From: Acidobacteriaceae bacterium
Lineage (GTDB): Bacteria > Acidobacteriota > Terriglobia > Terriglobales > Acidobacteriaceae
Direction of reading: 5' to 3'
Length of the DNA stretch: 64,000 nucleotides
Assembly: GCA_025356095.1 (NCBI GenBank)
Contig: JANXUR010000076.1
Span: forward strand, 1-64,000
Every line of letters begins with the position of its first letter. Position 1 is the stretch's first letter. Below the pieces are notes generated by a model. That model saw only the letters and a list, made by a program, of their open reading frames with translations. It was not told the DNA's origin and did not search any database. Made by a program: the position numbers and the translations under genes. Positions 1 to 64,000 of this stretch are shown in pieces.

Positions 1-372
1 AATCGCCCCGAAGCCTGGAGCTCGGTGGGAACACCCGCGTACATGTCTCCCGAAGCAGCGCTCGCAGACAGCTCCGACTTCGACGAGCGCACCGACGTCT
101 TCGGCCTCGGGGCCATCCTCTATCAAATCGTCACCGGAACGACGCCACATGGAGGCGTGAGCCCTGAAGAGACGCTCGCCTCGGCCAAGCGCGGGAAGGT
201 TCGCGATCCGGAGACGATGCTCGGAGGCGTCGGTGTCTCGAAGCGCCTCATTCGAATCCTGACGAGAGCGCTCGCGCGCGACCGCGACGATCGCCACCAG
301 TCGGCTGCGGAGCTGAAGTCCGATGTCCAGCGGTTCCTCCGTGGCGGCTTGTACCTTCCGAGGCGAGGATTC
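1..372 (+). pseudogene. Ser/Thr protein kinase C-lobe fragment (cut by window edge)
   Basis: The frame is open from base 1, so the gene began to the left. The translation starts in the activation segment (GTPAYMSPE, the APE-type motif) and continues through the subdomain IX region (DERTDVFGLGAILYQIVTG) to the subdomain XI arginine region (DRDDRHQSAAELKSDVQRFL), which is a complete kinase C-lobe end. The catalytic loop and P-loop lie outside the window. At about base 372 kinase-like sequence stops and an unrelated oxidoreductase sequence continues in the same frame, so the normal C-terminal part is missing. Kinases of this style, with FLRGG after the kinase domain, remind me of myxobacterial ones. 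I infer a chimeric join rather than a working fusion. Confidence 0.6.
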
Positions 373-375
373 TCG

Positions 376-525
376 AAGGGCGAGACCATCGTCGTCCATG
401 CCGCCGCGGGCGGCATGGGGCTGTTACTGGGACAGTGGGCCAGGGCGCTGGGCGCCCGCGTGATCGGCACTGTTGGTGCCGACAACAAGGTCGATATCGC
501 CAGGGCGCACGGCTGCAGCGACGAG
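376..525 (+). pseudogene. Quinone oxidoreductase (MDR family) fragment joined in frame to the kinase piece
   Basis: The stretch GETIVVHAAAGGMGLLLGQW followed by ARALGARVIGTVG is the NAD(P)H-binding Rossmann core of zinc-independent quinone oxidoreductases (the HAAAGGxG motif). Only about 50 residues are present. The N-terminal catalytic domain and the rest of the nucleotide-binding domain are absent. It follows the kinase fragment in frame and ends at about base 525, after which the sequence matches a VCBS-repeat gene on the opposite strand. Three unrelated partial genes within 550 bases suggests a misassembled contig end; a real rearrangement cannot be excluded from sequence alone. Confidence 0.55.
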
Positions 526-545
526 GCGGAGACGCCGCCGAAGCA

Positions 546-1565
546 ACCGTTTGAGCCCGGAAACGAAGCTACCTGCTGGGCAGGTTTGAAGGTGCCGTCG
601 CCGTTGCCCTGCAGAAACCAGAACGCAATACCCGGTTGCTCGAAAACAATATCAAGCTTGCCGTCGTCGTTGAAGTCACCGACCAGCATATGCCCTGCCA
701 AGCTGCTGTACGGAAAGCTTGAGGTGTGCTAGAAAGTTCCATCTCCATTGCCCAAAAACTCAGCAACAGTATGTTTACCAGAAGTCATTAGATCGAGCTT
801 GCCGTCTTGATTGAAATCATCGGTTACGACGCCGCCCAGGCTCCCATACGCTGTGATGGTAGGACCAGCACTGAATTTTCCTTTCCCGTCCCCCAGCCAG
901 ACGGTCATGTGGGTGACCTCATTAGCGCCAATCGCCCCATTGTCCAGAGCCACGTCCAGGTTGCCATCGCCATTGAAGTCCCCATACACGAAGGGCGTGG
1001 TGGAAAGAAAATTTCGGCCTGCTGTGGAAACAGGGTGGAAGGTACCATCCCCCTTGCCTTGGTCGAAGCCCAGATAGGCTCCATATTCTCCCGCCAAATC
1101 GAGGACTCCGTCGTGGGTGAAGTCGGCAGCCGAAAGCGCCCAAGCGCCGATAGGGTAAATTATCAACGGGTTGACCAGGATCGTCGAAATGGGCGCATGC
1201 ACTTCCACCTGCGCCCAACTCGCACTTGAATTCCCGCCTCCCGGTGCGGGATTGGTGACTGAGATGTAGCCAGCCGCGTTACTCGCGATGTCTGTGGCGA
1301 GAATCTGGGCCTGCAACTCGTGGGCTGAAACGAAGGTCGTGGCTCGCGGCCGGTTGTTCCAGTTCACCACCGCGCCCGCGACAAAATTCGCTCCATACAC
1401 GTGCAGCGTGAAATCCGGCCCGCCCGGCGTCACGGCCATCGGCTCCGCAGGCCCCACAATCTGCGGAACAGGGTTCCCCGTTTGTGACGTGGTCGCGAAA
1501 AGGCTCAGTGGAATCGAGATGCACACCAGCACGACAAAACACGCCATCGCGCTCAACGATTTCAT
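546..1565 (-). pseudogene. Secreted FG-GAP/VCBS-repeat protein, interrupted by an amber stop and 3'-truncated
   Basis: ATG at 1565 opens a signal peptide (MKSLSAMACFVVLVCISIPL), then an IPT/TIG-like domain (PVPQIVGPAEPMAVTPGG) and FG-GAP/VCBS repeats with the calcium-binding pattern (GDFNGDGNLD, DDFNQDGKLD, GNGDGTF). A TAG stop at 729-731 ends the 278-residue product right after GDGTF. The same frame continues past the stop with HTSSFPYSSLAGHMLVGDF and then NDDGKLD, an intact further repeat, so the stop looks like a CAG-to-TAG change or a sequencing error. Repeat similarity ends near base 546 at the chimeric join, so the natural C-terminus is missing. Such proteins are usually extracellular beta-propellers. 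Confidence 0.75.
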
Positions 1566-1902
1566 AGACACAGATACCTGCTCATCCACAATGCCACCCC
1601 CACAAAATCTGAGACACATTCTCTCGTTCTTGCAAATGTACACCTGACGGGGATCCGTCGGCGCTTGCAACGCGCTTCGCGTTCAGAACCAGAGATCGTC
1701 GGCGCAAGTATGCTTCGCCGTGGAAGAATAAAATAGCTCTCCGTATTGGAGCTCAAACCAGCCCCAAAGCGAGGCCTAGGCCTTCTTCTGACAGCCGCGA
1801 AAGGGAAGCTTAATGAACTCGGAGAGAGCAAGAATCGGCTTGTGAACCTCCTGCCGGAAGGCAAGCTGAGTCTAGCAACAATTTCGGACGGGAAATCAAG
1901 TT
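1566..1902. other. Intergenic stretch between VCBS gene and tRNA-Glu
   Basis: I see no gene here. It should hold the promoter of the minus-strand VCBS gene. Two short stretches, near 1652-1680 and 1697-1722, share GTCGGCGC and GCTTCGC words and look like an imperfect local duplication. Confidence 0.4.
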
Positions 1903-1980
1903 TGGCGTCCCCGACGGGATTCGAACCCGTGTTATCGCCGTGAAAGGGCGGTGTCCTAGGCCGGGCTAGACGACGGGGAC
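1903..1980 (-). tRNA. tRNA-Glu (anticodon TTC)
   Basis: On the minus strand a 75-nt cloverleaf starts at 1980 with acceptor arm GTCCCCG pairing with CGGGGAC (1907-1913), discriminator G at 1906 and an encoded CCA at 1903-1905. The anticodon loop CTTTCAC gives anticodon TTC (1942-1944), and the T arm contains GGTTCGAATCC. The body matches the usual bacterial tRNA-Glu closely. The top anticodon-stem pair is C-A instead of C-G (CCGCC against GGCGA), a small deviation. It decodes GAA and GAG and also supplies glutamyl-tRNA for haem synthesis. Confidence 0.96.
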
Positions 1981-2135
1981 GCGAGTAGAAGGAATTGCGC
2001 GACTTGTACGAGCCCACTGCTCACCATGGCAAGCGACTCTGACGCAACTCTTTTAGTTTACCAGCCGCGTTTTCGTGGTGTCAAAAGTTGGCTGTGGGTG
2101 CTTGCGCCAATTCCTGCGGCGCTAAAATAGAAGTC

Positions 2136-2726
2136 ATGCCTGATCCGCTCTATTACAGCTTGTGGTTTCCGACGTTTGCGCCCATCGAGATGCTGCCCAA
2201 AGCGCTCTCCGCGATGCGCCAGTTCCCTTTTTCCAAGACGACGGGCGTGGATTACCTCTCACTGCATCCGATTTCGTGGACGGAGGCGACCGCGCTAGAG
2301 CGCCGCTATCCCGCGGGTACGCTGCCTGAGGAAGCCCTTCGCGACGCGGAGGAATCCTTGTTTGACGATTACGCTTACGTCTTTCGCCTCCATTGGGATT
2401 TGTGGCAACCCGTGCCCGAATCACCGGAGTGGCTGCGCACTCCACGCGCGGTTTCGCTGATTGTAAACGCTCCGCACTTTGATGACGGCAGTTGCGAACA
2501 GAACGGGCATCTGCAATTCGATCTCGGGCTCGACACGCCGTTTCTGCATGAGGATGTTGAGATCACGGACGAGGTCTCCAGCTACGTTCGCGCCAACATA
2601 CAGCAACTGGTGGCCTTCACCAGCAGTTTAGAGAAAGCTACCGGCGCGAACATGCGGCTCTTGTGGTCAGAGAGCGAAGAGAATCTGGCACAGAAGCTGC
2701 TAACGCGCTTGCAGAAGACGCAGTAG
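2136..2726 (+). CDS. Conserved hypothetical cytosolic protein (196 aa)
   Basis: I chose ATG 2136 (MPDPLYYSLWFPTF) because the 16 codons upstream are low-quality and overlap the expected leader region. The protein is acidic, has no signal peptide or membrane segment, and is rich in aromatic residues near the N-terminus (YYSLWFP). A FRLHWDLWQP stretch and a C-terminal helical region ending in a lysine/glutamine-rich tail are visible. I do not recognise a family. It stands alone on the plus strand, convergent with the GH130-like gene only 25 bases downstream. No function is proposed. Confidence 0.75.
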   Translation: MPDPLYYSLWFPTFAPIEMLPKALSAMRQFPFSKTTGVDYLSLHPISWTEATALERRYPAGTLPEEALRDAEESLFDDYAYVFRLHWDLWQPVPESPEWLRTPRAVSLIVNAPHFDDGSCEQNGHLQFDLGLDTPFLHEDVEITDEVSSYVRANIQQLVAFTSSLEKATGANMRLLWSESEENLAQKLLTRLQKTQ

Positions 2727-2751
2727 GCGCTCTCGCCTTGCGAAGCGCGCG

Positions 2752-3771
2752 TTACGGCCTGCCCGCCTCCGCCACACCCACATACTTATCCGCAGCGCCG
2801 TAGTAAAAGAGCCTCTTGCCGTGAAACTCCACCATACCTTCCACAAAAATAACATTCGGCACCTGCCCCACCTTCTCCCACTCTAACGTTGGCTCCAGCA
2901 ACGGAGCGCTGCTGCGATAAGTCAGCTTGCGCGGATCTTTACGGTCAAACACGGCAGCGGCTGTGCGATAAATCAACTTGGCGTCCGCTGCGTTGTAAAT
3001 CAACTGAATGCCCTGACTGGTTACGACCGGCGACGGCCCCGGCTCGGCCACCCGTCCATCCATCTCGCCAAACCGTGTTGGAATCACCGGAGTGGCCGTT
3101 TCTTCCGTCCAGTGCAGCAAATCCGGTGACGAAGCTAACCCCGTCTGATCGGTCTTGTCCGCAGATGTTCCGAGGAAGTACATCCAATACTTACCGTGAA
3201 TCTTCTTCGGCAGAATTGCACCTGACTTCGTCCACATCACGTTCCAGTTACCCCTATAAGCTGGCAGAATCACGCCCTGCCGTTGCCAGTGAATCAGGTC
3301 GCGCGAGGTAGCAAGGCAGAGTTGCGCATCCCTCTTGTTGTAGCCCGTATAAGTTAGATAGTAAGTGCGGCCAAACTTTACCAGCCGTGGATCTTCCACG
3401 CCGCCATCCTTTTCGTACTCCGCTTCGGGCGAAAGCACTGGTTCGGCCAGGCGTGTAAAGTGCAGGCCATCACTACTTTCGGCGTAGCCGAGACGCGAAG
3501 TACCCACCGCGTCTTGCGCGCGATACAGCATCACCACTTTGCCGTGGTAAACCGTAACGGCTGGATTGAAAGTTCCCGCCGACTCCCATCCCGAGCCCTG
3601 TGGCGACACAATCGGCGTCTGCGACAGGCGATGCATGGTTGTGATTAGCGGTTGCGCCACCGCGCTCGCACTTAGCCAGAAAAGCAAAAGCGGCAGGGGT
3701 GGCAACCCGCACCACTTCCTGCCGCGATTCTTACCGAAACTACTGACTGCACCCGAAGCAACAACGCTCAT
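2752..3771 (-). CDS. Secreted GH130-like glycoside phosphorylase/hydrolase
   Basis: This is a 339-residue protein with an N-terminal hydrophobic segment (LPLLLFWLSASAVAQ) ending in an AxA-like cleavage site, so it is probably exported. The body shows features of the five-bladed beta-propeller family GH130 (mannoside phosphorylases and related hydrolases): FNPAVTVYHGKVVMLYRAQD, then GTSRLGYAESSDGLHFTR, and YEKDGGVEDPRLVKF with the EDPR motif expected near the active site. An AGAGGAA Shine-Dalgarno lies 8 bases before the ATG. It starts 58 bases after ppdK on the same strand and could be read through from it. An exported location would favour hydrolysis over phosphorolysis; substrate is unknown. 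Confidence 0.8.
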   Translation of the reverse strand: MSVVASGAVSSFGKNRGRKWCGLPPLPLLLFWLSASAVAQPLITTMHRLSQTPIVSPQGSGWESAGTFNPAVTVYHGKVVMLYRAQDAVGTSRLGYAESSDGLHFTRLAEPVLSPEAEYEKDGGVEDPRLVKFGRTYYLTYTGYNKRDAQLCLATSRDLIHWQRQGVILPAYRGNWNVMWTKSGAILPKKIHGKYWMYFLGTSADKTDQTGLASSPDLLHWTEETATPVIPTRFGEMDGRVAEPGPSPVVTSQGIQLIYNAADAKLIYRTAAAVFDRKDPRKLTYRSSAPLLEPTLEWEKVGQVPNVIFVEGMVEFHGKRLFYYGAADKYVGVAEAGRP

Positions 3772-3829
3772 GCGGAATTCCTCTCGCCGCGCTACAACAC
3801 AATCAGCGCGGTCGAAGTCCCCCTTGAGT

Positions 3830-6556
3830 TTACGCTGTCCGGCCGCCTTCCAGCTTCAACTTTTCGCTTGCCGCAGCTTGCGCCGCAGCCAGTCGCGCCG
3901 TCAATACGCGGAAAGGTGAGCACGACACGTAGTCGAGGCCCGTCTGGTGGCAGAACTCCACCGATGACGGCTCTCCGCCATGTTCGCCGCAGATGCCCAC
4001 ATGTAAATCAGCACGAGTGGCCCGGCCACGTTCGGTGGCCATGCGCACCAACTGTCCCACGCCTTCGCGATCCAGAACCTCAAACGGATCCTGCTTCAGG
4101 ATTCCGCCCGAAATGTAAGACGGAAGAATTTTATTGACGTCGTCGCGTGAAAAGCCGAAGGTCGTCTGCGTCAAGTCGTTCGTTCCAAAGGAGAAGAATT
4201 CCGCTTCTTCGGCTATCTCGCCGGCCATCAAAGCCGCGCGTGGCAGTTCGATCATCGTCCCGACCAAATAGTCCACCCGTGCGCCCTTTTTCGTGAACAC
4301 TTCTTCCGCAACCCGCCGCACAATCGCCGCTTGGTTGGCGAACTCCTTGAGCGATGCGGTTAGCGGGATCATGATCTCCGGCTTCACCTTGATGCCCTCC
4401 TTCGATGCCTGCACCGCGGCCTCTATGATGGCGCGCGCCTGCATCTCGGTAATCTCCGGATAGGTGATGCCCAACCGGCAGCCCCGATGGCCGAGCATAG
4501 GATTCAGTTCGTGCAGTTGTTCCACCTTCGCCAGCACAATGTGTAAATCCTTTAGCTTGGGGGAACGCGGTTTGGTGGCCTCCAGCACTGCAATTTCCAC
4601 CATCAGCTCTTCCCGACGGGGCAGAAATTCATGCAGTGGCGGATCGAGGGTGCGGATCGTTACCGGATAGCCATCCATGGCGCGAAAGATGCCAAGGAAG
4701 TCTGAGCGCTGCATGGGCAACAGTTTTTTCAGCGCCAGGCGGCGCTCCTTTTCATTGTCGGCCATGATCATGGCGCGCATGTGCGCGATGCGGTCTTCAG
4801 CAAAAAACATATGTTCGGTGCGGCACAAGCCGATACCTTCCGCGCCAAACATGCGGGCTTGCAACGCGTCGCGAGGAATATCAGCATTCGCTCGCACCCG
4901 CAATCTGCGATGCGGGTCGGCCCACTGCATCAGCTTCTTTAGCTCCGGATTATCCGGCGACGCCGCCACCAATCCCAGCTTGCCCTTCAACACCCGGCCC
5001 GTCGAACCATCCAGTGAAATCCAGTCGCCTTCGTGAAAGGTATAGCCCTTCACCTTCAGAGTTTTGGTCTTCTCATCCACGCGCAGGTCGCCGGCACCAG
5101 CCACGCAACACTTACCCATGCCGCGAGTTACTACTGCCGCGTGGCTCGTCATGCCGCCTCGCGAAGTTAGAATGCCCGCTGCCGTCACCATACCTTCGAT
5201 ATCTTCAGGAGTGGTTTCTGCGCGTACTAGAATTACAGGGTTTTTGGCCCTGCCGCCCGCCTTCTCTACCGCAGCTTCAGCCGTGAAAACGATTTGGCCC
5301 ACGGCCGCACCCGGCGATGCTGGCAAGCCAGTCGTCAGTACTTCCGCTTCGCCTGAAGTCTCATCCAGTTGAGGCACTAAGAAGTCATATAGTTGATTCG
5401 GCTCAATTCGGAAAATCGCTTCATCTTTGGAGATGAGCTTCTCATCTACCATTTGCAGAGCGACGCGCACAGCGGCGCGGCCTGTCCGCTTGCCGTTGCG
5501 TGTTTGCAGCATGAATAGCTGGCCTTCTTGAATGGTGAACTCGAAATCCTGCATATCGCGATAGTGCGTCTCTAACCGCGTGGTAATCTCGCGTAGCTTG
5601 GCATAGACCTCAGGCATCACTTCTTGCAACCGCAAGATCGGCACCGGAGTGCGCACGCCCGCAACTACGTCTTCGCCCTGTGCGTTTAGCAGGAACTCAC
5701 CATAGAACTCTTTGTTGCCGGTCGCCGGGTTGCGCGTAAAACCCACGCCGGTGCCACTGGTTTCGCCCAAGTTCCCAAACACCATGGCTTGAATGTTGAC
5801 TGCGGTGCCGAGATCGTCCGGAATGTTATTGAGCCTGCGATAGGACTTAGCCCGATCATTTTGCCAAGAGTGAAACACTGCATTGGCTGCCATCGCGAGT
5901 TGCTCTACTGGGTCTTGCGGAAAGTCGCGCTTAGCATGCTTCTTCACCACCACCTTGTACTCTTCTACTACTTCTTTCAGGTCAGCAGCAGTAAGATCAG
6001 TATCAAGCTTAGCCTTGCGCTTCTTCTTCTCAGCATCGAACACCGCGTCAAAAGAGTGTTTCGGGACTTCCATCACTACTGCGCCAAACATCTGTATCAG
6101 GCGACGATAGGAGTCATACGCGAAGCGCTCGCTTCGGGTCTTCTTGGCAAGAGCCCGTACACTCTGGTCGCCAAGGCCAAGGTTTAGAATCGTATCCATC
6201 ATGCCCGGCATGGAAAACTTTGCCCCCGAGCGCACACTCACGAGCAGCGGATTTTCACCCTTGCCCAGCATCTGGCCCGTGAGCTTTTCCAGATGCGCCA
6301 GCGCCTCGAAGGTTTGTTCGCGAATTGCAGGGGAGGCCTTGCCGGTGCGCATCCATTCGCGGCAAGCTTCGGTCTGAATGGTAAAGCCCGGCGGCACCGG
6401 CAGACCGGCATTCGTCATTTCGGCCAACCCAGCGCCTTTGCCGCCGAGAATATCCTTCATCTTGCCGTTGCCTTCAGCGTGACCACCGCCGAAGAAATAA
6501 ACATACTTGGTTGGGGTTGGGGCTTCAGAAGGGACTATCGGAGTATAAGTGCTCAT
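3830..6556 (-). CDS. ppdK: Pyruvate, phosphate dikinase
   Basis: PPDK interconverts pyruvate, ATP and phosphate with PEP, AMP and pyrophosphate. The 908-residue length is normal. The N-terminal nucleotide-binding domain carries GGKGAGLAEM and the MFGNLGETSGTGVGFTRNP segment. The swivelling phosphohistidine domain has GGMTSHAAVVTRGMGK with the catalytic His. The C-terminal PEP/pyruvate barrel has GICGEHGGEPSSVEF with the catalytic Cys. All key motifs are intact. It lies 115 bases downstream of glyS and 58 bases upstream of the GH130-like gene, all on the minus strand. In a heterotroph it would serve gluconeogenesis or pyrophosphate-linked glycolysis. Confidence 0.97.
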   Translation of the reverse strand: MSTYTPIVPSEAPTPTKYVYFFGGGHAEGNGKMKDILGGKGAGLAEMTNAGLPVPPGFTIQTEACREWMRTGKASPAIREQTFEALAHLEKLTGQMLGKGENPLLVSVRSGAKFSMPGMMDTILNLGLGDQSVRALAKKTRSERFAYDSYRRLIQMFGAVVMEVPKHSFDAVFDAEKKKRKAKLDTDLTAADLKEVVEEYKVVVKKHAKRDFPQDPVEQLAMAANAVFHSWQNDRAKSYRRLNNIPDDLGTAVNIQAMVFGNLGETSGTGVGFTRNPATGNKEFYGEFLLNAQGEDVVAGVRTPVPILRLQEVMPEVYAKLREITTRLETHYRDMQDFEFTIQEGQLFMLQTRNGKRTGRAAVRVALQMVDEKLISKDEAIFRIEPNQLYDFLVPQLDETSGEAEVLTTGLPASPGAAVGQIVFTAEAAVEKAGGRAKNPVILVRAETTPEDIEGMVTAAGILTSRGGMTSHAAVVTRGMGKCCVAGAGDLRVDEKTKTLKVKGYTFHEGDWISLDGSTGRVLKGKLGLVAASPDNPELKKLMQWADPHRRLRVRANADIPRDALQARMFGAEGIGLCRTEHMFFAEDRIAHMRAMIMADNEKERRLALKKLLPMQRSDFLGIFRAMDGYPVTIRTLDPPLHEFLPRREELMVEIAVLEATKPRSPKLKDLHIVLAKVEQLHELNPMLGHRGCRLGITYPEITEMQARAIIEAAVQASKEGIKVKPEIMIPLTASLKEFANQAAIVRRVAEEVFTKKGARVDYLVGTMIELPRAALMAGEIAEEAEFFSFGTNDLTQTTFGFSRDDVNKILPSYISGGILKQDPFEVLDREGVGQLVRMATERGRATRADLHVGICGEHGGEPSSVEFCHQTGLDYVSCSPFRVLTARLAAAQAAASEKLKLEGGRTA

Positions 6557-6671
6557 GAGGTGCGTTCCTCTCTCTTACTTAAGCATCGCCGCCCCTTACA
6601 TGGCGCGGTCGCCGCTGCGTGTGATACTGCCCGCTGCGGCCTCGATGATACGCCCGAGGAAACCGCTGCGG

Positions 6672-8816
6672 CTAGAGTTTTTTTTCAGAACTAGAACCTT
6701 CTACCACCACTTCAGAGAAGTCTGCAATGGTTGAGAAGTCGTGCAAAATTCTCTGTAACAAAGCCAGACGGTTGGCCCGGACGACTCTGTCGTCCGCCAT
6801 GACCATCACTTGGTTGAAAAAATTATCAAGCGCCGGGCGCAAACGTGAAATCTCGCGTAAGGCGCGGGTATAGTCGCCTGCCTTGCGGTACTCTTCGGAA
6901 GCTTTGGACGCATTGGATGTCTCGGTTGATAGCGCCTGCTCGGATTCTTCTTTCAGCAAGCCGTCATTTACTCTTTCGGCAATGGTTGCTTTGCTCTCCG
7001 TCGCTTGCCGCAGAATATTCTTGATGCGCTTGAACGATGCTGCAATCGCAGTAAAGTCAGAGGAGGAGCGAACCGCGCTAACCGCTTCGGCGCGAGCGAC
7101 GGCATCGGAAACTTCGTTCGCACCAGCAGCTAACACGGCTTTGACGACATCGTAGGCGTGGCCTTTAGCGTCGCGAAGGTAGAACTCCAGGCGCTCGCGG
7201 AAGAAGTCGCGCGCCTTGTCCCGGCCGTCATTGAATGTGACGAACTTACTCGCTGCTGGCGATCCCGCATACTGATTCATCGCAATCAGCATGAGCGCGT
7301 CTAAAGGCACTGGGAGAGACTTCTCCGCAATGATGCGGACGATACCATTCGCCTGCCGGCGCAACGCAAACGGGTCTTTCGAACCACTTGGCATCAGCCC
7401 TAGGCGGAACATGCCCGCGATGCTATCCGCTTTGTCCGCGATGGCCAGCACGGCGCCTTCCAGCGTTTGCGGCACGGCGTCGTCAGCACCAACAGGGCGG
7501 TACTGGTCGGAAATCGCGCGACTAACGGCCTCACCCTCGCCTTGCGCTTCGGCATACAGCCCGCCGATGACTCCTTGTAGCTCGGTGAATTCTTTCACTA
7601 ATTCGCAAGTAAGATCGGTCTTGGCCAGCCGCGCGGCGTTCTTCACTGCGTCCCAAGAAACTGCGGGGTTCGCCGGGCGGCTGTAAATCCACTCCGCCAA
7701 AGCTACTACCCGCTCAGTCTTGTCGTAGTAACTGCCCAAATCTTTCTGGAAGGTAACGTTCTTCAGGCTCTCCACGCGGTCGCGCAGAGGCGTCTTCTGG
7801 TCAAAGTTATAGAAGAAGCGGGCATCGCTTAGCCGCGAGCGCAGCACGCGCTCGTGCCCGTGGACGATGAGTCCCTGCGGATCGCCATCGCGGTTCAGCA
7901 CCGCAAGAAAGTGCGGCAGTAGCTTGCCACTTGCATCTTCCAGCACAAAGTACCGCTGATGCTCGCGCATCGCCGTGACGAGCACTTCTTCCGGCAAAGA
8001 AAGATACTCGGGCTCGAAGCTACCCAAGATCACCGATGGGAACTCGCACAAGTTCACCACGATGTCGAGCAAAGCTGCATCCTCGCGCCAGCGGGCACCC
8101 GGAATCGTACGGGTAACTGCGTCAAGATCTTTGCGGATCTTGGCCACACGCTCAGGCCGGCTCAAGACGCCACCGCTGCGCAACGACTGCACGTAACCAC
8201 TCACGCCCGTCAGTTGCACATGGGCTAACTCTAACAGCTCTTTTTGACGGTGCGCCCGCGAGTTGCTTCCCGCCTTAATCCCCGCAAATTCCAGCGGAAT
8301 CACCTGCTCATCCAGCATCGCCACCAGCCACCGTACGGGGCGCACAAAGCGTTCACTTGGCTTGCGCCAATACATAGTCTTCGGCCAATAAATCGCGTTC
8401 AACTCTTTTGGCAGAAGTTCAGCCAACACAGTCGCGGCATCACGGCCACAGGTAGTTACGTTCGCTGCTAGGTATTCGCCCTTGGCATTGGTCACGCGCT
8501 CCATCTGCGCGAGTTCGACTCCTACCTTTTTCGCGAAGGCATGGGCAGCGGGCGTCGGCTCGCCATCCTTAAAGGCAACCTTCACCGACGGACCTAACAC
8601 CTGCTCGGTCAAATCGGGCTGACATGCAGCGACACCAGCAAAATAAACTGCCAAACGGCGAGGCGTATCAAACAAAATCGGGGATCCCCCATCAGGAGAG
8701 GACAGCCGTTCGCGCTTCAGTAGATCGCCAACGCGCTTTTTCAGTTCTTCCGCCGCGCCTTCGATCATGCGCGCCGGAACCTCTTCTAACCCAAGCTCTA
8801 GTAGAAAATCCGCCAT
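6672..8816 (-). CDS. glyS: Glycyl-tRNA synthetase beta subunit
   Basis: This is the beta chain of the heterotetrameric (alpha2beta2) bacterial glycyl-tRNA synthetase, 714 residues, near the usual ~690. The start MADFLLELGLEEVPARMI is the diagnostic N-terminus. The central LPEEVLVTAMREHQRYF block and SGSKDPFALRRQANGIVRII are typical of the family, and the C-terminal ~110 residues form the DALR-type tRNA-binding region (RPALDNFFNQVMVMADD). It recognises tRNA-Gly while glyQ carries the catalytic core. glyQ lies directly upstream with a 134-base gap, so the two are probably co-transcribed. Confidence 0.97.
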   Translation of the reverse strand: MADFLLELGLEEVPARMIEGAAEELKKRVGDLLKRERLSSPDGGSPILFDTPRRLAVYFAGVAACQPDLTEQVLGPSVKVAFKDGEPTPAAHAFAKKVGVELAQMERVTNAKGEYLAANVTTCGRDAATVLAELLPKELNAIYWPKTMYWRKPSERFVRPVRWLVAMLDEQVIPLEFAGIKAGSNSRAHRQKELLELAHVQLTGVSGYVQSLRSGGVLSRPERVAKIRKDLDAVTRTIPGARWREDAALLDIVVNLCEFPSVILGSFEPEYLSLPEEVLVTAMREHQRYFVLEDASGKLLPHFLAVLNRDGDPQGLIVHGHERVLRSRLSDARFFYNFDQKTPLRDRVESLKNVTFQKDLGSYYDKTERVVALAEWIYSRPANPAVSWDAVKNAARLAKTDLTCELVKEFTELQGVIGGLYAEAQGEGEAVSRAISDQYRPVGADDAVPQTLEGAVLAIADKADSIAGMFRLGLMPSGSKDPFALRRQANGIVRIIAEKSLPVPLDALMLIAMNQYAGSPAASKFVTFNDGRDKARDFFRERLEFYLRDAKGHAYDVVKAVLAAGANEVSDAVARAEAVSAVRSSSDFTAIAASFKRIKNILRQATESKATIAERVNDGLLKEESEQALSTETSNASKASEEYRKAGDYTRALREISRLRPALDNFFNQVMVMADDRVVRANRLALLQRILHDFSTIADFSEVVVEGSSSEKKL

Positions 8817-8950
8817 GAATTATTCCTCTATCTTTTCAAGTTGAGAGCGCCAGCGCTGTGAGTGCCATCACAGGGGTACCAGCGGGAGAGCATATATAGG
8901 AAATTACTGCTGACACTGGCATTCCCAGTCCGCCAGCGAATCGCTGAACG

Positions 8951-9916
8951 CTACTTCTGCTGATCCACCCAGGCGTTCGCCACGCCCACAGCAAGGGTCC
9001 GCACCCGCGCGATCACGCCCACGCGCTCCGTTACCGAAATCGCGCCGCGCGCGTCCAGCACGTTGAACAGATGCGAGCACTTGAGGCAAAGCTCATAGGC
9101 CGGCAGCAGCGGATAGCGCCCCACGGCATGGGTTCGCGCAGCCGAAGTGCCGTCGGCAATCGCAGCATCTTCCGCCGAAGCAACCTTCTTATAGCCTGCG
9201 ATCAGCGCCGCACACTCTGCTTCGTTCAGGTTGAAGTGCTCCCACAACTTGGCCACATCGGCCATTTCAAAGTTGTAGACGGAGAACTGCTCCTCATCCG
9301 CCAGCCGAACGTCTTTATAGGTAAACGCTTGGCCAGTCTCAGGGTCGCGCGACCACACGATGTCATAGATCGAATCCACGTCCTGCAAAAACGCGCCGAT
9401 GCGCTCGAGCCCATACGTCAGCTCCGCCGCCATGGGGTCGAGATCCACGCCACCGCACTGCTGGAAGTAGGTAAACTGCGTGATTTCCAGACCATCGAGC
9501 ATCACCTGCCAGCCTAAACCCCACGCACCCAGCGTTGGCGACTCCCAGTTGTCTTCCTCGAACTTGATGTCGTGCTGGCTGATGTCAATGCCAATCGCCG
9601 CGAGCGATTCCAGATACAGCTCCTGCACGTTTTCCGGCGGCGGCTTCAGAATCACCTGCATCTGCGTGTGCTTGTAAAGCCGGTTGGGATTCTCGCCGTA
9701 GCGGCCGTCAGCCGGGCGTCGCGAGGGCTGCACATACGCCACCTTGTAAGGTTTGGGGCCAAGCACGCGCAGAAAAGTCTCCGGAGCCATGGTTCCCGCG
9801 CCGACTTCAAGGTCCATCGGCTGTTGCAGAACGCATCCGCGCGCCGCCCAAAAGGCCGAAAGACGCAGAATGAGTTCTTGAAAGGTAGGTGGTGCAGTAG
9901 AAGCTGAGCTTTCCAT
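8951..9916 (-). CDS. glyQ: Glycyl-tRNA synthetase alpha subunit
   Basis: This is the catalytic class II subunit that activates glycine and charges tRNA-Gly together with GlyS. Start ATG 9916 ([15 protein letters not shown]) is chosen because AAAGGTGA lies 8 bases upstream; the longer frame to 9955 has no ribosome site. The 321-residue product has family hallmarks: [39 protein letters not shown] and [20 protein letters not shown]. It follows recO by 40 bases, so recO-glyQ-glyS, and perhaps ppdK, form one minus-strand transcription unit. Confidence 0.97.
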
Positions 9917-9956
9917 TAAAGATTCACCTTTAAAAATTACCGCGCCAGATTGCAAA

Positions 9957-10727
9957 TTACCCCGGCAGCTTGTCCAGCATCGCTGCCGTGTTCAGGTTCT
10001 TATCCAGATGCCGTTCCAGCGTCTGCACCAGCAGCTTGCGCAAGTCAGCCGCCACGGCCTTCGGCCACGAAATCCCCGCAAACTTAGGCAACGGCGAGCG
10101 GAACATCTCAGCCGCAATGCGCCGCGATTCTGGCGTCAGTTCCGACGACGCTACCCGCTTATGCTCCCCGCAGCGCAAACCATCGGCCAAGGCGTGGAAG
10201 TAGGCTTTGCGGCCAGCTTCAGCGCCAGGTCCATTGTTGCCGCCAAACCGTGCGCCGCACTTCACGCACTCAGCCAGTTCAGGCATAAAGCCCACCAGTC
10301 GCGTCAGCCAGAGGTCAAAATACGTCAGCGGCATCCAAATTGCGTCGCCCTCCAAATGCCCCAGCGTGGCCACCGCCAAACGAAACACTGCATCATTGGC
10401 CTCACGGTCCGGCATTAGGTCATCAAGCAGCTCTGCTACATGCGCCAGCGCCACCGCTCGCGGATACGTCACCTCGGCCGCCAGCGGCGACCGGATCACA
10501 TCGCACGAATCGAGCCGCGCCAACTCACGACCTTCGCGATCTTCGTAGTACGCCCGCACCAGCGTCAGTGGCTCCAGTGCGCCGCCAAAGCGCTTACGCG
10601 ACTTCATGGCCGAGCGCGCTACTCCGCGTACCTTGCCTTCTCTGCGGGTAAACAACGTTACCAGCAGGTCAGCTTCCCGCATCGGATAGGTGCGCAGCAC
10701 GATCGCTTCGGCTTCCTTCAGGGGCAT
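9957..10727 (-). CDS. recO: DNA repair protein RecO
   Basis: RecO anneals single strands and loads RecA with RecR in the RecFOR pathway. Start ATG 10727 gives [20 protein letters not shown], the standard RecO N-terminal OB-fold opening. The longer frame upstream does not look coding and would run into a terminator hairpin. The 256-residue protein has a zinc-binding module with CVKC and a later CGEH, as in Deinococcus-type RecO. The C-terminal helical region includes [18 protein letters not shown]. It heads the recO-glyQ-glyS run. Confidence 0.93.
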
Positions 10728-10806
10728 GGGCAGATCACGTTGGCAACACCAAAAGCTCGATTGTAAATGGCGGGCAGTAGCGCGCGAAAACCCGGCAGTA
10801 AAACAC

Positions 10807-10837
10807 AAAAGCACACATCGCGACGATGTGCGCTTTT
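10807..10837 (-). terminator. Hairpin terminator after the ferredoxin gene
   Basis: AAAAGC-CACATCG pairs with CGATGTG-GCTTTT around a 3-nt loop, with one mismatch; in RNA the 3' arm ends in UUUU followed by GUGUUUU on the minus strand. It lies between the ferredoxin stop (10937) and the recO start (10727) and probably separates the two transcripts. Confidence 0.7.
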
Positions 10838-10936
10838 GATCTGCGCTCTTAAGGCGCGCTCTTGCTAAAGCCTATATCCGCCCGGAACCCTGCGGCTTCC
10901 TTCGCGGCCGTCCGGTTCCCATCCGCAAATGCCTTT

Positions 10937-11197
10937 TTATCGCCCGAAGTGCTTGGCGTTGATGGCAGTATACTCGTGCCACTTGGCTGGCAGGTCATCT
11001 TGGGCGAAGATGGCCGAAACCGGGCAAACCGGCACACAGGCGCCGCAATCAATGCACTCTACCGGGTCAATGTAAAGCATGGTGACTTTCTCAAAGCCGG
11101 GTTCGTCCTTCTTGGGGTGGATGCAATCCACCGGGCAGGCATCCACACAAGCCACGTCTTTGGTGCCGATGCAGGGTTCCGCGATTACGTATGCCAT
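10937..11197 (-). CDS. 7Fe/8Fe-type ferredoxin (86 aa)
   Basis: This is a small electron carrier with two iron-sulfur clusters. The N-terminal half MAYVIAEPCIGTKDVACVDA has the Cys spacing of the Thermus/Bacillus-type ferredoxin, with CIGTKDVACVDACPVDC giving one cluster site. ECIDCGACVPVCPVSAI gives a standard CxxCxxCxxxCP 4Fe-4S site. The longer spacing in the first motif suggests a 3Fe-4S or labile 4Fe-4S cluster, as known for this family. Length is typical. The gene stands alone on the minus strand with a strong terminator hairpin behind it. Redox partner is not evident from context. Confidence 0.92.
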   Translation of the reverse strand: MAYVIAEPCIGTKDVACVDACPVDCIHPKKDEPGFEKVTMLYIDPVECIDCGACVPVCPVSAIFAQDDLPAKWHEYTAINAKHFGR

Positions 11198-11290
11198 GGT
11201 CTTCGTCTTCTCCAGAAAAATTTGCTGCGCTAGTTGCGACCCTACAGTTTACCAGAAGCATGGTGAGGCACTAGTGGCAACATCGCATGT

Positions 11291-11365
11291 CCCGCAAACT
11301 GATCCCACGACCGATCCCATGACCCAGTCCATTAGCGATCCCATGACACGGCCCAGACCATTCCC
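11291..11365. repeat. Degenerate tandem repeat, GATCCCATGAC-like unit
   Basis: Between the suhB stop and the ferredoxin start the words GATCCCACGAC, GATCCCATGAC and GATCCCATGAC recur at irregular 13-26-base steps. There is no gene here. It resembles the other short repeats in the window, though more decayed. Confidence 0.5.
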
Positions 11366-11390
11366 CTGACTGGCGTTTACTGACCCACCG

Positions 11391-12242
11391 CTAGAGCTCG
11401 CCCTTGTCCCCGTACTCCATCGGGCTGGCCAGCGGCAGCAAATCGCGACCCGCAAATATCGCGGCAAACTCGGCCAGCAGCGCCTCGTGCATCAGCGTGT
11501 TGGTGGCCAGCACTTCCCGGCTGGCAATCTCAAAGGGCTGGCCCTTGAAGCCGGTCACGGTGCCGCCAGCTTCCCGTACCAGCAATACCCCCGCCGCAGT
11601 GTCCCATGAATTAAGGTTGAACTCCCAAAACCCTTCAAAGCGCCCGCTTGCCACGTTCACTAAGTCCAGCGCCGCAGAGCCAGCGCGGCGCACACCATGC
11701 GTCCGCAAAGAAAGCTGATGGTAGAAATGGATATTCGGGTTCGCGTGCCGCTTTTTGCTAGGGAAGCCGGTTGCGAGCAGGCATTCGGCCAGATTCGCCG
11801 TCTTGGACACATGGATCGGCACCCCGTTGAGCGTGGCACCCTTGCCCCTTGCCGCGGCAAACATCTCATCACGGGTCGGGTCGTAGATAACGCCCGCGAT
11901 CATCTCGCCCTGAAACTCTAGGCCCATGGAAACGCAAAACGCCGGGTACCCGTGGGCAAAATTCGTAGTGCCATCCAGTGGGTCCACATACCAGCGATAG
12001 TCGCTGCCGCAGCCAGAAAGTCCGCTTTCCTCACCCAGAATATCGTGATGGGGAAAGTGCTGCTTCAGGTGCTTGGTAATCAGCGCCTCAGACGTCCGGT
12101 CAGCGATGGTCACCAGATCGGCCTCGCCCTTGTATTCAATCTGTACATTCTGGCGGAAAAACGACATCAACACGGCACCAGCCTCGCGCGCAATTCCGCT
12201 GGTGATGGAAAGCAAATTTTCAGGATGCGAAGTGTTGGTCAT
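11391..12242 (-). CDS. suhB: Inositol-1-monophosphatase family protein
   Basis: This is a Mg-dependent phosphatase of the IMPase/FBPase superfamily, 283 residues. Metal-binding motifs are intact: GEESG, then DPLDGTTNFAHGYP (the DPxDGT motif), and a C-terminal WDTAAGVLLVREAGG. The substrate may be inositol monophosphate or another sugar phosphate; SuhB proteins also act in rRNA antitermination in some bacteria. It is a single gene between hfq upstream and ferredoxin downstream, all on the minus strand. The name suhB reflects family membership and not a proven role. Confidence 0.9.
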   Translation of the reverse strand: MTNTSHPENLLSITSGIAREAGAVLMSFFRQNVQIEYKGEADLVTIADRTSEALITKHLKQHFPHHDILGEESGLSGCGSDYRWYVDPLDGTTNFAHGYPAFCVSMGLEFQGEMIAGVIYDPTRDEMFAAARGKGATLNGVPIHVSKTANLAECLLATGFPSKKRHANPNIHFYHQLSLRTHGVRRAGSAALDLVNVASGRFEGFWEFNLNSWDTAAGVLLVREAGGTVTGFKGQPFEIASREVLATNTLMHEALLAEFAAIFAGRDLLPLASPMEYGDKGEL

Positions 12243-12283
12243 GATGGCTGGCGGAAGCTCCGACTTTCTGCGGAAGATGGTTC

Positions 12284-12347
12284 ACGGCATGGCTGGGCAA
12301 GAATGGCTGGGCAGGAATGGCATAGCAGGAACGGCTGGTGCAGCAAG
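12284..12347. repeat. Degenerate tandem repeat GGCTGGGCARGAAT
   Basis: In the gap between hfq and suhB the words ATGGCTGGGCAAGA, ATGGCTGGGCAGGA, ATGGCATAGCAGGA and ACGGCTGGTGCAGC follow each other with a 14-bp period. It lies in the expected 5' leader of suhB. No coding function is seen. Confidence 0.6.
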
Positions 12348-12363
12348 TTGCCCCGACACCGCT

Positions 12364-12639
12364 CTACTTGCTCCGGCGCACCTTATCTTCCTGAATGTAC
12401 ATAATCTCGTGCTTATAAATGAACAAGTTAGGAGCGCCTTCGCGGGTCAGGCGAATCATGTCGCGGTCGTAGTACTCGATCCATCCGCTCACCATTTCAC
12501 CATCAGCGAGCTTCACCGTGACTGACTTCTGCTTCTCGCCAATGTCTTTCAGAAACGCGATCTCTTCAAACGTTTCCGGCGGCGGCGGCGTTTTTGCTTT
12601 ACGGGGTGCAGATGCGGGGCTGGGGGGGCGCTGGGACAT
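12364..12639 (-). CDS. hfq: Hfq-like RNA chaperone (Sm fold)
   Basis: This is a 91-residue protein with a disordered Pro/Lys-rich N-terminus (about residues 1-22) and then an Sm fold: EEIAFLKDIGEKQKSVTVKL, GEMVSGWIEYYDRDMIRL and the Sm2 block NLFIYKHEIMYIQED. YKH is the conserved Hfq proximal-face signature, and FLKDI replaces the more usual FLN. It should form a hexameric ring that pairs sRNAs with mRNAs. The extra N-terminal tail replaces the C-terminal tail seen in proteobacterial Hfq. It starts a minus-strand run with suhB 121 bases downstream. Confidence 0.85.
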   Translation of the reverse strand: MSQRPPSPASAPRKAKTPPPPETFEEIAFLKDIGEKQKSVTVKLADGEMVSGWIEYYDRDMIRLTREGAPNLFIYKHEIMYIQEDKVRRSK

Positions 12640-12747
12640 AATCCAAGATTCTACATCGGGCGGATAAATTACACGAGAAATCGCCCGAGAACGCGAGGGG
12701 CGCGATTAGAACCACCACCGCGCCCCTGCCCACTGCAAACTCGCGTC

Positions 12748-15700
12748 CTAGAAGCTAATTTTCATGCCAAACTCCAGTTGCCGGGGCGCACCGCTGGCAA
12801 ACACACCGGAACCAGGCCCCACGCGGTTACTGGCCTTGCCCGCGATTGTGTTCGAGGTACCATTCAGCGAGCCTTGGGAACCATCGAGCACGCCGCTCAG
12901 GGCATTATTTGGGGCATCAAAGTTCGAAAAGTTGAACACGTTGTAAAAAGATGCAGAAGGCTCAATCTCCACCCGCTCACGAATCTTGTAAATCCAGCTT
13001 AGCCGCAGCGCCGCATCCTTCTGCCAGCCCAACGTCGCTTGGTTCGAAGGAGCCGAATTGATGCTCTGGATCACGCCACCCAGTTGTGCAAGCTGGCTGG
13101 CGCTGATCAGGCCTGCGCTGACTACGGCCTGCCCTGCGGGCGTCAACTTGCCCGCGTAGGCTGAATTGAAGCTGGAAATAAGGCTATTCAGCTTGCCGAC
13201 GCTATTCACGCCATGGCTGAACGACCCCAGATTCGTTCCCGGCAGAATGTCCCCCTGATTGACGCGCGGATCCCCCGAACCGGTACCGTCTCCGGTAATG
13301 TCAGAGGTGAAGATGCTCCCTCCCGGAAGGTACAGCGTCCTCGAAAGCGGCGAGTTAAAGTGTGCCGTCAGGCCCAACCGCACGTGCGCGGGTAGTTCAA
13401 TCACACCGCCAAATGAAAGCTGATGGGTACGGTCGAGCGCGCTGTTGCCAAAATATTTCTGCGTGTTAGCAAAGTCGTTCGCGTTATTGATGAAGTCTTG
13501 ATCACCATTCTGGCTCTTGAAGCTGGAAAGGGCGTACGAAACCTGCAAGCTGGAGTTGACCACGCCCTTCACCGGATTCTTGATGCTGCTGGCCTTGAGT
13601 GAAAGCTGCAACCCGTTGTAGACCGACCGCCCCGAGGGGTAATTCACCAGCAGTTGGCCAAGATTCGGGTTCTGGCCGGGGAAGGCAACGCCAGTGTCCG
13701 GCGTCGCGCCGAAGGCAACCGCTGGCAAGCCGGAGAAGGGGCCAATGCCGGAGTCAAGTCCATTGCCCTGGTAGTCAGAGATCTTGGCACCCGACTCAAT
13801 GGCGCAATCAATTCCTGCCGATCCGGTGCCGCAACCAAATGCTGCATTCGTCGCATTGATCGCGTTCGCTGCGGCATTCGCATTGAAGTAGCGGGCATCC
13901 CCCACATGGTTTACGTCAATACTCTGCAGGTAGTGCAAGCCCACGTTGCGAATATAGTCTGCGCTGAACACCAGCCCCGGACGCAGCTCGCGCTGAATGC
14001 CAAAGTTCATTTGTAAAGAGCGTGGTGTGGAATAGTTTGGCGCAAACACGCTAGTGCCGAGCGCCGTGCCCGCCGCCAACGTGTTGCCAATAAACACTCC
14101 GTTCGACTGCGCCCCTGCCGTGGCAGTCGCTTGTTGAAAGAGCTTCTGCAACGCAATGATGTCGTTGGAAACGCTGCCAATCGTCTGGCCGCAAATCTGG
14201 GTGGCGATGTCCTTGCCATTGATGCTGGTGACGGCGGTGCCGTCGGGCAGCGTCAGTGTACCCTGCCCTCCGCAGAGCTGCGCTGTACCGTTGAACAGCC
14301 CTTTGGCCAGCTTGCCGGGGCGGTCAAAAAGGCTGCTGTTGAACACGATGTTTTCGTAGTACACACCTGCGCCCGCGCGGATTACCATCTTGCCATTTTT
14401 CTGCGGATCCCAAGCGATGCCAATCTGCGGTCCGAAATTGCTCTTCGGGTTGCGCACCCGGTTGCCCAGCCCCGGCAGCCACTGGTCCAAAAGGTTGCCG
14501 CTACAGGTGCCCAACGCAGGATTCAATTGCGAGCACGGAATCGGAGCCAGGTCGGAATCCACCCGCCCGGTGTCATGCACGTAGCGCAAGCCAAAATTCA
14601 CGCTCAAGTTCGGCTTCAGCTTCCAAGTATCGCCTACATAAAACTGGAAGCGGTTGTCATGCTGCCCGCCGCCGGGATAGCCAAACGCTGGCGTCTCGGT
14701 GAAAAAGCCCTGCCCATTGCCTAAGAGAATCAGATCCACAGGGTAGTTCAGCGGGTCAGACGCGGAGCCACCATTCGGCAGTGTGTCCCCGACCGCACTA
14801 TTGATGGCTGGTGCCACACCCAGGAAGTTGGCTAGCCCGCCACCGCGAATGCGGTTGAATCCCACACCGTAGCGAAAGATGTGGCTGCGCCAGATTTTGG
14901 AGCCGTCATACTTGATCTGCGTGTTCTGCTGGAACGTGGCCTGCGGTGCCAGAAAGTTCGGACCGGAACAGAATGCGTCGGCTCCCCCGGTCAGGCAGAT
15001 GGGGTCAGAACCGATGTTGATGTCCACACCGGGCGCGGGATCGACGATATTGGAGCCGGTCACCGCATCGCCAATGTGATTCTGGAATTTGCTGTAGCCA
15101 AAACGAATGGCATGGGTGAAGCTGCCGGTATTAAAGTCAAAACCCACCACGTGCGCGGGCGTATTGTTCTGATTTTGGAACGGCTGGAAGACATTCGCCA
15201 CATACGACGCGGTATTCAGATTGTTGTCATAGGTGAAGCGATAAAACAGGTGGGCGCCCTTGGGCAACTCATAGTCCAGCCGCCCCAACAGATTCTTTGA
15301 GCGGAAGGGCGAATTATAGCTACCCGTCAGGCTCGCGAAGGGCCCGAAGGGTTGTACCGGCTGCGCCAGAGCTTGCTGGGTGCGTTCGCCCGTTAAAAAG
15401 AAGAACAACTTGTCCTTGAGGATTGGGCCGCCGAGCCGTCCGCCATACTGTTGACGTTGAAACGGGCTATCCACGCCACCCGGCAGCCGTGCGTTCAGCG
15501 AGTGATGGCGGAAGTCATAAAACGTGTCGCCGTGCCACTGGTTGCTGCCCGAGCGCGTGGCCACATTTACCGCGCCAGAGGAAGTCAGCTCCGACGAAAT
15601 ATCCAGCGATGACTGGCCAATCTGGAATTCCTGAATCGCATCTTGCGGAATGTTTTGCGTCGTGGTCCCAACGGTTTCGTCGCTGATGTCAATACCATCT

Positions 15701-16311
15701 ACCTCAATGCGCGTGGTCCGCCCGGCACGACCGCCCACCGAGATCGCCGTGAACCCGTTCTTGGTCGGGTCGAAGTTGCCGCCATCCTGAATCTGTACCC
15801 CCGGCTCGAGCTGGGCCGCGTCTAAAAAGTTGCGGCCGTTAATGGGGAGCTGATCAATCTGCTGGCCCGTGATGACGCCTTGCACCGTCGTCTGCTCGGT
15901 GTTTACGCGCTCCACCGCCGACTGCACTTCAATCACTTCACTCTGCTGTCCGATGGCGAGCTTCACGTTGCCAGAAGAAGTCGTGCCTACTTGCACCACC
16001 AGCGGCAGGCTGGCCGTGGAAAAGCCTTTGGCCTGCACCCGCACCACATAATTGCCCGGCTGCAATGGCCCGGTGGAGTACGCCCCGGTCGAACTGCTCA
16101 CCAATTTCACCGTCTGCCCCGTCGCCGGATTGGCGATGGCAATCAGCGCTCCCGGAACCGCCGCGCCACTCTGGTCGGTGACCGTGCCCTGAATGCTGCC
16201 GCTGGAGGCAGTGGCCTGCGCCATCGCCGTGGGCGCAAACACCGCGAATACCAACATCATGAGCGCAATTGCTGCGCTTCCGCTGTTACGGGTAAACACT
16301 CTCGCAGACAT
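12748..16311 (-). CDS. TonB-dependent receptor-like outer-membrane protein with N-terminal CarboxypepD_reg domain
   Basis: Start ATG 16311 (MSARVFTRNSGSAAIALMML) follows AAGGAG by 8 bases; the longer frame has no ribosome site. The 1187-residue product has a signal peptide (cut near AMAQA), a carboxypeptidase-regulatory-like beta-sandwich (GSIQGTVTDQSGAAVPGA, about residues 35-120), a plug domain (QIDQLPINGRNFLDAAQLEPG) and a long beta-barrel ending in the aromatic FGMKISF typical of outer-membrane proteins. This architecture is greatly expanded in Acidobacteriota and is thought to import oligosaccharides or other large substrates. No SusD partner is nearby, so the substrate is unknown. Confidence 0.92.
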   Translation of the reverse strand: MSARVFTRNSGSAAIALMMLVFAVFAPTAMAQATASSGSIQGTVTDQSGAAVPGALIAIANPATGQTVKLVSSSTGAYSTGPLQPGNYVVRVQAKGFSTASLPLVVQVGTTSSGNVKLAIGQQSEVIEVQSAVERVNTEQTTVQGVITGQQIDQLPINGRNFLDAAQLEPGVQIQDGGNFDPTKNGFTAISVGGRAGRTTRIEVDGIDISDETVGTTTQNIPQDAIQEFQIGQSSLDISSELTSSGAVNVATRSGSNQWHGDTFYDFRHHSLNARLPGGVDSPFQRQQYGGRLGGPILKDKLFFFLTGERTQQALAQPVQPFGPFASLTGSYNSPFRSKNLLGRLDYELPKGAHLFYRFTYDNNLNTASYVANVFQPFQNQNNTPAHVVGFDFNTGSFTHAIRFGYSKFQNHIGDAVTGSNIVDPAPGVDINIGSDPICLTGGADAFCSGPNFLAPQATFQQNTQIKYDGSKIWRSHIFRYGVGFNRIRGGGLANFLGVAPAINSAVGDTLPNGGSASDPLNYPVDLILLGNGQGFFTETPAFGYPGGGQHDNRFQFYVGDTWKLKPNLSVNFGLRYVHDTGRVDSDLAPIPCSQLNPALGTCSGNLLDQWLPGLGNRVRNPKSNFGPQIGIAWDPQKNGKMVIRAGAGVYYENIVFNSSLFDRPGKLAKGLFNGTAQLCGGQGTLTLPDGTAVTSINGKDIATQICGQTIGSVSNDIIALQKLFQQATATAGAQSNGVFIGNTLAAGTALGTSVFAPNYSTPRSLQMNFGIQRELRPGLVFSADYIRNVGLHYLQSIDVNHVGDARYFNANAAANAINATNAAFGCGTGSAGIDCAIESGAKISDYQGNGLDSGIGPFSGLPAVAFGATPDTGVAFPGQNPNLGQLLVNYPSGRSVYNGLQLSLKASSIKNPVKGVVNSSLQVSYALSSFKSQNGDQDFINNANDFANTQKYFGNSALDRTHQLSFGGVIELPAHVRLGLTAHFNSPLSRTLYLPGGSIFTSDITGDGTGSGDPRVNQGDILPGTNLGSFSHGVNSVGKLNSLISSFNSAYAGKLTPAGQAVVSAGLISASQLAQLGGVIQSINSAPSNQATLGWQKDAALRLSWIYKIRERVEIEPSASFYNVFNFSNFDAPNNALSGVLDGSQGSLNGTSNTIAGKASNRVGPGSGVFASGAPRQLEFGMKISF

Positions 16312-16506
16312 GTAGGACTCCTTTATTTCAGGACGAATGCGCCGAGCACGATGCGCTGCGAACAGCTCGGAGCCAATCCGTTGTGTTTTGCCAAGAATAT
16401 CAGGCGGACAGCCGTAAAACAAAGGCTGCACCCAATGCGACCGCACAGTCGCGCCCGTACCTGCGAAACCGGAACGCGCACAAACCAACCTTGCTAGCGC
16501 AGGAAG

Positions 16507-16546
16507 CAGCTCGGCTCACGCTTGGGGGAAGCAGGACGCCGAGCTG
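16507..16546 (-). terminator. 9-bp stem hairpin after the Bax-inhibitor gene
   Basis: CAGCTCGGC (16507-16515) pairs perfectly with GCCGAGCTG (16538-16546) around a 22-nt loop. It lies 13 bases past the stop of the minus-strand BI-1 gene and before the TonB-receptor leader. No U tract follows, so termination is only suggested. Confidence 0.45.
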
Positions 16547-16558
16547 ACAAATGGTTAT

Positions 16559-17287
16559 TTACCGCCTGCGCCCAAACAGCCGCAGCAAGCTCAGGAACAA
16601 ATTGATGAAGTCGAGATAGAGCCGAAGCGCGCCGTAGATCGCTTTTTTGCGTCCCAGGTCCGTGCCTTCATCGCCGAAGGCGTTCATTGCCTTGATCTTC
16701 TGGGTGTCATAGGCGGTGAGTCCGGCAAACACGATGATGCCGACGATGGCATAAATAAAACTCGCCCCTTCGCCCATCACCGATGGAAAGAACATGGACA
16801 GCACGGCAAAACCCACCATGCCAAACAGGCCCATCATGCAGAAGGATGCCACCGGACCGAGGTCGCGCTTGGTGGCATAGCCAAAGGCGCTCAAGCCGGC
16901 AAAGCCAAACGCCGTCACGCCAAATACGCCAGCAACGCTGGCATCGGTGTACCGCAGGAAAATGCTGGAAAAAGTAAGCCCCGTGAGTGCAGCGTAGGCG
17001 AAATAAATCGCGCCCGCAGCCACGCCACTAAGCTTGTTCATCATGCCAGAGAGCACAAACACCGCGCCGAGTTGCGCAATGAGTAATCCCCAGAACAGAA
17101 TTCGGTTGTCAAAGATGGTCGCGACCAGCTCGGGGTTACCCGCCACGTTCCACGCCACCAATCCCGTAACGCATAGTCCGGCCATCATCCAGCCGTACAC
17201 GCGGCTCATAAAGCGGGCGTTTTCCGCCGCCATGTCCGCAGGCGCTAAAACCTGACCGCTTGGAGTGCTTAGATAGGGCTGTTCCAT
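16559..17287 (-). CDS. Bax inhibitor-1/YccA family membrane protein
   Basis: This 242-residue integral membrane protein has about seven hydrophobic segments, including MMAGLCVTGLVAWNVAG, ILFWGLLIAQLGAVFVLSGM and SFIYAIVGIIVFAGLTAYDT. The AYDTQKIK element in the second-last segment and the C-terminal LRLYLDFINLFLSLLRLFG are BI-1/YccA/YbhL hallmarks. Bacterial members are pH-sensitive Ca2+ leak channels or interact with FtsH (YccA). It lies between the VWFA gene upstream and the TonB receptor downstream. Physiological role here is unknown. Confidence 0.93.
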   Translation of the reverse strand: MEQPYLSTPSGQVLAPADMAAENARFMSRVYGWMMAGLCVTGLVAWNVAGNPELVATIFDNRILFWGLLIAQLGAVFVLSGMMNKLSGVAAGAIYFAYAALTGLTFSSIFLRYTDASVAGVFGVTAFGFAGLSAFGYATKRDLGPVASFCMMGLFGMVGFAVLSMFFPSVMGEGASFIYAIVGIIVFAGLTAYDTQKIKAMNAFGDEGTDLGRKKAIYGALRLYLDFINLFLSLLRLFGRRR

Positions 17288-17426
17288 GCCCCAACTCTAC
17301 TGAGCATGGCGGCAGAGTGTCAATGCGCAACTCTGGCTGATTTGGCGAGCGCTCACGGGAGGAGGATCGCAGGTGCCAAGGGTACCCGCGGCACCTGCAT
17401 GCGATTCCACTTGCTCGCGCGCCGCT

Positions 17427-17528
17427 TTAGCGCGATGTCTTAGCGCGATGTCTTAGCGCGACGCCTGAGCGCGACATGTTAGCGCGATGTCTTAGCGCCG
17501 CCTTAGCGCGACGCCTCAGCGAGATGGC
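17427..17528. repeat. 13-bp tandem repeat, about eight copies (TTAGCGCGATGTC)
   Basis: The unit TTAGCGCGATGTC recurs with a strict 13-bp period apart from one 11-bp unit, with variants such as TTAGCGCGACGCC and TGAGCGCGACATG. It fills the end of the gap between the BI-1 and VWFA genes, and the last unit covers the TGA stop and last codons of the VWFA gene. There are no spacers, so it is a minisatellite and not a CRISPR array. Confidence 0.9.
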
Positions 17529-18532
17529 GCCGTGTAGTACCCGGCCCGGTTCCGCACCTGCAGTCCAGTGGCAAGGTTCTCACCTTGTACCTTTAGCTGA
17601 ATGCGCCGGAATTCAGAGTCGGTCAGCTTCTGCGACGGGTAGTAGCCGATCAGATACTGCGTCCGCAACTGGTCGCTAATCTGAGCAAAGGCCGCGTCGA
17701 GCCCCGCGGCGGATGACGCATAGTAGTGCTTGCCGCCGGTGTCTTCGCTCAACTGAATCAGCGCGTGCTCGCCGCCCAATTCCCTGCCCGCATTGGCTTC
17801 CACTGGCACCACGATGATGCTATACACAATCGCCTCCGCCTCTTGCGCCGAGCGCAGCGCCTGCTGATAGTCCACCCGGCTGGCGGTGTCGCCGCCGTCT
17901 GTGATCACAACCATTACTTTGCGGCCCCGGCGATCCTGCAAGGCATTCGCACCCAGCATTACCGCATCGAAAAGCGCCGTCGCCGACCCGGCGCGCAACC
18001 GATCCAGCCCCCGGTCCACTTCCTTCACACTCGGAGTGAACGGCACCACCTCGTCCACAATTTCGTTGAAGCTGTAGAGTGACAGCACGTCCTGTGGCCG
18101 TAAGACCGCGTGGGCAAAGTGTCGTGCCGACTGTACCTCAAGAGGCAAATCCTTGCGGGTGCTGCCACTGGTATCGAGCGAAAGCACAACCGAAAGCGGC
18201 AGCGCCGACTCGCGCTCAAACACGGCAATTTTCTGCTCCCGCCCATCTTCGCTTACGGAGAAATTCTCTTTGGCCAGCCCCGCGACTGGCGCGCCATGCG
18301 CGTCCACCACCGTAGCGAAGACGTTCACCAGCTTTACATCTACTTTCAGCGTGGTCTCTGGCTCTGGAGCAGGGGTAGAGGTAGGGGTAGTTGGCTTGCC
18401 AAAGGGTCGCCAACCGCCGTCGGTGGGCGGAGCCGGTTGAGGAGGCGATTGTGCCTGAGCCCCGAGCGCGCAAGCCAGCGCCAGCAAGGGCATCAATGCG
18501 GATTGCTTGGAAAGGAAGTGGGGAACCATCAT
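17516..18532 (-). CDS. Secreted VWFA-domain protein of acidobacterial type
   Basis: I start at ATG 18532 (MMVPHFLSKQSALM), 4 bases after the moaDE stop; an ATG directly after it at 18529 is equally possible. A signal peptide (LLALACALGAQAQ) is followed by a Pro-rich linker with TPTSTPAPEPE and then a beta-strand region (LVNVFATVVDAHGAPVAGL, NFSVSEDG) and a VWA domain with an intact MIDAS (DTSGST) and TDGGDT. The C-terminal GYYPSQ and YYTAPSR pattern is shared by a large paralogous group in Acidobacteria genomes. Function is unknown; a metal-dependent adhesion role is inferred from the fold. Confidence 0.88.
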   Translation of the reverse strand: MMVPHFLSKQSALMPLLALACALGAQAQSPPQPAPPTDGGWRPFGKPTTPTSTPAPEPETTLKVDVKLVNVFATVVDAHGAPVAGLAKENFSVSEDGREQKIAVFERESALPLSVVLSLDTSGSTRKDLPLEVQSARHFAHAVLRPQDVLSLYSFNEIVDEVVPFTPSVKEVDRGLDRLRAGSATALFDAVMLGANALQDRRGRKVMVVITDGGDTASRVDYQQALRSAQEAEAIVYSIIVVPVEANAGRELGGEHALIQLSEDTGGKHYYASSAAGLDAAFAQISDQLRTQYLIGYYPSQKLTDSEFRRIQLKVQGENLATGLQVRNRAGYYTAPSR

Positions 18533-18536
18533 GAAA

Positions 18537-19376
18537 TCAGTTGGATGCGGGCTTGGACGGTTCTGCCACCCCGGCCCGGGGAATTTCTGCCGGAAACGGC
18601 TCGCCATCGGCCCAAACCGCGCCATCTACGAAATACTCCTTCTTCCAGATCGGCACCTTCTTTTTCAGCGTGTCAATCAGCCAACGGCTGGCCTCAAACG
18701 CCGCTCCCCTATGGGCAGACGACACCACAATCAGCACACTGGTTTCGCCAATCTCCATGCGGCCTAGCCGGTGAATCACCGCTACTCCACGCACCAGATA
18801 CTCGGCAAGAGCCTCTTGCACCAGCGCGCTCATCTGCTTCAGCGCCATATCTTCATAGGCTTCGTAGTGGAGGTAGAGGGTCTGGCGTCCCCGCGTGTTG
18901 TTGCGGACGGTACCCTCAAACACCACCACCGCGCCGTCGGCACCATGTTTCATGGCTGCGACGACACTGGCCACGTCAATCGGGTTTTCAGTGAGCAGCG
19001 CGGCCCCAGCGGGCTTAGGTTCGGCGGCGGCGTCTGGGTTGGTAGCCTCGGGATCGGATTCGGCGTCTGTCGTAGCGTCTGTCGTAGCGTCTGGAGTAGC
19101 GTGTGGCGTGGCGTCTGTCGTAGCGTCTGGCGCGCCGCCACTCACTGGCGGAATCAAAGCCACCCTATCGCCATCTTGGAGCGCGGCACCGCGCTCGGCA
19201 TATTCCTCGTTCAGTGCAACCGCGATCACGTCAAAATAGGGCTCAATGGCCGGCCACTGCCACGCACACAGATCGAGCAGATCCGCGACCCGAGACCCCT
19301 CCGGCAACGACATCGTAGCCCCGGCATCGCCAGTGGTCTCTTTCAAGTATCCAAAAATCAGCACGTTTACGTTCAT
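18537..19376 (-). CDS. MoaD-MoaE fusion, molybdopterin synthase
   Basis: Residues 1-81 are MoaD (MNVNVLIFGYLKETTGDAGA up to the C-terminal-type PPVSGG), residues 82-124 are an acidic Ala/Thr/Asp linker built of DATTDAT-like repeats, and residues ~128-279 are MoaE (VVFEGTVRNNTRGR, HRLGRMEIGE, VPIWKKEYFVDG). Together they convert cPMP to molybdopterin. MoaD must end in a free Gly-Gly to be thiocarboxylated, so this chain probably needs cleavage after residue 81, as known for mycobacterial MoaX. The linker is coded by a 12-bp tandem repeat (about 19063-19131). No other moa genes are in the window. Confidence 0.93.
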   Translation of the reverse strand: MNVNVLIFGYLKETTGDAGATMSLPEGSRVADLLDLCAWQWPAIEPYFDVIAVALNEEYAERGAALQDGDRVALIPPVSGGAPDATTDATPHATPDATTDATTDAESDPEATNPDAAAEPKPAGAALLTENPIDVASVVAAMKHGADGAVVVFEGTVRNNTRGRQTLYLHYEAYEDMALKQMSALVQEALAEYLVRGVAVIHRLGRMEIGETSVLIVVSSAHRGAAFEASRWLIDTLKKKVPIWKKEYFVDGAVWADGEPFPAEIPRAGVAEPSKPASN

Positions 19377-19390
19377 ATCGCTTTGCCTAG

Positions 19391-19465
19391 TCTAACGCGT
19401 TGATGTCTAACGCGTTGATGTCTAACGCGTTGGTGTCTAGTGCGTTGATGTCAAATGCGTTGCTC
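19391..19465. repeat. 15-bp tandem repeat, five copies (TCTAACGCGTTGATG)
   Basis: Five head-to-tail 15-bp units begin 15 bases upstream of the moaDE start codon. The first two are identical and the others carry 1-5 changes. They occupy the leader or promoter region of moaDE. The inner ACGCGT is a palindrome, so each unit could be a protein site, but this is inference. Confidence 0.92.
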
Positions 19466-19510
19466 GTAATCTCTGCGGCAGGTACTAGCATGCCATCGCC
19501 ACACCTCACG

Positions 19511-19543
19511 CAAAAAAAACAGAGCCGCAACCCATGCGGCTCT
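19511..19543 (-). terminator. Rho-independent terminator of lon
   Basis: CAGAGCCGCA (19519-19528) pairs perfectly with TGCGGCTCTG (19534-19543) around the loop ACCCA. On the minus strand the stem is followed by eight U residues (the A-run 19511-19518). It lies 56 bases past the lon stop. Confidence 0.92.
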
Positions 19544-19598
19544 GCTTTCCATTCTCTACATCGCGACGCAACGCATCACTACTCACTGCGCGAACTGC

Positions 19599-22070
19599 CT
19601 AGTCCCAGCTAGCGTCGGCCAGCACCTTTTGCCGTTCGGCCTCATCCTGCTTCAACTCGGATACGGTCGTGGGCAACGCCAGCGCCAGCACGTCACTAAT
19701 CGTCGAAACATAGTGGATGGTTAGCCCCTCCAGTTGCTCGGGCATCAGATCCTCCACCAGGTTGGTCCGATTATCCGCTGGCAGCAGAATCGTCTGCACG
19801 CCGCTGCGCTTGGCCGCCAACACCTTCTCCTTCACGCCGCCAATGGGCAGAATATTGCCGCTCAGCGTGATCTCGCCGGTCATGGCGGTCAGAGGACGCA
19901 CGGGCTTGCCGGTAATCAGCGAAACCAGCGCCGTCGCCATGGTGATGCCCGCCGAAGGTCCATCTTTCGGAATCGCACCCGCAGGCACGTGCATATGCAA
20001 GTCGTGCTCGCCAAAGAATGTCTCCGGAACGTTCAACTGCTCTGCATTCGAGCGCACCCAGGTGAGCGCGGCCTGCATGGATTCCTGCATCACCTGACCA
20101 ATTTGCCCGGTCATGGTGAAGCCGCCCTTTCCCTTCATCTTGTTGGCTTCCACGAATAGGACGTCGCCACCGGTAGGTGTCCACGCCAGACCGACAGCTA
20201 CGCCCGGCCGCTTGGTACGCTCGGCAATTTCGCCTTCCACGCGAATCTTGATGCCGCCAAGGAACTCTTGAATAACCTCCTTGGTGACGACCAGCTTGTC
20301 CGTCTTGCCTTCGGCGATACGCCGCGCCTGCTTGCGGCACACGGTTCCGATTTGCCGTTCCAGATTGCGGACTCCTGCTTCGCGGGTGTAATGGCGCACC
20401 ACAAACCGCGTGGCATCATCCGGAAATTCAATTAGGTCAGTGGTCACACCGTTCTCTTCAATCTGCCTTGGAATCAAATACTGATTCGCAATATGCAGCT
20501 TCTCTTCTTCGGTGTAGCCTTGCAACTCGATGATCTCCATGCGGTCGCGCAGCGGCTCGGCAATCGTGTCGAGCATGTTCGCCGTGGTGATGAAGAGCAC
20601 CTTCGACAAATCGAAGGTCACGTCGAGGTAGTGGTCGCGGAAAGTAAAATTCTGTTCCGGATCGAGAGCTTCCAGCAGTGCCGAGGAAGGGTCGCCGCGA
20701 AAATCACGCCCAATCTTGTCAATTTCGTCCAGCATAAATACTGGATCATTGGTCTCCGCGCGGCGGATGCCCTGCATGATCTGCCCCGGCAAAGCTCCAA
20801 TGTAAGTCCGGCGATGGCCACGAATTTCGGCTTCATCGTGCACACCGCCTAGCGAAATCCGCACAAACTTCCGGCCCAGCGCCTTGGCGATCGAGCGCCC
20901 CAGCGATGTCTTACCTACGCCCGGAGGTCCCACAAAGCAAAGAATCGGCCCCTTCATGTTCGGCTTCAAGCGCCGCACGGAAAGGTAGTCGAGGATGCGG
21001 TCTTTCACCTTTTTGAGGTCGTAGTGGTCAGCTTCCAGCACTTCGTGAGCTTTGGTGATGTCCACCTCGGTGCCAGAAGTCTTGTTCCACGGTAGTGCGG
21101 CCAGCCACTCGATGTAGGTGCGAGTCACCGAATAGTCCGCCGCCATCGGCGACATCCGCGAGAGCCGGCCCAGTTCGCGCAGTGCCTCTTTCTTAACCTC
21201 TTCGGGCATGCCCACCGATTCGATTTTTTCTTTCAGCTCTTCAATCTCGCGCTGGCTGTCGTCGCCTTCGCCCAGTTCCTTTTGAATCGCCTTCATCTGT
21301 TCGCGCAGGTAGTATTCCCGTTGCGTTTGCTGTACCCGATCCTGCACTTCCGACTGGATCTTATTGCGCAACTGCTGCACTTCCAGCTCTTTGGCAAGAT
21401 GCTGGTTGATTTTGTCCATACGAGAACGGATGTCGGCGGTCTCCAGCAAATCCTGCCGATCAGCCGTGCTCAACGTCGGAATGGACGAGGCGATAAAATC
21501 CACCAGCCGGCCCGGTTCGTCAATGTTCATGGCCACCGTGGAAAGCTCATCCGACAAGGTAGGGGATCCCGTCACAATCTGCTGAAACAGCGTCAGCACG
21601 TTGCGCTGCAGCGCTTCAATCTCTGGCGTTTGCTCGGGGATGGATTCGACCACGGGCTCCACTTGCGCCCGCATGAAGGGGACGAGTTGCGAAAACTCGC
21701 GCACGTGCACCCGCTCCAGACCTTCGGCGAACACAAACAGGCTCTGGTTGGGCATTTTGACGACCTTGTGTACCACCGCCAAGGTGCCCAAGGTGTAAAG
21801 GTCCTTCGGTTGGGGATTATCTACCCGGGCTTCGCGTTGCGCCGCGACGACAATTGTCTTGTCTTCGCCCAGCGAGTTGATCAACAGAACCGAGCTTTCC
21901 CTGCCCACCGTCAGCGGCAAAACCGCGTGGGGGAACAAAACCGTATCCCGCACCGGCAAAATCGGGCGCGAGTCGTAGTTCAGGTGCTCGGGACGCTCTG
22001 ACGGGGTGCCTTCCGGCAATCCGCCAAGGTCAATTCCTTCCGGTACTTCCGCTTCCGTGTGCTTGCTCAT
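19599..22070 (-). CDS. lon: ATP-dependent protease Lon
   Basis: Lon is a homohexameric AAA+ serine protease for damaged and regulatory proteins. I start at ATG 22070 (MSKHTEAEVPEG); a TTG three codons upstream is possible but less likely. The 823 residues contain the N-terminal LON substrate domain (RPILPVRDTVLFPHAVLPLT), Walker A GPPGVGKTSLGRSIA, Walker B FMLDEIDKIG, and the protease domain with KDGPSAGITMATAL (catalytic Ser) and GGVKEKVLAAKRSG (catalytic Lys). A strong terminator follows. The upstream leader has GTGAG-ATAGA-CTCAC, a short inverted repeat, but no CIRCE element that I can find. Confidence 0.98.
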   Translation of the reverse strand: MSKHTEAEVPEGIDLGGLPEGTPSERPEHLNYDSRPILPVRDTVLFPHAVLPLTVGRESSVLLINSLGEDKTIVVAAQREARVDNPQPKDLYTLGTLAVVHKVVKMPNQSLFVFAEGLERVHVREFSQLVPFMRAQVEPVVESIPEQTPEIEALQRNVLTLFQQIVTGSPTLSDELSTVAMNIDEPGRLVDFIASSIPTLSTADRQDLLETADIRSRMDKINQHLAKELEVQQLRNKIQSEVQDRVQQTQREYYLREQMKAIQKELGEGDDSQREIEELKEKIESVGMPEEVKKEALRELGRLSRMSPMAADYSVTRTYIEWLAALPWNKTSGTEVDITKAHEVLEADHYDLKKVKDRILDYLSVRRLKPNMKGPILCFVGPPGVGKTSLGRSIAKALGRKFVRISLGGVHDEAEIRGHRRTYIGALPGQIMQGIRRAETNDPVFMLDEIDKIGRDFRGDPSSALLEALDPEQNFTFRDHYLDVTFDLSKVLFITTANMLDTIAEPLRDRMEIIELQGYTEEEKLHIANQYLIPRQIEENGVTTDLIEFPDDATRFVVRHYTREAGVRNLERQIGTVCRKQARRIAEGKTDKLVVTKEVIQEFLGGIKIRVEGEIAERTKRPGVAVGLAWTPTGGDVLFVEANKMKGKGGFTMTGQIGQVMQESMQAALTWVRSNAEQLNVPETFFGEHDLHMHVPAGAIPKDGPSAGITMATALVSLITGKPVRPLTAMTGEITLSGNILPIGGVKEKVLAAKRSGVQTILLPADNRTNLVEDLMPEQLEGLTIHYVSTISDVLALALPTTVSELKQDEAERQKVLADASWD

Positions 22071-22190
22071 AGGTTTCAATGTGAGTCTATCTCACTCAAC
22101 TTTAGATGACAAATATCATGGCACGATGCAACCTAATTTTTATCCAGTAACTTATTCATAACAATAGCGATAGCTAGGTTTATTCCACTG

Positions 22191-22234
22191 CACCGATCTC
22201 TCACCAATCTCTCACCGATCTCTCACCAATCTCT
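22191..22234. repeat. 11-bp tandem repeat, four copies (CACCRATCTCT)
   Basis: Four perfect-period 11-bp units alternate CACCGATCTCT and CACCAATCTCT in the gap between the lon leader and the pheA stop. The alternation means a 22-bp higher-order unit was duplicated once. The unit length is not a multiple of three and it is non-coding. Confidence 0.92.
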
Positions 22235-22264
22235 CGCTAGAGCATTCCATCCCCCTTAAGATGC

Positions 22265-23131
22265 CTACTTTCTGCCCGCGGCGGGATATACCCCCAGCAC
22301 TTTCACGAAATCGGCTACTTCGGCCAAGTGACGGAGGGCATGGTGGGCGGCTTCGCTCTGCCCTTGTAAGAAATCGGCATAAAATACGTATTCCCAAGGA
22401 TGCCCGCGAAACGGCCGGGATTCGATCTTACTGAGCGATATCTCCCTTAGTGCCAGCACTGCCAGGGCCTTGAACAAGGCTCCCGGCTCATTCCGCACCC
22501 GAAACGCTATGGAAGTCTTATTGGCATGGGGCAGAATCGGAGGCGCCACCAACTTGCTGCCATTTCTGGTCGCCCGTTTGGTTAGACGCTGTACCAGAAA
22601 AAATCGCGTGTAGTTTTCGCGATTGTCCTCAATGCCCGCAGCCAGAATCTTGCCACCATACACAGCTGCTGCCTTGCGACTCGCGATGCCCGCTGCGTCC
22701 CGCGCGTGCTCCGCCACCACATGCTTCACGCTGCCTGCGGTGTCGTAAAACGGCACTGGCTCAATCTGCGGATGCTGGCGGAAGAAGTCACGGCATTGAT
22801 CGAGCGCTACGGGATGCGACAGAACCCGCCGCAGATCTTTTACCTTCACCCCCGGAGCGGCAATCAGGTTGTGGACAATCCGCAACTGCATCTCGTTGCG
22901 AACGCATACATCGCGCTCCAGCAGCAGGTCAAAGTGCTCTGCCACCGAGCCAGCCAGCGAATTTTCAATCGGAATGACTGCGGCATCCACACCACCCTTG
23001 CTGGCACCCAATTCCACGCGGTCTAACACCTCTGCCGACCGCGCACACGGCACCGGAGTACCTTGCGGAACCATGCGGGATGCCGCCTCGTGGCTGAACG
23101 AACCGAGCTCGCCTTGAATCGCGATTTTCAT
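22265..23131 (-). CDS. pheA: Prephenate dehydratase
   Basis: This enzyme converts prephenate to phenylpyruvate in phenylalanine synthesis. It is a 288-residue monofunctional form without a chorismate mutase domain. The N-terminal catalytic part has MKIAIQGELGSFSHEAA, AAVIPIENSLAGSVAEHFDLL and the DTAGSVK block with the catalytic Thr (here YDTAGS). The C-terminal ACT domain has KTSIAFRVRNEPGALFKAL and the ESRPFRGHPWEYVFYADF motif that binds phenylalanine for feedback inhibition. Single gene on the minus strand. Confidence 0.95.
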   Translation of the reverse strand: MKIAIQGELGSFSHEAASRMVPQGTPVPCARSAEVLDRVELGASKGGVDAAVIPIENSLAGSVAEHFDLLLERDVCVRNEMQLRIVHNLIAAPGVKVKDLRRVLSHPVALDQCRDFFRQHPQIEPVPFYDTAGSVKHVVAEHARDAAGIASRKAAAVYGGKILAAGIEDNRENYTRFFLVQRLTKRATRNGSKLVAPPILPHANKTSIAFRVRNEPGALFKALAVLALREISLSKIESRPFRGHPWEYVFYADFLQGQSEAAHHALRHLAEVADFVKVLGVYPAAGRK

Positions 23132-23318
23132 AGATTTTCTAGACCATAGATTTCTAAAGCAGCGAAGGTAGACTCGTCCGCCGGGAATTGCAAGTGCCCG
23201 TTAGCATATGGGTTTCTGGAATCGTCCTACTATCGAAGGCGTACTATCGTAATCAGCCAGCCGAAGGCCTTCTGCTTTTGCCAATCTGGCCAACCACCCG
23301 CGAGGACACTGAATTCTA

Positions 23319-24800
23319 ATGACGCTCCCAAAGACTGCGAAACACTATTTCGCGCCTCCCATGCAAGTGCTGATCACCGCCCTATTCCTAGTGCTGATAT
23401 TGGCTGCCTCGGCAACAGCTCAGAGTCCCTTAACGCAAGTGAGCACAGACACCCTGACCAACACTGCCAGCCAGCACGCCACCGAGGTTGAGCCCGACAC
23501 ATTTTCTTTCGGCAACACCATCGTAAGCGCCTATCAAGTCGGACGCATTTCTGGTGGCGGCGGCGGAGCCATCGGATGGTCCACTTCAACCGACGGCGGC
23601 AATACCTGGCTGCACGGCTACCTGCCCCATCTGACGTCGGCAGCCGACGGTGGCCCTTATACGGCGGCCAGCGATGCTGCGGTTGCCTACGACCCCAAGC
23701 ACGGTGTATGGATGGTTTCTGCGCTGCCCTTAAGCGGCCCCGCGGCGCTCACCGTTAGCCGTTCCTTCGACGGCATCAACTGGCTGAGCCCGGTCGTCAC
23801 CAACACCGGTTCCGGCTCGGTGGATAAGAACTGGATCGTCTGTGACTCCTTCCCCGCCAGCCCTTTCTATGGCAACTGCTACCAGCAATGGGACGACCCT
23901 AACAGCGGTGCCATGAAGATGAGCACCTCCACGGACGGCGGCGTCACTTGGAGCACTGCCACCAAAGTTACCGGTGCCAGCGGCATCGGGGGCCAGCCCG
24001 TGGTGCAGGCCAACGGCACCGTGGTAGTGATCTTTGCCAGCAACACCAACAAGATTCAAGCCTACCGCTCCACCAATGGCGGTGCCAGTTGGACGACCGT
24101 CTCCACCGTCACCACCATTTCTTCGCATAATGTCGCGGGCGGACTGCGTACCAGCGTGCTGCCTTCTGCCGAAGTGGATGCCAGCGGCAGGATTTATGCC
24201 GCGTGGCAGGACTGCCGCTTCCGCACCAGCTGCAAAGAAAATGACATCGTCTATAGCACCTCCACGAATGGCACAACTTGGACGGCGGTGACGCGCGTGC
24301 CGATTGACGCCACCACCACCACGGTGGATCACTTCATCCCCGGTTTGGGCGTGGACCACAACAGTTCCGGTGTCACCGCGCATCTGGTGCTCACCTACTA
24401 CTACTATCCGGCTGCAAGCTGCACCCACACCACGTGCCAGCTCTACACCGCATCCATCTCCTCCACCAACGGCGGCACCACCTGGACCGCACCCAACACT
24501 CTTGCCGGCCCGGGTCAGTTGACTTGGTTGCCGAACACCTTCGCCGGATACATGGTGGGCGACTACATCTCCACGTCATTCGTGAACGGCAAGGCCTACA
24601 GTGTTTTTGCCGTGCCGAATGCTTTGACCGGCACCACGTTTGATCAGGGAATGTACACCGAAACCAATGGCCTGACCCGCAGTTACACGGGCTTTGACTT
24701 CGAATACAGCAGCGCAGGCGATAGACCGGTACCCAACGCAAAGGGCGACAAACAACCCAAGTGGATCCCGGAACGGTTAGGCGACCCCGACCGCAAATAG
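23319..24800 (+). CDS. Secreted BNR/sialidase-like beta-propeller protein
   Basis: This 493-residue protein has a signal peptide (LITALFLVLILAASATAQ). The rest shows repeated BNR/Asp-box-like motifs: STSTDGGNTW, STSTDGGVTWS, STNGGASWTT and STNGGTTWT, so a six- or seven-bladed sialidase-type propeller is likely. The usual sialidase Arg triad and FRIP motif are not evident, so sialidase activity is not claimed. The C-terminus is short and basic, without a sorting domain. It is monocistronic, opposite to its neighbours, and is followed by a good terminator hairpin. Confidence 0.82.
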   Translation: MTLPKTAKHYFAPPMQVLITALFLVLILAASATAQSPLTQVSTDTLTNTASQHATEVEPDTFSFGNTIVSAYQVGRISGGGGGAIGWSTSTDGGNTWLHGYLPHLTSAADGGPYTAASDAAVAYDPKHGVWMVSALPLSGPAALTVSRSFDGINWLSPVVTNTGSGSVDKNWIVCDSFPASPFYGNCYQQWDDPNSGAMKMSTSTDGGVTWSTATKVTGASGIGGQPVVQANGTVVVIFASNTNKIQAYRSTNGGASWTTVSTVTTISSHNVAGGLRTSVLPSAEVDASGRIYAAWQDCRFRTSCKENDIVYSTSTNGTTWTAVTRVPIDATTTTVDHFIPGLGVDHNSSGVTAHLVLTYYYYPAASCTHTTCQLYTASISSTNGGTTWTAPNTLAGPGQLTWLPNTFAGYMVGDYISTSFVNGKAYSVFAVPNALTGTTFDQGMYTETNGLTRSYTGFDFEYSSAGDRPVPNAKGDKQPKWIPERLGDPDRK

Positions 24801-24824
24801 TTTGCACGGCAGTATGAAAACAAG

Positions 24825-24853
24825 AATGCCCGGCGCGGAATGCGCTGGGCATT
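24825..24853 (+). terminator. Rho-independent terminator of the BNR gene
   Basis: AATGCCCGGCGC (24825-24836) pairs with GCGCTGGGCATT (24842-24853), 12 bp with one G-U, loop GGAAT, followed by TTGTTTGCTTTG. It sits 24 bases past the stop codon. Confidence 0.88.
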
Positions 24854-24906
24854 TTGTTTGCTTTGGCCACTGCGGCAATTCCATTGTGCACTCCAGCCCT
24901 AATAAG

Positions 24907-25488
24907 CTACGTCAGCGGCTTGGTGAGCGAATACGCGTGCGCTCCGGGAGCATAGTAGTCCGCAACCGTGCTGACGATCCCATAGCCTTGGCGGGCGTAG
25001 AAAGCCAGTGCGGATTCGTTTTCCACCGCCGCCTCCAGATGCACGGCGGTACAGGCACCGTCTCGCGCGAGCTGCTCCGCAGCGGCCATCAACGCAGTGC
25101 CTGCGCCCAGTCGCCGCATTCGCGAAAGCACATCGAGAGTCGTGATGTACGCTGCCGCCTGCCGCGGGTTCACCAGGACAATTACGAAGCCAAGGATCCG
25201 AAAATTCATGGGCGATTCTGTTGGTGCTTCTAGGGGGGATTCGGTTGGTGATTCGGTGGGTAATTCGGTTAGTGATTCGGTTGGCGATTCGGTGGTCTGG
25301 CTCGCTGGCGACCGGTTCACGTCGGTGCTGGTTTCCGCCACAATACAAACCGCGCCGCGTTGTCGCAGAAACGACGCCAGCTCATGCTTCGAGTAGGCTA
25401 TGCCGGGTAAGAAACAGCGCTGGTCAATTTGCCAAAGCGTTTCAAAATCATCGGGATGGTAGGGACGCAGAAGAAAGCTCACCGGCAC
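24907..25488 (-). CDS. GNAT-family N-acetyltransferase with a TESP-repeat insertion
   Basis: This 193-residue acyltransferase resembles RimI-type enzymes: LLRPYHPDDFETLWQIDQRC (strand 1/helix 1), then motif A TLDVLSRMRRLGAGTALMAA with the RRxGxGxxL acetyl-CoA loop, and motif B ENESALAFYARQGY. Between beta strands 2 (AVCIVAE) and 3 (ILGFVIV) sits an insertion of about 40 residues (52-93) rich in TESP repeats, encoded by a 12-bp tandem repeat (25213-25295). The core fold looks intact, so the insertion should loop out at the surface. Substrate unknown. Confidence 0.87.
   Translation of the reverse strand: MPVSFLLRPYHPDDFETLWQIDQRCFLPGIAYSKHELASFLRQRGAVCIVAETSTDVNRSPASQTTESPTESLTELPTESPTESPLEAPTESPMNFRILGFVIVLVNPRQAAAYITTLDVLSRMRRLGAGTALMAAAEQLARDGACTAVHLEAAVENESALAFYARQGYGIVSTVADYYAPGAHAYSLTKPLT
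25213..25295. repeat. 12-bp in-frame tandem repeat inside the GNAT gene
   Basis: The plus-strand unit GGTGATTCGGTT recurs about seven times with a 12-bp period and point changes, coding for T-E-S-P on the minus strand. The unit length keeps the frame. Confidence 0.88.
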
Positions 25489-25619
25489 ATTCTAGCGGCT
25501 CGCGACACTACGAGTCGGATGTCGCGTGATTCGCTGTGCAATATGTGTGTGCAATTTGTGGGTGCAATTTGCGGACGGGGATGGGGCTTGGGCCGCCGAA
25601 CACACCGAAAAAAACTCGC

Positions 25620-25667
25620 CTCGAAATTAAATAATACGAAGTATATTACTATACTTATATTTAATTT
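25620..25667 (+). promoter_or_regulatory. AT-rich palindromic element, copy 1
   Basis: An AT-only-looking island in a GC-rich gap between the divergent GNAT and DinB genes, ending 32 bases before the DinB start. Its core is AAGTATA-TTAC-TATACTT (25639-25656), a 7-bp inverted repeat. It is flanked by AAATTAAATA (25624-25633) and its reverse complement TATTTAATTT (25658-25667). The first 36 bases recur, inverted, at 58159-58194. It is probably a repressor or activator site for the DinB gene, or a structured RNA; neither is proven. Confidence 0.6.
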
Positions 25668-25699
25668 CTGCCCCTCTCGCCGCGAGGTAAAATACCGCC

Positions 25700-26257
25700 A
25701 TGTCCCACATCATCCCTCGCCCCGACCCTTCTGAGTACGCACCCTACTTTGCCGGATACATCTCGCTCGTCCCCCCGTCCAACGGAGTGGACAACGCCAT
25801 GGCCGTCATCGAAGGTCAACTTGAGCAGACCGTGCCCATTCTCCGCTCCATTCGCGAAGAGCGCTCGCTGCACCGCTGGACGGATGGCGCAGCCGCCCAC
25901 GTCGTCAAGTGGAGCGTCAAAGAAAACCTCGGCCACATCACGGACACGGAACGCATCATGACCTATCGCCTGCTGTGCATCGCGCGCGGCGACCAGACGC
26001 CCTTTCCCGGTTTTGAGCAGGACGACTACGTCCGCAATGCGAACTTCGACGCGATTGCCTGGCAGGATTTGGTGACCGAGTTTGCCGCCGTACGCCGCGC
26101 CACCATCTTGCTACTGCGCAGTCTGACGCCCGAAGCATTGGCAAGAGTCGGCACCTGCAGCAGCCACGCCACCAGCGCCCGCGCCCTGGCCTGGGTCATC
26201 GCCGGACATTTGATTCACCACATGCGCTTGCTGAAGGAAAAGTACGAGGTGGTATAG
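25700..26257 (+). CDS. DinB-superfamily protein
   Basis: This 185-residue protein has the four-helix DinB/YfiT fold pattern: an N-terminal helix after VDNAMAVIEGQLEQTVPIL, a central KWSVKENLGHITDTERIMTY with the metal-ligand His, and a C-terminal IAGHLIHHMRLLKEKY with the second His pair. In known members three His coordinate a divalent metal, and some are bacillithiol or mycothiol transferases; the substrate here is unknown. It is monocistronic. The AT-rich inverted-repeat element immediately upstream suggests regulated expression. Confidence 0.88.
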   Translation: MSHIIPRPDPSEYAPYFAGYISLVPPSNGVDNAMAVIEGQLEQTVPILRSIREERSLHRWTDGAAAHVVKWSVKENLGHITDTERIMTYRLLCIARGDQTPFPGFEQDDYVRNANFDAIAWQDLVTEFAAVRRATILLLRSLTPEALARVGTCSSHATSARALAWVIAGHLIHHMRLLKEKYEVV

Positions 26258-26394
26258 GGGATGGTTGCGAATGGGGTAAAGAGCGGGGCCGCACGCGGTC
26301 AAGTCGCTGCTTCTAGCATTGAGTAACGTGCATTACGGCTCGAGTAGCGCCGAAACCCTCACCTCGACGCTCCGGCAAGTTCCCCGACGAAAAA

Positions 26395-26421
26395 CCCCGC
26401 CCAAGCATAGCTTGGACGGGG
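26395..26421 (-). terminator. Hairpin terminator between DinB and the dehydrogenase gene
   Basis: CCCCGCCCAAGC (26395-26406) pairs with GCTTGGACGGGG (26410-26421) with one mismatch and an ATA loop. On the minus strand the stem is followed by UUUUU, so it best serves the gene ending at 26521. Confidence 0.82.
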
Positions 26422-26425
26422 CATT

Positions 26426-26494
26426 CGGTTTACACATCCACTCCCGCCCGGTTTACATATCCACTCGCACCCGGTTTACATATCCGCTCGCACC
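26426..26494. repeat. 23-bp tandem repeat, three copies
   Basis: Three contiguous 23-bp units start with CGGTTTACA and end with CGCACC or CGCC; units 2 and 3 differ at one position. They lie between the terminator hairpin and the dehydrogenase stop, so transcripts of that gene carry them in the 3' untranslated region. Confidence 0.92.
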
Positions 26495-26520
26495 CTGGGG
26501 GTACACTTCCTTACACTTCT

Positions 26521-27375
26521 TTACTCTGTCCGCGCGTCCAGCACCTTAATGCTGGCGCAGTAATCCTTGTCGCCGTCGCCGGCTTCGGCGGCTTGCTCAT
26601 AGATGGCTTCCACCATCTCCAGACCCGGCAGGGTTAACTGCGCGTCCGCGGCGGCGTCTTGCGCCAGGCGCAAATCTTTCAACATCAGCCGCAGCGGAAA
26701 GTTCGGCGTGTAGTCCTGCTTCAGCACGAATGGAGCTTTGTAGTCCACCACACCGCTGCGCACCATGGACGCCTGAATCAGTTCCACTAGCCGCGCCGGG
26801 TCCACGCCCAACTTCTTGGCCATGGTGATGCCCTCGGCAAAGCCTTGGTAGATCATGGCGATTTGCAAGTTCATGGCCAGCTTGGCCGATTGGCCCATGC
26901 CGACTTCGCCCATGCGCATCACCGTCTTGCCCATCGCCTCCAGCAGCGGGCCCAGCCGGTTGATGGATTCTTCCCTGCCGCCGACGATAAACGTCAGGGT
27001 ACCGGCCTCCGCGCCGATTTTCGAGCCAGTCACAGGAGCGTCGACGTAGTCGGCTCCCCGCTCAATGGTGTGCTCGGCGAAGCGCCGCGTGGCCTTCGGC
27101 GAGATGGTGCTGGAATCCACCACAATCATGCCCGGCGCAATGTGCGACTCCAAGCCGTCTTCGCCAAACATCACCTGCTCCACGGCCACAGTGTCAGAAA
27201 CGCACATCCAAATAACTTCGGCGTTGCATGCCGCCTCGCCGGGGGTATTCGCGGTGCGTGCCCCGGCGACATGTTTCGGAGTGCGGTTCCACACCGTGAC
27301 GTCAAACCCGGCCTTCACGAGATTCGAAGCCATTGCATGGCCCATGATTCCCAAACCCAAAAATGCTACCCGCAT
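26521..27375 (-). CDS. 3-hydroxyisobutyrate/tartronate-semialdehyde-type NAD(P) dehydrogenase
   Basis: ATG 27375 gives MRVAFLGLGIMGHAMASNLV, the N-terminal Rossmann GxGxMG signature of beta-hydroxyacid dehydrogenases. The product has 284 residues. DAPVTGSKIGAEAGTLTFIVGG is the substrate-binding motif (DAPVSGG type), and the catalytic Lys lies in GMGQSAKLAMNLQIAM. The family reduces glyoxylate, succinic semialdehyde or tartronate semialdehyde, or oxidises 3-hydroxyisobutyrate. Glycerate 2-kinase ends upstream at 29054-27600 on the same strand, so a glyoxylate/tartronate-to-glycerate route followed by glycerate phosphorylation is plausible. A 224-base gap separates them. Confidence 0.88.
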   Translation of the reverse strand: MRVAFLGLGIMGHAMASNLVKAGFDVTVWNRTPKHVAGARTANTPGEAACNAEVIWMCVSDTVAVEQVMFGEDGLESHIAPGMIVVDSSTISPKATRRFAEHTIERGADYVDAPVTGSKIGAEAGTLTFIVGGREESINRLGPLLEAMGKTVMRMGEVGMGQSAKLAMNLQIAMIYQGFAEGITMAKKLGVDPARLVELIQASMVRSGVVDYKAPFVLKQDYTPNFPLRLMLKDLRLAQDAAADAQLTLPGLEMVEAIYEQAAEAGDGDKDYCASIKVLDARTE

Positions 27376-27599
27376 CGCAAATGCCTCACAGAGTTCTTGT
27401 TTTGAATAGGACTGCCACAAGTCGGATTAGAAATGAGTAGGGATAGTGCGTCAAGGCAAGACAGCACACTGGGCGCGCGCGGCAGTCATGGGCTGATAGG
27501 TTCCGCCGCGATGTAGGCTGTTTCGTGCCTTATGTTTGTCCGCGCATTTTTGCGAGACTGGCGCGGGATGGGGCGGGTAGCTGGAGCAGCGGCTGCCGG

Positions 27600-29054
27600 C
27601 TACCAAGCCAGCAGAATCCGCACGTCCCGCACATTGTTCCCGGTCGGCCCGGTGACGATGTCGTCGCCGAGTGCAGCAAAAAGCGGGTACGCGTCGAACC
27701 GTGCCAACGAATCCTCGACCCTCAGGCCGCGCGCTTGCGCGCGGCGGAGGGTCGAGCCGTCCACCACCGCGCCTGCGGCCGGGCTGTTGCCGTCAATGCC
27801 GTCGGTGCCCGCACTCAGCACGCAGATTCCTTCCCCTGCGATCTCCCCTGCGATTTCCCCTGCGATCTCCCCCGCGATTCCCCCTGCGATTTGTGGCGCG
27901 ATTTTTGCCGCAATTTTTGGCGCACAGGCCAGCGCAAATTGCTGGTTTCGTCCACCGATACCGGCATCACCGGTAACCTTCACCGTCACTTCTCCGCCAG
28001 AGATCAGGCATACGCGCACGTGTTGCCGCCGCAACTCGCGCAAGCGGCCAAGCAGATACTCCGCCGCACGCTCATAGTCCCAGTCGTCGCAGGAGTTGTC
28101 TTCTACCACGGTGAAGCCAGCCTCTCGCGCAGCGGCGGCGGCGCCTTCGCACGCGGTTTGGTTAGAGAGTACGGTATGAAAGCTGGCATGGGCGAAACAG
28201 GGATTATCCACCTTGGGCGTTTCCTCCAACTCGCGTTGCTCGAACAACTCGCGCACGGAATCAGGCCACTGCGCCAGCAGGTCATACTCAGCAGCAATGC
28301 GATACACGTCGCGCACCGTAGTGCGGTCGGGGACGGTGGGGCCGGAGGCGAGCGCATCAAGCGCGGCGCTAGGTGCCTCTGGCACGTCGGAGATCAGCAA
28401 TGAAACCTGCCTGACACCGCCTTGCGAGTTGGCCGCTTGCGCCAGCCGGCCACCTTTGATCATGGAAAGATGCTTGCGCACCGCGTTAATCTGCTCAATC
28501 GGCGCGCCGCACAGCACCAGTGCGCGATAGGTGGCACTCAGGTCGCTCATTGAGATCTGCGGGGCGAACGGCTTTTCCACTACGCTCGATCCGCCGCCGC
28601 TGATCAGAAAGAAGATGAGGCTCCGCGCCTCTGCCGCTTGTGCGAGCTGTAGCATCGCCTCTGCGGCTGCGACCGACTCCGCATTCGGCGTCGGATGCCC
28701 ACCGCGAAAATAGCGGAAGCCCGGCAGCTGCGTAATTGGTGCGTTGGGGTCGGTGTTGGGGTCGGTGTTGGGGTCAGCGATGATGCCGGTAAGGGTGCCG
28801 CTGGGCAACTCGGCCACGCGACTCTTGAAGGCTGCCGCCATCGCGTGTCCCGCCTTACCCATGGAGATCACCAGCACGCGGTCGAATGCGCGCAGGTCGA
28901 GCCGCTCGCGGGTTGGCTCGTCACCAATCCACAACAGGTCACCTTCGCGGTGCACCTGCCGCGCAAACGCGTGCTCCACATTGGCCGCAGCCAACGCACG
29001 CGCGAAGAAACCGCGCACTAAATCACGCGGACCTGCACCATCCGATGAATTCAT
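27600..29054 (-). CDS. Glycerate 2-kinase (MOFRL family)
   Basis: This enzyme phosphorylates glycerate to 2-phosphoglycerate. ATG 29054 overlaps the upstream stop as ATGA, so translation is probably coupled; 484 residues. DUF4147 N-terminal part: VLVISMGKAGHAMAAAF, HPTPNAESVAAAEAML, FLISGGGSSVVEKP and INAVRKHLSMIKGGRLA. The MOFRL domain has SGGEVTVKVTGDAGIGGRNQ and SAGTDGIDGNSPAAGAVVD. Two repeat insertions are visible: DPNTDPNTDPN after GIIA, and an I-A-G-E/G-E repeat (about residues 390-418) before ICVLSAGTDG, each coded by 12-bp tandem repeats. Both fall in loops, so activity is likely kept. Confidence 0.92.
   Translation of the reverse strand: MNSSDGAGPRDLVRGFFARALAAANVEHAFARQVHREGDLLWIGDEPTRERLDLRAFDRVLVISMGKAGHAMAAAFKSRVAELPSGTLTGIIADPNTDPNTDPNAPITQLPGFRYFRGGHPTPNAESVAAAEAMLQLAQAAEARSLIFFLISGGGSSVVEKPFAPQISMSDLSATYRALVLCGAPIEQINAVRKHLSMIKGGRLAQAANSQGGVRQVSLLISDVPEAPSAALDALASGPTVPDRTTVRDVYRIAAEYDLLAQWPDSVRELFEQRELEETPKVDNPCFAHASFHTVLSNQTACEGAAAAAREAGFTVVEDNSCDDWDYERAAEYLLGRLRELRRQHVRVCLISGGEVTVKVTGDAGIGGRNQQFALACAPKIAAKIAPQIAGGIAGEIAGEIAGEIAGEGICVLSAGTDGIDGNSPAAGAVVDGSTLRRAQARGLRVEDSLARFDAYPLFAALGDDIVTGPTGNNVRDVRILLAW
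27833..27893. repeat. 12-bp in-frame tandem repeat inside the glycerate kinase gene
   Basis: The plus-strand unit CCCCTGCGATYT recurs about five times with a 12-bp period, coding A-G-E-I on the minus strand. Confidence 0.88.
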
Positions 29055-29725
29055 CTCGCTGCTCCCAGTGCACCCGGCAGCCATTGCTCGATCGTCGCGC
29101 GCATCTTGGGTAGCTGCGATTGTGCGGCGGTTGCCCCGGCAAAAAAATGATCAGCGTTTTCCATCCACACCAGCTTTTTCGGCTCAGCCAGTTGCGCGAT
29201 CACCTGCTCCACTTCCGCGCGCGGACCAAAGGGGTCGCGGTCCCCGCTTACAAACAGTTTGGGCTTCGCGCACTCGCGCAGATATTCGTACTCGTAAACG
29301 CGCCCTTCAACATTAATCGGAATACCGAGACCAACCATCACCGGCACTCGCGGATCGTCATGGCAAGCACGAAGTCCGGTCGAACATCCAAACGAAAAGC
29401 CAGCAAACACAATCGGCTTGCCAAACTCGGCGCTTAGCCAGTCGAGCGCCGAACTCACATCGTCCACCTCAGCGCGGCCATCATGCTGGCCCTCGCTCAG
29501 TCCGGTTCCGCGAAAATTAATGCGCAGCACTGGAAGTCCCAAACTATGCAGCGCCTTCATCGCATGGAACACAACCTTGTTGTGCATGGTGCCGCCAAAC
29601 AGCGGATGCGGATGGCACACCAAGCCCACGTGTGAGGCATCGTCTCGCCCTTCGTTGAGCAAAGCCTCAAGCCGGCCTGCGGGGCCGTCGAGAAAAAGTG
29701 AGCGAATGGCAGCGTGGTCAGTCAC
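29051..29725 (-). CDS. Alpha/beta hydrolase, COG2945-like
   Basis: This small hydrolase opens with RSLFLDGPAGRLEALLNEG and contains HPHPLFGGTMHNKVV, LRINFRGTGLSEG and the nucleophile elbow GFSFGCSTG (GxSxG with Ser), then GDRDPF (Asp) and NADHFF (His), a complete catalytic triad. The start is uncertain: GTG 29725 (VTDHAAIRS) is preferred, since codons upstream of it derive from an intergenic repeat-like stretch. It overlaps the glycerate kinase start by 4 bases (ATGA). COG2945 members are poorly characterised; substrate unknown. Confidence 0.85.
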   Translation of the reverse strand: MTDHAAIRSLFLDGPAGRLEALLNEGRDDASHVGLVCHPHPLFGGTMHNKVVFHAMKALHSLGLPVLRINFRGTGLSEGQHDGRAEVDDVSSALDWLSAEFGKPIVFAGFSFGCSTGLRACHDDPRVPVMVGLGIPINVEGRVYEYEYLRECAKPKLFVSGDRDPFGPRAEVEQVIAQLAEPKKLVWMENADHFFAGATAAQSQLPKMRATIEQWLPGALGAAR

Positions 29726-29905
29726 GCATAGCAGGGTACAACAGAAGAACGGTTTCGAGTTTCCAGCTTCCAGTTTCACGTTTCCCAGTTTTCAAAAGCA
29801 AGAGTGCCCGCGGCGGCGCGGAGTCACCGAGGGATTACACGTCTGAAACAATGACGAGTGTGACTTTGTGACCTCGGTGCCTCGATGTTGGCTCTTGCTT
29901 TTCAC

Positions 29906-29991
29906 TTGAAACCTGAGACCTGAAACCTGAAACTGTTCTTATGCCTTTCAACCCCGCCGCTTTCAACCCCGCCGCTTTCAACCCCGTCGCT
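29906..29991. repeat. Short tandem repeats at the start of the M20 peptidase gene
   Basis: ACCTGAAA-like units (GAAACCTGAGACCTGAAACC at 29908-29927) lie in the leader and TTCAACCCCGCCGCT (15 bp, three copies, 29947-29991) lies at the very start of the coding region, giving FNPAAFNPAAFNPVA. Two unrelated repeats sit within 90 bases. Confidence 0.82.
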
Positions 29992-30990
29992 TTCACCCGC
30001 CAACTGGTGGACATACCTTCGATTACCGGAGACGAAGCTGCCTGCGGCGAATTTCTGCTGCGCGAGTTGGCTACTCTTGGTCTCGATACCCGTCGCATGG
30101 AAGTGGATGCGAACCCGGCGCATCCTCGATTCAACGTGCTCGCCACCTGGCCCGGCCATCCTGAGCCTGCCATCGTTTTCTCCACCCACTTCGACACGGT
30201 GCCGCCGTTCCTCGGGTCGTCCGAAGACGACGCCAATGTTTATGGTCGCGGCTCGTGCGATGCCAAGGGCATCCTCGCCGCGCAAGTGGCCGCGTGCCTG
30301 CGCTTGCATGACGAAGGCCTTGCGACGGGCCTGCTTTTTGTTGTGGACGAAGAGTCGCAAAGCGAAGGTGCCCGAGTAGCCAACAAATTGCCCATCGGCT
30401 CAAAGTTTCTTATCAACGGTGAGCCGACCGACAACCGTCTGGGCCTTGCCAGCAAGGGCACTCTGCTGGTCGAACTTGTCGCGGAAGGCCGCGCGGCGCA
30501 CTCAGCCTATCCTGAGCTGGGCGAATCCGCAATTGAAAAGCTGCTCGATGCGCTCGCCAGAGTTCGCGACATGGCGCTGCCCGTGGAGCCAGAGGCCGGC
30601 CTCACCACCGGCAACATCGGCCTCATCGAGGGCGGCCGCGCGTCGAACGTTATCCCCGACCACGCCAAAGCGACGTTGCTCTACCGGCTCGTCGGCGACG
30701 CTACCCAGCTTCGTCGCGACATTGAAACCGCTTGCGAAGGACTCGTCCGCGTAAACTTTGTGCGCGAGACACCCTATATTCGTATGAAGACCTTCCCCGG
30801 GCTGCCGACCATGGTCGCCGCCTTCACCACTGACATTCCTAAGCTGACGAACTGGGGCGAGCCGCTGCTCATCGGCCCCGGCTCGATTCACGTGGCCCAC
30901 ACCAGGAATGAATTCTTAGCCAAGGCCGAGCTGCTAGCCGCAGTGGACATCTACTGCGACCTCGCCCGGCGGCTCAGTTCCGATTCCTAA
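29941..30990 (+). CDS. M20-family metallopeptidase (acetylornithine deacetylase/succinyl-diaminopimelate desuccinylase type)
   Basis: This is a 349-residue zinc hydrolase. Metal-site motifs are intact: FSTHFDTVPP (His, Asp), GRGSCDAKGILAAQ (bridging Asp), VVDEESQSEGA (Glu-Glu catalytic pair) and NGEPTDNRLG. The dimerisation domain follows with GRAAHSAYPELGESAI. The N-terminus carries three FNPAA-type repeats that no M20 enzyme needs; translation could also begin later, but no better start is seen in the same frame. Likely role is arginine or lysine precursor deacylation or dipeptide hydrolysis. Confidence 0.88.
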   Translation: MPFNPAAFNPAAFNPVAFTRQLVDIPSITGDEAACGEFLLRELATLGLDTRRMEVDANPAHPRFNVLATWPGHPEPAIVFSTHFDTVPPFLGSSEDDANVYGRGSCDAKGILAAQVAACLRLHDEGLATGLLFVVDEESQSEGARVANKLPIGSKFLINGEPTDNRLGLASKGTLLVELVAEGRAAHSAYPELGESAIEKLLDALARVRDMALPVEPEAGLTTGNIGLIEGGRASNVIPDHAKATLLYRLVGDATQLRRDIETACEGLVRVNFVRETPYIRMKTFPGLPTMVAAFTTDIPKLTNWGEPLLIGPGSIHVAHTRNEFLAKAELLAAVDIYCDLARRLSSDS

Positions 30991-31125
30991 CTCGACACGC
31001 GAAAATTCAACACTGAGGCACAGAGAACACTGCGGCAGTGAATTGCTGCTCACTGCGTCCCCAGTGCCTCTTTGTTGGATTTTTCCAGCGAACCAGCACA
31101 AACCCGCTAAACTTGAACTCATCCT

Positions 31126-33273
31126 ATGCCTGCCGAACAAAACCACCTTGCTCACGCCGCCTCGCCGTACCTGCGCTCTGCCGCACACCAGCCTATCCAC
31201 TGGTTTGAGTGGGGAGAGGCTGCATTCGCCGCTGCCCGCGCTGCGGGCAAGCCCATCTTGCTAGATATTGGAGCGGTTTGGTGCCACTGGTGTCACGTAA
31301 TGGACCGCGAGTCCTACGACGACCCCGCCATCGCCGAAATCATCAACCAGCACTTTATCGCCATCAAGGTAGATCGTGACCAGCGGCCCGACGTGGATAG
31401 CCGCCACCAAGCCGCGGTCAGCGCGCTCACTGGGCAAGGCGGCTGGCCGCTGACTGCGTTCCTCACACCCGAGGGGAAGCCGTTTTACGGGGGCACTTAT
31501 TTTCCGCCGAATGCTCAGTACGGCCGCCCCAGCTTTCGCACCGTGCTCAACGCCATTGCAGCCACATTTGCCGAAAAGCCGAACGAAGTCGCCAAGCAAG
31601 CGGATCATGTGCTGACCACGATTCAGCGCGGCGAGAACTTCGCGGCCGGTAGCGGTGATTTTTCGCCAGCCATCGCTGAAGCTCTGATGCAAGCCATGAC
31701 CGGCTCAGCGCTCAAGAGCTTCGACCCCGGCCACGGCGGCTTTGGCCATGCGCCCAAGTTTCCGCACTCGCCTGCGCTGGATTTTGTGATGGATCGTTAC
31801 AGCCGGAGCGGCGATGCCCGCCTGCGCCAAATCTTTGCGCAGACGCTCGAAAACATGGCTAAGGGCGGCGTCTACGACCAGCTCGCGGGCGGTTTTCATC
31901 GTTACTCGGTGGACGAGCGCTGGGTGGTGCCGCACTTCGAGAAGATGGCTTATGACAACTCGGAGCTACTGAAGAACTACGTGCACGCGTATCAACTGAC
32001 CGGCGAAGCCTTCTACGCCGACGTGGCCTGCGACATCATCCGCTGGATGGATGAGTGGCTTAGCGACCGCGAGGCGGGTGGTTTCTACGGCTCGCAGGAT
32101 GCGGACTACTCACTGGAAGATGATGGCGACTACTTCACGTGGACTGTGGCTGAAGCAGGCGAGGCCTTGAGCGCACTTGAGTTCAAAGTGGCTGCGGTCT
32201 ACTTCGACATCAACGAAGTTGGCGAGATGCACCATAACTCTGCCAAGAATGTGCTGTATCAGCGGGCGAGTCTGGAGGAATGCGCCCGCCGCAGCAGCGT
32301 TTCGGCTCAGGAGGCTGCCGATCTTCTCACTTCAGCAAAGTCCAAAATGTACGCCGCACGCAAGCTGCGCCCCACGCCCTTCGTGGATAAGACCATCTAC
32401 GTCAACTGGAACGCGATGTGCATTTCTGCCTACTTGACGGCGACCCGCGTGCTCGACCTGCCCGCGCCGCAACAGTTTGCCCTAAAGTCGCTCGATCGCA
32501 TGTTGGCCAAAAGCTTTGACACCGCAGGCCGCCTGCTGCACATTGTCGCCAGCCATGGGAATTCGGTGCCCACGCCGGGATTTCTGGAGGACTACGCCAT
32601 GCTCGCCATCGCCTGCCTCGACGCCTACGAAGCGACTGCCTGTATGGACTACTTCTACGCCGCGCAGCGCTTAGCCAACGAGATGGTCACGGCTTTCTTC
32701 GACGTAACCTCCGGTGGCTTCTTTGACACGCCTCATGCGGTAGCGGGCGGCCCGGTACCTCTTGGCGTACTCACCACGCGCCGAAAGCCCTTTCAGGATT
32801 CACCCACGCCGGCGGGTAACTCCGTCGCAGCCATCACCTTGTTGCGGCTGCACGAATTGACCGGCATAGCCTCCTATCGCGAGCAGGCCGAGCAAACGCT
32901 CGAACTCTTTTCCGGCGTCGCCGAGCCATACGGCATCTTCGCCGGAACCTACGGTCTGGCGGCGATCCACTTCACCGCCCCGCACCAGCAAGTGGTAGTG
33001 GTAGGCGGTGACGCGGTTGCCTCCGCAATGGTGGCGGTGGCGATTCAGCCCTTCGCCCTTACCCGCATCGTGCTAAAAGTAACCCACGCGCAAGTCGCGT
33101 CCGGCGATTTGCCGCCCATGCTCGCGGAGACCCTCGCGGCTTTGCCCAACTTGGCCGCGGGCGCAACCGTGGCTCTGCTGTGCAGCGGCAACACCTGCCA
33201 GCCACCCATGGGTTCGGTCGAGGAATTGCGCCGCGCACTCGCCCCGGCTGGCAGCCTGCCCGGCGCGAGCTAG
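31126..33273 (+). CDS. YyaL/DUF255 thioredoxin-domain protein
   Basis: This 715-residue protein has an N-terminal thioredoxin-like domain (NHLAHAASPYLRSAAHQPIH, then DIGAVWCHWCHVMDRESYDD with the CHWC active site) and a C-terminal six-hairpin-like (alpha/alpha)6 region (FAPKFPHSP-like HAPKFPHSPALDFVMDRY, WVVPHFEKMAYDNSELL, QDADYSLEDDGDYFTWT). This architecture is the SSP411/spermatogenesis-associated protein 20 family; activity is unproven, with epimerase-like or protein-modifying roles suggested. It is monocistronic and convergent with the small peptide genes. Length is normal. Confidence 0.93.
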   Translation: MPAEQNHLAHAASPYLRSAAHQPIHWFEWGEAAFAAARAAGKPILLDIGAVWCHWCHVMDRESYDDPAIAEIINQHFIAIKVDRDQRPDVDSRHQAAVSALTGQGGWPLTAFLTPEGKPFYGGTYFPPNAQYGRPSFRTVLNAIAATFAEKPNEVAKQADHVLTTIQRGENFAAGSGDFSPAIAEALMQAMTGSALKSFDPGHGGFGHAPKFPHSPALDFVMDRYSRSGDARLRQIFAQTLENMAKGGVYDQLAGGFHRYSVDERWVVPHFEKMAYDNSELLKNYVHAYQLTGEAFYADVACDIIRWMDEWLSDREAGGFYGSQDADYSLEDDGDYFTWTVAEAGEALSALEFKVAAVYFDINEVGEMHHNSAKNVLYQRASLEECARRSSVSAQEAADLLTSAKSKMYAARKLRPTPFVDKTIYVNWNAMCISAYLTATRVLDLPAPQQFALKSLDRMLAKSFDTAGRLLHIVASHGNSVPTPGFLEDYAMLAIACLDAYEATACMDYFYAAQRLANEMVTAFFDVTSGGFFDTPHAVAGGPVPLGVLTTRRKPFQDSPTPAGNSVAAITLLRLHELTGIASYREQAEQTLELFSGVAEPYGIFAGTYGLAAIHFTAPHQQVVVVGGDAVASAMVAVAIQPFALTRIVLKVTHAQVASGDLPPMLAETLAALPNLAAGATVALLCSGNTCQPPMGSVEELRRALAPAGSLPGAS

Positions 33274-33319
33274 AAGCAGGCGGCGCTGCCAACTTCGCGC
33301 CGATGCCGCAATCCGCCTC

Positions 33320-33351
33320 GGATCTGACGCTCGGGCATCAGCGTCAGATCC
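33320..33351. terminator. 12-bp perfect hairpin between convergent genes
   Basis: GGATCTGACGCT pairs perfectly with AGCGTCAGATCC around the 8-nt loop CGGGCATC. It sits between the YyaL stop (33273) and the first small peptide stop (33428), where a two-way transcription stop would be useful. There is no T tract on either side. Confidence 0.6.
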
Positions 33352-33427
33352 TTATGGCAGTCTCTGACTGCGATGATTTCAATGGGGTCAATCTCCTAAG
33401 GGTGTTAAGGGCACCAGCGCCCCTCCC

Positions 33428-33562
33428 CTACTTGCACTTGCGTCCGGGTGGGCACGGAATGGGGCCACCATCGGATGCCATCATGGCGGAGGGAGCGGCG
33501 ACCGCTGCAAAACTGCAAATCACTACGGCCAGCAGAATCATAGAACGCACAGTGTTTTTCAT
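33428..33562 (-). CDS. Small secreted peptide, tandem copy A (44 aa)
   Basis: ATG 33562 follows AAGGAGAA by 7 bases. The product has a basic start (MKNTVRS), a hydrophobic core (MILLAVVICSFAAVAA) and the tail PSAMMASDGGPIPCPPGRKC-K. It looks like a Sec signal peptide cut after an AxA site, releasing a short, basic, Pro/Gly-rich peptide with two Cys. The Cys in the hydrophobic core is not in a lipobox. Its last 24 residues are identical to those of copies B and C although the DNA differs at 12 synonymous codons from copy B. I know no family for it. Function unknown. Confidence 0.85.
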   Translation of the reverse strand: MKNTVRSMILLAVVICSFAAVAAPSAMMASDGGPIPCPPGRKCK

Positions 33563-33678
33563 CAGAATTTCTCCTTGGAGTCTATGGGTCTCTTGCAAAT
33601 GCAACAAAGCAAAACGTTGAATGCTCTCCAGCCGGCGTAGCAGTGCCGGTCCACCCCTGAAGAGCCAGGAAAAGCTGC

Positions 33679-33813
33679 TTACTTGCACTTCCGGCCGGGA
33701 GGGCACGGAATCGGGCCGCCATCCGAGGCCATCATGGCCGAAGGGGCCGCTACCGCTGCAAAACCACAAACCACCACTGCCAGCAAAATCAACGAACGCA
33801 CGGTGCTTTTCAT
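33679..33813 (-). CDS. Small secreted peptide, tandem copy B (44 aa)
   Basis: ATG 33813 follows AAAGGAGAA by 9 bases, a strong ribosome site. The product starts MKSTVRSLILLAVVVCGFAA and ends in the same invariant tail SDGGPIPCPPGRKCK. It shares the 44-residue length and all features with copies A and C. The gap to copy A is 116 bases and to copy C 113 bases. After the stop it shares AAGCAGCT with copy C, a trace of duplication. Each copy has its own ribosome site; whether they share a promoter is not visible. Confidence 0.88.
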   Translation of the reverse strand: MKSTVRSLILLAVVVCGFAAVAAPSAMMASDGGPIPCPPGRKCK

Positions 33814-33926
33814 TGTTTTAAGTTCTCCTTTGGGATGTGACTCCATACCGCATCTACCGCACCTGCCACTACAAGCCATTTGTTCTTTGCCACTTACCTG
33901 CGAAACCGCCAGCCAGCCTGAGCTGC

Positions 33927-34061
33927 TTACTTGCACTTGCGGCCGGGAGGGCAAGGAATCGGACCACCATCCGAGGCCATCATGGCCGAAGGGGCCGCAA
34001 CGGCTGCATAACCGCACAAAACCACTGCTAAAAGCACGAGAGAACGCACGAGTTTGCTCAT
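33927..34061 (-). CDS. Small secreted peptide, tandem copy C (44 aa)
   Basis: ATG 34061 follows GGAGGA by 6 bases. The product starts MSKLVRSLVLLAVVLCGYAA and ends SDGGPIPCPPGRKCK. It is the copy nearest the upstream membrane-protein gene (stop at 34191), with which it might be co-transcribed. Only the signal region varies among the three copies (K/S, N/S/K, I/V/L changes). Alternative readings are a hydrophobic type I toxin-like peptide or a secreted signalling or antimicrobial peptide; the AxA-rich cleavage region favours export. Confidence 0.87.
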   Translation of the reverse strand: MSKLVRSLVLLAVVLCGYAAVAAPSAMMASDGGPIPCPPGRKCK

Positions 34062-34190
34062 GGAAAATCCTCCAAAGTCACTACAAATGATTTGAGATTT
34101 GGGTTTTAGCCCGTGCGCAGGATTATACGAAGGGCCCTGGCCAAAGGGGGCGAGTAATTGTGGTTTTGTTCTGAATTCCGTAATAACTAG

Positions 34191-35120
34191 TTAGCGTCGG
34201 CGGACGGGCTCCGCCTCATCTTCTGTGCGGGATAACGCCCGTTCTACCAGACTCTCAAAGCGGGGAATCAGGGTTTCGCCAGACGCATCGGCCCGAATCT
34301 CCCTCAGTTCTTGCTCCCAGCGCTTGGTTCGAAGGGCCGAACCCGCTCGCGCCCCCGCCTCGGCGGGCATCAGCATATAGGCGATCCAAGTGAGGATGGC
34401 GACGTTGTACGCTGCTACATTAATCAGACTCAGCAGTTCATAGCTGGTTGACGCTCCTCCGCGAACCTCTAACAGACTCACGATTGTCGCCGCCAACGCC
34501 ATGATGCCAAAACCGAAGGCAACGCCAAAGCTGCGACTGCGCCAGGTCAACCCCAAATGCCGGATGAACACCAGCAGAAACAAGATGATGCCACATTGCA
34601 TCACCCGCAGGCTGCGCTCCAGAATCAGGATTGAATGCGAGATCCAGAGCAAATCGGTGCTGCTAGAGGAGGCTGCAACGACCACCGCAACCAGCACCAT
34701 GAGCAGACCCACCCAGCGGAACAGGAGTGTTCCTAGATCACGCAAAGCGTCAAACACACGAAAAACATCGCGGTAGACTTCTTCAATGGCACGAAAACCA
34801 AACGCCACGCTTAGCGTGCCGCTGATGCAAGAAAGATAAAAGAAGTGATCCTCTGAAAGCTGGGGCCGGGCCGCAAATTCAATCAAGAAGAAAAAAATCT
34901 GGGCAGCGGTGTAGGTAAAGAAATTGGGCCAGCGGCTTACCAGTTTGCGGCGCACCATTTCGATGCAAAGCAAACCCTGCAAGATCGGGTGCGCAATCCA
35001 CAGGGCGTAAAACACGAGTTCCAGGGGTCCCGTCATGTCGCTATGCACCAAGGCGGCCGTGCCGTGACGGTGGCTCAGCTGCCAATCAGTCCATGCCGCT
35101 TTCCGCAGCGGGACTGTCAT
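34191..35120 (-). CDS. Seven-segment integral membrane protein of unknown function
   Basis: The protein (309 residues from ATG 35120, or 281 from ATG 35036, MTGPLELVFYALW) has about seven hydrophobic segments, such as FFTYTAAQIFFFLIEFAA, LLMVLVAVVVAASSSS and CGIILFLLVFIRHLGLTW, then a soluble basic C-terminal tail of ~70 residues. Charged residues at segment ends and FRAIEEVYRDVFRVFDALRD between segments are notable. I recognise only a resemblance to uncharacterised acidobacterial membrane proteins. It lies 129 bases upstream of the three small peptide genes on the same strand; a functional link is possible but unproven. Confidence 0.78.
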   Translation of the reverse strand: MTVPLRKAAWTDWQLSHRHGTAALVHSDMTGPLELVFYALWIAHPILQGLLCIEMVRRKLVSRWPNFFTYTAAQIFFFLIEFAARPQLSEDHFFYLSCISGTLSVAFGFRAIEEVYRDVFRVFDALRDLGTLLFRWVGLLMVLVAVVVAASSSSTDLLWISHSILILERSLRVMQCGIILFLLVFIRHLGLTWRSRSFGVAFGFGIMALAATIVSLLEVRGGASTSYELLSLINVAAYNVAILTWIAYMLMPAEAGARAGSALRTKRWEQELREIRADASGETLIPRFESLVERALSRTEDEAEPVRRR

Positions 35121-35190
35121 CTTTGCCGCGCCTTAGGCTAACACGGCAGTGGGGTGCGACCAAAACACTCTTGCAGACTCAGGCATCTGA

Positions 35191-35796
35191 CTAGACACCC
35201 CGAAACCGGCCTCGCCACCAAAGCACCAGAACAGCACAAGCCAGCAGGCCCAGCGCCACGCCATCAATCCGGCGGATTACCGCCAGCATCTCCTGCCAAT
35301 GCTGCCCAAAGAGAAAACCAACCACGCAAATCACCACGGTCCAAAGGGTGGCGCCGGCAAAGTTGCACACTAGAAACCTTCCCCACGGCATGCGCAGCAC
35401 GCCAGCCAGCGGCCCCGCGAAGACGCGCAGTCCGAAGATGAAGCGCGCCACCAGCACTGTCGGCGCGCCATACCGGCGAAACAGCGCCTCACCATGCGCC
35501 AACGCTCGTGGCGGAATGCGAAACACGTGGGCATAGCGCAGCAGCAGGGGCCGCCCGCCCTTACGGCCTATCCAGTACCCAATGTTGTCTCCGACGGTCG
35601 CAGAAACCGCTCCTACCAGAATCAGCCAAGTAAGGTTCAGGCGCTGCTCCCCGGCTGCCATAAAACTAGCTACCAGCAGCACGCTCTCGCCGGGTACCGG
35701 AACACCGGCGTTCTCCAGCAAGAGCATCACCGCCACTGCCCAGTATCCATAGGCGACGATGAAGTGCTGAAGCTGCTCAAATAGATGCTGTGCCAT
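35191..35796 (-). CDS. DedA-family membrane protein (VTT domain)
   Basis: The 201-residue protein has the DedA pattern: YWAVAVMLLLENAGVPVPGE with the E-x(n)-PxPGE re-entrant motif, the conserved GDNIGYWIGRKGGR and the FxRF-type VARFIFGLRVFAGPLAG motif. DedA proteins are proton-linked lipid flippases or transporters, some recycling undecaprenyl phosphate. Arg and Glu residues essential in E. coli YqjA/YghB appear conserved. It starts 111 bases after the alpha/beta hydrolase gene on the same strand. Confidence 0.93.
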   Translation of the reverse strand: MAQHLFEQLQHFIVAYGYWAVAVMLLLENAGVPVPGESVLLVASFMAAGEQRLNLTWLILVGAVSATVGDNIGYWIGRKGGRPLLLRYAHVFRIPPRALAHGEALFRRYGAPTVLVARFIFGLRVFAGPLAGVLRMPWGRFLVCNFAGATLWTVVICVVGFLFGQHWQEMLAVIRRIDGVALGLLACAVLVLWWRGRFRGV

Positions 35797-35816
35797 CAGG
35801 GAAGCGACTCACAAAG

Positions 35817-35864
35817 CTGGGCAAGCAGGTCAAGCAGGGCAAGCAGGTCAAGTAGGTCAAGGCG
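35817..35864. repeat. Short tandem repeat (GCAAGCAGGTCAA-like) in the DedA leader
   Basis: The words GCAAGCAGGTCAA, GCAGGGCAAGCAGGTCAA and GTAGGTCAA run head to tail between the hydrolase stop and the DedA start, about 9-bp sub-period. Non-coding. Confidence 0.7.
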
Positions 35865-35907
35865 ACCACGCCGATCCGCAACGAGCGTTGACGCGATATC
35901 GTTGCGG

Positions 35908-36888
35908 TCAGTAGCCATGCGCACGGCCAGATTCTCTCTTAAGAAATTCACCCACAACCCGGTTGAATTCGCCGGGGACTTCCTCGTACGGCAGGTGGCC
36001 AACGCCGGGCATCATCACCAGTTGGCACTCGCCTAGCCCGCTCTGCAGCTGCTTTGCCGAACTGGCCAACACGCGGTTGTCTTTACTGCCCCACACCAGC
36101 AACGTGGGAATCCTCGCAATCTGCGGCAACACCAATTCCAACTCTTTCAGGTCGGCGTGCCAGGTCCTTAGGATTGCGAGCCCGTTGTCCCAGCCACCCG
36201 TAATTAGGAACGGAGCCCGATAGCCCTCAATGGTGCCGGGAGGAATCCGCGACGCATCGCCGTACATCGTGCCCAGCCACTCTAGGGCGTGGGCATCAAT
36301 CAACCCGGTAGCCCGCCGAAATAGGGAGAGACCCAGCGGATGCGAGAGCACCCGGGCAGTCAGCTTGCCCACTGGCGACCACGGGTTAATTGGTGCGGAG
36401 AGGACCATGCTCTGCACCCGCTGGTGGCCCTGCTCCCCAGCCAGCGCGGCCATGCGCATGGCGACGCCGCCGCCCCGCGAGGTAGCCACAAGATGGAAGT
36501 CTTCCACCCCAATGCCAGCCAGAAATTCAAGGGCAAGGCTGGCGGTTCCTCGCAAGGACGCATCGAGCTTGGCGCTACGGTCTGAAAAGCCCGAACCCGG
36601 CAAGTCCGGGGCAATTACCCGGAACCACTGCGCGAAGTAAGGCAGGGTCAACCGCCAAGAAAATGAGTAGCCTAGCAACCCGTGCAAGAAGACCAGCGGC
36701 GGGCCTTCCCCGCCCGCCAGATAGCGATAGCGAACCCCTTCCACCTCCGCCCAGCACTCCTCGACGCCAGCAGGCGGCGGGGGAGCCAACAGGCGGCAAG
36801 CCTCCCTAGCGTCAACGGCGGGGTCGGCGGGGTCGGCGGGGTCACCGCTATTGGGACGAAAGTACGCAGGCAACTCTTTGGTCAGCAT
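35908..36888 (-). CDS. Alpha/beta hydrolase
   Basis: This 326-residue alpha/beta hydrolase has the oxyanion motif VFLHGLLGYSFSWR, PDLPGSGFSD, a nucleophile elbow TSRGGGVAM (Ser), the acid region LLVWGSKDNRV (Asp) and GVGHLPYEEVP (His). Residues 15-25 contain DPADPADPA, coded by a 9-bp tandem repeat (36817-36844). There is no signal peptide. Substrate cannot be told; epoxide hydrolase/haloalkane-type or ester hydrolysis are options. It lies between argD upstream and DedA downstream on the minus strand. Confidence 0.9.
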   Translation of the reverse strand: MLTKELPAYFRPNSGDPADPADPAVDAREACRLLAPPPPAGVEECWAEVEGVRYRYLAGGEGPPLVFLHGLLGYSFSWRLTLPYFAQWFRVIAPDLPGSGFSDRSAKLDASLRGTASLALEFLAGIGVEDFHLVATSRGGGVAMRMAALAGEQGHQRVQSMVLSAPINPWSPVGKLTARVLSHPLGLSLFRRATGLIDAHALEWLGTMYGDASRIPPGTIEGYRAPFLITGGWDNGLAILRTWHADLKELELVLPQIARIPTLLVWGSKDNRVLASSAKQLQSGLGECQLVMMPGVGHLPYEEVPGEFNRVVGEFLKRESGRAHGY

Positions 36889-36928
36889 CGGCGTCTATGT
36901 TAAGCAGTACCCCAAATCGCATTGGTTG

Positions 36929-36959
36929 GAGGGGAGCCTCGCGGCTCCCCTCGTTTTTT
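36929..36959 (+). terminator. Strong hairpin with T tract between argD and the hydrolase
   Basis: GAGGGGAGCC pairs perfectly with GGCTCCCCTC around TCGC and is followed by GTTTTTT on the plus strand. Both flanking genes are on the minus strand, where no U tract follows the stem, so its apparent orientation is opposite to the genes. Confidence 0.75.
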
Positions 36960-36976
36960 GCTATGGATGGGTGCGG

Positions 36977-38185
36977 CTACGCCAGCTTGGCGCGCTTCTT
37001 GCCCAGCAGCTTCTTGAGCACCCGCACCAACTTATCCACCTGCTTCTCCTCCAGCAGGAAGGCTGGCAGTAGGCGAATCACCACATCCTGCGTCACATTG
37101 AACAACACGCCCGCGATCAGGCCTTCTTCCACCAGCGGACGCGCGGGAAAGTCGAGTTCGATGGCTTGCATACAACCGGCGCCGCGGACGTCCCGAATGG
37201 CGCTGCGGCTCTTCGCCAACTCCCGGAACTGCTGCTGCATATAGTCGCCAATCGCGGCTGCCCGCGCCAGCAGGTTCTCCTCTTCCAGAATGCTGAGATA
37301 CTCCAGCGCCAGACGGCAAGCCAGCGGCCCCCCGCCAAAGGTGGACCCGTGCTGCCCCGCATGGATCGCAGAAGAGAACTCCTCCTTGGCCAGAAACGCC
37401 CCCAGCGGCACGCCGCCTGCAATGGGCTTGGCAATGGCCAAAATGTCCGGCGTCACCCCCGCGCGCTGATAGGCAAACATTTTGCCGGTGCGGCCGAGGC
37501 CGCACTGAATCTCGTCAAATACCAGCGCTGCGCGATATTCATCCGCCAGCCCCCGCGCCAACTGCAAAAATTCCGGCGAGCACTCGCGGATGCCACCTTC
37601 CCCAAAAATCGGCTCCATCACAATCGCGCAGGTGTCGCCATTCACCGCCGCCCGCAGCCCTTCCATATCGTTGCGTTCCACATGCTCCACGCCGGGAACC
37701 AGAGGCTCGAATCCTTCGGTGTACTTGCCCTGCCCTGTCAGCGACATGGCCCCGTAAGAGCGCCCGTGGTACGACCCCTTGAGCGCTACCACGCGATGCT
37801 TTCCGGGCCCGCCAGCGCGATGCCCTGCGAGCCTTGCCAGCTTCAGTGCGCCTTCAATCGCCTCCGTGCCACTGTTGGAAAAAAACGCCCGGTCAAGCCC
37901 GGAGACTCTGGCCAGTTTCTGTGCCAGCAGCCCCTGATACTCGCTGTAGTACAAGTTGGAAATGTGAATAACCTTGGCCGCCTGCTCACGCATGGTGCGC
38001 ACCATTCGAGGGTGGCCATGGCCCAGCGCATTCACCCCAATCCCGCCGATAAAATCTATGTACCGGTTGCCTTTGTCGTCGAACACGTAGACGCCCTTGC
38101 CGCGCACAATGCACAGCGGGTACCGGGCGTAGGTGGGAATCAGGTAGCGGCTTTCGAGGTCAGCGATCTGCTGGAAGCGGTTCAT
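36977..38185 (-). CDS. argD: Acetylornithine/succinyldiaminopimelate-type class III aminotransferase
   Basis: This is a 402-residue PLP enzyme. Motifs: YPLCIVRGKGVYVFDDKGNR, GIGVNALGHGHP, FFSNSGTEAIEGALKLAR, VFDEIQCGLGRTGKMFAYQ and the PLP lysine in ILAIAKPIAGGVPLGAFLA, plus GSTFGGGPLACRLALEYL. These fit ArgD, which makes acetylornithine in arginine synthesis; other class III ornithine or beta-alanine aminotransferases are hard to exclude. No other arg genes are close, apart from the M20 enzyme seven kilobases away, which could be an ArgE-type deacetylase. Confidence 0.87.
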   Translation of the reverse strand: MNRFQQIADLESRYLIPTYARYPLCIVRGKGVYVFDDKGNRYIDFIGGIGVNALGHGHPRMVRTMREQAAKVIHISNLYYSEYQGLLAQKLARVSGLDRAFFSNSGTEAIEGALKLARLAGHRAGGPGKHRVVALKGSYHGRSYGAMSLTGQGKYTEGFEPLVPGVEHVERNDMEGLRAAVNGDTCAIVMEPIFGEGGIRECSPEFLQLARGLADEYRAALVFDEIQCGLGRTGKMFAYQRAGVTPDILAIAKPIAGGVPLGAFLAKEEFSSAIHAGQHGSTFGGGPLACRLALEYLSILEEENLLARAAAIGDYMQQQFRELAKSRSAIRDVRGAGCMQAIELDFPARPLVEEGLIAGVLFNVTQDVVIRLLPAFLLEEKQVDKLVRVLKKLLGKKRAKLA

Positions 38186-38482
38186 TGTGACCCAATTTTA
38201 GCGTAACCGGGGCAGCATGGGGCTGACGAAACCAGCGCGAACTCTGCGGAAGGCTGCAGCAATCGCTCGGGCCCGGCATCCCAATAATCGTTTGCCATCT
38301 ACATTAATTCATATAAATCGGCTCTTGAAAAGAATATAATTTTGCTAAGTCCATTGATAGCAATGGCTTAGCGAAACGAAATCATGCTTCCAGTTGGCCT
38401 TAGAGTTGCATCGGAGGATGGGTACGGCTGTATTCTGCCCTGCCAGCAATTCGGGGCGCATTGCATCGTCACTGTGTTTTAG
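38186..38482. promoter_or_regulatory. Divergent intergenic region before the sensor kinase gene
   Basis: Nearly 300 bases without a gene separate argD and the sensor kinase. An AT-rich island at about 38288-38345 contains a TATAAT hexamer (38335-38340) and TTGAAA five bases before it, too close to form one sigma-70 promoter. It is a likely promoter region for the kinase, but no precise site can be fixed. Confidence 0.4.
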
Positions 38483-41302
38483 ATGAATAAGGAGTTTCAA
38501 AATCGGCTGATCGCCTGGTTCTTGGTTCTGCTGACCGCAGCGGCCGTGACCCTTGCTGCGTTCAACGTCGCCGTAGAACCAAAGTTCCAGATACCCTACG
38601 ACGGGGTCTGGTGGGTGGAACATCAAGGCCAACTGGTCGCGGAACGCGTTCGTGATGGCAGCCCGGGCCAACACTCGGGCATCAAGGCTGGTGACGTTCT
38701 GGTTGCAGTGAATCGGGGCGATGTAAGCACCGTCGCCGCCCTTACCCGCGAGCTGTTTTCCGCAGGTCTCTACTCCAAAACCACTTACACGCTGCGTCGC
38801 AGCGGAGTGGCGCTCGATTCAGTCGTAATTCTGGAGCCCGCAGATCGCTCACTGAATCAATGGCTGCGCGGCATCGCACTGATCTATCTTGGCATCGGCC
38901 TTTACGTACTTTTGCGGCGCTGGACCTCCTACAAGTCCACCCATTTTTTCTTTTTCTGTCTGGTCTCGTTCGTCTTTTATGCCTTTAAGTTTACTGGCAA
39001 GCTCAACCTGTTTGATTGGACTATCTACTGGTCAAACGTAGTGGCATGGGCACTGCAGCCAGCGTTGTTCTTGCACTTTGTACTGACCTTCCCTGCGCGG
39101 CATACGATACTGGATCGTCGCCGCTGGTTGCCCGCTGCCATCTACGTACCGGGTGCCGTTCTGCTGGCTGTGCAAATCGTTGCCCTCACTTGGCTGGAAG
39201 CCAGCGAGCACCTGCGCTGGAACCTCGACCGGCTGCAGATGGTTTATCTGGCGACTTACTTTGGCTTGGCCGCATGGATTTTGATGCGGCAGTACACCCG
39301 CGCCACCAACGTGGTGTTGCGCCAGCAGATGAAGTGGGTGACGCGCGGCACCGTGCTGGCAATCGCCCCGTTCACCGTCTTCTACGTTTTGCCTTACGTG
39401 ATGGGCTGGGCCCCGGTCGGGCTCATGAAGTTCGCCGTGGTTGCACTCGGACTGCTGCCGCTCACCTTCGGCTACGCCATCTTCCGCTACCGTCTGATGG
39501 ACGTGGATTTGATCTTCAAGCGGGGCATGGCCTACACCCTAGCCGCAGCGGCCATCGCGGGTGTGTACTTCGCCAGCATCGCCTTTATTGCGGAAGTGGT
39601 GCACGCTTCGGTGCCGGGTGCGGGGCAGGTTGGGTTGATTGCCGCCATCGCCATCACCGCGCTGGTGTTCGACCCACTGAAGAACTGGATCACCGAGAAG
39701 ATTGATCAGGCGTTTTATCGCCAGCGTTATGACTACCGCCAGACGCTCATCACCTTTGGCCGAGACCTGAGTGCGGAGACTGATCTCGACCACATGCTGC
39801 ACTCGGTCGTCGAGTACATGGCCAAAGCCCTCATCGTGGATCGCGTCGCACTGTTCATCGTCTCAGAAGATGGCGCGGTGCATCTCTCGCAGTCGTTTGG
39901 CATCCCCAAGCAAGAGGGACTGGATCTCGCCTTTTTGACCCGCGAGCGCGCTGAAGGGGAAGCGGGCCATATTTTCTTCGACAATACGCATCAAGCGGTG
40001 CGGGAATCGGATGCGTCGCAACAGGCCATCGGCAGGCTCGACCTGAATTACTACATTCCCTGCCGTGCACAGCATCGCCCAGTGGCTTTTCTGGGACTCG
40101 GTAAGACCCGCGAAGGCGACTTCCTTTCCAGTGAAGATGTAGAACTGCTGGAAACACTGGCTGGCTATATCGGCATCGCCATCCAGAATGCGCAGCTTTA
40201 CACCTCACTGCAACGCAAGGCAGAAGAGAACGAACGGCTCAAGGAGTTTAACGAGAACATCGTCGAATCCATCAGCATTGGTGTGCTCGCGGTGGATCTG
40301 AGCGAACGCATTGAATCGTGGAATTCGCAGATGGAAGTGATGTACGCTTTGCCTCGCGCCGAAGCTCTGGGACGTACGCTGAGCGACGTCTTTCCGCCCG
40401 CCTTTGTGGATGAATTCCACCGGGTGCGCCAAGGTCAGGGGATTCACAACCTTTACAAGTTCCGTCTGGGCACGCCCACCGGCGAAACCCGCATCACCAA
40501 CGTCGCCATCGCGCCACTTGTGGCTCGCGACCTGAACGTGATCGGTCGCCTGATCATTGTGGACGACATCAGCGAGCGGCTCGAACTGGAAGCGCAGGTA
40601 GCGCAGGCAGATAAACTTTCATCGGTTGGTTTGCTAGCCGCAGGCGTGGCACACGAAGTCAACACGCCGCTGGCGGTGATTTCCTCCTATGCGCAGATGC
40701 TGACCAAGCAAGCGCACGGCGACGAGAAATTGCACGGTGTGCTGGAAAAGATCACACAACAAACCTTCCGCGCCTCTGAGATTGTCAATAACCTGCTGAA
40801 CTTCTCGCGTACGAGTGGCACCGAGTTTGGCGAGGTGAACCTGAATCGCGTGATTCAGGATACGCTCGCTCTGCTGGAACACCAGATGCGGACTTCACGA
40901 GTCACCGTGATTCACAGCTTGGCTGCGGAACTGCCGGAAATCTTTGGCAACACGGGCCGTCTGCAACAGGTATTTCTGAACCTGATTCTGAATGCGCGGG
41001 ACGCCATGCCTAACGGCGGCACCCTGCACGTGAGCACGGTCGCCAACGGCTCGGTGCAGGCGATTATTTCCGATAGCGGCACCGGCATCGCGCCGGAGCA
41101 TCTGGCGCGGATCTACGACCCATTTTTCACCACCAAGAATGGCACACGGGAAGGCCAGCCTCGCGGTACCGGGTTGGGACTTGCCGTCACCTACGGCATT
41201 ATTCAGGAACATGCGGGCAAGATTCGCGTGGAAAGCACGCCCGGTGCGGGCACGGCCTTCCATCTCGATTTTCCCGCCGTAAGGAAGGCCGTCCATGTCT
41301 GA
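38483..41302 (+). CDS. Membrane sensor histidine kinase with PDZ-like, GAF and PAS domains
   Basis: The 939-residue kinase has a first membrane helix (residues ~9-27), a PDZ-like periplasmic domain (~45-115, DGSPGQHSGIKAGDVLVAVN), eight or so membrane helices (~128-395), a GAF domain (~430-575), a PAS domain (~590-700), a HisKA domain with the phospho-His in AAGVAHEVNTPLAV (about residue 723) and an ATPase domain with N box LNLILNARDAMPNGG and G boxes DSGTGIAPEH, GTGLGLAVTYG. It overlaps the response-regulator start by 8 bases. The signal it senses is unknown; the membrane part resembles 7TM/DUF-type sensory regions found in acidobacteria. Confidence 0.93.
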   Translation: MNKEFQNRLIAWFLVLLTAAAVTLAAFNVAVEPKFQIPYDGVWWVEHQGQLVAERVRDGSPGQHSGIKAGDVLVAVNRGDVSTVAALTRELFSAGLYSKTTYTLRRSGVALDSVVILEPADRSLNQWLRGIALIYLGIGLYVLLRRWTSYKSTHFFFFCLVSFVFYAFKFTGKLNLFDWTIYWSNVVAWALQPALFLHFVLTFPARHTILDRRRWLPAAIYVPGAVLLAVQIVALTWLEASEHLRWNLDRLQMVYLATYFGLAAWILMRQYTRATNVVLRQQMKWVTRGTVLAIAPFTVFYVLPYVMGWAPVGLMKFAVVALGLLPLTFGYAIFRYRLMDVDLIFKRGMAYTLAAAAIAGVYFASIAFIAEVVHASVPGAGQVGLIAAIAITALVFDPLKNWITEKIDQAFYRQRYDYRQTLITFGRDLSAETDLDHMLHSVVEYMAKALIVDRVALFIVSEDGAVHLSQSFGIPKQEGLDLAFLTRERAEGEAGHIFFDNTHQAVRESDASQQAIGRLDLNYYIPCRAQHRPVAFLGLGKTREGDFLSSEDVELLETLAGYIGIAIQNAQLYTSLQRKAEENERLKEFNENIVESISIGVLAVDLSERIESWNSQMEVMYALPRAEALGRTLSDVFPPAFVDEFHRVRQGQGIHNLYKFRLGTPTGETRITNVAIAPLVARDLNVIGRLIIVDDISERLELEAQVAQADKLSSVGLLAAGVAHEVNTPLAVISSYAQMLTKQAHGDEKLHGVLEKITQQTFRASEIVNNLLNFSRTSGTEFGEVNLNRVIQDTLALLEHQMRTSRVTVIHSLAAELPEIFGNTGRLQQVFLNLILNARDAMPNGGTLHVSTVANGSVQAIISDSGTGIAPEHLARIYDPFFTTKNGTREGQPRGTGLGLAVTYGIIQEHAGKIRVESTPGAGTAFHLDFPAVRKAVHV

Positions 41303-42731
41303 AGTAGTCGCTATTCCGCGAGCACCCATCGCCCCCTCGGGCCTCCCCTCTCGCATCTTGATCATTGATGATGAGGCGGCCATTCGCGAATCCTTGCAAA
41401 CCTTGCTGGAAATGGAGGGCTATCACGCGGAAACGGCGAGCACCGGCGCGGCGGGATTGTCGCGTCTGGACGACTCCACCTACGACCTGGTGTTGCTCGA
41501 CTACTCCTTGCCCGATCGCGATGGCTTCAGTGTGCTGGATGAAATCCGCTCGCATGACCTGCAACTGCCCGTCATCATGATCACCGCCTACGGCACGGTG
41601 GAAAAAGCGGTGCAGGCTTTGCAATGCGGTGCCACCAACTTCATCCCCAAACCATGGGACAACGAAAAGCTGCTGGCTGATGTGCGAGGTGCGGTGAACC
41701 AGCGCCGCGTGGAAGAAGAAAACGTCCAGCTCAAGCGCGCCCTGAAGCAGCGCTACAGCTTTGAAAACATTGTGGGCAAAAGTGAGCCCATGCTGAAGAT
41801 TTTCGACCTGGTGGCGCAGGTGGCTCCGAGCCGCTCAACCGTGCTGCTGCAAGGCGAAAGCGGTTCGGGCAAGGAACTGATCGCGAAAGCGATCCACTTG
41901 AACTCACCGCGGCGCAACCGCGCCTTCGTGCCTGTGAACACCGGTTCCATGCCAGCCGACCTGCTGGATTCCACCCTCTTCGGCCACGTGAAGGGTGCCT
42001 TTACAAGCGCCATCGCGTCGAAGAAAGGCCTATTCGAGATCGCCGACGGCGGCACCATCTTTCTCGACGAAATCGGTACCATGGGCATGGAGACGCAGAC
42101 CAAGATTCTGCGTGTGCTGCAAGATAAGCGATTTATGCACTTGGGCGGCGTTCGCGAGATTCAGGTAGACGTCCGCATCATCGCCGCCACCAACGTGGAC
42201 TTGCGCCAACTCGTGCAGGAAGGGCGCTTCCGCGAGGACTTGTTTTACCGCCTCAACGTCATCACTGTGGATTTGCCACCCTTGCGCCAGCGCAAGGAAG
42301 ATATCCCCCTGCTGGTGGATCATTTTCTGAAAAAGTATTCTGATGAAAACGTGCTGCCGCTGCGGCGGATCACCCCGGAAGGTCTGCGCCCGCTGATGTC
42401 ATACGCATGGCCGGGCAACGTGCGTGAATTGGAAAACGCCATGGAGCGTGCGGTAGTGCTCTCCACCTCGCAGGCCATCGGGGCCGATCTGCTGCCCGAG
42501 CACACCGTGAGCCGCGGCGTGGCCCTGCCCATGCCAGAGATTCGTCCGGATATGTCGCTGTTCGACATTATTGAAGACTGCGAACGCCGCGTCATCACCG
42601 ACATGCTGGAGAAGTGCAGTTGGAACCAGACCGAAGCCGCCGAGCGCTTCAAAGTGCCGCTTTCCACCCTGAACCAGAAAATCAAGCGGCTGAATATCGA
42701 AATCCGCAAAAGGCGGGCGGAAGCCTCGTAG
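41295..42731 (+). CDS. NtrC-family sigma-54-dependent response regulator with variant GAFTSA loop
   Basis: A receiver domain with acidic pocket IDDEA and phospho-Asp 67 (LLDYSLPD) precedes an AAA+ domain with Walker A GESGSGKELIAKAIH, Walker B GGTIFLDEIG and arginine-finger region, then a C-terminal Fis-type helix-turn-helix (EAAERFKVPLSTLNQKIKRL). 478 residues, normal for the family. The sigma-54 contact loop reads GAFTSA (residues ~234-239) instead of GAFTGA. It is translationally coupled to the sensor kinase (8-base overlap). Targets are not evident; mlaE-mlaF starts 63 bases downstream. Confidence 0.94.
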   Translation: MSEVVAIPRAPIAPSGLPSRILIIDDEAAIRESLQTLLEMEGYHAETASTGAAGLSRLDDSTYDLVLLDYSLPDRDGFSVLDEIRSHDLQLPVIMITAYGTVEKAVQALQCGATNFIPKPWDNEKLLADVRGAVNQRRVEEENVQLKRALKQRYSFENIVGKSEPMLKIFDLVAQVAPSRSTVLLQGESGSGKELIAKAIHLNSPRRNRAFVPVNTGSMPADLLDSTLFGHVKGAFTSAIASKKGLFEIADGGTIFLDEIGTMGMETQTKILRVLQDKRFMHLGGVREIQVDVRIIAATNVDLRQLVQEGRFREDLFYRLNVITVDLPPLRQRKEDIPLLVDHFLKKYSDENVLPLRRITPEGLRPLMSYAWPGNVRELENAMERAVVLSTSQAIGADLLPEHTVSRGVALPMPEIRPDMSLFDIIEDCERRVITDMLEKCSWNQTEAAERFKVPLSTLNQKIKRLNIEIRKRRAEAS

Positions 42732-42794
42732 CGGGTGAATTCTCCACGTTTGTTATAGTGGCTTTGCGCCTTCTGTACTTTGGTGCGAATCGCC

Positions 42795-43574
42795 ATGGAT
42801 CTGGTTTCTCCCGCTGACTTCGTGAAAGAGCGCCTGGAATCCGTGCAGGCCTATGCCCTGCTGTCTTGGCAGAGCATCACCAATCTGTTTTCCACGCCGC
42901 GCTATTTAGCCGACACCCTGGTGCAAGCCGACCTGATTGGCGTCGGCTCGCTGCCTATCACGCTGATGGCTGGGTTCTTCATCGGCGCCGCCTTCGCTTT
43001 GCAATCCTCCAGCACCATGGCCCGGTTTGGTTCGCTCTCTTTGATGGGGCAACTGGTATCGCTTTCCATGGTGAAAGAGCTAGGCCCAGTGCTTACCGGC
43101 CTGATGGTTTCTGGCCGCAACGCCAGCGGCATGGCCAGCGAACTTGGCTCGATGCAGGTGACCGAGCAGATTGACGCTATGCGGGCGCTGGGCACCGACC
43201 CCACGCGCAAGCTGGTCACGCCGCGCGTGGTGGCCACGATCGGCATGGTATTTATTCTTACGATTCTCGCCGACTTTGTGGGCATTGTGGGGGGGCTGGC
43301 GGTGTCGCGCGCCCTGCTCGGTCTCGATGCGCACGAGTATTGGAGCAAAGCTTGGCAAGCTCTGGTGGCTGGCGACATTGTGATGGGCCTGACCAAGCCT
43401 ATCTTTTTCGGATTTATTCTGGCCACCGTGGGCTGCTACTTTGGTCTTTCCACCAAGGGCGGCACTCAGGGAGTGGGCCGCTCCACCACTCAAGCAGTGG
43501 TGGTCTCTTCTGTTCTAATTCTGGTGGCCGACCTGTTTATTACCCGCGTCATGATGCTGATATTTGGCAGCTAG
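42795..43574 (+). CDS. mlaE: MlaE-type ABC transporter permease
   Basis: ATG 42795 (MDLVSPADFVKERL) gives 259 residues; GTG 42783 upstream is an alternative. The protein shows the MlaE/TtgI-type permease signature: QADLIGVGSLPITLMAGFFI, MVKELGPVLTGLMVSGRNASG, GSMQVTEQIDAMRALGTDP and about five membrane segments. It should partner MlaF in retrograde phospholipid transport from the outer membrane. A substrate-binding MlaD (MCE) gene is not found nearby. mlaF follows by 45 bases. Confidence 0.93.
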   Translation: MDLVSPADFVKERLESVQAYALLSWQSITNLFSTPRYLADTLVQADLIGVGSLPITLMAGFFIGAAFALQSSSTMARFGSLSLMGQLVSLSMVKELGPVLTGLMVSGRNASGMASELGSMQVTEQIDAMRALGTDPTRKLVTPRVVATIGMVFILTILADFVGIVGGLAVSRALLGLDAHEYWSKAWQALVAGDIVMGLTKPIFFGFILATVGCYFGLSTKGGTQGVGRSTTQAVVVSSVLILVADLFITRVMMLIFGS

Positions 43575-43619
43575 CGCAGACCGTTCAAGCACCAACGCCT
43601 GTGAGGAGCGCATTGCCCC

Positions 43620-44471
43620 GTGGCAGATTCCACCAGTTTGGCGGAAACGAGTACAGCCCTCGCGGCCCCCGCCGCTGCTGGCCCGGACATCCGCTTTGAA
43701 GACGTGGCCATCACTTTTGAGCGCGAACCAGTGCTCGACGGCATTTCTTTTGCTTTGCGGCACGGCGAGACCAAAGCCATCTTTGGTATTGCTGGCGCTG
43801 GCAAAAGCACGATTCTCAAGCTCAGCCTTGGCCTGATGCGGCCTGATCAGGGTCGCATTCTTGTGCTCGGCGAAGAAGTCAGCGCCATGCCGGAGGCCGA
43901 CCTTTTTGAGCTGCGTCGCCGACTGGGAATCGTCTTTCAAGAAAGTGCCCTCTTTGATTCACTGACCGTGCGTGACAACGTCGCATATCGGTTGATGGAG
44001 GAAGATGTCGTCCCCCCGGAAGAAATTGAGAAGCGGGTGCGCGAGGCGCTGCGCTTTGTGGAACTCGAACATACGCTGGATCTGTTACCCTCTGAGCTTT
44101 CTGGCGGCATGAGGAGACGGGTGGCTATCGCTCGTGCCATGATCAATCAACCCGAGATTCTGCTCTACGATTCGCCCACCGGCGGTCTCGACCCCGTAAC
44201 CTCCACCACCATTGTGGAACTGCTGGTGAAGCAGCGCGACGTTTTCCACACCAGTTCCCTGCTGGTAACGCACCGCCTGCAAGACGCCTTTACCATGGCC
44301 AGCCACGTCTTTGACCCGCAACAAAACTGCATGGTGCGGGCGACCCCCGAACAACGCCAGCAGATCAAGATGACGTTTCTGATTCTGCACGAGGGTCAGG
44401 TGATTTTTGACGGCACGCTCACGGAACTGAAAGGCTCGCGCGACGAATATATCCGCGAGTACATTTCTTGA
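43620..44471 (+). CDS. mlaF: MlaF-type ABC transporter ATPase
   Basis: The GTG start at 43620 has GAGGAG about 11 bases upstream. The 283-residue ATPase has Walker A GIAGAGKST, signature LSGGMRRRVAIARAM, D-loop GGLDP and an H-loop VTHRL. The Walker B is LLYDSP: the catalytic Glu that normally follows the Asp (residue 184) is Ser (residue 185). All other motifs are canonical. It forms a pair with MlaE just upstream and overlaps ogt by 4 bases (TTGA). Confidence 0.92.
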   Translation: MADSTSLAETSTALAAPAAAGPDIRFEDVAITFEREPVLDGISFALRHGETKAIFGIAGAGKSTILKLSLGLMRPDQGRILVLGEEVSAMPEADLFELRRRLGIVFQESALFDSLTVRDNVAYRLMEEDVVPPEEIEKRVREALRFVELEHTLDLLPSELSGGMRRRVAIARAMINQPEILLYDSPTGGLDPVTSTTIVELLVKQRDVFHTSSLLVTHRLQDAFTMASHVFDPQQNCMVRATPEQRQQIKMTFLILHEGQVIFDGTLTELKGSRDEYIREYIS

Positions 44472-44953
44472 CCCATTACGCCATCACCGCCAGCCCGGTA
44501 GGGCCGCTGCTGCTTGCGGGCGATGAAGCCGGGCTGCGGCTCATCAGCTTTCAGTTAAGCGACCATGCTGAAGCGCCGGACCAAGATTGGCAAGAGACCG
44601 CCGCACCCTTCACTGAAGTCATCGCGCAACTCAATGCTTACTTCGCTGGCGAACTCCAATCGTTTGACGTGCCACTGGCACCGCAAGGCACCGCCTTCCA
44701 GTTGACGGTGTGGAATGCTCTGCTCGGCATTCCCTTTGGCGAGACGATCAGCTACGGCGAGATGGCGCGACGCATTGGCAATCCCAACGCCTCGCGCGCT
44801 GTGGGCCTTGCCAATGGATCGAACCCTATCCCCATCCTCATTCCGTGCCACCGGGTGATCGGCAGCAATGGCAAACTCACTGGCTACGGCGGCGGGCTGC
44901 CGATCAAAGAGAAACTGCTTGCGCTGGAACGCAAGCAGTTGCGGCTACTGTAG
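44468..44953 (+). CDS. ogt: Methylated-DNA--protein-cysteine methyltransferase
   Basis: This 161-residue suicide enzyme removes alkyl groups from O6-alkylguanine. It starts at TTG 44468, overlapping the mlaF stop in TTGA. The active-site motif is IPCHRVIGSNGKLTGYGGG with the acceptor Cys. The DNA-binding helix-turn-helix (PNASRAVGLANGSNP) with the Arg finger is intact. The N-terminal domain lacks the Ada domain. Name ogt follows the single-domain form. Probably translated by re-initiation from mlaF. Confidence 0.93.
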   Translation: MTHYAITASPVGPLLLAGDEAGLRLISFQLSDHAEAPDQDWQETAAPFTEVIAQLNAYFAGELQSFDVPLAPQGTAFQLTVWNALLGIPFGETISYGEMARRIGNPNASRAVGLANGSNPIPILIPCHRVIGSNGKLTGYGGGLPIKEKLLALERKQLRLL

Positions 44954-45066
44954 GGATTTGGTGTTATTACCGGCAGGCCAAGCCTCGCATTTGCCCCAGA
45001 ATTCAGCAGGCGAGGAATATTCCGCCGCAGCAGTGCGAGGTGCGAGTCACAATTAAATGATCGCGC

Positions 45067-45522
45067 CTATTTCTTGGCGAAGCTGGCGGCCATGCTCTTA
45101 ATGCGGGCTACCACACTTGCCAGCCGCGTTTTGCCCGCTTCGGTTTCAGTGAGCACACGCTCGATATTTCCCAGCATGCCCGCTTGGCCTGACTTCTGCC
45201 GGACTTCGGCGAGGTAGGGGCTGACCTTGGCGAAGACAAAGTACATCTCGCCACCTGAGGCATCGAGAAACAGCTCGCGGTCAAGTGCGCCGTGCAACAC
45301 TAGCGCGGCAGCCATATCCCAGTAGCCGATCACCTGCCGCATCCAGGCATTTTCCTGCCCCGGAAAGGAGTTCATCAGCGCCAGCACGTCATCAGCGCTC
45401 CGGGGCCAGAATTGCTGTGCCATGAAACTGCGCGCCTTGCGCATCTCGGGCTCACGACGAAGGTCATACAGTTGCAGAATCAGCTGCGCGTCAGCGGCGG
45501 CAGCTTTCGGGGTATCAGACAT
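45067..45522 (-). CDS. Conserved hypothetical protein (151 aa)
   Basis: I start at ATG 45522 (MSDTPKAAAADAQLILQLYD). The protein is alpha-helical with no membrane segment. Conserved-looking blocks are LILQLYDLRREPEMRKARSF, MRQVIGYWDMAAALVLHGAL and MYFVFAKVSPYLAEVR. These match a small uncharacterised group I associate with Acidobacteria, with no function known to me. It lies between ogt (convergent) and topA (same strand, ends 124 bases upstream). Confidence 0.78.
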   Translation of the reverse strand: MSDTPKAAAADAQLILQLYDLRREPEMRKARSFMAQQFWPRSADDVLALMNSFPGQENAWMRQVIGYWDMAAALVLHGALDRELFLDASGGEMYFVFAKVSPYLAEVRQKSGQAGMLGNIERVLTETEAGKTRLASVVARIKSMAASFAKK

Positions 45523-45646
45523 GGGGAAGACTCCTGCAGAAAGGGGATTCATACATACTGCTATGTAGATGCGGAGAGCAGCCGGGCGGAGTCAAGAAGT
45601 TTGGTGCTGCCCTTCCGCCCCGCCGCTAGTCGTTACAGGCCCAGCC

Positions 45647-48232
45647 TTACGCCCCGACTGCCACTAACGAGCGCACGTACTCGCACTCCTTGTTCGGACA
45701 CTGCACTTCTGGCCCCGACTTGAGCGTCTTTTCCACCAGGTATGGGCTACCGCATTTGGGGCACTTTTCCGCAATCGGTTTAGCAGACGAGGCAAACTCG
45801 CACTTGGGGTAGTTGCCGCAGCTATAGAAAGTGCTGCCCTTTTTCGATCGCTTTTCCACCAGCTCGCCGTCGGCGCAATCCGGACACTTTACGCCAATGA
45901 AGTTCTGCTTGATGTATTTGCATTCTGGATAGCCACTGCAAGAGATGAACTCGCCGTAGCGGCCATTGCGCTTCACTAAGTGGCGCCCGGCGTTGCACTT
46001 GGGGCATATCTCGTCGAGTTGCACGTCGGGTACCTTCTGGCCTTGGCCAAGCGGGTGCGCGTTTTTGCAATCGGGATAGGCGGAACAGGCCATGAACTGG
46101 CCGAAACGTCCGCGCTTCAGCACCATGACGCGGCCACAGTCGCCGCACATCACGTCCTTGGGGGCGTCACCTTCAGCGGGTGCCTCTTCGTTGCCCAGAT
46201 CCGGCAGGTCCACCGGATTCTCCTTGGTGAACGTGCAGCTATTTTTGTCTTTCTTGTCGTAGGCGCTGCAGGCGAAAAATGAGCCGTGCTTGCCCCACTT
46301 CAGCAGCAGCGGCGAGCCGCAACGTTCGCACTTTTCCTCTGTAGGCTCGGCCATGCGCTTCACATTGCGCATGTGCTTCTCCGCATACGCCAAGTCTTTC
46401 TTGAACTTGTCGTAGAAGTCGCCGATGGCATCGGTCCACTTTTCTTTGCCGTCTTCCACGTCATCAAGCTCTTCTTCCAGCCGGGCGGTGTATTGCGGGT
46501 CGAAGATGTCGGCGAAATTTTCCACCAGCAAATCGGTGACCACAATGCCAATCTCACTCGGCACAAATCTGCCGGTGATCTTTTGCACGTACTGGCGCTC
46601 TTGAATAGTGGTGAGAATCGCCGCGTAGGTCGAAGGCCGGCCGATGCCGCGCTCTTCCAGTTCCTTTACCAGCGAAGCTTCATTAAAGCGCGGAGGTGGC
46701 TGGGTAAAGTGCTGCTCGGCCTTTAGCTCACGCAGCGTCAACGGCTGCCCGGCTTCGAGCGGCGGCAGCTTGTGCTTCAACTCTTCGTCGTCCTCATCCT
46801 GCGTGTCTTTGGCCTCTACATACACCTTCAGAAAGCCCTCAAACTTCATCACCGAACCAGTGACGCGAAACCACAAAGGCTGCTGCGACTTCCCACGGGC
46901 GTCAATATCCACCGTGGTCTGGTCAAACACTGCTTGCGTCATCTGTGAACCGACGAAGCGCTGCCAGATTAGCTTGTACACCTTGTACTCGTCTTCGCCA
47001 AGGTATCGCTTGATCTCATCGGGATGCCGTGCTGCGGAGGTTGGCCTCACCGCTTCGTGTGCATCTTGCGCGTCTTTTTTGCCTTTGAACAAGTTGGGCG
47101 TTTCCGGCAGAAACGCCTTGCCGTACTGCGCGCCAATAAACTCGCGCACGTCGGTGATGGCATCGCCCGAAACACGCACCGAATCGGTACGCATATAGGT
47201 GATTAAGCCGACGCTGCCTTCGGTGCCCAGTTCAATACCTTCATACAACCTCTGCGCAATCGTCATGGTGCGGCGAACGCTAAAGCCCAGCTTACGGGAA
47301 GAATCCTGCTGAAGCTTCGAGGTGGTGAACGGAGGAGGCGCATTGCGACGGCGCTCCTTCTTCTCTACACTGCGCACGGACCAGGTTGCGGCCTCAGCTT
47401 CGGCACGCAGCACTTCGGCGTCGTCGCCGGTGGGGACGATCTCGAACTTCTCGCTGCCCCGGCCCAGTACGCGGGCATCAAAATCGGGCGGCACTGCGCC
47501 AGCAAGAGTTGCATCGAGCGTCCAGTATTCGACTGGGTTGAAGGCCTTAATCTCGCGTTCGCGATCCACAATCAGGCGCAGGGCGACGGTTTGCACCCGT
47601 CCGGCAGAAAGGCCGCGGCGCACCTTATCCCACAGCAGGGGTGACACTTGGTAGCCCACCAGCCGGTCGAGCACACGGCGGGCTTGCTGAGCGTCCACCA
47701 GATTGCGATCCACCGCGCGGGCATGTTCAAAAGCCGCCTGCACAGCACGCTGAGTAATTTCGTTGAAGGTGACCCGCTGAATGGTGGGCTGATGCGGTTC
47801 GGGGGCTTCCGGCTCGGCGTCGGCCAAATGCTCCACCGCCCCCGGCGTTGCTTTTGACGTGGCAGACTTCTTTGCCTTCTTTGCCTTTTTTGCCTTCTTC
47901 ACGGGCCGCGCTTTGCCGCTGAACAAGTCTCCGCCCAGTTCTTCGGCCAGATGCGCGGCAATGGCCTCACCTTCGCGATCCGGGTCAGGTGCCAGATAAA
48001 TGTGGTCCACGCCAGCGGCCAGCTTCTTCAGGCTTGCCAGCACCTTCTCTTTGCCGGGGATGACCTCGTACTCCGACTCAAAATCGTTCTCTACGTCCAC
48101 GCCCAGGCTGCTCTTAGGCAAATCCTTCACGTGGCCTAATGATGCCGCGACTTTAAAGCCCTTACCCAGATATTTCTGGATGGTTTTGGCTTTAGCTGGC
48201 GACTCGACGATGACTAAACTACCCTTTGCCAA
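45647..48232 (-). CDS. topA: DNA topoisomerase I
   Basis: TopA relaxes negative supercoils. The 861-residue type IA enzyme opens with the Toprim motif VESPAKAKTIQKYLGKGFKV and DPDREGEAIAAHL, and has the catalytic Tyr in LITYMRTDSVRVS. Five Cys4 zinc ribbons close the chain (for example CERCGSPLL, CGDCGRVMV, CPKCNAGRH, CPDCADGEL, CPKCGSPYL). A lysine repeat KKAKKAKKAKK, coded by a 9-bp tandem repeat near 47867-47901, sits in the linker after the Toprim domain. dprA lies upstream (stop 182 bases before the topA start). Confidence 0.98.
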   Translation of the reverse strand: MAKGSLVIVESPAKAKTIQKYLGKGFKVAASLGHVKDLPKSSLGVDVENDFESEYEVIPGKEKVLASLKKLAAGVDHIYLAPDPDREGEAIAAHLAEELGGDLFSGKARPVKKAKKAKKAKKSATSKATPGAVEHLADAEPEAPEPHQPTIQRVTFNEITQRAVQAAFEHARAVDRNLVDAQQARRVLDRLVGYQVSPLLWDKVRRGLSAGRVQTVALRLIVDREREIKAFNPVEYWTLDATLAGAVPPDFDARVLGRGSEKFEIVPTGDDAEVLRAEAEAATWSVRSVEKKERRRNAPPPFTTSKLQQDSSRKLGFSVRRTMTIAQRLYEGIELGTEGSVGLITYMRTDSVRVSGDAITDVREFIGAQYGKAFLPETPNLFKGKKDAQDAHEAVRPTSAARHPDEIKRYLGEDEYKVYKLIWQRFVGSQMTQAVFDQTTVDIDARGKSQQPLWFRVTGSVMKFEGFLKVYVEAKDTQDEDDEELKHKLPPLEAGQPLTLRELKAEQHFTQPPPRFNEASLVKELEERGIGRPSTYAAILTTIQERQYVQKITGRFVPSEIGIVVTDLLVENFADIFDPQYTARLEEELDDVEDGKEKWTDAIGDFYDKFKKDLAYAEKHMRNVKRMAEPTEEKCERCGSPLLLKWGKHGSFFACSAYDKKDKNSCTFTKENPVDLPDLGNEEAPAEGDAPKDVMCGDCGRVMVLKRGRFGQFMACSAYPDCKNAHPLGQGQKVPDVQLDEICPKCNAGRHLVKRNGRYGEFISCSGYPECKYIKQNFIGVKCPDCADGELVEKRSKKGSTFYSCGNYPKCEFASSAKPIAEKCPKCGSPYLVEKTLKSGPEVQCPNKECEYVRSLVAVGA

Positions 48233-48413
48233 ATTGCGTCTTCTCTCTTTTTCTGGTTGGTCGAACTCAATCCTATGGTTTGCCGGCGGATGAAGCTGCG
48301 TCCGACCAAGCTAGTTCGGCAATCTCTTAAAAAACGCTGACTTCGATTCGATTGCCAATATTGGATTCAGCCCTTGAAGCTAGCATGAACTTCGCACATG
48401 CAACAAGTTTTCG

Positions 48414-49610
48414 TCAAAACACCTTTACGAAATTCTTGCCCGGAAGCTGCCGAACCTTGCCGCAAAGCTCCAGTTCGAAAAGGGCTGCAAATATCTCAGA
48501 AGAGGAGAGTTCCGGCTCCAGTTGCTCCACTAAAGAGTCAATGTGGGTGGATTCGTCTGGCCTTAATAATGACATGATCCGGCTTTCGTGCGGCGGAAGG
48601 CCATTTTCGACCTCTGAGGGGAATAAAGATGCAGTCTGAGGCGAATTGGTCGCACCGGCCCCGCTGGCGGCGAGAGCCTCTTCCAGTTGAATGCGGATCT
48701 GAGTGGGCAGCTCTTCCCATACGTCTTCCCAAGTGGCGGTGAGCTTGGCGCCCTGCTTTATCAACGTGTTAGGGCCCCAGGCGTTCTTGTTGGTCACGTT
48801 GCCGGGGACGGCATACACCTCGCGACCCTGCTCCAGTGCGCACCGTGCGGTGATGCGGGTGCCACTGTACTCGGCGGCCTCGATGACGAGGACTCCGACC
48901 GAGAGTCCACTGATGATGCGGTTGCGAATCGGAAAATTTTGTGGCGCCGCAAAGGTGCCGAAAGGAAATTCCGAGATCAGCGCCCCGCGCGACGCCACAA
49001 TCTGCTCGGCAAGCCTTTTGTTTTCTTTGGGATAGATAGTATCAATGCCAGTGCCGAGCGCGGCCACAGTCACGCCTCTTGCGGTTAGAGCGCCGCGATG
49101 TGCGGCTGAGTCTACGCCGCGCGCCAGACCGCTTAAAATCGCCAATCCATGCGCCGCAAGGTCGGTGGAAAGGCGCTCGGCCATGCCGAGGCCGTAGGGC
49201 GTGGGATGCCGGGTGCCGACGACCGCAATGCCGGGCTGAGTGAGGGCGGCGCGATTGCCCAGCACGTACAGCACCATGGGTGGGTCGTAGATTTCGCCGA
49301 GCCTTTGGGGAAAGTCATTGTCATCGGGACACATCAACGAGGCCCCGAATTCGACCACTTCGGTCCACTCCTCTTGCGCCAACTCCATGGACTTGCCGGT
49401 TGCGATGCTCTGGGCCACTGCGGCTGGCATGCCTGTGGCTTCCAGTTCGGTGAGCGAGGCCCGGAAGACGGCCTCCACGTTGCCAAATGCTTCAATCAGG
49501 CGGCGCACCCGGGTTGGGCCAAGACCGTGGGTGAGCGAGAGCGCCAGCCAGTATTGAGTACGCGCTTCCGCCGCCACGCGCGGACTGAGTGACGTAGATT
49601 CTGAGGCCAT
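48414..49610 (-). CDS. dprA: DNA-processing protein DprA
   Basis: DprA binds incoming single-stranded DNA and loads RecA during natural transformation. ATG 49610 follows GGAGAA by 6 bases; 398 residues. An N-terminal helical domain (YWLALSLTHGLGPTRVRRLI) precedes the Rossmann fold with AVVGTRHPTPYGLGMAERL, LSGLARGVDSAAHRGAL and LGTGIDTIYPKENK. The C-terminal domain forms a winged helix (MSLLRPDESTHIDSLVEQLE). dprA upstream of topA is the widespread arrangement. No other com genes are nearby. Confidence 0.96.
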   Translation of the reverse strand: MASESTSLSPRVAAEARTQYWLALSLTHGLGPTRVRRLIEAFGNVEAVFRASLTELEATGMPAAVAQSIATGKSMELAQEEWTEVVEFGASLMCPDDNDFPQRLGEIYDPPMVLYVLGNRAALTQPGIAVVGTRHPTPYGLGMAERLSTDLAAHGLAILSGLARGVDSAAHRGALTARGVTVAALGTGIDTIYPKENKRLAEQIVASRGALISEFPFGTFAAPQNFPIRNRIISGLSVGVLVIEAAEYSGTRITARCALEQGREVYAVPGNVTNKNAWGPNTLIKQGAKLTATWEDVWEELPTQIRIQLEEALAASGAGATNSPQTASLFPSEVENGLPPHESRIMSLLRPDESTHIDSLVEQLEPELSSSEIFAALFELELCGKVRQLPGKNFVKVF

Positions 49611-49783
49611 TTGTTCTCCGATCAGCAATTCGTCGCGTCCATACAGGCGCTTGAAACCACCTCTGGCGCGAACTGTAACGGCTACTGGGCAGCACCACAA
49701 GTTCGCCCGTCACAAATTAATGCGAAAATTGATAAAATTTGGAAAGCGGATCACGCTTGCTTAGCCGCTCTCCACCACCCCAT

Positions 49784-50650
49784 ATGGCCCGCCTGCGCAT
49801 TTCTGCCATCTCGTACCTGAATACCGTGCCCCTGCTGTGGGATTTTGAACGCGGGGACGCCCGCGCCAGCCTCGCCGACCACGCCGACCACGCGGACCAC
49901 TTTGACATCAGCTATACCGTGCCCTCGGCCTGCGCGGCGGCGCTGCGCGCAGGTACCGCCGACATCGGCATCATTCCCGCCTTTGCCTATGCCAGCATTC
50001 CTGGGTTGGTGATTCTGCCGGACGTGGCGATTGCCGCACGGGGGCCGGTGCGGTCGATTCTGCTCATCAGCAAAGTCCCCAAAGAAGAAATAAGCAGTAT
50101 GGCGCTGGATACCTCATCGCGCTCTTCTGCTGCGCTGGTGCAGGTTCTGATGCGCCGCTGGGGTAACCAAGATTGCAGCTACGTGCAGGCCGAGCCAGAC
50201 CAAGCCGCGATGCTCGCGCAGACCGACGCCGCGCTGATCATCGGCGACAAGGCGTTGCAAGCAGAGCAGAAGGGGTATTTTGTCTATGACCTAGCCGAAG
50301 AGTGGGTGGCTCAAACCGGCAAGCCCTTCGTTTTTGCCTTTTGGACGGTGCGGTTGGCCGCGCTGGACGCTGCGGCGAATCACAAGCTCGACCTCGGCGC
50401 GATTTTTAGCGCCTCGCGCGACCACGGCCTCGCAGCGGAGAGTGTGGCAACCATCGCGCGCGAGTGGTCGCCGAAGCTGGGCCTTACCGAGACCGACATC
50501 CGCACCTACCTGACGGAGAACATCCACTACCGGCTCGATGCGGACTGTCGCGCCGGGCTGGAGCAGTTTTACGCCGAAGCCACCGATCTCGGCCTGCTAC
50601 CTGAAGCACCCAGTGTGAAGATGCTGGTGGGCCCGGGAGATTTTTGCTAG
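49784..50650 (+). CDS. mqnA: Chorismate dehydratase, futalosine menaquinone pathway
   Basis: MqnA dehydrates chorismate to 3-[(1-carboxyvinyl)oxy]benzoate, the first step of the futalosine route. ATG 49784 gives MARLRISAISYLNTVPLLWD, the family N-terminus. The periplasmic-binding-protein-like fold has DISYTVPSACAAALRAGTAD, GIIPAFAYASIPGLVILPDV and TSRSSAALVQVLMRRW. Residues near 30-38 read ADHADHADH, coded by a 9-bp tandem repeat. 288 residues, slightly long because of that repeat. mqnC lies 105 bases downstream. Confidence 0.93.
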   Translation: MARLRISAISYLNTVPLLWDFERGDARASLADHADHADHFDISYTVPSACAAALRAGTADIGIIPAFAYASIPGLVILPDVAIAARGPVRSILLISKVPKEEISSMALDTSSRSSAALVQVLMRRWGNQDCSYVQAEPDQAAMLAQTDAALIIGDKALQAEQKGYFVYDLAEEWVAQTGKPFVFAFWTVRLAALDAAANHKLDLGAIFSASRDHGLAAESVATIAREWSPKLGLTETDIRTYLTENIHYRLDADCRAGLEQFYAEATDLGLLPEAPSVKMLVGPGDFC

Positions 50651-50755
50651 CTGCGATTGCGACTGGCAGCACAGAAGCGGCCCGAGAGTTGGGGAAAGGC
50701 TCAGTTCGCCAGCCCCCCTGATAAAATTGAAATGCACTGCACCACTGAGAATTCT

Positions 50756-51802
50756 ATGTCCCTGACCCGCGCCCAAGCACTCGAGATGTTCCAGTCTGAC
50801 GACCTGATTGGTATTGGCATGGAGGCGGATGCGCTACGCCGCCGCCTGCACCCTACCGGCGTCGTCAGCTATGTGATTGACCGGAATATCAACTACACCA
50901 ATTTCTGCACTGAATATTGCACCTTTTGCGCGTTTTATCGTCCGCTGAAAGGGCCTCAGGCCAAGGAAGGCTACATTCTTGACTTCGAGACCATTTACGC
51001 GAAGATTCAGGAGACGGTGGATCTGGGCGGGACGGGCGTGTTGATGCAGGGAGGCCTGCATCCTGACCTGAAGATTGAGTGGCATGAAGCGCTGATGCGC
51101 GGCATCCGCGAACGCTTCCCCAAGGTGCATCTGCACTGCTACTCGGCCAGTGAGATTCTGGCGCTGTGCGAGTACAGCAATCTGAGCATTCGGGACGTAA
51201 TCTGGCGGCTGCGCGATGCAGGGCTGGATTCCATACCCGGTGGCGGGGCTGAGATACTGGACGACGAAGTACGCTTCAAGATTGCGCGCCTCAAGTGCCG
51301 TACCGAGGATTGGCTGGCGGTGCATCGCACCGCGCATCAATTGGGCATGCGCACCACCGCGACCATGATGTTCGGCGTGGGCGAGACGTTTGAGCACCGC
51401 ATCAATCACTTTGAGCACATCCGCCAACTTCAGGAAGAGACAGGCGGGTTCACGGCATTCATTCCCTGGAGCTTTCAGCCGCACAATACGGCACTGGGCG
51501 GCCGCAAGTGGGAAGAAGCGACGGCGGTCGAGTACCTGAAGTTGCTGGCCATCTCGCGACTGTATCTGGACAACATACAGAACGTGCAGGCCAGTTGGGT
51601 AACGCAGGGCCTGAAGGTTCTGCAAATGGGTCTACGCTTTGGCGGCAACGACGTGGGTAGCGTGATGCTGGAGGAGAATGTGGTGAAGGCCGCCGGCGTC
51701 AGCAACTGCACGACGGAAGAAGAATTGCGCAGAATTATTCGCGACGCCGGCTTCCGCCCGGCGCAGAGGGATACGCTGTACCGGCAGTATTTTTTGAATT
51801 AG
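50756..51802 (+). CDS. mqnC: Cyclic dehypoxanthine futalosine synthase (radical SAM)
   Basis: MqnC cyclises dehypoxanthine futalosine in the menaquinone route. I choose ATG 50756 (MSLTRAQALEMF), giving 348 residues; an upstream ATG 50732 is also in frame. The radical-SAM cysteines are in NFCTEYCTFCAFYR (CxxxCxxC). GTGVLMQGGLHPDLKIEWHE and the C-terminal QMGLRFGGNDVGSVMLEENV are MqnC hallmarks. With mqnA immediately upstream, the first and the late enzymes of the branch are together; mqnB and mqnD are not in the window. Confidence 0.95.
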   Translation: MSLTRAQALEMFQSDDLIGIGMEADALRRRLHPTGVVSYVIDRNINYTNFCTEYCTFCAFYRPLKGPQAKEGYILDFETIYAKIQETVDLGGTGVLMQGGLHPDLKIEWHEALMRGIRERFPKVHLHCYSASEILALCEYSNLSIRDVIWRLRDAGLDSIPGGGAEILDDEVRFKIARLKCRTEDWLAVHRTAHQLGMRTTATMMFGVGETFEHRINHFEHIRQLQEETGGFTAFIPWSFQPHNTALGGRKWEEATAVEYLKLLAISRLYLDNIQNVQASWVTQGLKVLQMGLRFGGNDVGSVMLEENVVKAAGVSNCTTEEELRRIIRDAGFRPAQRDTLYRQYFLN

Positions 51803-51880
51803 GCGATGTATCGAGTTGCAAAGTGCGTACCCGGACGTCGAGCACACGGTTGTTGTGGATGCGCGAAAAGCGGCGTTGTC

Positions 51881-51938
51881 GTCCCAGCCCGCGATAGCGG
51901 GCGATCCTGCCTAGCCCAGCGCGTCAGCGCTGGGTCAC
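51881..51938 (-). repeat. REP-like palindrome pair, inverted orientation
   Basis: Two short palindromes, CCCGC-gata-GCGGG (51889 on) and CCCAGCGC-gtca-GCGCTGGG (51914-51933), are joined through a CTAG tetranucleotide. Read on the minus strand this matches the units at 52001 and 52590, so it is inverted relative to them. These are typical of elements mobilised by RAYT transposases. Confidence 0.82.
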
Positions 51939-51954
51939 GAAGCCTGAATCTGTG

Positions 51955-51982
51955 GCAGCCCGCAGGGCCCTATCGGGCTGCA
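51955..51982. repeat. Additional REP-like palindrome
   Basis: GCAGCCCG-cagggcccta-TCGGGCTGC forms an 8- to 9-bp stem between the two clear REP units. It is probably a diverged half-unit. Confidence 0.6.
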
Positions 51983-52000
51983 AAACCGTCATCGCCCCAC

Positions 52001-52050
52001 CACCCAGCCCTGACGGGCTGGGCTAGGCTGTGCCGCCCGCTTCGCGGGCT
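52001..52050 (+). repeat. REP-like palindrome pair left of the RAYT gene
   Basis: CCCAGCCC-tga-CGGGCTGGG is followed by CTAGGCTGTGCC and the second palindrome GCCCGC-tt-CGCGGGC, then TTTTTT. Same order and orientation as the unit at 52590-52643. The second palindrome plus the T run could also act as a terminator for mqnC. Confidence 0.88.
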
Positions 52051-52105
52051 TTTTTCTCGGCCGACGAATCGACCTCTCAGGTCACCCCATCATCCGCGGG
52101 CTCGC

Positions 52106-52555
52106 TCATGCCGGGCGCTGACGGTCTTCCCCGGGCGCGTCCATTCCCGCAGCGCGCAGCAGATCAGCAAACTCCTCATCGAACGCGCGGCCATTGTGGT
52201 GCTGCTCTTGATTCCGAATATAACTGCGCACAGCGTTGACTCGCGAGGGGCTGACGCTAAAGGCGCCGTATCCTTCCTGCCAGGCGAAGTTGGGGGAGAC
52301 GTCCTTCATCCATCGCGAGGAGTGCGCCTTGAGCTTGGACATGAGGCTGCCCAAAGAAAGATGGGCTGGCAGGTATAACAGCACATGGACGTGGTCAGCT
52401 ATACCGCCGGATTCGAGCAGCGTGGCGCGCTCCATGCGGGCTATCGTGGCGAGGTAGCGAGCGAGCGCGGGGTGGTGACCGGGCGGAATGAGCGCGGCAC
52501 GGGCTTTGGTGGTGAAGACGCAGTGCAGAAGGTTGGCGTGGAAGGAATGCGGCAT
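52106..52555 (-). mobile_element. REP-associated tyrosine transposase (TnpA_REP/RAYT, Y1_Tnp)
   Basis: This 149-residue protein begins MPHSFHANLLHCVFTTKARA, the usual Y1-transposase start, with the HUH-type metal motif in GGIADHVHVLLYLPAHLSL and the catalytic Tyr in VRSYIRNQEQHH. It is the domesticated RAYT branch of IS200/IS605. Palindromic REP pairs flank it on both sides (51881-52050 and 52590-52643), and RAYT proteins nick such hairpins. No IS200 left/right end or orfB is present, so it is a REPtron and not a complete insertion sequence. Confidence 0.92.
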
Positions 52556-52589
52556 TCGGCCCTCCGGGCTCCGGTTTGGTGCGGCTCGA

Positions 52590-52643
52590 CGACCCAGCGC
52601 GGACGCGCTGGGCTAGACTGAACCAGCCCGCTTCGCGGGCTGT
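52590..52643 (+). repeat. REP-like palindrome pair right of the RAYT gene
   Basis: CCCAGCGC-gga-CGCGCTGGG, then CTAGACTGAACCA and AGCCCGC-tt-CGCGGGCT. Direct repeat of the 52001 unit with compensating changes in the first stem (CCAGCCC to CCAGCGC on both sides). The sequence from 52644 to 52840 holds nothing else I recognise. Confidence 0.88.
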
Positions 52644-52840
52644 GAACTGCCGGATGCAGCAATGTCGCGGCGGGCCGACCTTGATGTGCAGGAGGCTTTC
52701 CCGCTCAACAGCGTGGTTGGCCGTCAGCCTGCGCTATCGGCAGCTCGCCTTCAGACTAACGCAGGTGGGTGGGGAACAAGACTGATCCGGCACCGATCTT
52801 GTGCGGCGGATTCCCGTTTCCGCGCCCGGAACGGGAATGC

Positions 52841-53608
52841 TTAGCCCTTGGTGCCGTACAGCTCCGCGTCAGAGCGGCGGACGTAGTTGGCGTCGAGGGT
52901 GGCTGCGGTCGTAGTGCGGCCTTGCTGGAGCATGGTGTAGCCGTAGGCGGCCACGTCGGCGGCGGTAGGGCGAGGGACAACCTGCACGGTGAGGCTCGCC
53001 GCGCGCAGGCGGAAGGCGACGGGTTCGTCTGGCGTGATGAGCCTTGCATTAGGGGTAGCACTGGCAGGTGAAGCGCCAAGCGACGCATCCGCCGGATGCA
53101 CCTTCTCTGCGCGCGTGAACCGCTCAATAAATTCCTCAAACTTTAATATCATCTCGTCGCCTTCACGCTTGATAGGGCTAGCCAGCGTGAAAGTGGCGGC
53201 GAAAAGCTCGCTGCGGCCCGCTTCGAGCACGACCGTAGTTGTGGCGAGCGAAAGCGCGGGTACGGGTGGATTTGCGGCAGTGTGCGACAGGCTGCGCGCG
53301 GCAATCACCTCTAGCATAGAGACGGCGGCGATGGGCAAGGACCACGCATCGGCAAGCGCCTTGATAGTGGCGAGACCGACGCGCAAGCCCGTAAACGAGC
53401 CGGGGCCGCTGACCACGGCGAAAGCGTTGATGTTTCGCTTTGTGCGCTCGGCACCGGCAAGTAAAGCGGTGAGCTGCGGAATGATTTCTGTGGAGTACAT
53501 GCGACCGGCCAGAGCCGCTTCGCCAAGCAGGCGCAGGCTGGAATCAACCGCCTCTGCCAGTGCCAGGCCGCCGTCTTTGCCGGAAGTATCGAGCCCGACG
53601 ATCAGCAT
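52841..53608 (-). CDS. tsaB: tRNA threonylcarbamoyladenosine biosynthesis protein TsaB
   Basis: TsaB is the scaffold partner of TsaD in making t6A37 on ANN-decoding tRNAs. ATG 53608 gives MLIVGLDTSGKDGGLALAEA, and FAVVSGPGSFTGLRVGLATI is the family signature; 255 residues. The start lies one base past the mce stop, so the two are co-translated. It is the last gene of the meaB-mce-tsaB minus-strand run. TsaD, TsaC and TsaE are not in the window. Confidence 0.92.
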   Translation of the reverse strand: MLIVGLDTSGKDGGLALAEAVDSSLRLLGEAALAGRMYSTEIIPQLTALLAGAERTKRNINAFAVVSGPGSFTGLRVGLATIKALADAWSLPIAAVSMLEVIAARSLSHTAANPPVPALSLATTTVVLEAGRSELFAATFTLASPIKREGDEMILKFEEFIERFTRAEKVHPADASLGASPASATPNARLITPDEPVAFRLRAASLTVQVVPRPTAADVAAYGYTMLQQGRTTTAATLDANYVRRSDAELYGTKG

Positions 53609-53609
53609 G

Positions 53610-54011
53610 TTAGCGCCCCTGCACCAGTTCAATCAGCACGCCACCCGCGCTGCTGGGATGCACGAAAACATATTGGTGTCCACCTGCGCCGATTTTGATT
53701 TCATCGCTCACCAGACGTACGCCTTCGGCCTTCAGGCGCTCCACAGTGGCGGGCAGGTCAGATACGCGCAGGCACACATGGTGCAGGCCTTCTCCGCGCT
53801 TTTCGAGAAATTTGGCGATCGTGGAGTCGGGTGATGTGGGTTCAAGCAGCTCGATGCGGCTTTCGCCGGTGGGGATCATCACCACGCGCACCTTCTCGCC
53901 TTCCACCATTTCTTCGTGGCCGGGGGTAATGCCCAGTTTCTGGTAAAAGGCCTGGGCCGTGGCAATGGACTTTACGGCAATACCGAGGTGGTCAATCTGC
54001 AAGTCGCTCAT
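53610..54011 (-). CDS. mce: Methylmalonyl-CoA epimerase
   Basis: The enzyme interconverts (R)- and (S)-methylmalonyl-CoA. ATG 54011 gives MSDLQIDHLGIAVKSIATAQ; 133 residues in a single VOC (glyoxalase) fold. Metal ligands are visible: DHLGIAV (His), ESRIELLEP (Glu), GEGLHHVCLRV (His) and VLIELVQ (Glu). It sits between meaB upstream and tsaB downstream, so it belongs to the propionyl-CoA to succinyl-CoA route. The mutase itself is not in the window. Confidence 0.94.
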   Translation of the reverse strand: MSDLQIDHLGIAVKSIATAQAFYQKLGITPGHEEMVEGEKVRVVMIPTGESRIELLEPTSPDSTIAKFLEKRGEGLHHVCLRVSDLPATVERLKAEGVRLVSDEIKIGAGGHQYVFVHPSSAGGVLIELVQGR

Positions 54012-54105
54012 AAAATTTGTATCCCGGTGAAAGTTGTGCCGATGCGCGGCGCATATCACGCATCGCGCATGCGGCATTCAGCATTCAGTATTCAGCAGCG
54101 CTGGC

Positions 54106-55101
54106 TCACACCGCTCCTCCGCGCACAAGTTCTTCCACCAGCGAATATGGGTCGCGCTTGTGTTCGGCGATTTGCAACGCATAGTTCGCCAAAGCTTCGG
54201 GAGATACTGAGCCTCGCACGCGGTCGAGCATGGCGTCGCGCATCATTTCCAGCAGACGTTCTTGCCAGTTGTGGGCGGTGCGCTTCAGTGCCAAACCTTC
54301 TTTCGCCATATAGGCGTGATACTGCTCAATCGCCTCGGCGAGTTCAGCGATGCCCTGCCCCTCGCTTGCCACGGTCTTCACAATTGGTGGCGACCACTGG
54401 TCGGGCCGCGAGGCCAGCGACTGCATAGCACGAATCTCGCGCTCCACGCGCTCGGCACCCTCGCGGTCACTTTTGTTAATCACGAAAATGTCGGCAATCT
54501 CCATGATGCCGGCCTTGATGGACTGCACATCGTCACCCATGCCGGGGACAAGAATCACGACCGTGGTTTCGGCGAGGCGAACGATATCCACCTCGTCCTG
54601 ACCAACGCCAACGGTTTCAATGAGAATCACGTCACGACCGGAGGCGTCGAGCACGGTAGCAACGTCGGCGGTGGTGCGGGCGAGGCCGCCCAGCGAGCCG
54701 CGGGTGGCCATGCTGCGAATGTAGATACCGGGGTCGGCAAAATGGGATTGCATGCGGATGCGGTCGCCCAGAATCGCGCCTCCGGTAAAGGGGCTACTGG
54801 GGTCCACGGCAACAATGCCGACGGTCTTCTCTTGGGTGCGATAGTGGCGCGCCAGTTGATCCACCAGCGTACTTTTGCCCGCGCCGGGGGAGCCGGTCAG
54901 GCCAATCACGCTGGCACGGCCGCTATAAGGGAACAGTGCCTTGAGCAGCGGCAAGGCTTGGGCGGCGTGGCTTTCCACCATCGTGATGGCTCGCGCCAAG
55001 GCGCGGACATCGCCCGAACGCAGGCGATCAAGCCACTCAAGCCGCGGCCGCAGGTCGGCGGTGGCCTCATTCAGGACGTCGGGTTGGCGGGAGGCAGGCA
55101 T
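54106..55101 (-). CDS. meaB: Methylmalonyl-CoA mutase-associated GTPase MeaB (ArgK family)
   Basis: MeaB protects and reloads B12-dependent methylmalonyl-CoA mutase. ATG 55101 (MPASRQPDVLNEATADLRPR) gives 331 residues. G1 is GSPGAGKST, G2/G3 are VAVDPSSPFTGGAILGDR and IETVGVGQDEVDIV, and G4 is NKSDREGAERVEREI, all intact; a C-terminal helical dimerisation arm is present. It is followed by mce (94-base gap) and tsaB. Adjacent kinase pseudogene is divergent. Confidence 0.95.
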   Translation of the reverse strand: MPASRQPDVLNEATADLRPRLEWLDRLRSGDVRALARAITMVESHAAQALPLLKALFPYSGRASVIGLTGSPGAGKSTLVDQLARHYRTQEKTVGIVAVDPSSPFTGGAILGDRIRMQSHFADPGIYIRSMATRGSLGGLARTTADVATVLDASGRDVILIETVGVGQDEVDIVRLAETTVVILVPGMGDDVQSIKAGIMEIADIFVINKSDREGAERVEREIRAMQSLASRPDQWSPPIVKTVASEGQGIAELAEAIEQYHAYMAKEGLALKRTAHNWQERLLEMMRDAMLDRVRGSVSPEALANYALQIAEHKRDPYSLVEELVRGGAV

Positions 55102-55260
55102 CGGCACTAGCGAACTATTCAGTGTAATGGAGTAGGCGGAGCTGTGAAAGGTCGTGAAAGGTCCGTGAAAGCGGGCCCAAGCGCACGAACGCGCCAAGAT
55201 ATCGTATCCTTTCCCATTATTCTTCTTATTCTTGCAGTCTTATTGCCGTGTGAGGAAGCG

Positions 55261-56362
55261 ATGCCCCGTTGTGTTTCTTGCCATGCCGACCTGCCGGACA
55301 CCAGCCGCTTTTGCGCCAGCTGCGGCACGCCCTTGCCGTCCGAAGATATGGCGACCGCCATTTCAGTGGAGACAGCGCCCTCGCCCAGGCCCACACCTGC
55401 ACCCCGTCGGGTGGCCATCAGCGGAATCAGCTCGCACGCCTCCGTGCCGGGTAGCGGGCAGGCACGTTTTCTGCCGGGCACGGTGCTTGCGGGGCGGTAT
55501 CGGCTTACTGGGCGCGGGCGGTATGGGGGAGGTTTATCGTGCAGACGACCTGACGCTCGATCAGCCGATTGCCATCAAGTTTCTGCCTCCGGCCTATTCG
55601 CAAAATGAAGATTTGCTGGAGCGCTTTCGCAATGAAGTGAAGATTGCGCGCAAGGTTTCGCACCCCAATGTTTGCCGCGTGTATGACGTAGGCGAAACCG
55701 ATGGGCTGACTTTTCTCACCATGGAATATGTGGATGGCGAGGATCTTTCTATTCTGCTGCGGCGCATTGGGCGGCTACCCGAAGACAAAGCTCTGGAGAT
55801 TGCGCGGCAGGTGTGCGCGGGGCTGGCAGCGGCCCACGCCAAGGGTGTGCTGCATCGCGACCTGAAGCCCGCCAACGTGATGCTTGATGGCCGGGGGCAG
55901 GCCGTGATTATGGACTTTGGTTTGGCGGCAATTGTGGAACAGGTGAAAGGTGCCGAGATCCGCAGCGGCACCCCTGCCTACATGGCGCCGGAACAACTGG
56001 AAGGCAAAGAAGTTACCACGCGGCTGCCACAGCGCTCTGTGCCTTGGCTGGTAACGCTCTCATTTATCACTTTGTTCACCGCGCTGGAATCCTCGAACCG
56101 CCCGCCGGGATTGGTCTCTGTAATCCTGGCCATCGCGCTGTACACGGTAGCCGCCTTTGCCGTCACTCGCTTTGGCCTGCTTGCCTTGATGGTCGCCGTG
56201 GTGGTGGCCAACGGGATGTTGAATATTCCGCTGACCGCCAACCTTACCGCCTGGTACGCAACCAGCATTTACGTAGGACCGGTTCTCCTCATCGCGTTTA
56301 CCTTCTGGGCCTTCCGCACCTCGCTGGGTGGGCGCAAGTTGCTACCGGAGCCGCGCGACTGA
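55261..56362 (+). pseudogene. Ser/Thr protein kinase with zinc ribbon, broken by a frameshift and an internal deletion
   Basis: ATG 55261 starts MPRCVSCHADLPDTSRFCAS, a double-CxxC zinc ribbon typical of acidobacterial kinases. The kinase P-loop region is frameshifted near 55500-55525: the first frame ends in LAGRYR, and the kinase continues as LLGAGGMGEVYRADDLT in another frame. The later parts are good: the catalytic loop HRDLKPANVML, DFGLA and GTPAYMAPEQLEGKEVT. After that the C-lobe is missing and a membrane domain (VPWLVTLSFITLFTALESSN onward) follows directly at about 56020, so several hundred residues are deleted. A single sequencing error would not explain both lesions. Confidence 0.85.
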
Positions 56363-56420
56363 TTGCGGCAACTGGTGGCAATGGATTGTGACCATGGGGT
56401 TCCCCAGCTAGAATATTCTT

Positions 56421-56792
56421 ATGCCTGCTACCGCCCATGAGCTCGTTCCCTTTGCCCACGTCGCGGACGTGGAGCGCTCGATTCGTTTCTATTCGCTGCT
56501 GGGCTTTGCCGCCGAAAATACGCTGACGGATGACACCGGGCGCGTTTTTTGGAGCTGGCTGCAAGCCGACGATGCCGCGCTCATGCTCGCCTATACCGAG
56601 TCCCCTATTGTGCCGGAGCATCAGGCAGTATTGTTTTATCTGTACACAAAAGATGTTGCCGGGCTGCGCCAACACCTGCTTGCCAACGGCGTAGAAGTTT
56701 CGGAGATACGGAATCCTGCGCACATGGACGAGGGCGAGATCGAGTGCGCCGACCCGGATGGCTACACCCTGCTGATTGGGCAGATGGAATAG
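56421..56792 (+). CDS. VOC (glyoxalase/bleomycin-resistance) family protein
   Basis: A 123-residue single-domain protein of the vicinal-oxygen-chelate fold: LVPFAHVADVERSIRFYSLL (metal-ligand His region), VFWSWLQADDAALMLAY, and IECADPDGYTLLIGQ with the C-terminal Glu-type strand. Members are glyoxalases, dioxygenase-like or drug-binding proteins; nothing here decides among them. It sits 58 bases after the kinase pseudogene on the same strand. A 12-bp tandem repeat follows its stop. Confidence 0.86.
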   Translation: MPATAHELVPFAHVADVERSIRFYSLLGFAAENTLTDDTGRVFWSWLQADDAALMLAYTESPIVPEHQAVLFYLYTKDVAGLRQHLLANGVEVSEIRNPAHMDEGEIECADPDGYTLLIGQME

Positions 56793-56795
56793 GTT

Positions 56796-56836
56796 GGTGC
56801 TGGTCGCGGTGCTGGTATCGGTGCTGGTATCGGTGC
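56796..56836. repeat. 12-bp tandem repeat (GGTGCTGGTATC), 3.4 copies
   Basis: GGTGCTGGTCGC, GGTGCTGGTATC and GGTGCTGGTATC run head to tail directly after the VOC gene stop. Non-coding. Confidence 0.88.
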
Positions 56837-56888
56837 GCGACTCAGGCAGGCAGCCAGCGACTGCGGAAGTTGCATCCAAGTAAAAACG

Positions 56889-58001
56889 ATGGTTATTACT
56901 CAAACATTTTCGACCGGTCAGGCGCCTACCTGCATGAGGCTGGTATCGCTTGCCCTGCGGTGCGGGGCGCTGCTGGTAATTGCTGCTTCCGCGGCAATGG
57001 CTCAAGTTCCTGCGGCAACCGCTACCGTGGCTGTGCCCGCAGCGCCCCAGCGGCTGATCCTGAAGGACGGCAGTTATCAGGTTGCGACCAAGTGGGAAGT
57101 AAAAGCCGACCGGGTTCGCTACTACAGCTCTGAGCGGGCCGAGTGGGAGGAGTTGCCCAACGATTTGGTGGATTGGGACGCAACCAACCGGTACGAGGAA
57201 GATCGTCGCAAGGCAACGCCAGCCGCAGAGGCGATTCAGCTTGATAAAGAAGAGGCCGCAGCGGAGAACGACGACATACGCGCCCCCAAAGTAGCCGAGG
57301 GGCTGCGCTTACCGCCCAGCGGCGGAGTATTTGTGGTGGATGCCTACAAGGGCGAGCCCCAATTGCTCGAACTGACGCAAACCGGTGGTGAAGTCAATCG
57401 CAACCTCAAGGGCAACATACTGCGGGCGGCGGTGAATCCGCTGGCCAGTAATAAGCAGACGATTGAGCTACCCGGACTGCACGCGGCCATCCAGTCGCAC
57501 GTGGTGACTCCCTCCCTGTTTATCAACATCGAAGGCGACGGCAACGGACTGGCCGCAGCCGAAGCCGCTGCTGGGCTGAACACCCACAATCAGCCGCAGC
57601 AACCGCAGAGTGCGCAGCAGCCCGAGCAGCCGCTGGATCGCTTCCGCATTGTGAAGTTAAAGAGTAAGAAAGAGACTCGCGTTGTGGGTACGCTGAACCT
57701 TGCCATCTACGGCAAGCTGTCGCAGTCCGAGAGCTTTGTTCCCGCAGACTCCAAAGAGATGGGCGGTGGCTGGACGAAGGTCACGCCACTAAAGCCGCTG
57801 GAACCCGGCGAATATGCCATCGTGGAAACGCTGGGCGACAAAGAGGTGAACTTATATGTGTGGGACTTCGGAATTAATCCAGCAGCGGGTGAGAACAAAG
57901 CCGCATGGCGGCCAGTAGACGCAGACGGGACAAACCGGACAGGCCGCACAACGACGATTGTGCCGACGTCTACAGTGCCCACCTCGACGGTAAAGCACTA
58001 A
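56889..58001 (+). CDS. Secreted hypothetical protein, acidobacterial type
   Basis: The 370-residue frame may start at ATG 56889 or at ATG 56934 (MRLVSLALRCGALLVIAASA), which begins a signal peptide ending in AMAQ. The body starts with RLILKDGSYQVATKWEVKAD and VRYYSSERAEWEELPNDLVD, a pattern of an SH3-like or LamG-like module, followed by an acidic linker, a Gln/Pro-rich linker and a C-terminal domain with GEYAIVETLGDKEVNLYVWDF. I do not recognise a family. The very C-terminus has TSTVPTSTV, a short repeat. It stands alone between the VOC gene and an AT-rich element. Confidence 0.75.
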   Translation: MVITQTFSTGQAPTCMRLVSLALRCGALLVIAASAAMAQVPAATATVAVPAAPQRLILKDGSYQVATKWEVKADRVRYYSSERAEWEELPNDLVDWDATNRYEEDRRKATPAAEAIQLDKEEAAAENDDIRAPKVAEGLRLPPSGGVFVVDAYKGEPQLLELTQTGGEVNRNLKGNILRAAVNPLASNKQTIELPGLHAAIQSHVVTPSLFINIEGDGNGLAAAEAAAGLNTHNQPQQPQSAQQPEQPLDRFRIVKLKSKKETRVVGTLNLAIYGKLSQSESFVPADSKEMGGGWTKVTPLKPLEPGEYAIVETLGDKEVNLYVWDFGINPAAGENKAAWRPVDADGTNRTGRTTTIVPTSTVPTSTVKH

Positions 58002-58158
58002 GGGAGCTTGGGCGGGTGGGCGAGCGCCGAGAAGCGCCGAGAAGCACCAATAAAGCGACAATTAAAAGCCACAATAAAGCAACAACATAGCGAGGGGAAA
58101 GCGAAAAGAAAACCACCTGCAAAGTAGCTTGCCGAATGGGCGCGCCGATTTGTACCCT

Positions 58159-58194
58159 ACTATAGTAATATAGTTCGTATTATTTAATTTTGAG
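58159..58194 (-). promoter_or_regulatory. AT-rich inverted-repeat element, copy 2
   Basis: Read on the minus strand, this 36-bp element matches 25620-25655 at 33 of 36 positions. Its core is ACTATA-TTAC-TATAGT. Compared with copy 1, two of the three differences are complementary (G to C and C to G), so the inverted repeat is preserved. It lies between two convergent gene ends (58001 and 58227), an unusual place for an operator. Confidence 0.6.
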
Positions 58195-58226
58195 CCGCCG
58201 GTTTGCGCGGGCCCTTATGTTTCCAT

Positions 58227-59279
58227 TTATTCCACCACGCCTCTTTGCGCCGCCGCGATGTTGTCTCTCGTGGTTTTCTTCACTAAATACATCATCTCGT
58301 CGGCGCGGCGCACCATGTCGCGCGCGGTAGTGGCGTCGTCGGGATACGACGCCACTCCGAAGCTGGCGTGGACGCGGATGTTCAGGCCCATTTCTGCGCA
58401 AAAGCTGTGCTCGCGGATGGATTCGCGCAACCGCCTTGCCACAGAGATGGCAGCGTCTTTACCCGATTGGGGCAGCAGCACTACAAACTCGTCCCCGCCA
58501 TAGCGGAAGGCATAGTCAATCAGGCGCAACTGCTTGCGGATAAGGCCTCCGGCTTCCGCCAGCACGCGACTGCCTGCCAGATGCCCGAAGTTGTCATTCA
58601 CCTGCTTAAAGTAGTCGAGATCCAAAAAGACCAGCGCGAACTCATAGCTAAAGCGTTTGGAGCGGTACACTTCCGCATCCAGCACATTGTGCAAGTGACG
58701 GGCATTGAACAGGCTGGTGCAATCGTCGGTAATGGTCAGTTCTTGGATCTGTGAAACTGCGCGGGCATTTTCAATGGCGATAGCAGCATATTCACAGAGG
58801 GTTTGCAGAAAATAGAGCTCTACTTCCCCCAGCCCTTCCACCTGCACATTCACCAGTTGAATTACGCCCAGCACGCGATCTCGCGAGCATAAGGGCATAC
58901 ACAACAGCGAATTGGTTCCGGGGGGCAGCGACTCGCCAGACTCATGGAGAAACGCGGCGTCACGGGCGACGTCGCGCACCAGCAGGGGCTTGCCATGGCG
59001 CGCCACCCATCCGGCGACACCATCCCCCACCTTGATCCGCACGTCTCCCAGAGAGTTCACGGCATCGCCCTGAGCGATGGCCACCGTCATCTCGCCTGCC
59101 TTTTCATCCACCATCAGCAGAGTCCAAGTCTCGGGCTGGTAGTACTCCGCCATCTTGTCCATGATGGTCTGCAGAATGGTGCCAATCTCCAGGGTAGAGG
59201 TGAGCGCCTTGGCGACATCATGAAAGATGGTGAGTTCGAGCGGCTGGCGGCGCAAGGCCGTTCCCACTGCAGGATTCAT
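58227..59279 (-). CDS. GAF-GGDEF diguanylate cyclase
   Basis: ATG 59279 (MNPAVGTALRRQPLELTIFH) gives 350 residues without membrane segments. A GAF sensor domain (~15-175, TLEIGTILQTIMDKMAEYYQ to LQTLCEYAAIAIENARA) precedes a GGDEF domain with the active site YGGDEFVVLLPQ and an RLID I-site (RxxD) five residues before it, so c-di-GMP feedback inhibition is expected. All catalytic residues look intact. No EAL domain. It is monocistronic and convergent with the secreted hypothetical protein. Confidence 0.93.
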   Translation of the reverse strand: MNPAVGTALRRQPLELTIFHDVAKALTSTLEIGTILQTIMDKMAEYYQPETWTLLMVDEKAGEMTVAIAQGDAVNSLGDVRIKVGDGVAGWVARHGKPLLVRDVARDAAFLHESGESLPPGTNSLLCMPLCSRDRVLGVIQLVNVQVEGLGEVELYFLQTLCEYAAIAIENARAVSQIQELTITDDCTSLFNARHLHNVLDAEVYRSKRFSYEFALVFLDLDYFKQVNDNFGHLAGSRVLAEAGGLIRKQLRLIDYAFRYGGDEFVVLLPQSGKDAAISVARRLRESIREHSFCAEMGLNIRVHASFGVASYPDDATTARDMVRRADEMMYLVKKTTRDNIAAAQRGVVE

Positions 59280-59582
59280 CGTAAATGGCTTTCCCGTGAT
59301 TCTGGTCTCTTTCGGTCGCAAGCCGGCAGCATGGTGGCAGAGCAACGGAAAGCGTTTTTCTCTAGCTTTGATTTTGCGGGTTGATGGGAAAACGGGCAAT
59401 GAACGAAGGTTAGGGGCAAAAGTTGCCGGAGCCTAAAGTTCCGGCCTGTGAACGTCGAAGGCAGTGCCAAAAATTGAGGCTGCATAGAACGGCAGTTTCT
59501 CGTATGATGTGGGCGAAATCCTTTCCACCTAATTTTGCACCTGAGTTCGCTTGGAGCTGGCTCCTGGCGACGGAGACTTTGC

Positions 59583-60635
59583 GTGACCTCATTCGGCGAT
59601 AAATTGCGGCAGGCGCGAGAGAAGAAGGGTATTTCTCTCGACGATATCGCTCAGATAACCAAGATTGGCACCCGCCAACTGGCGGCGATTGAAGCGGAAG
59701 ATTTTGACAAATTGCCGGGCGGCATCTTCAACAAGGGCTTTGTTCGCTCCTATGCCCGATGCGTGGGCTTGAACGAAGACGAGACGGTGGCGCAGTATTT
59801 GGAAGCGATTCAGGAGAGCCCTGCTGCCTTCAAGGCAGATGTTGGAGTGACCGAATTTCCTCCGGATCGTGAACCGGTAGAGCGAGCGAACCGGAGTGGT
59901 ATTCCGTTTCTGCCCGTGCTGTTGGGTCTGGGTGTGCTGGCCCTGCTGCTGGCTGTTGTGGTGTGGTGGCGAACCTCGCATTCCGCGAACGAAGCTAACC
60001 CTCCACCCGCACCAGTCCCAACCAGCATGGTCACCCCACCCGCATCGGCGCCATCGGTGACGACGGCGGCGGAGTCATCGGGGGCCGCAAATCCAGCCAC
60101 GTCACTGGCGGCTTCCCCGGCAATCAACCCCGGTGCAAGCTCGCCCGGTGCAAGCTCGGCACAAACCTCACCGCAGGAACCCGCAAAAACCGGCGCGACG
60201 CAGGCTGCGGGCGGTGCCGATGGCAGCGCCAAGTCCGTCGGGGATGCTGCTGTGGCCACAGCAGCCAAGCCGCTAAAAACGATGCCCCCGCCGGAAGCTG
60301 CTGCCAAAGCTGATGCCAAGACTGAACCCAAGACTGAACCCAAGACTGAACCCAAGACTGAACCCAAGACTGAACCCGCAACGCGCGACGCGATCGCCGT
60401 GCGGGTGCAGGCCCGCAAACGATCATGGGTGAAGGTGCAAAGCGACGAGACTCAAGCTCGCGAGGTAACGGTGTTAGCGGGCGACGCCGCCACATTCCGC
60501 GCCAAGAGCAAACTCACGCTGAAGCTGGGCAACGCCGGCGGCGTAGTGGTTTCTTTTAACGGCAAGGCGGTGGAGCTTCAGGCTGCCGATGGGCAAGTGA
60601 AGACGCTTAACTTCGACCCCTCGGGCCTGCGCTAA
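59583..60635 (+). CDS. RodZ-like helix-turn-helix membrane protein
   Basis: GTG 59583 has GGAG 8 bases upstream; the longer reading is less likely. The 350-residue protein has an N-terminal HTH_25 domain (FGDKLRQAREKKGISLDDIA with NKGFVRSYARCVGLNEDETV), one membrane helix (LPVLLGLGVLALLLAVVVWW), a Pro/Ala-rich spacer with a TEPK repeat (12-bp units ACTGAACCCAAG, 60321-60380) and a C-terminal DUF4115 domain (VRVQARKRSWVKVQSDETQA). This matches RodZ, which links MreB to the envelope. mreB is not in the window, so a RodZ role is inferred. Confidence 0.9.
   Translation: MTSFGDKLRQAREKKGISLDDIAQITKIGTRQLAAIEAEDFDKLPGGIFNKGFVRSYARCVGLNEDETVAQYLEAIQESPAAFKADVGVTEFPPDREPVERANRSGIPFLPVLLGLGVLALLLAVVVWWRTSHSANEANPPPAPVPTSMVTPPASAPSVTTAAESSGAANPATSLAASPAINPGASSPGASSAQTSPQEPAKTGATQAAGGADGSAKSVGDAAVATAAKPLKTMPPPEAAAKADAKTEPKTEPKTEPKTEPKTEPATRDAIAVRVQARKRSWVKVQSDETQAREVTVLAGDAATFRAKSKLTLKLGNAGGVVVSFNGKAVELQAADGQVKTLNFDPSGLR
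60321..60380. repeat. 12-bp in-frame tandem repeat inside the RodZ-like gene
   Basis: ACTGAACCCAAG occurs four times in a perfect 12-bp period and a fifth time with a changed end, coding T-E-P-K repeats in the extracytoplasmic spacer. The copies are identical, so the expansion is recent. Confidence 0.92.
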
Positions 60636-60721
60636 AGCGTTCATCCCACGAGACTTGCTTGGCATAGCCGGGATTGGGTACGCGGTAGATTCCCACTCGC
60701 TGCGGCTGTAAGCACTTGGGT

Positions 60722-60769
60722 GCAAATCCCTGCCACTCGACATGCCCCGGTTGCGCGGCAAATCCCTGC
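60722..60769. repeat. 12-bp direct repeat in the metK leader
   Basis: GCAAATCCCTGC occurs at 60722-60733 and 60758-60769, 36 bases apart, in the 247-base gap between the RodZ-like stop and metK. The gap also holds short inverted arms (GGGAtt...aTTCCC near 60670-60693). No known SAM riboswitch consensus is recognised. Confidence 0.6.
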
Positions 60770-60882
60770 TCTGCTACCGTTTCAACTGAAATCAATTGCA
60801 TACCTCGCGCACTGCGCTGTCGGTGTTCTCCCTGTGCTGACCTGGAGATCAAACTCCACCCGACCCCAGTTAGGAGCCAGAT

Positions 60883-62055
60883 TTGTCTCTACCCAACCGT
60901 TCGTTGTTTACCTCTGAATCCGTGACCGAAGGCCATCCCGATAAGATGGCTGACCAAATTTCCGATGCGATTCTTGATTCCTGCTTGGAGCAGGATCCCT
61001 ACAGCCGCGTTGCCTGCGAAACTCTGCTGGCGACCGGACTTGTTGTAATCGCTGGTGAAATCACCACAAAGTCCTATGTGGACTTCCAGCAGACCGTGCG
61101 GGGCGTGGTCTCCTCCATCGGCTACGACAATGCGCTGTACGGCTTTGACGCGAACACGTGCGCGGTCATTTCCAGCATCAACAAGCAGTCCGGTGACATC
61201 GCCATGGGCGTGGACACCGGCGGTGCAGGCGACCAAGGCATGATGTTTGGCTTTGCGGTCAACGAAACGCCTGAAATCATGCCCTTGCCGATTTCCCTGG
61301 CCCACTCGTTGACGCGCAAACTCTCTGAGGTTCGCAAGAACGGGCTGCTCAGCTATCTGCGTCCAGACGGCAAGTCGCAAGTAACGGTGGAATATGACCA
61401 GAACGGCAAGCCTGTGCGCGTGGATGCCGTGGTCGTCTCTAGCCAGCACGCCGATAACGTTGGGAATGACCAGTTGCGGGCTGAGATATTGAAGCACGTG
61501 ATTCAAACCACGGTGCCCGCGCAGTATCTGGACGAAAACACCAAGTATCACATCAACCCGACCGGACGCTTTGTGGTTGGCGGGCCGATGGGCGATTCCG
61601 GGTTGACCGGCCGCAAGATCATCGTAGACACCTACGGAGGCATGGGCCGCCACGGTGGCGGGGCATTCAGCGGAAAAGATGCGACGAAGGTGGATCGCTC
61701 CGCCGCGTACATGGCGCGCTACATCGCCAAGAACATTGTGGCTTCTGGCTTGGCCGACCGCTGCGAAGTGCAACTCGCTTACGCCATTGGGGTAGCTGAC
61801 CCGGTGAGCGTTCTGGTAGATACTTTTGGAACGGGCAAGGTTTCGGCAGAAAAATTGGCGGAAATCGTGCGTGGCAACTTCGAGTTGACGCCCAAGGGCA
61901 TCATCGAGTCGTTGAATCTGCGTCGTCCCATCTTCCGCAAAACGGCTGCGTATGGTCATTTTGGCCGCAACGACGCCGACTTCACCTGGGAAGCGACTGA
62001 CAAGGCAGCACAACTGGCTGCGGATGCTGGCGTCAAGCTGAACGCCGCCCAGTAA
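60883..62055 (+). CDS. metK: S-adenosylmethionine synthetase
   Basis: MetK makes S-adenosylmethionine from methionine and ATP. The start is TTG 60883, set by TAGGAG 6 bases upstream; no ATG fits. The 390-residue enzyme has [40 protein letters not shown] and [20 protein letters not shown] followed by [20 protein letters not shown]. All active-site loops are intact. ahcY follows 152 bases downstream, so the two SAM-cycle enzymes may be co-expressed through a structured leader. Confidence 0.97.
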
Positions 62056-62062
62056 CTTAGCG

Positions 62063-63479
<1,417 letters not shown>

Positions 63480-63543
63480 CCCATAAGTAACTTGAGTAGC
63501 GAAGGTTCGTATGGGAACCCGTTGTGCTCGAACGAGATTGCGT

Positions 63544-63577
63544 GAGGCGGGCGCTGGCGTCCGCCTCTTCTGTTTTC
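63544..63577 (+). terminator. Rho-independent terminator of ahcY
   Basis: GAGGCGGGCG pairs with CGTCCGCCTC (one G-U) around CTGG, followed by TTCTGTTTTC. It lies about 65 bases after the ahcY stop. Confidence 0.8.
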
Positions 63578-63596
63578 ACCCTTGCTTTTCCGATGC

Positions 63597-63667
63597 CATC
63601 CTGAGCGGAGAGGAAGCGCAGCGCGATACCAAAACTGTGTGTCATCCTGAGCGAAGCCGAAGGATCC
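63597..63667. repeat. Dispersed intergenic repeat containing CATCCTGAGCG
   Basis: CATCCTGAGCG occurs twice (63597-63607 and 63643-63653), the second continuing into AAGCCGAAGGATCC. In my recollection, the word TCATCCTGAGCGAAG recurs in intergenic regions of acidobacterial genomes. Function unknown. Confidence 0.6.
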
Positions 63668-63910
63668 CGATAGTGCTCCGGTTGCCATCGCCGCCAGCGG
63701 TTCCAGCCACCGACGCTGGCCGACGGAGGGATCCGCATAGCGCTCCATCAAGGCCGGGCGAAACCCGATTGACTTACCACACGCCGAGTGCTAGGCTCCG
63801 CGAGGTAGGTGTTGTGTCCCACCGCAACCCAGTTGGCACCATGATTAGGCGTGGCTCTTTCGCGCCCCGACGTAATGCGCCAGCCCGAAGTTGCTTTGCA
63901 GGAGACTGCC

Positions 63911-64000
63911 ATGCCCCCCGCCACCCTCTCGCTGAAGTTAGGTGTTGTGCTGTTTTCTTTACTGGCATTCTTTGTCCTCAGTGGAACGCCAGTAGATGCA
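63911..64000 (+). CDS. N-terminal part of a secreted or membrane protein (cut by window edge)
   Basis: ATG 63911 follows AGGAGA by 5 bases, a good ribosome site. Thirty codons are visible: MPPATLSLKLGVVLFSLLAF-FVLSGTPVDA. This is a hydrophobic signal-peptide or first membrane helix ending in an Ala-containing cleavage-like site. The rest lies beyond the window, so family and function cannot be told. Tandem leader sequence upstream (63774-63900) shows no other gene. Confidence 0.6.
   Translation, partial: MPPATLSLKLGVVLFSLLAFFVLSGTPVDA

Follow-up and report, generated by a model that had tools for sequence, protein, structure and literature searches.

Signalling by peptides that act on standalone seven-helix receptors is typical of eukaryotes. 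To our knowledge, the bacterial peptide systems described so far rely on kinases or on receptors in the cytosol, and we know of none that pairs a secreted peptide with a standalone seven-helix transmembrane (7TM) protein. The locus described here places three small genes for a predicted secreted peptide beside a gene for such a protein. It lies in the window, by which we mean the whole 64,000-nucleotide stretch that was analysed (Acidobacteriaceae bacterium, assembly GCA_025356095.1, contig JANXUR010000076.1, positions 1 to 64,000), and its features are as follows.

31126 to 33273, plus strand: DUF255/thioredoxin (YyaL/DsbH-like) protein, convergent neighbour, syntenic in most main loci (this locus and its orthologues in relatives)
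33428 to 33562, minus strand: peptide gene A, encoding MKNTVRSMILLAVVICSFAAVAAPSAMMASDGGPIPCPPGRKCK; Shine-Dalgarno sequence (SD) AGGAG at 33571-33575
33679 to 33813, minus strand: peptide gene B, encoding MKSTVRSLILLAVVVCGFAAVAAPSAMMASDGGPIPCPPGRKCK; SD AGGAG at 33825-33829
33927 to 34061, minus strand: peptide gene C, first in transcription order, encoding MSKLVRSLVLLAVVLCGYAAVAAPSAMMASDGGPIPCPPGRKCK; SD GGAGG at 34069-34073
34062 to 34121, minus strand: leader between the -10 element and copy C, with a weak hairpin (MFE -9.8, z -0.5)
34122 to 34127, minus strand: TATAAT -10 element upstream of copy C, at the same position in 39 other orthologous loci
34191 to 35120, minus strand: partner gene for a 309-aa seven-helix membrane protein, the putative receptor, predicted with N terminus outside and C terminus inside

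An initial annotation had described three tandem 44-residue ORFs with good ribosome sites and identical residues 21-44, and we confirmed all three, each with its own SD, at the minus-strand positions above. Our recount of the last 24 codons agreed exactly with its 12 synonymous and 0 non-synonymous differences between A and B; the corresponding counts are 12 and 0 for A and C, and 5 and 0 for B and C. The amino-acid changes that it had noticed in the signal regions number 4 to 8 in residues 1-20 (synonymous/non-synonymous 6/4 for A/B, 6/8 for A/C and 7/6 for B/C). By the NG86 method, dN in the mature part is 0 in every pair, with a dS of 1.50 and 1.55 for A against B and C and of 0.34 for B against C. 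A dS of about 1.5 with a dN of 0 means that recent gene conversion, raised by the annotation as a possible cause of the identity, cannot explain the likeness of A to B or C. B and C share an unbroken run of about 31 identical nucleotides and have a lower dS in the mature than in the signal part, and limited local gene conversion between these two is possible. We rejected chance ORFs and recent gene conversion as explanations on the synonymous-only differences together with homologues in many genera. These data support the view that the window peptide is a real coding sequence under purifying selection, as had been proposed for a short product, and its signal sequence predicts that it is probably exported.

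A profile of the peptide (A1) recovered the homologues that the annotation had suggested searching for: at E<=0.01 it matches 131 of 398 genomes from the window's GTDB family. The named relatives that carry it are MAGs of Terriglobia/Terriglobales in the Acidobacteriota, and a typical family member reads MKRAVRMLILMVGLACTYVAVAAPMLPAPxGGPxPxCNPKxPxCPK. Beyond the family, the peptide-only profile gives weak matches only, whereas a profile of the 7TM protein reaches much further. Across genera it is the signal region that is better conserved: in close pairs its pairwise dN/dS is about 0.1-0.3, compared with roughly 0.3-0.5 or higher in the mature part, which diverges between genera and varies strongly among paralogous loci. 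On these comparisons, an invariant mature part characterises the copies within the window's genome and not the family. The annotation's "invariant mature region" thus fails as a family feature, and its contrast between the two parts stands within the window, where the mature part is under constraint, but not between genera. As it had supposed, the peptide belongs to no named family: Pfam, NCBIfam and PADLOC contain nothing that matches it, and against Rfam the locus gave no family at threshold and one sub-threshold match. A second tandem pair of family peptides was seen off the main locus (L091, G182:C4, about position 1380000); it has neither TATAAT nor hairpin, and no 7TM gene of the family was found among its neighbours.

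We fetched 40 main loci, and in nearly all of them the peptide gene lies directly downstream of a gene for a 7TM protein of about 305 aa that is orthologous to window positions 34191-35120. The co-occurrence with this membrane gene that the annotation had put forward for checking is therefore real. The gene after the peptide is convergent in 38 of the 40. When genomes were picked for the lack of a clear peptide at this site, the DUF255/thioredoxin gene was kept in 20 of 20 and the 7TM gene was not beside it. We rejected a functional link between the peptide and the DUF255/thioredoxin protein on this ground, and the gene probably lies outside the peptide-7TM system.

An exact TATAAT lies no more than 80 nt from the start codon in all 39 other main loci examined (chance 0.004 per such 80-nt stretch), and at L052-L090 it is found 40-70 nt before the peptide start. 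Behind the element in these 39 loci there is usually a strong hairpin at the 5' terminus (mean z -2.3), and then the SD. Among relatives the stem sequence varies and the structure is kept; the loop CUCCCAGG is kept in one clade among L052-L090. The hairpin of these leaders corresponds to no Rfam family, and the L052-L090 leader is probably mRNA-stabilising or regulatory. In the window, the -10 element of copy C has no consensus -35, and A and B, which have no TATAAT, are probably co-transcribed with C. The main peptide gene looks built for high expression, and one guess is that the three copies in the window compensate in dosage for the weak leader hairpin. A 16-nt motif, GGTNACYAAAGTAACC, lies 3' of the peptide stop in several genera; at L059 and L072-L090 it is often followed by a further GTAAC, ahead of a GGGCTGAC...GTCAGCCC-like hairpin. 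It is not a genome-wide repeat, with only one or two occurrences in each genome having it. We also considered a type I toxin, a dual-function RNA or an Rfam element, since the promoter is strong and there are a 5' hairpin and a conserved motif on the 3' side; the coding constraint favours a peptide over all three.

The partner protein matches no Pfam or NCBIfam model. AlphaFold2, run on 13 sequences, predicts seven transmembrane helices and a cytosolic tail helix (pLDDT 73, pTM 0.67), and the loops are positive inside (K/R 0.20 inside versus 0.07 outside). The inner third of the helices is more conserved than the outer (JSD 0.396 versus 0.273), as is the inner side as a whole compared with the outer (P = 1e-10), and the conserved polar residues E114, R169 and Q175 point toward the inner side and the middle of the bundle. 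The nearest solved folds by Foldseek are GPCRs, with a best E of 0.035, TM scores of 0.33-0.45 and nothing below E 0.001; the top ten include Ste2 (chain 7ad3_A, rank 6, E 0.077). VIA-align gave Z values of 12.1-13.9 over 193-228 residues, which is near the helical-bundle background and may reflect a shared arrangement only; all 50 of the 50 rows shown were GPCR-type, natural or designed, and rank 1 was a de novo designed GPCR-like fold. No GPCR model appeared in Pfam scans, and a profile run against PDB sequences returned chance matches only. On the models, any resemblance of the 7TM protein to GPCRs is a likeness of fold only.

The open frames of the 7TM family are mostly 250-350 aa with no output domain fused to them; no fused kinase, cyclase or periplasmic domain was seen in the family, and no regulator is a constant neighbour of the gene. 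At 28 of 100 paralogous loci (L148-L247), a third gene follows directly, its start often overlapping the 7TM stop. It encodes a protein of about 185 aa with one transmembrane helix and a helical domain (PVDLEAFRNLIDPEEEEFLR...) that matches no Pfam family. Many 7TM proteins without this gene end in a conserved LIPMFEGMVDRAFSR-like tail, whereas many with it lack the usual C-terminal tail. With regard to a RiPP pathway, the gene for this family-less helical protein is the only recurrent extra gene seen at paralogous loci; the main-locus neighbours were clustered and partly annotated.

Searching with the 7TM protein revealed paralogues elsewhere, often several per genome, and several weak peptide matches from earlier searches lay right beside them. 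At most of the paralogous loci inspected, a small secreted-type peptide gene precedes the 7TM gene, as a rule by 10-160 bp, the opposite of the arrangement at the window's own locus, where it is downstream. The second 7TM copy in the window's own genome (L167) has the upstream peptide MKSSLRALVVLAFVLVTLTIQATADGLPVPSCDPTVTKNCPMPIKL. A class-wide search with the 7TM family was positive in 71 of 121 genomes at E<=1e-10, and 60 further loci from it served as a fresh set, with 300 upstream regions as controls. A tight rule (a signal-like start plus GxPxP or CxnC) selected 39 of the 60 fresh loci versus 8 of the 300 controls. A loose rule selected 48 versus 32, two of the 32 being real family peptides. 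The enrichment P values for the two rules (5e-29 and 6e-27) are indicative, since the loose rule was set after many fresh-set peptides proved to have no Cys; a strict Cys rule selected 15 of 60 versus 8 of 300, most of the fresh-set peptides having no Cys. Inspection by eye added further cases and brought the loci with a candidate peptide to about 50 of 60, and in one genome (G049) all eight 7TM genes are accompanied by peptides, eight different ones. Distant 7TM paralogues such as those at L165, L170, L177, L202, L206 and L214 have no evident peptide. Together, these sequence comparisons strongly support the pairing of peptide and 7TM genes. Within the phylum the system is mostly confined to Terriglobia, with two weak matches among the other genomes sampled, and the plasmids scanned gave no match.

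Several loci depart from the common layout. In family f5 (L229, L230, L234, L253, L254 and L255), Pro-rich ORFs of about 20 residues without a signal sequence, such as MVHFRGNPKGNPWPWPPRY and MLSFLKNVEGPLPMPWPPKV, have a strong SD and lie directly upstream of 7TM genes. L222 has a partly N-masked tandem array of nearly identical peptide genes upstream of its 7TM gene, encoding MNKIVRNAILAASLLAGFAATSYAGLxTAPPPTPHGLRK, and at L168 one peptide gene is followed by two tandem 7TM paralogues.

At least 17 precursors carry 2-8 near-identical units behind one signal sequence, commonly of the type ADGGxPxPPxP or GGPxPxCxPGxxC. The L235 precursor carries four copies of DGSGPVPPFPPKPP, and three copies are found of ADGxGPAPPFPPPL in L237, of KDGGSPPxMCIPGxNC in L171 and of FAGGGPxPxCDPxxC in L158. 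A four-unit precursor also lies ahead of a partial 7TM gene from another class of the phylum (L249). In several precursors the units differ mainly by synonymous codons (synonymous versus identical, 19/10 in L237, 14/5 in L240, 9/3 in L210 and 10/4 in L224), which indicates that the unit itself is under purifying selection. In L215 and L232, which have seven or eight units, the unit codons are mostly identical, and the expansion may be recent.

Of the signal, antimicrobial or matrix roles that the annotation had offered, a signal fits the 7TM pairing and the multi-unit precursors best. We found no positive support for a matrix peptide, which we set aside, nor for an antimicrobial peptide, which stays as a weaker rival. 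From sequence analysis we have the peptide genes, the 7TM genes that repeatedly lie beside them, the constraint on repeat units, the predicted 7TM fold and the polarity of its conservation. On these grounds we lean towards reading the peptides as secreted ligands that would bind, and signal through, the cognate standalone 7TM receptors encoded next door. With somewhat less than even confidence, we further suggest that Acidobacteriota may possess a peptide-hormone system of secreted, often multi-unit pro-peptides, each with its own GPCR-like 7TM receptor, and up to eight such pairs per genome.

Under the ligand reading, precursors would be exported by Sec. Cleavage would then release one unit, or 2-8 units from a multi-unit precursor, and the unit would bind the variable outer side of its cognate 7TM protein. 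Output may pass through the conserved cytosolic face and C-tail of that protein or, at about a quarter of paralogous loci, through the third, translationally coupled membrane-anchored protein instead. The three window genes would all yield one secreted peptide, about 15 residues long if cut between MMA and SDGGPIPCPPGRKCK, and possibly closed by a disulfide C8-C14; a tripled gene with a constant mature part is what is expected if every copy must serve one receptor.

Co-variation between peptide and 7TM protein bears on the same point. Across 118 pairs, mature-peptide similarity correlated with that of the 7TM outer side given the inner side (0.18, P = 0.003). Among 82 paralogous pairs, partial Mantel tests gave 0.147 (P = 0.002) for the mature peptide against the outer side given the inner side, versus 0.000 (P = 0.47) for the signal sequence against the outer side. 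When the main locus is taken by itself, a correlation with the outer side also appears for the signal sequence (0.39), so the co-variation lends the ligand reading weak support. Also counting against that reading, the partial correlations are small, the fold matches to GPCRs are weak, the 7TM protein has neither a fused output domain nor a regulator as constant neighbour, the signal region is so unusually conserved at the main locus that it might have a separate role, the f5 ORFs have no signal sequence and some distant 7TM paralogues have no evident peptide.

The strongest rival, which we consider unlikely, is that the small ORFs encode arrest peptides of the secretion-monitoring or polyproline kind (SecM/VemP/ApdP-like), which would stall the ribosome and so control translation of the downstream 7TM gene. 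Paralogous loci do have an ORF just upstream of the 7TM gene that starts like a signal sequence and ends in a Pro-rich stretch, and the leaderless Pro-rich ORFs of about 20 aa upstream of the f5 7TM genes could be read in this way. However, the main locus, including the window, has its peptide downstream of the 7TM gene and in nearly all cases a convergent gene after it, and stalling leaves unexplained the 2-8 internal units, the Cys pair, the tandem copies with the same mature part and the correlation with the 7TM outer side. The multi-unit precursors are also hard to reconcile with a bacteriocin-like toxin whose immunity protein is the 7TM protein, because such precursors are unusual among bacteriocins. 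Short secreted Cys/Pro-rich peptides that vary between loci, each with its own membrane protein and several pairs per genome, would suit a toxin, but the main locus is conserved vertically, keeps its gene order from genus to genus and has a housekeeping-like promoter, and neither a toxin or immunity family match nor a match on plasmids was obtained. We judge this explanation improbable.

About as improbable is a role as small subunit or chaperone, in which the peptide is not released but remains attached to the 7TM protein, within the membrane, by its hydrophobic N terminus. The greater conservation of this region than of the mature part across genera, and the way its similarity tracks the 7TM inner side (partial 0.41), argue for such a subunit; precursors with repeated C-terminal units, and the good SPase I sites seen by eye in many members (between AHA and D, AMA and D, or VFA and E), argue against it. 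Finally, the constant adjacency of the genes and the placement of E114, R169 and Q175 could indicate that the 7TM protein is an intramembrane protease or exporter that processes or exports a peptide whose target is elsewhere. Yet the peptide has its own Sec-type signal, the 7TM protein has no known protease motif, fold or family match, and its variable side is the outer one, all of which make this the least probable of the four.

As far as the sequence searches reach, the peptide, the 7TM protein and the third protein all fall outside named families. The open-access papers searched gave no description of the system; an earlier account in subscription papers or preprints is possible. Were signalling to be confirmed, the peptide and 7TM pairs could fairly be called a new kind of peptide pheromone system. 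If true, the ligand reading would give the first candidate peptide language of the Acidobacteriota, a dominant and poorly understood soil phylum, in which the genome itself would spell out the ligand and place the receptor gene beside it. Families of "hypothetical" genes that are easily missed (ORFs of 40-130 codons) would become testable with synthetic peptides.

Among known systems, 7TMR-DISM proteins and microbial rhodopsins share the seven helices, and rhodopsins are among the weak Foldseek matches, but the sequence of the 7TM protein described here matches none of the sensor families in Pfam or NCBIfam, and no fused domain was seen. SecM, VemP and ApdA/ApdP resemble the paralogous loci alone, where an ORF that begins like a signal sequence and has Pro in its C terminus precedes the gene for a membrane protein; they differ from the main locus, where the peptide is downstream of its partner with no same-strand gene after it, and from the repeated units and the Cys pair. 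With AgrD/AgrC, ComX/ComP, Phr/Rap and Rgg/SHP the system shares a short peptide with a putative dedicated receptor adjacent, diversified between loci and species. As in quorum sensing of the Agr/ComX type, a secreted-type peptide gene, so called from its signal sequence, lies beside a receptor candidate. Unlike these systems, ours is not constantly accompanied by a histidine kinase, a cytosolic receptor, a processing protease or an ABC exporter (at the main loci, no histidine-kinase, Rap/Rgg-type receptor or dedicated processing/export gene is a constant partner), its receptor candidate is a 7TM protein without an output domain, and its phylum is diderm. It differs from alpha-factor/Ste2 in being bacterial, in having adjacent genes and no sequence homology, and in that no G protein is known and no Kex2/Ste13-type sites have been shown. 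Its likeness to alpha-factor/Ste2 lies in a signal-bearing precursor with several near-identical Pro-rich units and a standalone 7TM partner with a predicted GPCR-like fold.
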